Positions 1 through 15,942 of a DNA stretch of 15,942 nucleotides are shown piece by piece (the first letter of the stretch is position 1; each line of letters begins with the position of its first letter). Where the stretch lies: NCBI RefSeq assembly GCF_000275845.1, contig NW_006766948.1, positions 127,095-143,036 of the forward strand, given 5' to 3'. The stretch is from Dichomitus squalens LYAD-421 SS1. Its lineage: Eukaryota; Basidiomycota; Agaricomycetes; Polyporales; Polyporaceae. Below the pieces are notes generated by a model. It was not told the origin of the DNA and did no database searches. It was given only the letters and a program-made list of their open reading frames with translations. The translations under genes and the position numbers were made by a program.

Positions 1-228
1 ATATGACCGGACCCTGAGTCCGACCCTGACCGTTTCCCTTTTCAGTTACATTACTTTACCCTGACCCAGACCCCGACCCTTGTCACGCCCCTTTCCCTTT
101 TCGGTTATATTGCCCGACCCTGACCTAGACTCAGGACCCTGTCCCGTCTCTATCCCTTTTCGGTTATATCACAGGACCCTGACCTAGGTCTTGTACTATA
201 CTAGGCCCAGCCTCGACCAGACGCGTTC
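1..228. repeat. 59-bp tandem repeat array, about 3 copies, diverged
   Basis: The word TCCCTTTTCRGTTAYAT occurs at 35-50, 94-110 and 153-169, exactly 59 bp apart. The DNA between copies is also related (ACCCTGACC, GACCTAGAC/GACCTAGGTC). A fourth, decayed unit may begin near 212. The array runs off the left edge of the window, so its full length is unknown. It has no coding potential. It could be a minisatellite or an internal repeat of a transposable element; no element end can be seen. Confidence 0.75.
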
Positions 229-1066
229 CTTTACAGTCTCCTCATACCTCCCCACTTTGGTCGGTTACCTTTCCCTTCCTAATACGGTCGGTACCCCATA
301 GTATATAAGGAGGCCTGTAGTCGGTAGAGGCTCCCCACTTCTGTTCTCCTCTTCGTTACCTCCTGTATCCCTATATCCCTCAATCTAGGGACTTGTGCGA
401 TACTCTCTCCCCCGTGTGCTACACCGCGTACTTGGATAAGTCCGCGTGATAAGTCTGGATAGACTTGTGTTAGTACTTCAGCATAACACATGTGGAACAC
501 ATGTATGTATTAGGACGTCAGGTACTTGCATGTATTGGGACGTCACAAATGATGAGATTCACTATACAAGGTGTCCTCTTATGTCTATTGATGGATTAGT
601 GGTATAGCGTCCGGAGTTTCTGATTTGTGGGGAGGCTCTAGGTTCCAATCTCGCTGTGGTGCCGACGTAGAGCGTCTCTTCTGTCCCCTTGTGTGGCTGT
701 GCCTATAGCGTCTATATGTCCGGCTATGCCGGTACCCGGTCCTAACTTGCATGTTTTTCACGCCTAATAGGCGGACCAACACGCATGTTCTGTTGTAGAC
801 GGCTGACGGGTATACCCGACCGGTGTCTTTCCCTTAGATGTAACATCAACTCATTGCACGAGGGTAGTGAATCGTAATTGTGGCTGCGAATTACCATTCC
901 GAAGCCATGGTGTCGCTACTTGAACACAGTACGTATCATCTCTTTCTTTTGCACCCACAGCCTTACTCTGACAGGCCATACGACTACATCATAGCAACCA
1001 AGTCCTGCCCATCCACCATACTGCGTCAAGCGCATCTACGCCATGCCTTGCGACGACCGGTAGTCC
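229..1066. other. Gene-poor stretch, no gene recognised
   Basis: The only open frames are short and low in coding quality. Visible structure is minor: two copies of GTATTRGGACGTCA at 507-520 and 532-545 (25-bp spacing), AACACATGT twice at 485-493 and 496-504, and a 12-bp palindrome CGGGTATACCCG at 807-818. The first ~840 bases look unlike the GC-rich exons nearby and may be old transposon debris, but no terminal repeat, gag/pol motif or transposase signature was found. From about 880 on it is the 3' flank of the lectin gene. Confidence 0.5.
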
Positions 1067-1748
1067 CTACGCTGCGATCGCGTGCCAGAGCTGCCGCGGA
1101 ATGAGCTGGTCCTGACACGGCTCAGGCTGGAGCCCCACCTGTCGACAAGTGCATACAATACATCAGTACGTGCGTCTCTGAGCCTGGTGGACTCGAAGTC
1201 TTTCATTCGAACACACAGGACATTAACGCACACGCACCTGATCGCCCACAGCGGGGCTGGTGGTCGGGATGGCGAGGCAGTCTATAACGTTGTCGAAGGG
1301 CCGGATGAGGGTGCCGTTCGAGGCGCTCCCAACGAACCAATGCTGCAGCTCGTCGTCCTCGTCGCACTCCTCCAGCGTGACAGGATGAGAGCTCGCGGTG
1401 CCGGTCGCGTTGGTCGCGGTCATGCACAGCGGAGCGTCACGGGGGAGGCTGCCAAACAGCTGGATTTGACCGATCTCATCCGTGCCCGCGGTGAGGACAA
1501 ACGTGGAGAAACCGTCTTCGGGGTACGTCATGACGAGGCTCGATCCGGGGGCCGGCGCGTATCCCGCACCGACGACCAAGCCGTCAGCTGGAATAGGAGG
1601 TGAGTGAGGGGCACGGGACGATAGTGCGAGGAGGTCACTGACCGAAGTCGTCGAAGATGTGCACAGGTACGTTGGGGTCCACTGAGTCTGCGACCGCGGA
1701 GAGCACATCGCCGAGGGCGAAGGCTGCTGCGAAGGCGAAGATTTTCAT
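1067..1748 (-). CDS. Small secreted ricin-B-like (beta-trefoil) lectin, 175 aa
   Basis: Three exons on the minus strand: 1748-1643, 1587-1238 and 1138-1067, with GT...AG introns of 55 and 99 bp; 528 nt gives 175 aa plus stop. Residues 1-20 form a clean signal peptide (MKIFAFAAAFALGDVLSAVA), so the protein should enter the secretory pathway. The body resembles the ricin-B family: paired Cys/QxW signatures are C90...C110 with QHW at 117-119, and C139...C160 with QLW at 168-170. The region from 37 to 89 may be a first trefoil lobe that has lost its QxW. Two N-glycosylation sequons lie at N95 and N126. Family knowledge suggests carbohydrate binding outside the cell; the ligand is not predictable. 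There is no catalytic domain, so nothing suggests a ricin-like toxin. The start is supported by the signal peptide and the TATA box 70-77 bp upstream. Exon joins are inferred by eye. Confidence 0.85.
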
Positions 1749-1817
1749 GAAGTGAGTGTGCGTCGTCTTGCTGTCACAACTTGCTGCGTGCTGTTTCCTC
1801 AAATCAGTGTTCCCCTT

Positions 1818-1825
1818 CTTTTATA
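1818..1825 (-). promoter_or_regulatory. TATA box of the lectin gene
   Basis: The minus strand reads TATAAAAG here, 70-77 bp upstream of the lectin ATG at 1748. A start of transcription about 30 bp downstream would give a 5' leader of roughly 40 nt. Such a perfect TATA box close to the ATG suits a strongly or conditionally expressed secreted protein; expression itself is inference. Confidence 0.65.
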
Positions 1826-2240
1826 GCCGTGGTCGAGCGGCACTTCTCGTTGTACTTGCTCGCGATGCTAAGGCACGCTATTGTAGTGTACGTTACATGT
1901 CGACCGTGAGTTTCTCACCAGGGTTGATGCAAGATGGTTGCTCACGGAATGTCACACAGATTTTTTCCCGCCGCTGATCCAGTCGAGGGACTAAGGGCGC
2001 GCGTATCACGGGAAGGACATCTGAGTCACATTTTGCGTTCTGAGTAGATGGCTAACAAGCTTCTCTTCGACATTTGACGTACAGCTTGACAAGGCAGGCA
2101 GCAAGGACATGGGCGGATCTAGAAATCATAAGTCCGGGAGCAGCGATGGTACCTATGTCGGACTAATCGCAATTCCAAGCATAGTGTAAGTGCGTGCTAT
2201 GACTACGAAGTCTGCGATCAGTTCTGTACCGCGCCCATCT
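1826..2240. other. Upstream region of the lectin gene, nothing else seen
   Basis: This stretch holds the distal promoter of the minus-strand lectin gene. No coding frame, RNA gene or repeat could be supported. Confidence 0.4.
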
Positions 2241-2248
2241 GTTGGCAG

Positions 2249-2706
2249 ATGGACTCTCGCAGCGTCTATATCCGCGCCTTACAGCCGCCCTACCATACTA
2301 TTCAGCGTGTCCCCGTCAACTGCAACGCGTCCTTCTACATTCCGCGCTGGCTACTGGGAGAGTACGCCAGCCAGCTCATCTCACAAGGCACGGGTCCGAC
2401 GCAGCCCGGCCCCCTCCCCAGCCGCACTCCTTTTCTATGCCAATCCAAAGCATCATCTTTTCCTTTCTGCATGCTGGGCGGTGTACATACCCATCTGGGA
2501 CGCGCTGGGCGAATCTCGTCCGCTCCGAGAATCACTCTCCCACTGGGAGCCAAGCGCGCCTCGACATCGCCCCCTCGCACGACTGCACCCTCGACCACAT
2601 CCGCAGTTTGCCGGACCACAGGATGTACTTCATTCTCGCCTTCTCCCCGCCACGGGATCCTTGGTCGCAAGGTTTCGGGCACGGCGGTCAGAGGACCAAC
2701 AAGTAG
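2249..2706 (+). pseudogene. Unidentified coding-like island with disrupted frame
   Basis: Coding-like sequence moves between plus-strand frames with no good intron to join them. At about 2270-2385 one frame gives protein-like text ending in YIPRWLLGEYASQLISQ. From about 2560 to the TAG at 2704-2706 another frame is strikingly biased to C/G third positions and reads HDCTLDHIRSLPDHRMYF and onward to GGQRTNK. Between them a third frame gives AVYIPIWDALGESRPL. No domain is recognised. A minus-strand frame over the same DNA is also open for 143 codons and cannot be wholly excluded. This is either a decayed gene or a multi-exon gene whose introns could not be found. Confidence 0.3.
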
Positions 2707-3456
2707 TTCACGATCAAAAACCAATAAACCCCGTCGCCGGTTGACGCAGACACATGCATGTTGCATCCAGAAGCGGGAATCGTTCCTCTTCCTCCACTCG
2801 AGGTTCGCCGGTCACAGTCTGGGACAGGGCCCGACGAGGAGCTGCAGGAGTCGGCGATGCTTGATCCGATCATAGTCGACTCCGATGAAATTCGTAATCG
2901 ACTCCATCAGTACTTGTCGATACTGGGTAGAAGTGCGCTATACACAGCGAATGACTCTGACTCCGGGCCTTGGGCTCGACTGGCATATACTCGACGGGTA
3001 CCATCCTTCCCTTAACTCTGGTCTGGCGATCACCTGTAATATCGTACCGTCGCCCATTTTTACTATGGCTTATAAATGTTGAGAAGTCAGCCATCGACAT
3101 CCTCATTTTTCTCATTGGCGGTGTGAGCTGAACGCTCGCAACGGAGGAGTGTTTCTCGATTGACAGGCGCTATTGACCCTCTCTCAGTGGCATATTCCGA
3201 CGACGGCGCTCATAGTACAAGAGCTCAAACGCCGAGCTATTCGCATGCAATTCTAAGGGTTACGTGACATTCGGCATGATTGCTACCAAATCGGTGTATT
3301 CATCTTCTAACATCGATAATGCCTCTATGATCCCATCCATGTCCCTTCGTCCGTTGGAGACTTCCGAGGCTGAGACCTAGGTATGCAGCAGTGTTTCGAT
3401 CCAATGATTTTCTGACTCAGCCATGGCTTTTCCAACCAGTAATCGAAGAGCTAACA
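2707..3456. other. Upstream region of the first HET gene, no gene recognised
   Basis: Short overlapping frames on both strands give no recognisable protein. A TATA-like TATAAAT lies at about 3069-3075 but is nearly 390 bp before the HET start. A possible 5'-leader intron runs from 3381 (GTATGC) to 3420 (CTGACTCAG); at 40 bp it would be unusually short, so it is only a suggestion. Confidence 0.35.
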
Positions 3457-5492
3457 ATGTGGCTCCTGCACACCACTCGTTTTGAACTGAAAGAATTCCC
3501 CGACGCGAGCGGGGTCCCTGGAGGCTACGCGATACTGTCTCATACGTGGGGGAACCGCGAGCAAACGTATCAAGATATCCGTGCCATCGCGGAACAATGC
3601 AAGCTGACTGGCGACAACCCCCGCGACAAGACCTCCTCCAAGATCCGTAAGTGCTGTGATATGGCACTGCAGCACGGTTATGAGTGGGCATGGGTCGATT
3701 CGTGTTGCATTAACAAGACCAGCAGCACAGAGCTTTCCGAAGCTATCAACTCCATGTTCAAGTGGTATTGGCAGGCCGAGGTCTGCTTCGCATTCCTCGT
3801 GGACGTGCCTACCGCTAGCATAGACGAGCTGAGCGCGGAGGGATCCCCTTTCCGGAGAAGTCGCTGGCATAAACGAGGGTGGACACTCCAGGAGCTCATC
3901 GCGCCCGCAGTGGTGATCTTCGTCTCCCGAACATGGGAGAGACTCGGAACCAAAGCGGAACTAGCACAGCTCCTAGAAGAGATCACTCATGTCCCCCAGA
4001 GCATCCTCACTCGGCAGCGCTACTACTACCAGGCGAGCGTAGCGGATCGCATGGTGTGGGCGTCGAATCGCGTCACCACCAGGGTAGAGGACCAGGGCTA
4101 TTGCCTGATGGGCCTCTTCAATGTCCGGATGACGATCATCTACGGAGAAGGATCACACGCATTCCAGCGGCTCCAGCAGAAAATCATGAAGCACGGCTTC
4201 GACATGAGTCTTTTTGCCTGGGGGGCTGGCTGGCTTCGGAATGCGCCTCTCAGAGACCTTGGGTTGGAGTTTGCGACGCGTCGCGACATAGAACTGCTCA
4301 ACGACTACTCCTACCTTCTCGCTCCATCGCCGGCCAGCTTCATACACGGGTTCGAGTTCACGCCTCTACATCCCCACCCAAAGCAGATTTACCCACCTCC
4401 CGTGAGTATCATTCTTGTAACCGTTGCACGATGCTGTGTTCACAAGAACAACAGGTCCTCAAAGAATGGCAAAAAGCGCGCGCGCGGCCCTTCCATGGTG
4501 TCGAGATACCCACCGCGGCCGTGGAAAACTATGGAATCGTGTGTCGATTTCCAGTCTTCGAGGCGGGTGGTATCGTAGTGGCTGTTCTGCTCTGCGAGAA
4601 CAAATCGCGTGAACACATGGGACTCCTTTTGCAGCGGGATCCATTGAGCTATGATCCAAAGCGACCCCTTCATTACACCAGCGCCGTCTTCAATGACACT
4701 AGCACTCCAGACCAACAATTTCCACTAGCGTACCGCCTCGTTTCTCTAGGAGACGACCTCTACAATCTCCGTTTCAACGGGAAACGGGTGAAGCCGCGCT
4801 GGCGCACTCTCTATGTACAACCCCGACCTGAGGCGCTGTACTCTCCGGATACCTCCATTGCGAGACTGCGACTCAACTGCGCTGTCCAACCCGCTTTTCG
4901 CATACCCCATTGGCTCATCGCTAACTTCGATATGCTGGGCTTCCTGTTGACGCCTGAGACCCCCGAAGACGAGCTTCCTCTTCGACTTCAACTCAGCGGG
5001 ACATTGTATGGCGAGTTCATTCATCTTGATCTCGGGATATGTCACACTGGCGATCACTGGGCTAAGGTCCTCATCCACCACGACGACGATACCTCAAATT
5101 GGAATACGCCTCATCACATCCATGACTGCACCGAACACCACGTTTCATCGTGGTCCGAAGGGAAGAAGCTGTTCGGTGATACAGCGACCCGTGGCGTGGA
5201 GCTTGCCTTCTCCACTTGCACTCTGGCATCCGCGACGAACCCAAGAACTCTTGCCGCTCGTATAGAGCTCAAGGGCTCCGTATACGCTCATATCGAGCAG
5301 CAAGCCAGACTACTACGACATGGTCCGGAACTCCCCCAGAGCATTCGAACTGTTCCTTCCATCGCTCCTGCGTCAGTAGCGTCCCAAGCATCTGCCTCTC
5401 TGAGGCCCTCATGGGCAACATTCATCGTGTCCGTAGAGCACGTTGTATCTTGGCCTATGCGCTTCGTCCGCCGCCCTTCTGGTAGCATCTAA
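3457..5492 (+). CDS. HET-domain (heterokaryon-incompatibility type) protein with DUF8212-like region, 660 aa
   Basis: Two exons, 3457-4401 and 4455-5492, joined by a 53-bp phase-0 intron (GTGAGT...ACAG); the product is 660 aa plus stop. The start is the ATG giving MWLLHTTRFELKEF, the usual N-terminus of this family; the frame is open further upstream but has no better ATG. HET-domain blocks are GGYAILSHTWGN (22-33), the central W-V-D-S-C-C-I-N block (79-86) and RGWTLQELIAP (140-150). Residues about 195-255 (RMVWASNRVTTRVEDQGYCLMGLF, positions 198-221) match the DUF8212-type region that follows HET in basidiomycete proteins. The C-terminal half contains CRFPV and RIPHWLI-like blocks also seen in related fungal proteins. 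HET domains are associated with non-self recognition and regulated cell death; the specific role of this paralogue is unknown. It is intact and convergent with the second HET gene at 10048-12099. Confidence 0.93.
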
Positions 5493-6755
5493 AGGTTCAC
5501 TGCGTGCCGCATGCTTCAAGAGAGCTCGACGCGAGTCGCCATGGATCCGGTGGCGAGCTCCCGATGCTAAGCGGCGGCTATTGTGCTCAACATAAGGGTG
5601 GGTTGCGGGCTGTGACTCTGTAGTGTACGTGTTTTGCATTGCGGCGAACCGGATGGTTGTACAGAGATCCTGATCAACTAGCTGATGTACATAAGAGGTT
5701 GAGGGAGAAACACTACAATATTAGCGAAGATCGACAACACAAGTCGTCAGCGATGCAATAAGGGGGATCCGTGATCAATCTGCCATATCTGCCGGCATAT
5801 GTGGGGACTAACAGAAGCTGAACATTAGCACATAGGGTCAGTATGCGAAATACCGACACATACTGGGAGTTGTTGATGTTGCATACAGGCCATAGGACGA
5901 CACAAACGGGTGTAGATGGCACGGCCCAGGAACACATCTAACGTAAATCATGTTGATATTCTTAGTGGGTAATATATGGGAGAGACGCACTTTTCACTTA
6001 GGCCTTCCAGGTCTCGACGGCATCTGCCCCTTTACTGCAATTGTCGGTCTCGTTGTGAGCTGTGCTCCCATCGATGGTGATTATTGTTGTGGTGGCCTAG
6101 GAAGTGAATACACTAAAGGGCGCCCGAGAACTTTGATGTTTGCAAACGTGATTTTTCGGTCGAGCGAGGATGTCAGGAGCGGAAGGGGATGTACGAAGAA
6201 GGCACAGCCTTGTCATCTGAGCATATATACACATGTCGGCGCTACGCAGGCAGTGTGGGAAGAATGTTGTGACTGTTTTGGGTATACGGCGATTGTTACC
6301 GTATACAGACGGTCGTTGTGTCTACTTAGCTGGTTCATGAACATCCATTTGCCTCACGCCTCCACTTAGCTCCCCACTGTATGCACTCTGCCCCTCCCGT
6401 ATTGCTGCTCAGCTCCACGGATACAGTGACTACGCATCATCGGTGCACATCTGGCGCCCCAACGCCAGAAAGGTGGTGAGAGGGCACAGGTGCATTTTTC
6501 TCCGACCGTCAATGCCCGACGAAATTCGGGTGAAGTATGGCAGGATGATCCTGTGCACAATTTCGGTGAGATCTATGTGGTTCGGTGCCTCACAATATGA
6601 ACGTTAATACCCCTTGAGCCTCGGACGCTTCCCCACACCATGTTCAAGACCAGAGTCGATACTGCCGTTGCACCAAGTCTGCGCATTAACGATTCATATT
6701 CCCATGTAAAACATACTGACAATACGTCTTCAACTTGAACAGCAAGGTCATCGAG
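5493..6755. other. Intergenic stretch, no supported gene
   Basis: The longest frame here (5950-6369, plus strand, 139 codons) is rich in Cys and Trp, lacks C/G third-position bias and has no recognisable motif, so it is treated as chance. No repeats or RNA genes could be supported. The region contains the 3' flank of the first HET gene. Confidence 0.45.
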
Positions 6756-6893
6756 ATGTCCCCTGTTGGGTTCGTACTCGCCGTTCTGAGATTCTTATCC
6801 TATTCGTGGACGGCGGTCCCGCTCGTGCTGGGTATATTCACGAGTGCCTGCTTGGGCGCGTGCGCGGTCGCGATGGTGATCGCGCTCTGGTGA
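6756..6893 (+). CDS. 45-aa hydrophobic micro-ORF or terminal exon, unidentified
   Basis: ATG at 6756 to TGA at 6891-6893 encodes 45 residues beginning MSPVGFVLAVLRFLSYSW, followed by an uninterrupted hydrophobic stretch AVPLVLGIFTSACLGACAVA and MVIALW. Two membrane helices can be drawn, about residues 4-18 and 20-45. Third positions are strongly C/G, as in the real exons of this window and unlike the flanking DNA. The start context has a purine at -3 (GAGATGT). The frame is open upstream to an AACAG acceptor-like site ending at 6742, so this could instead be the last exon of a gene whose other exons were not found. The family is not recognised. Confidence 0.4.
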   Translation: MSPVGFVLAVLRFLSYSWTAVPLVLGIFTSACLGACAVAMVIALW

Positions 6894-7060
6894 ACGGCCT
6901 GGCTTGGTCCTGATCACGGTGACGGGATGTTATGTTTATGGTTGACTGGTGTGCATTTGCTTGATGACATTTTCTTGCACTGTGCCTTCAACGCGATGAG
7001 TAAGATCAGCAATCTCACTGCTGTGTTTATAGGATGCCGCTTCAATAGGATGCAACAAAT
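6894..7060. other. Spacer between micro-ORF and TIR element
   Basis: There is no coding or structural signal apart from TTCAATAGG at 7041-7049. TTCAAT recurs just beyond the right end of the TIR element at 7403-7408 but is not in register as a target duplication. Confidence 0.3.
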
Positions 7061-7080
7061 CAGGGGTGGTCAGAGTGCAC
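7061..7080 (+). repeat. Left terminal inverted repeat of the TIR element
   Basis: Pairs with 7383-7402: 19 of 20 positions match as an inverted repeat, the mismatch being the outermost base. Confidence 0.85.
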
Positions 7081-7262
7081 AATTTTGAAGTGATTCTCCC
7101 AGCGATTCTGCGCCGATTCTGAATATCTGAATTGTGTCTAAATCGCGGCCTACTCTGGCCACCCCATACCGAAGGAAGATTCTGGGAACGATTGTGGTCT
7201 CGATTCTGGGGAGGATTTTGGGGGAGGCAGAATCGTGGACAGCAGAATCGCGATTCTGGAGG

Positions 7263-7290
7263 GCAGAAGCTCCTCCGGAGGAGCTTCTGC
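7263..7290. repeat. 28-bp perfect palindrome inside the TIR element
   Basis: The left arm GCAGAAGCTCCTCC is followed directly by its exact reverse complement with no spacer. It sits in the middle of the element among GATTCTG/CAGAATC words, so either strand could fold into a long stem. Confidence 0.9.
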
Positions 7291-7382
7291 GATTCTGCGC
7301 GATTCTGCGATAATCGCGATTCTGAGAACAAAATCGCGTCTAGAATCGGCCTCCAGAATCGTCCCAGAATCGCCCCATAATC

Positions 7383-7402
7383 GTGCACTCTGACCACCCC
7401 TA
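7383..7402 (-). repeat. Right terminal inverted repeat of the TIR element
   Basis: Reads GTGCACTCTGACCACCCCTA on the plus strand, the inverted partner of 7061-7080. Confidence 0.85.
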
Positions 7403-7984
7403 TTCAATGTGGTCGCTTGACCCTAACCGGCGTTTTGCAACGCCATCTGTCTTGCTTCAAGGTCAAGAATAGACGAAGAAACCTTCCTGCAGACATTGAT
7501 TGTTATCGTCCTCGCGGTCGGATTCTTCGGACAAGGTGAGCACTTTGAGCTCGCCACGCTTCTCTTTGTGTATATGGTTCTCACGTATGTCGACTGCGAA
7601 GCATGCCACGCCTACACGTGGTGGCCCATGCCGGTACACATGACGTGCATACCGCACTCATTCAACTCGACCGCTGTGTCAAGTGTGATGCTCCGCTAGG
7701 TACCGCAGGACTTCTTTGACTTCGATCTAGGTTCATGTTCGCACTACCGCAGCACACCCTCTGCAATGGGCTCATCGAACAGCAGGCTCGTTGGCTGAGC
7801 TGCAGAATTCCATGAACGCTAGCTGGCTCCCCGGACTCGCTCTGCGGCGAACCTTATCCGGTCCCCAATTATACGCTCGACGCGGGTCCTGACTCTAGCT
7901 TCTCTTCCCCACCACCCATCCCGCTGAGCCGTACTCGATTGCTGCTATTCTCTAGCCTCCTCCGTATCTTCTTGCAGTATCGCC
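7403..7984. other. Upstream region of the 4E/PABP-binding gene
   Basis: A short hydrophobic frame (about 7493-7590, LIVIVLAVGFFGQ...) has some coding flavour but no recognisable domain, and it leads only to a 67-codon ORF. The last ~90 bases before the ATG at 7985 are pyrimidine-rich (CTTCTCTTCCCCACCACCC and similar), typical of a fungal core promoter or leader. A CTTGCAG just before the ATG could be the acceptor of a leader intron. Confidence 0.35.
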
Positions 7985-9591
7985 ATGTCTGTGACTTCAC
8001 AAGCGAATGGGCGCGACATCCCTGGGTTCGGTCGAAAAGGGCGGGTCTGGGGGACGTCTGGAGGAGTCGGATTGTCTCTTGCCACCGATGAGCGGTCCAA
8101 ACCGCCACCATTTTGGGGTATGTGCATCCGGTTAGGCACCCTTCCTGAGGATCATCGCCGACGCTTCGTTGCACAGCGCCTCCTCTTCCCGGAATGCGTT
8201 CCTCCTCCGGAACAAGCGTTAACACGTCGATCTCTCCAACATCCACGACGACGCCCGCCGGTACTCGCCCGCTGAACTATGTGCGTAAAGCTCTCGGAAG
8301 GCAGTCCTCCGGGGAACAGGAGCCTACGAAGCCCTACGTAAAGCAGAGGTACACCACGCAAAGCACGCCCAGTTCGCCAGCTCTCCAGCAACCTCCCCAT
8401 TGGTACCCGTCACCCGTGCAGGGGCGCGGTGCGGCTTCCTTCATTCCTCCTGGGAAGCATCATGATGCCGCACACCTCGATGCGCGGGCGGCGGAGTTCG
8501 TCCCTGGACGAGGTGCTACTGCTCCTGCCCCAGCCGCGGCGCTCCTTCCAGTGAACGATATCGACCTGAACGAATGCGCCAGAACTGAACCTGGGACAGC
8601 CATGTCTTCGTCGCGCGTCTCGGTGCGTGGCTCGCGCTCCCCGTCGCTCTCGCCTTCGACGGACGAGGGCAAGAGCGCGGAGAGAGAAAGGGAGGAGGCC
8701 GAGAGGCAGTGGCACCTGCAGGCGGTGCCAGGAGACGAGGACAATGGGTGGGGGGTCTCACAACCGACTGCGATGCACAACTCGGAGAGCTTGGGCGACG
8801 CTGGCGAGAGTGTTGAAGCGAAGCCACCAGGGGCCGACGCCACGTCCGTTGAACGACCTGCGCTTTGTTCCGAACAGAGCCCGCAGCCGTCATGTTCGCT
8901 CTTGTCGCCCTCTGCAACCACGCCTCAGGATGTGGTGGTAGGAGCTGCACCGCCGGGGTTCGGTGTATTGATCCATCGCGCACGAATGATAAGGGACGAC
9001 GATCGCGTGCCATATCCCAAGGACGTCATCCCTCCCAACGTCCGGCCGGCAAATACCCGCTATGCTCGAGAGTTCCTCCTGCAATTTGAAAAGGTGTGCA
9101 CCGGCAAGCCGCCTACCATACCTACAATCGATCCCTTCTGGCATCTCATCCTAGTACGGCACGAACAACACGTACAACGTCAAGAGCGCGTTCCTCGTGC
9201 CCGCACGGTGCACGTAGGTGTTCAAACGGAGGAGATCGGTACTCACTGCAAAGACGCGGACTCCCGCGATCCGGAGGATACTAGCGGCGCGGTTGGTTGC
9301 GACCCCGATGTCGCTAGCCAAGCAGGCACCAACAGCGACGCGACGACACAGACTGCGGACGCAGCCCGTGATCTTCCCGTGAAGAATGCTGTCCGATCTG
9401 TAGACGGTGACGTCTTTGGCAAGCCAGCCTATCGTGTAACACCACGCATGGATGAACTCGACCCTTTCGACTACGAGATGCAGGATGCAAGGCGCGAGCT
9501 ACTGGAAGCACAAGTCGCACGTCTGGAGGCGGAGATGAAGATTATGCACCTTGAGCTTTGCAGACTTCGTCGCGCTGTCGGAATATCGTGA
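7985..9591 (+). CDS. Putative eIF4E- and PABP-binding adaptor, eIF4G-like without MIF4G/MA3, 515 aa
   Basis: Two exons, 7985-8117 and 8177-9591, joined by a 59-bp intron (GTATGT...GCACAG); phases agree and the product is 515 aa plus stop. Residues 340-346, YAREFLL, are a canonical Y-x4-L-phi eIF4E-binding motif inside a longer block that resembles the eIF4E-binding domain of fungal eIF4G: DDDRVPYP (318-325), then REFLLQFEKVCTGKP (342-356). Residues 145-154, LDARAAEFVP, fit the PAM2 consensus (L-N-x-x-A-x-x-F-x-P, with D for N) that binds the MLLE domain of poly(A)-binding protein. Residues 211-223 are highly charged, and about 475-510 form a heptad-like amphipathic helix rich in Leu, Glu and Arg, likely a coiled coil. 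The rest is low-complexity and disordered-looking. Fungal eIF4G normally exceeds 1000 residues and carries MIF4G, the eIF4A-binding platform; here the stop comes about 160 residues after the 4E site. The role as a cytoplasmic translational regulator is inferred. A truncated eIF4G duplicate is the main alternative. Confidence 0.85.
8476..8505 (+). other. PAM2-like motif (PABP MLLE-binding)
   Basis: Encodes LDARAAEFVP, residues 145-154 of the adaptor. Leu, Ala, Phe and Pro fall at the PAM2 anchor positions; Asp replaces the common Asn. It lies in a disordered-looking, Ala/Gly/Pro-rich context, as PAM2 motifs normally do. Confidence 0.6.
8995..9111 (+). other. eIF4G-type eIF4E-binding segment
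   Basis: Encodes residues 318-356 of the adaptor. YAREFLL at 9061-9081 supplies the Y-x4-L-phi core. The preceding RVPYP and the following LLQFEKVC...KP extend the likeness to the eIF4G family beyond the short core motif, which alone would be weak evidence. Confidence 0.75.
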
Positions 9592-10047
9592 GATTCAGTA
9601 GGACTCAGCTCGTACGGTATCCGTCGTCGTCTTCAAGCTAACCTTTGTGCTCCTTCAATATCCCTGGACGATGGCTCTCATGTGTATTAATCCATCCTTG
9701 TGTGTACTCTGAAGAGGATCCGGATGTTATGCTAGCGCTCAGTAGATTCGAAGTGTAAAGACGATAGTTGTACTGGCTATCGTAATACCAGGCCCTGCGA
9801 AGAGCGACGCACAAATATCTCGGAAGGACCATGGATTATCTTTGGTCGATCCTTGAACTATAATAAACCCCCTCTGGCTGAGAGCGACGAAGTCAACTCC
9901 TAGCCGTTGCTGTCATCATCTTCCGGAATTTCAGTTCAATCAGACAACAGTCTCGTTCGGACAGCGGAACAAGGCGTGCACGTAAACAGAGTATCGGCAA
10001 TGGGTAGAATGCTCCGAGAACAGCATACTGAACCATTGACTGATAGG
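9592..10047. other. Convergent intergenic region, 3' ends of two genes
   Basis: The adaptor gene (plus strand) and second HET gene (minus strand) end towards each other here. There is a 7-bp hairpin ACGATAG/CTATCGT at 9761-9767 and 9777-9783. No gene was recognised. Confidence 0.45.
9862..9867 (+). terminator. Possible poly(A) signal AATAAA of the adaptor gene
   Basis: AATAAA on the plus strand lies about 270 bp after the stop codon at 9589-9591. Fungal poly(A) signals are loose, so this is a candidate only. Confidence 0.3.
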
Positions 10048-12099
10048 TTATCCCAGGCTTTCAAATAGCCGCGACCCTTGGAGCCGCGCGGGCTGTGAGC
10101 GAAGGAACTCTTTGTATGCTTCCTGTCTGAAAGGTGTATCAGAACACATTAGAACTCTTGTGCGACGGATAGACCTCACCGCTTCTGATAAGCGATCGGG
10201 TCAATAGGCTCTGTCCATTCGCTAAATAGAAGCGTGTCTGCAGGATAGATCGGCGAGTCATGGTAGGGGGTGAACGACAGATTGTAGCCTTCCGCAGGAG
10301 ACCATACATACGATCCTAGAGACGGGTGAGCAAGTAGCACGCTCTAAAATTCTAATGGGTCGTACCATCCTGTCCCGCAGGCCATGAACAAATATGGTCC
10401 CAGTCACATATGTGCTCGAGGTAGTTGTCTGGGGAAGGCGCAGTGCCGAGACGGTGAAAGTGCAAGCTGACGAAATGGCGACGAGACGTCTGCGAAGGAA
10501 TTCGCTGTTCCCGAGTGCATTGACCCAGAACAATGTATACATTACGGCGTTGATATGGATTTGACAACAGTAGCACCGCGTTGAGAGGAGCTTGAGGTGG
10601 CGTATAGACGACTCCCCAACGTTCGACTACTTCGCTATCCATCCGGGGAAGGCCTTCTGGATGGCCTCCCATGGGAAACGAAAGCGAGCATCGGAGTGGT
10701 ACTCCGCATCGATCGGGATCGAGGGGGATGTAGGCTTCGGAGTGGTGTGCCAAAGGGCGATGTAGATCTCTTGCCACTCTAGCTTGTGCGCCTCGAGCTG
10801 ATTCTTGTGCAGATGGAAAGCAACCACACGAGGGTGGAAGAAGCCAGTGTGATAGAGAGGCCGTGACTTGTCTTGGGCATCTGGACAGGGAGTCAGGGGA
10901 AGCCACACGGGCACAGGCCAACTGTCGTCAGTTGACAACACGCCATTCCACCATTGACAGCCAAGGCTAGCTAGAAGGCAATCCCCAGTCCTGAAGCATG
11001 CGATGCGAGCAAGACAACTATATGGAGTGATCGTGAAGGTGGGGATACTGCGGATGTTAGGGTCAGACTTGGGATCTGTTGAGCAGCACTGGGTCTGAAA
11101 GTACCGCCAGACACGAGACCGTAAGCGACAGTATTTGGCGACATGTGTGGATGATCGATGACATACCTCCCCAGCGTGAGTTACCTCCGAAATGTTCTGA
11201 TTGAATATCATGGAACCGCTGAATCCCGGGCTGGAAATATCGGGTGTAGGCGTAAGGAGATAGCTTTGGGGGTGGATATGCTTTGAGTTGTGATTATCGA
11301 GCGACTTCCATCGTTCAGGCGCTGGGTAATCTGGTTCCACAGACGCGCCCCATGCGAACAAAGATGGGTCAATCGACTGCTTCATAATCTCCTCTTGCAG
11401 CCGCTGAAATGCACGCTCTCCTTCCCCGTAGACTGGGTTCATGTTGATGGAGAACATTCCAAGGAGAGAATAGGCACGGTCCTCCACCCGCGTTGTCCTG
11501 CGCCCGAAGGCCCAAGACATACGCTGAGCGACGCTAAGAGCCTGCACCTCCTTCTCTCTCAAGAGCGCCTCGACAGGAATGTGCGTGATACGAGTTAGAA
11601 GTTGTGCGTTATCGACCCTTGTGCCAAGCCTTGTCCAATCTGCGAAGAGGAATATGAGGAAAGGGGGGGCGATAAGCTCCTGCAGCGTCCAGCCGCGGGT
11701 GTGCCAGCTGCTGCGCCTGAAGTCCATGTCTGCACCCATGTCGGTGGGCGTACTAGGGACGTCCGCCAGATAGGCGTAGCAGACGTCCGCAAGGGTGTAG
11801 TAGTGATACATGGAATTGATTGCCTCTGACAGCTCCGCCGAGCTGCTCTTGTCGATGCAGCATGTGTCGTTCCAGATCCACCGGTGGCCGTCGCGCTGCG
11901 CGACAATGCAGCTTGTGCGGACGTTCTCAGAAGAGTAGTCCCGCGGGTTCTGCCAGAACCAGGAACATGTGCTGCGCAGCTTCTGGGTGTCCTGGAACGT
12001 CTGCTCCTTTACGCCCCATACATGCGAGAGGATGGCGTAACCACCAGGGATGATCTCGGGGTGAGTGAAGTAGTGGAGCTCAGCGCTCAAAACCCACAT
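10048..12099 (-). CDS. Second HET-domain/DUF8212-type protein, frame-shifted in exon 2
   Basis: Minus strand exons: 12099-11167, 11094-10366, 10315-10180 and 10126-10048, with introns of 72, 50 and 53 bp. Intron 1 (GTATGT...TTTCAG) is in frame and stop-free, so a naive ORF reads through it. HET blocks are GGYAILSHVWGV (19-30), W-N-D-T-C-C-I-D (76-83) and RGWTLQELIAP (135-145), followed by RMSWAFGRRTTRVEDRAYSL (193-212). In exon 2 the original frame ends at TAG 10627, right after FPWEAIQKAFPGWIAK. A coherent continuation (residues EVVERWGVVYTPPQAPL and onward) lies in the next frame and splices cleanly through two more exons to TAA at 10050-10048. Total exon length is one base short of a multiple of three, which points to a single-base loss, perhaps in the G-run at 10645-10648. 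It is either a recent pseudogene, a truncated protein of 466 aa, or an assembly error. It is paralogous to the gene at 3457-5492 and convergent with it. Confidence 0.87.
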
Positions 12100-13107
12100 G
12101 AGGTCTCAAGATCTCAAGGGCCGTGGACGTGAGCGACTAGAACAAGAGGTACTACACGGTGACACGGTGACATACCGTACGTGTGTCAGGATATGCACGA
12201 GATGTTTCAGTGAGAGCGTTGCCTGGCAGAAGATGACGGAGCAGTCGAGGTGCTCCACAGAACACCGTTGGCAGCAAGTTGTGGAAGAGATGCGGCGTCA
12301 ATCTAGACTCTGACACTTGTATTCTGCGATGGGCGTTCTGATATGCCAATGTTGCGCCCAGATCATGCCTGACGACACTCCGCTCGGAGATGTAGGCAGC
12401 GAACCTCGTCTCCTCATTAGCATGACACAGTCGCTAAAGCAGAGAGCCTTGTGATTATATGACATTGGCCACTCCCTACTCTAGCAAGTCTTGCCATGTA
12501 CGTGTGGCACATTGATAGCCAGTGTGCAAAGCACAGATAATACGAGGCTTAGCCCAGATTCAATACACACTGGATAGCCACATATAGGATACTCGTCTTT
12601 CTAGTCATGTCCCTTAGTCCTTAGCTATCTCGTGGTAAGTTTGTGTACATTTGGCTATGTGACTCGCATCTTGTACAAGCCTAGGGAGACCCAGCGGTCG
12701 TGATGGACATCGCCAGATTGGAATCGCCCGTGGTTGGGGCAGTGTAGCGTACTGCTTCATCCTCAGTCTTCGCCGAAGTCAACAGGAGGGAAGAACAACA
12801 AGCGACCAAGAGTTGCGATCATTAGGCGATCGGGAACGGTTTTTGTCCAGAGCAAGCCAGAGGTTCTCAGCGATGCCCGCATTCCCTCCAGCAAAGTCGC
12901 CTTGCTTCCTCGCATGTGGTTTCCCTGTACTGTATGGCGTTGGAGGCGCTGAATCAACTACAAGACTAGTATGATATGAAGTGTTGCTACACAGGAGCTG
13001 GCGCAAGCACCGGGCCGCTTCGTCTACGCTCGTTGTCTGTTGGGCTGATCCTCGTCCGACACTCGGCGGAGCCCGCTGCTGTCCCTTCCTTTACAACGTG
13101 CCATCCC
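12100..13107. other. Intergenic region between HET gene and transporter, no gene recognised
   Basis: This holds the upstream region of the second HET gene (left) and the 3' flank of the transporter (right). Open frames are short and give no known domain. Minor structure: CCAGTGTG (12519-12526) and CACACTGG (12566-12573) form an inverted pair, and GATAGCCA occurs directly at 12514-12521 and 12573-12580. Confidence 0.45.
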
Positions 13108-15396
13108 CTATTCGACGCCATCACGTACGGACCTGTCCGCCCATCGCTGAACGAGGGCACGTAGGCCGAGATCAACTTCGATCTACAACGGTCGTTCAGC
13201 ACCGTCCATGGATGGAGGGATAGATCGTACCTGGTGCTTGATCGCAACGTCCTCCCGCCCTGCACTCGACCCAAATACGGCATCGATCTCCTCAAGCGAG
13301 ATGTTCGCCGTCTCGGGCACGCAGTACGTCGACCACACGTACCCCGCGAAGCACGCCGTCGCGAACACGACGAACGTCCCGCTCGCGGAGCGCTCCATGA
13401 ACACTGGCGTCAGCAACCCTATCAAGACTGCATCCCATCACCCATCGTCAGTCCGTGAGAAGTGGTACGAAGACGGCGAGAGGGACCCACAGTTGTTAAG
13501 CCAATTCGACGCGGTCGCGAGCGCGACACCCTTGCTGCGTGCGGAGAGCGGGAACACCTCGCTGGGCAGGATCCAGCCGATCGGCCCGTAACTAACACCG
13601 TACGCGGCCGTGAACGCGTACACGCAACCGACGGAGACCCAGGCCGCGAGCGGGTGCGCGGGCCATACAGCGCTGTAGCGGTACACGAGGAGCGCGATGA
13701 GCAAGTGCGAGAGCGACATCGCCGCGCTACCCCAGCGGAGGAGCGGCCGCCGACCTGCGACGATGTGGCACGGTGAATACCAGACACACCAGTGAGCGAA
13801 CAGGACACACACCGAGGCGGTCGATAAACACGATAGCAGGGAAGACCGCTATGAACTGCACCACACCGATTCCACCAGCGGACATGAGCGTCACTGCATC
13901 TCCTTGTAAGCCGAGGGAATGCATCAGCGTGGGGCCGTAGTATAGTAGCGCGTTGATCCCGCTCCACTCTACATGTATAGGGTGGATTCCGAATTCAGTA
14001 TGCGAAGGGCACAAAGTACGAGACGCACGCTGGAAGGTCATCATCACCACGCCGATGAGCGTCCGTCGCAGTAGCTTTGGCCCAAACAGACGTTTCCAAG
14101 AATGGATTTCAACACTGAGTGACCCAGTCTTTGCACCTTGTGCGCCATGGCTGCGTGATGTTTGCTCTATGAGCGCTGCCTCGACCTGCATTTCGAGCAA
14201 CTCGATCTGTCTCATCCGTAAGCAGCGACCAAAACATGTAACAAGTCGGCGTACCTGTAGCAAAGGGTCGCTGGCGCTCTCGGCGAGGGAGCGTAGACGG
14301 AGCCTCGCAAGAGAAGCGAGCGCTTCCTCTACTCGTCCCTTCGCAACCAGAAGGCGAGGTGACGGCGGGAGGGCGAGTCCGCCTAAGCCTAAGAGAATGC
14401 CTGGGATGAGTTGGATACCGAGAGGTATTCGCCACGAGGCTGATCCCTCAACTGTGTACCTGCACCTCAGCGACGAAGGTTGCGCATAGATCTGCAGAAG
14501 TCCGTACCGTTGCGAGTGAAGAAGCCAGTCCAGAAGCCTAGGACCGCTCCGAGCACGATAGCAAATTGTTCGAGAGCCATGAGTGACCCCCGCACTTCGG
14601 GAGGGCTGATCTCCGCCATGTACAGTGGGGAGAGCATGCTGCACGGAAGTTGAGCGCATATAGCCCGCCATGATGGCCAAACGTGACATACCTCAGAGCG
14701 CCGACGCCTATACCTCCAATTCCCCGTCCAAGAACCAGATGCTCGGGATTCTGCGCCGCGCATTGCAGAGCGGACCCTATGCAGAATATCGCTGAGACGA
14801 TGGTGAGTATCCGCTTTGCAGCAGGTCTACCTGTGTCACCTACCACTCGCTACGAAAATAGACTGCCTCCGGGAGTATTGGTCGGTCAGGGTTCCGGCAG
14901 CCAACGCTCCAAGGAGGGATCCCAGCTCGAGCGCAGCGGCTAGCTATCAGAGTTATTCGCCATTCCCCTTGGTTCTCCTCGTACTCGCGCGGGACACACG
15001 CACTCATGAGACCAGTATCCCAAGCACTCAAGTGCCACCTTCCGACAAAGTCCTTCATGACGAGCACGTTCGCTATCACTCCTTGGTCGTATCCGAAGGT
15101 AAGGCCTCCGATAGACGCGAATACTGCGCATCCCAGGGCGTAATAGTTGTGCACGAGGCCTGCGATGCCTGTTGGTCCGTACGCATATGTATAGGTGCCA
15201 TCTGGATGTACGTGGAGGACGCCTTCGCGGGGAATGTCTGTGATAGACAGGTCGTCAACTGCCTCTCCTGCTACGGGGATGTATCCATCGCGGTTCCTGT
15301 TACTCTGGGGAGGGAAAAAGGAGCCCTCAACGACAGCTCTCAAGTTCTGGGTTCGAGGTTGGGATCATACTAGACACCTGCGGGAAGACGTACCAT
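13108..15396 (-). CDS. MFS sugar transporter (sugar porter family), 579 aa, 11 exons
   Basis: Minus strand exons: 15396-15394, 15346-15004, 14939-14844, 14791-14692, 14638-14508, 14451-14255, 14206-14029, 13968-13813, 13754-13491, 13427-13231 and 13182-13108; introns are 47-64 bp. Phases agree throughout, giving 1740 nt, 579 aa plus stop. Family signatures in order: GGLTFGYDQGVIANVLVMKD (81-100, TM1); loop 2-3 TDQYSRR (134-140); GIGVGALSMLSPLYMAEISP with E-V-R-G-S-L (about 175-200, the sugar-transport signature); QQWSGINALLYYGP (349-362); DRLGRRP (399-405); PSEVFPLSARSKG (465-477); CVPET...SLEE (525-536). Length and motif order fit a 12-helix plasma-membrane proton-coupled monosaccharide porter; the substrate cannot be read from sequence. 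The first exon, only the ATG codon, is the weakest part of the model; the N-terminus could differ. The sixth intron (48 bp) is in frame and stop-free. Confidence 0.93.
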
Positions 15397-15942
15397 TCGT
15401 AGCTCGTCCTCATTCGTTGGACCGCTGTCCTCTGAGGCAAGTTTGGAATCAAAACCAGTCGCAGAGGGTGGTATAGTAGTCTAGGAGATACAGCTGGTTT
15501 CAGCCCGCTTGTCGTGAGAGGGCCGCGCCGCGTCTAGGGGTGCTCAATTCTTGTCGGTCGCTCAGTTGCTCGCGCGCCTATTGGGCGCCTGCCTAGCTGC
15601 ATTCAAGGTCAGCTCAAGCGTCTGCAGCACAGCGAGCAGAGACACGCAGGCAGCAGGTGCAACACGACCGCATGATGCCCCCGAGCTGGGACTAGAGAGC
15701 GACGCGAGGATTTGACAATTCAGAAGCTATAAAGTTGCTTGTCTCGAGATATGGAGTCGCCTCACAAGGTTTGAGTCCAGTTGCCATCGAGCCCAGAGCG
15801 GCACCCTCAGCTGAACCATATATATGTCGTGCTGATTCTGTTTCCGACTTGGGCGCATTGTGTACAATAAGTCCAGGTCAACGAGTTTATAAGCTCTCCC
15901 GACGTCACCATTCACTTGCTGGGCTGATTTCCCGGGCCTAAC
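15397..15942. other. Upstream region of the transporter gene
   Basis: No gene is recognised. On the minus strand, facing the transporter, a weak TATA-like CTATACC lies about 75 bp before the proposed ATG (near 15471), and CTTATAAA is near 15886-15893. Short open frames on both strands have no coding quality. The region reaches the window edge. Confidence 0.4.

Follow-up and report, generated by a model that had tools for sequence, protein, structure and literature searches.

A probable divergent paralogue of the eIF4G N-terminal half in Dichomitus squalens, with candidate eIF4E and PABP sites and no MIF4G match

The 4E-BPs, 4E-T and Cup are eIF4E-binding regulators that use a Y-x4-L-phi site and have no MIF4G domain. 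The p20/Caf20 and Eap1 proteins also have a Y-x4-L-phi site without an MIF4G scaffold, and passages of a review restrict the occurrence of p20 and Eap1 to Saccharomycotina (PMC7139794). The protein described here, encoded in a stretch of 15,942 nucleotides of Dichomitus squalens LYAD-421 SS1 (the window), likewise has a Y-x4-L-phi motif and no MIF4G match, but it differs from the eIF4E-binding regulators lacking MIF4G in that its eIF4E-binding (4E) region is of the eIF4G type (PF12152) and is accompanied by a PAM2-like motif.

Like the window protein, eIF4G2/DAP5/p97 is presented in PMC9977666 as a partial member of the eIF4G family with its own gene, but it is the converse case, being devoid of the site for the cap-binding protein, whereas the window protein keeps this site and lacks MIF4G. 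The N-terminal piece of eIF4G produced by the enterovirus 2A protease has the eIF4E site and is parted from the C-terminal eIF3-binding part, according to passages of PMC4848588; this piece, however, arises when human eIF4G is cut during infection, and the window protein is encoded by a separate gene. A direct link between cap and PABP through a PAM2 motif is described in PMC6379680 for Leishmania eIF4E4, where the motif lies inside eIF4E itself and not, as here, in a candidate eIF4E-binding protein. In basidiomycetes, Upa1 of Ustilago maydis has a functional PAM2 for the MLLE domain of Pab1, although the passages concerned present it as a FYVE-domain endosomal adaptor and mention no eIF4E site (PMC4466420). 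No paper on eIF4G or 4E-binding proteins in basidiomycetes was found among the open-licence papers that were searched. The relevant passages of the cited papers mention neither a PAM2 motif in eIF4G nor an eIF4G paralogue without MIF4G, and eIF4G as a term occurs 0 times in the main text of either PMC4466420 or PMC9249222.

Structure and motifs of the window gene

The assembly that was searched comprises 40.3 Mb in 116 contigs, one of which, C66 (177,142 bases), contains the window; the window sequence has no Ns. The gene runs from an ATG at 7985 to the end of a stop codon at 9591, and its 515-aa product results from one of the six in-frame GT-AG splices that were enumerated (481-515 aa). An identical 515-aa protein is present in NCBI/UniRef (P0001; hypothetical protein DICSQDRAFT_129861, Dichomitus squalens LYAD-421 SS1), in agreement with the two-exon gene proposed in a previous sequence-only reading of the window, whose coordinates were right and whose splice was reproduced. 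The features of the gene are given below; P0002 and P0003 are homologues described in a later section.

7985..8117, + strand: exon 1, covering codons 1-44 plus a single base of codon 45 (splice enumeration, identity to P0001)
In exon 1, + strand: N-terminal box GTSGGVxLSLxTDxRSxxPxFW (residues 20-45, 16 of 26 identical in P0002)
8118..8176, + strand: intron of 59 nt, GTATGT...CAG (splice enumeration)
8177..9591, + strand: exon 2, remainder of the 515-aa protein including the stop (open reading frame and splice enumeration)
8476..8505, + strand: PAM2-like LDARAAEFVP, candidate PABP MLLE site (residues 145-154; shuffles, three family members)
8557..8589, + strand: NDIDLNECART box, possible counterpart of EVDLERF (residues 172-182; alignments)
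8680..8727, + strand: EREREEAERQWHLQAV box, called the ERQWHL box (residues 213-228; 14/16 identities to P0002 and 13/16 to P0003)
8971..9111, + strand: PF12152 eIF_4G1 domain, eIF4E-binding region (residues 310-356; Pfam scan 30.3 bits, cut-off 27; search of the whole genome 34.1 bits, E 1.1e-6)
9061..9081, + strand: YAREFLL, canonical Y-x4-L-phi candidate eIF4E-binding motif (residues 340-346)
9463..9579, + strand: C-terminal helix, candidate coiled coil (residues 474-512; AF2 model, identity to P0002)

The eIF4E-binding region and the lack of MIF4G, both put forward in the sequence-only reading, were supported by the domain searches. PF12152 was above its cut-off around YAREFLL, and the database entry of P0001 carries PF12152 as a precomputed match, under a UniRef name that starts with 'Eukaryotic tra'. 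MIF4G was absent from the Pfam listing of the protein and from the genome-search matches inside the window. No Pfam family besides PF12152 was listed for the protein at E<=10, and no eIF4A-, eIF3-, 40S- or RNA-binding domain was found on it in the Pfam scan. Because a YxxxxL-phi pattern was present in 18,450 of 200,000 shuffles of the window protein (9%), the 7-mer was dropped as stand-alone evidence, and the claim of a 4E site stands on its PF12152 context.

The pattern L[ND]xxAxEFxP, in turn, was present in 5 of 200,000 shuffles and in all three family members (P0001, P0002 and P0003). When compared with the PAM2 consensus xxLNxxAxEFxP, in which passages of PMC9249222 give weight to the Leu and the Phe, LDARAAEFVP agrees at L, A, E, F and P but carries D in place of N. 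The stretch that the sequence-only reading matched to PAM2 is hence called PAM2-like here, and its D is counted against the best explanation given below.

The AF2 model of the window protein has a mean pLDDT of 42 and contains helices at residues 209-224 (partly over the ERQWHL box, of modest confidence), 306-313, 338-353 (over the 4E motif, of low confidence, with a block pLDDT of about 55), 364-381 and 474-512, of which only the last is confident (block pLDDT 88-93 over 481-510). The best a/d register of this C-terminal helix is 75% hydrophobic, and on the model it is plausibly a coiled coil. In phmmer comparisons with PDB sequences, the exon-2 protein had no match at E<=1. With the 63-aa 4E region as query there were six at E<=10, of which five are unrelated proteins and the last is the eIF4G chain 6fbz_B (E 1.4 over 20 residues), a chain that the region of the eIF4G encoded on contig C53 matched with an E of 1.8e-7. 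The GC3 of the window gene, 0.61, is below the 0.69-0.75 of the exons of eIF4G and PABP and the 0.66-0.67 of the two HET frames that flank the gene, which suggests low expression or weak constraint and counts against the best explanation.

Relation to the full-length eIF4G

The genome was searched in six frames and the best candidates were scored, so that all match counts are lower bounds. For MIF4G at least seven matches were obtained, one on C53, one at C66:18122-18733, four on C20 and one on C4, the best of them being that on C53 (170 bits). For PF12152 there were at least four: a neighbouring pair on C53, that of the window gene and, on C6, a weak one with stops. The first three exons of the C53 gene, spliced by script, encode the N-terminal half of an eIF4G leading into MIF4G. 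The window gene is therefore distinct from the full-length eIF4G, and a refuting case that the sequence-only reading had named, i.e., that the genome's only eIF4G maps here and its MIF4G was missed, is ruled out by the C53 gene. With a full eIF4G on C53, a window free of Ns and of MIF4G matches, and a Ganoderma homologue of similar length, and with nothing found in its favour, a mis-assembly or mis-annotation that hides the MIF4G of the only eIF4G has a negligible probability.

The C53 eIF4G harbors at residues 442-451, ahead of its eIF4E site, a PAM2-like stretch (LNSNANAFTP) that suggests an MLLE-mediated contact with PABP, and behind this stretch the sequence EVDLERF, here called the VDL box. 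In the window protein the PAM2-like motif, the possible counterpart of the VDL box and the 4E region follow one another in the identical order, and ARxIxDxxxxxYPxxVxxP and YxRxFLLQFxxVCxxKP are common to both proteins. In contrast, the C53 eIF4G continues into MIF4G whereas the window protein ends in another helix; the window protein is also devoid of the long charged middle region of the C53 eIF4G, and its gene lacks the intron that the C53 gene has ahead of the codon for the Y in this motif region. Given that the full eIF4G contains the three elements in the same order, the window protein is best understood, on sequence grounds, as an eIF4G paralogue that has diverged, corresponds to the N-terminal half and has no MIF4G. 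The combination of a PAM2-like motif and a 4E site is not new, as it is also found in the species' own full eIF4G, and what stands of the novel architecture claimed previously is the occurrence of a 4E region and a PAM2-like motif without MIF4G.

When the PAM2-to-VDL block was compared with eIF4G, its score was reached by 11 of 2000 shuffles with P0002 as query, and by 944 and 842 of 2000 with P0001 and P0003, respectively, i.e., the homology was above shuffles in one of the three relatives. An HMM over the PAM2-to-VDL stretch of the window protein scored -3.4. Residues 1-139 and 372-515 showed no clear homology to eIF4G, the score being reached by 1704 and 67 of 2000 shuffles, respectively. 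Both the weak PAM2-to-VDL homology and these unmatched segments count against the best explanation.

Homologues and decayed copies

The homologue search, in which the 7997 candidates sharing most words were scored, returned three proteins including P0001. One of them, P0002, is a 563-aa predicted protein of Ganoderma leucocontextum (36% identity, 96% coverage) that has both motifs, with YDRDFLL at 396-402 as the counterpart of the Y-x4-L-phi motif, and it provides one homologue of similar length with the architecture that the sequence-only reading had described. The other, P0003, comprises 310 aa on an ENA contig of 1819 bases (44% identity, 50% coverage), and it has the PAM2-like site only and ends before the 4E motif. 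Among the candidates scored, the known spread of the protein is the Polyporaceae, the family of both Dichomitus and Ganoderma. A query with residues 352-428 of P0002 covered eight candidates only and did not return P0001, being thus uninformative on absence elsewhere.

P0003 terminates in ...QWYVV exactly where the 4E motif should start, and at the equivalent point the C53 eIF4G has a phase-2 intron whose read-through gives ...FRYVCC. From the protein, we infer that P0003 probably keeps the eIF4G intron, which would point to a duplication via DNA and a later loss of the intron in Dichomitus.

In blocks that were picked after viewing the alignment, the identity to P0002 is 62% in the N-terminal box, 86% in the PAM2 block, 88% in the ERQWHL box, 57% upstream of the 4E core, 58% in the 4E core, 57% in residues 183-212, 55% in the C-terminal segment 466-513 (26 of 47), 45% in the VDL box and 3 of 7 in residues 158-170, compared with 26%, 25% and 23% in the linkers. 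The PAM2 block (residues 144-157) is identical at 12 of 14 positions to each of P0002 and P0003. The identity to P0003 is 13/16 in the ERQWHL box, 17/30 in residues 183-212, 5/11 in the VDL box and 13/28 upstream of the 4E core, and 39/90 and 23/74 in the linkers, a weaker block contrast than that with P0002. This weaker contrast, and the fact that there are only two homologues, count against the best explanation. The block pattern fits selection for short motifs of interaction along a chain that is otherwise disordered. VGVQTEE and TTQT, which we took to follow an LC8-like QT motif pattern, were dropped because they are not kept in the alignment with P0002.

A decayed copy of the window gene is located on C66 at about 43408-44339 (- strand), 91 kb away and on the opposite strand, and shows 74.6% DNA identity over 972 bp. 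It spans window positions 7783-8718, which takes in some 200 bp ahead of the ATG, its similarity ends after the ERQWHL box, and it contains stops as well as five coding indels whose lengths are not multiples of three. Per site, the two copies differ by 0.169, 0.183 and 0.225 at codon positions 1, 2 and 3, respectively, by 0.203 in the intron and by 0.266 upstream, and the third-position excess is weak only. A decayed fragment of eIF4G was also observed on C6 at about 1373700-1374525 (73.7% identity over 893 nt). Hence, duplicates from this part of eIF4G have decayed at least twice in this genome, the window copy being intact.

Possible roles and genomic surroundings

The genome search for MLLE (E<=0.1) gave at least one match, a PABP-like frame with KITGMLLE, and at least three eIF4E loci were found, on C1 (...SVEEFW), C5 (...VESFW) and C6 (...TVESFC). 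We take the W of the ...EFW and ...SFW ends to be the dorsal Trp of eIF4E that packs against Y-x4-L-phi ligands, and with W in C1 and C5 and Cys in C6 it would be kept in two of the three loci. The eIF4E family member at C6:190773-191195, with Cys at the expected position of the dorsal Trp (TVESFC), lies in an open frame of 419 aa. Species of Basidiomycota have 1-5 eIF4E, according to passages of PMC11791286.

The best explanation, to which we give somewhat better than an even chance, is that the window protein works as a decoy in the manner of a 4E-BP, engaging eIF4E and PABP while offering no scaffold for eIF4A. Its Y-x4-L-phi helix would dock on the dorsal face of eIF4E in competition with the full eIF4G, and its PAM2-like motif would hold PABP through the MLLE domain; a capped and polyadenylated mRNA would be held at both ends with no scaffold to recruit eIF4A, and the bound mRNAs would be translated less or stored. 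Competition of Eap1 with eIF4G for eIF4E is described in passages of PMC7139794. Since candidate sites for eIF4E and PABP are present and nothing was found for eIF4A, eIF3 or RNA, a competitor that forms an inactive complex is the simplest reading, and a repressor is favoured over an activator judging from the missing domains alone. We infer the binding, the dimerisation, the direction of the effect and the expression of the protein. Among the roles suggested in the sequence-only reading, repressor and storage factor are kept in the decoy explanation, and that of an alternative initiation adaptor received no positive support, as no recruiting domain was found in the Pfam scan. A broader proposal, which we advance tentatively and rate a little below an even chance, is that the scaffold-less eIF4G duplicate of polypores is a dedicated decoy that forms closed silent mRNPs, linked to a contact between eIF4G and PABP via PAM2/MLLE in basidiomycetes; eIF4G would have been duplicated, the scaffold lost, the cap- and tail-side docking motifs kept, and a C-terminal helix gained.

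Passages of PMC7139794 state that p20 and Eap1 are not inhibitors of cap-dependent translation, which counts against the repressive reading, and that they are able to favour the translation of certain mRNAs. Moreover, ribosome recycling on looped mRNAs is eIF4A-independent in passages of PMC7084953, and a loop without eIF4A is therefore not necessarily silent. Both reports would suit an alternative that we consider unlikely, in which the protein is a selective positive or localisation adaptor. By binding PABP and one of the eIF4Es, perhaps the divergent one on C6, it would promote or localise the translation of certain mRNAs, its conserved boxes or C-terminal helix recruiting another factor, or the closed loop favouring ribosome recycling. 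The three eIF4E loci are in agreement with this possibility, as is the conservation of the N-terminal box, the ERQWHL box and the C-terminal segment, which may be further interaction sites; these boxes, however, have no known partner, and no eIF4A-, eIF3- or RNA-binding domain was found in the Pfam scan.

That the gene is on its way out, as an eIF4G-derived duplicate under weak constraint and with little function, appears improbable. Its sister copy on C66 has decayed (74.6% over 972 bp, with stops and indels), which we also count against the best explanation, and so has the eIF4G fragment on C6; the low GC3, the 36% identity to Ganoderma and third positions that differ little more (0.225) than first and second ones (0.169 and 0.183) point the same way. 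Nevertheless, the frame remains open over 515 codons in Dichomitus and a 563-aa protein is predicted in Ganoderma, the blocks are conserved well above the linkers, and the window copy is intact though its sister decayed.

If the broader proposal is true, the window protein would represent a fungal 4E-BP class outside yeasts that descends from eIF4G itself. With a paralogue of this kind in Polyporaceae, scaffold loss from eIF4G would be another route to 4E-BP-like proteins, beyond the p20 and Eap1 of Saccharomycotina. The protein would also allow a test of whether an mRNA whose cap and tail are held without eIF4A is activated or silenced, and the PAM2-like site of the full eIF4G raises a testable question on mRNA loop closure in basidiomycetes.

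In the two stretches read beside the window, most bases are N (8095 out of 9001 and 5291 out of 7964). Within the window, a weak ricin-type lectin-like match at 1223-1744 (- strand) is below the Pfam cut-off (16.7 vs 29 bits), and a sugar transporter in pieces at 13438-15364 (- strand) has three PF00083 matches, of which two exceed the cut-off and one falls short of it (16.6 vs 22.3 bits). The gene is flanked by two HET-domain frames, at 3331-4578 (+ strand) and 10627-12105 (- strand), which score 51.9 and 49.1 bits, respectively.
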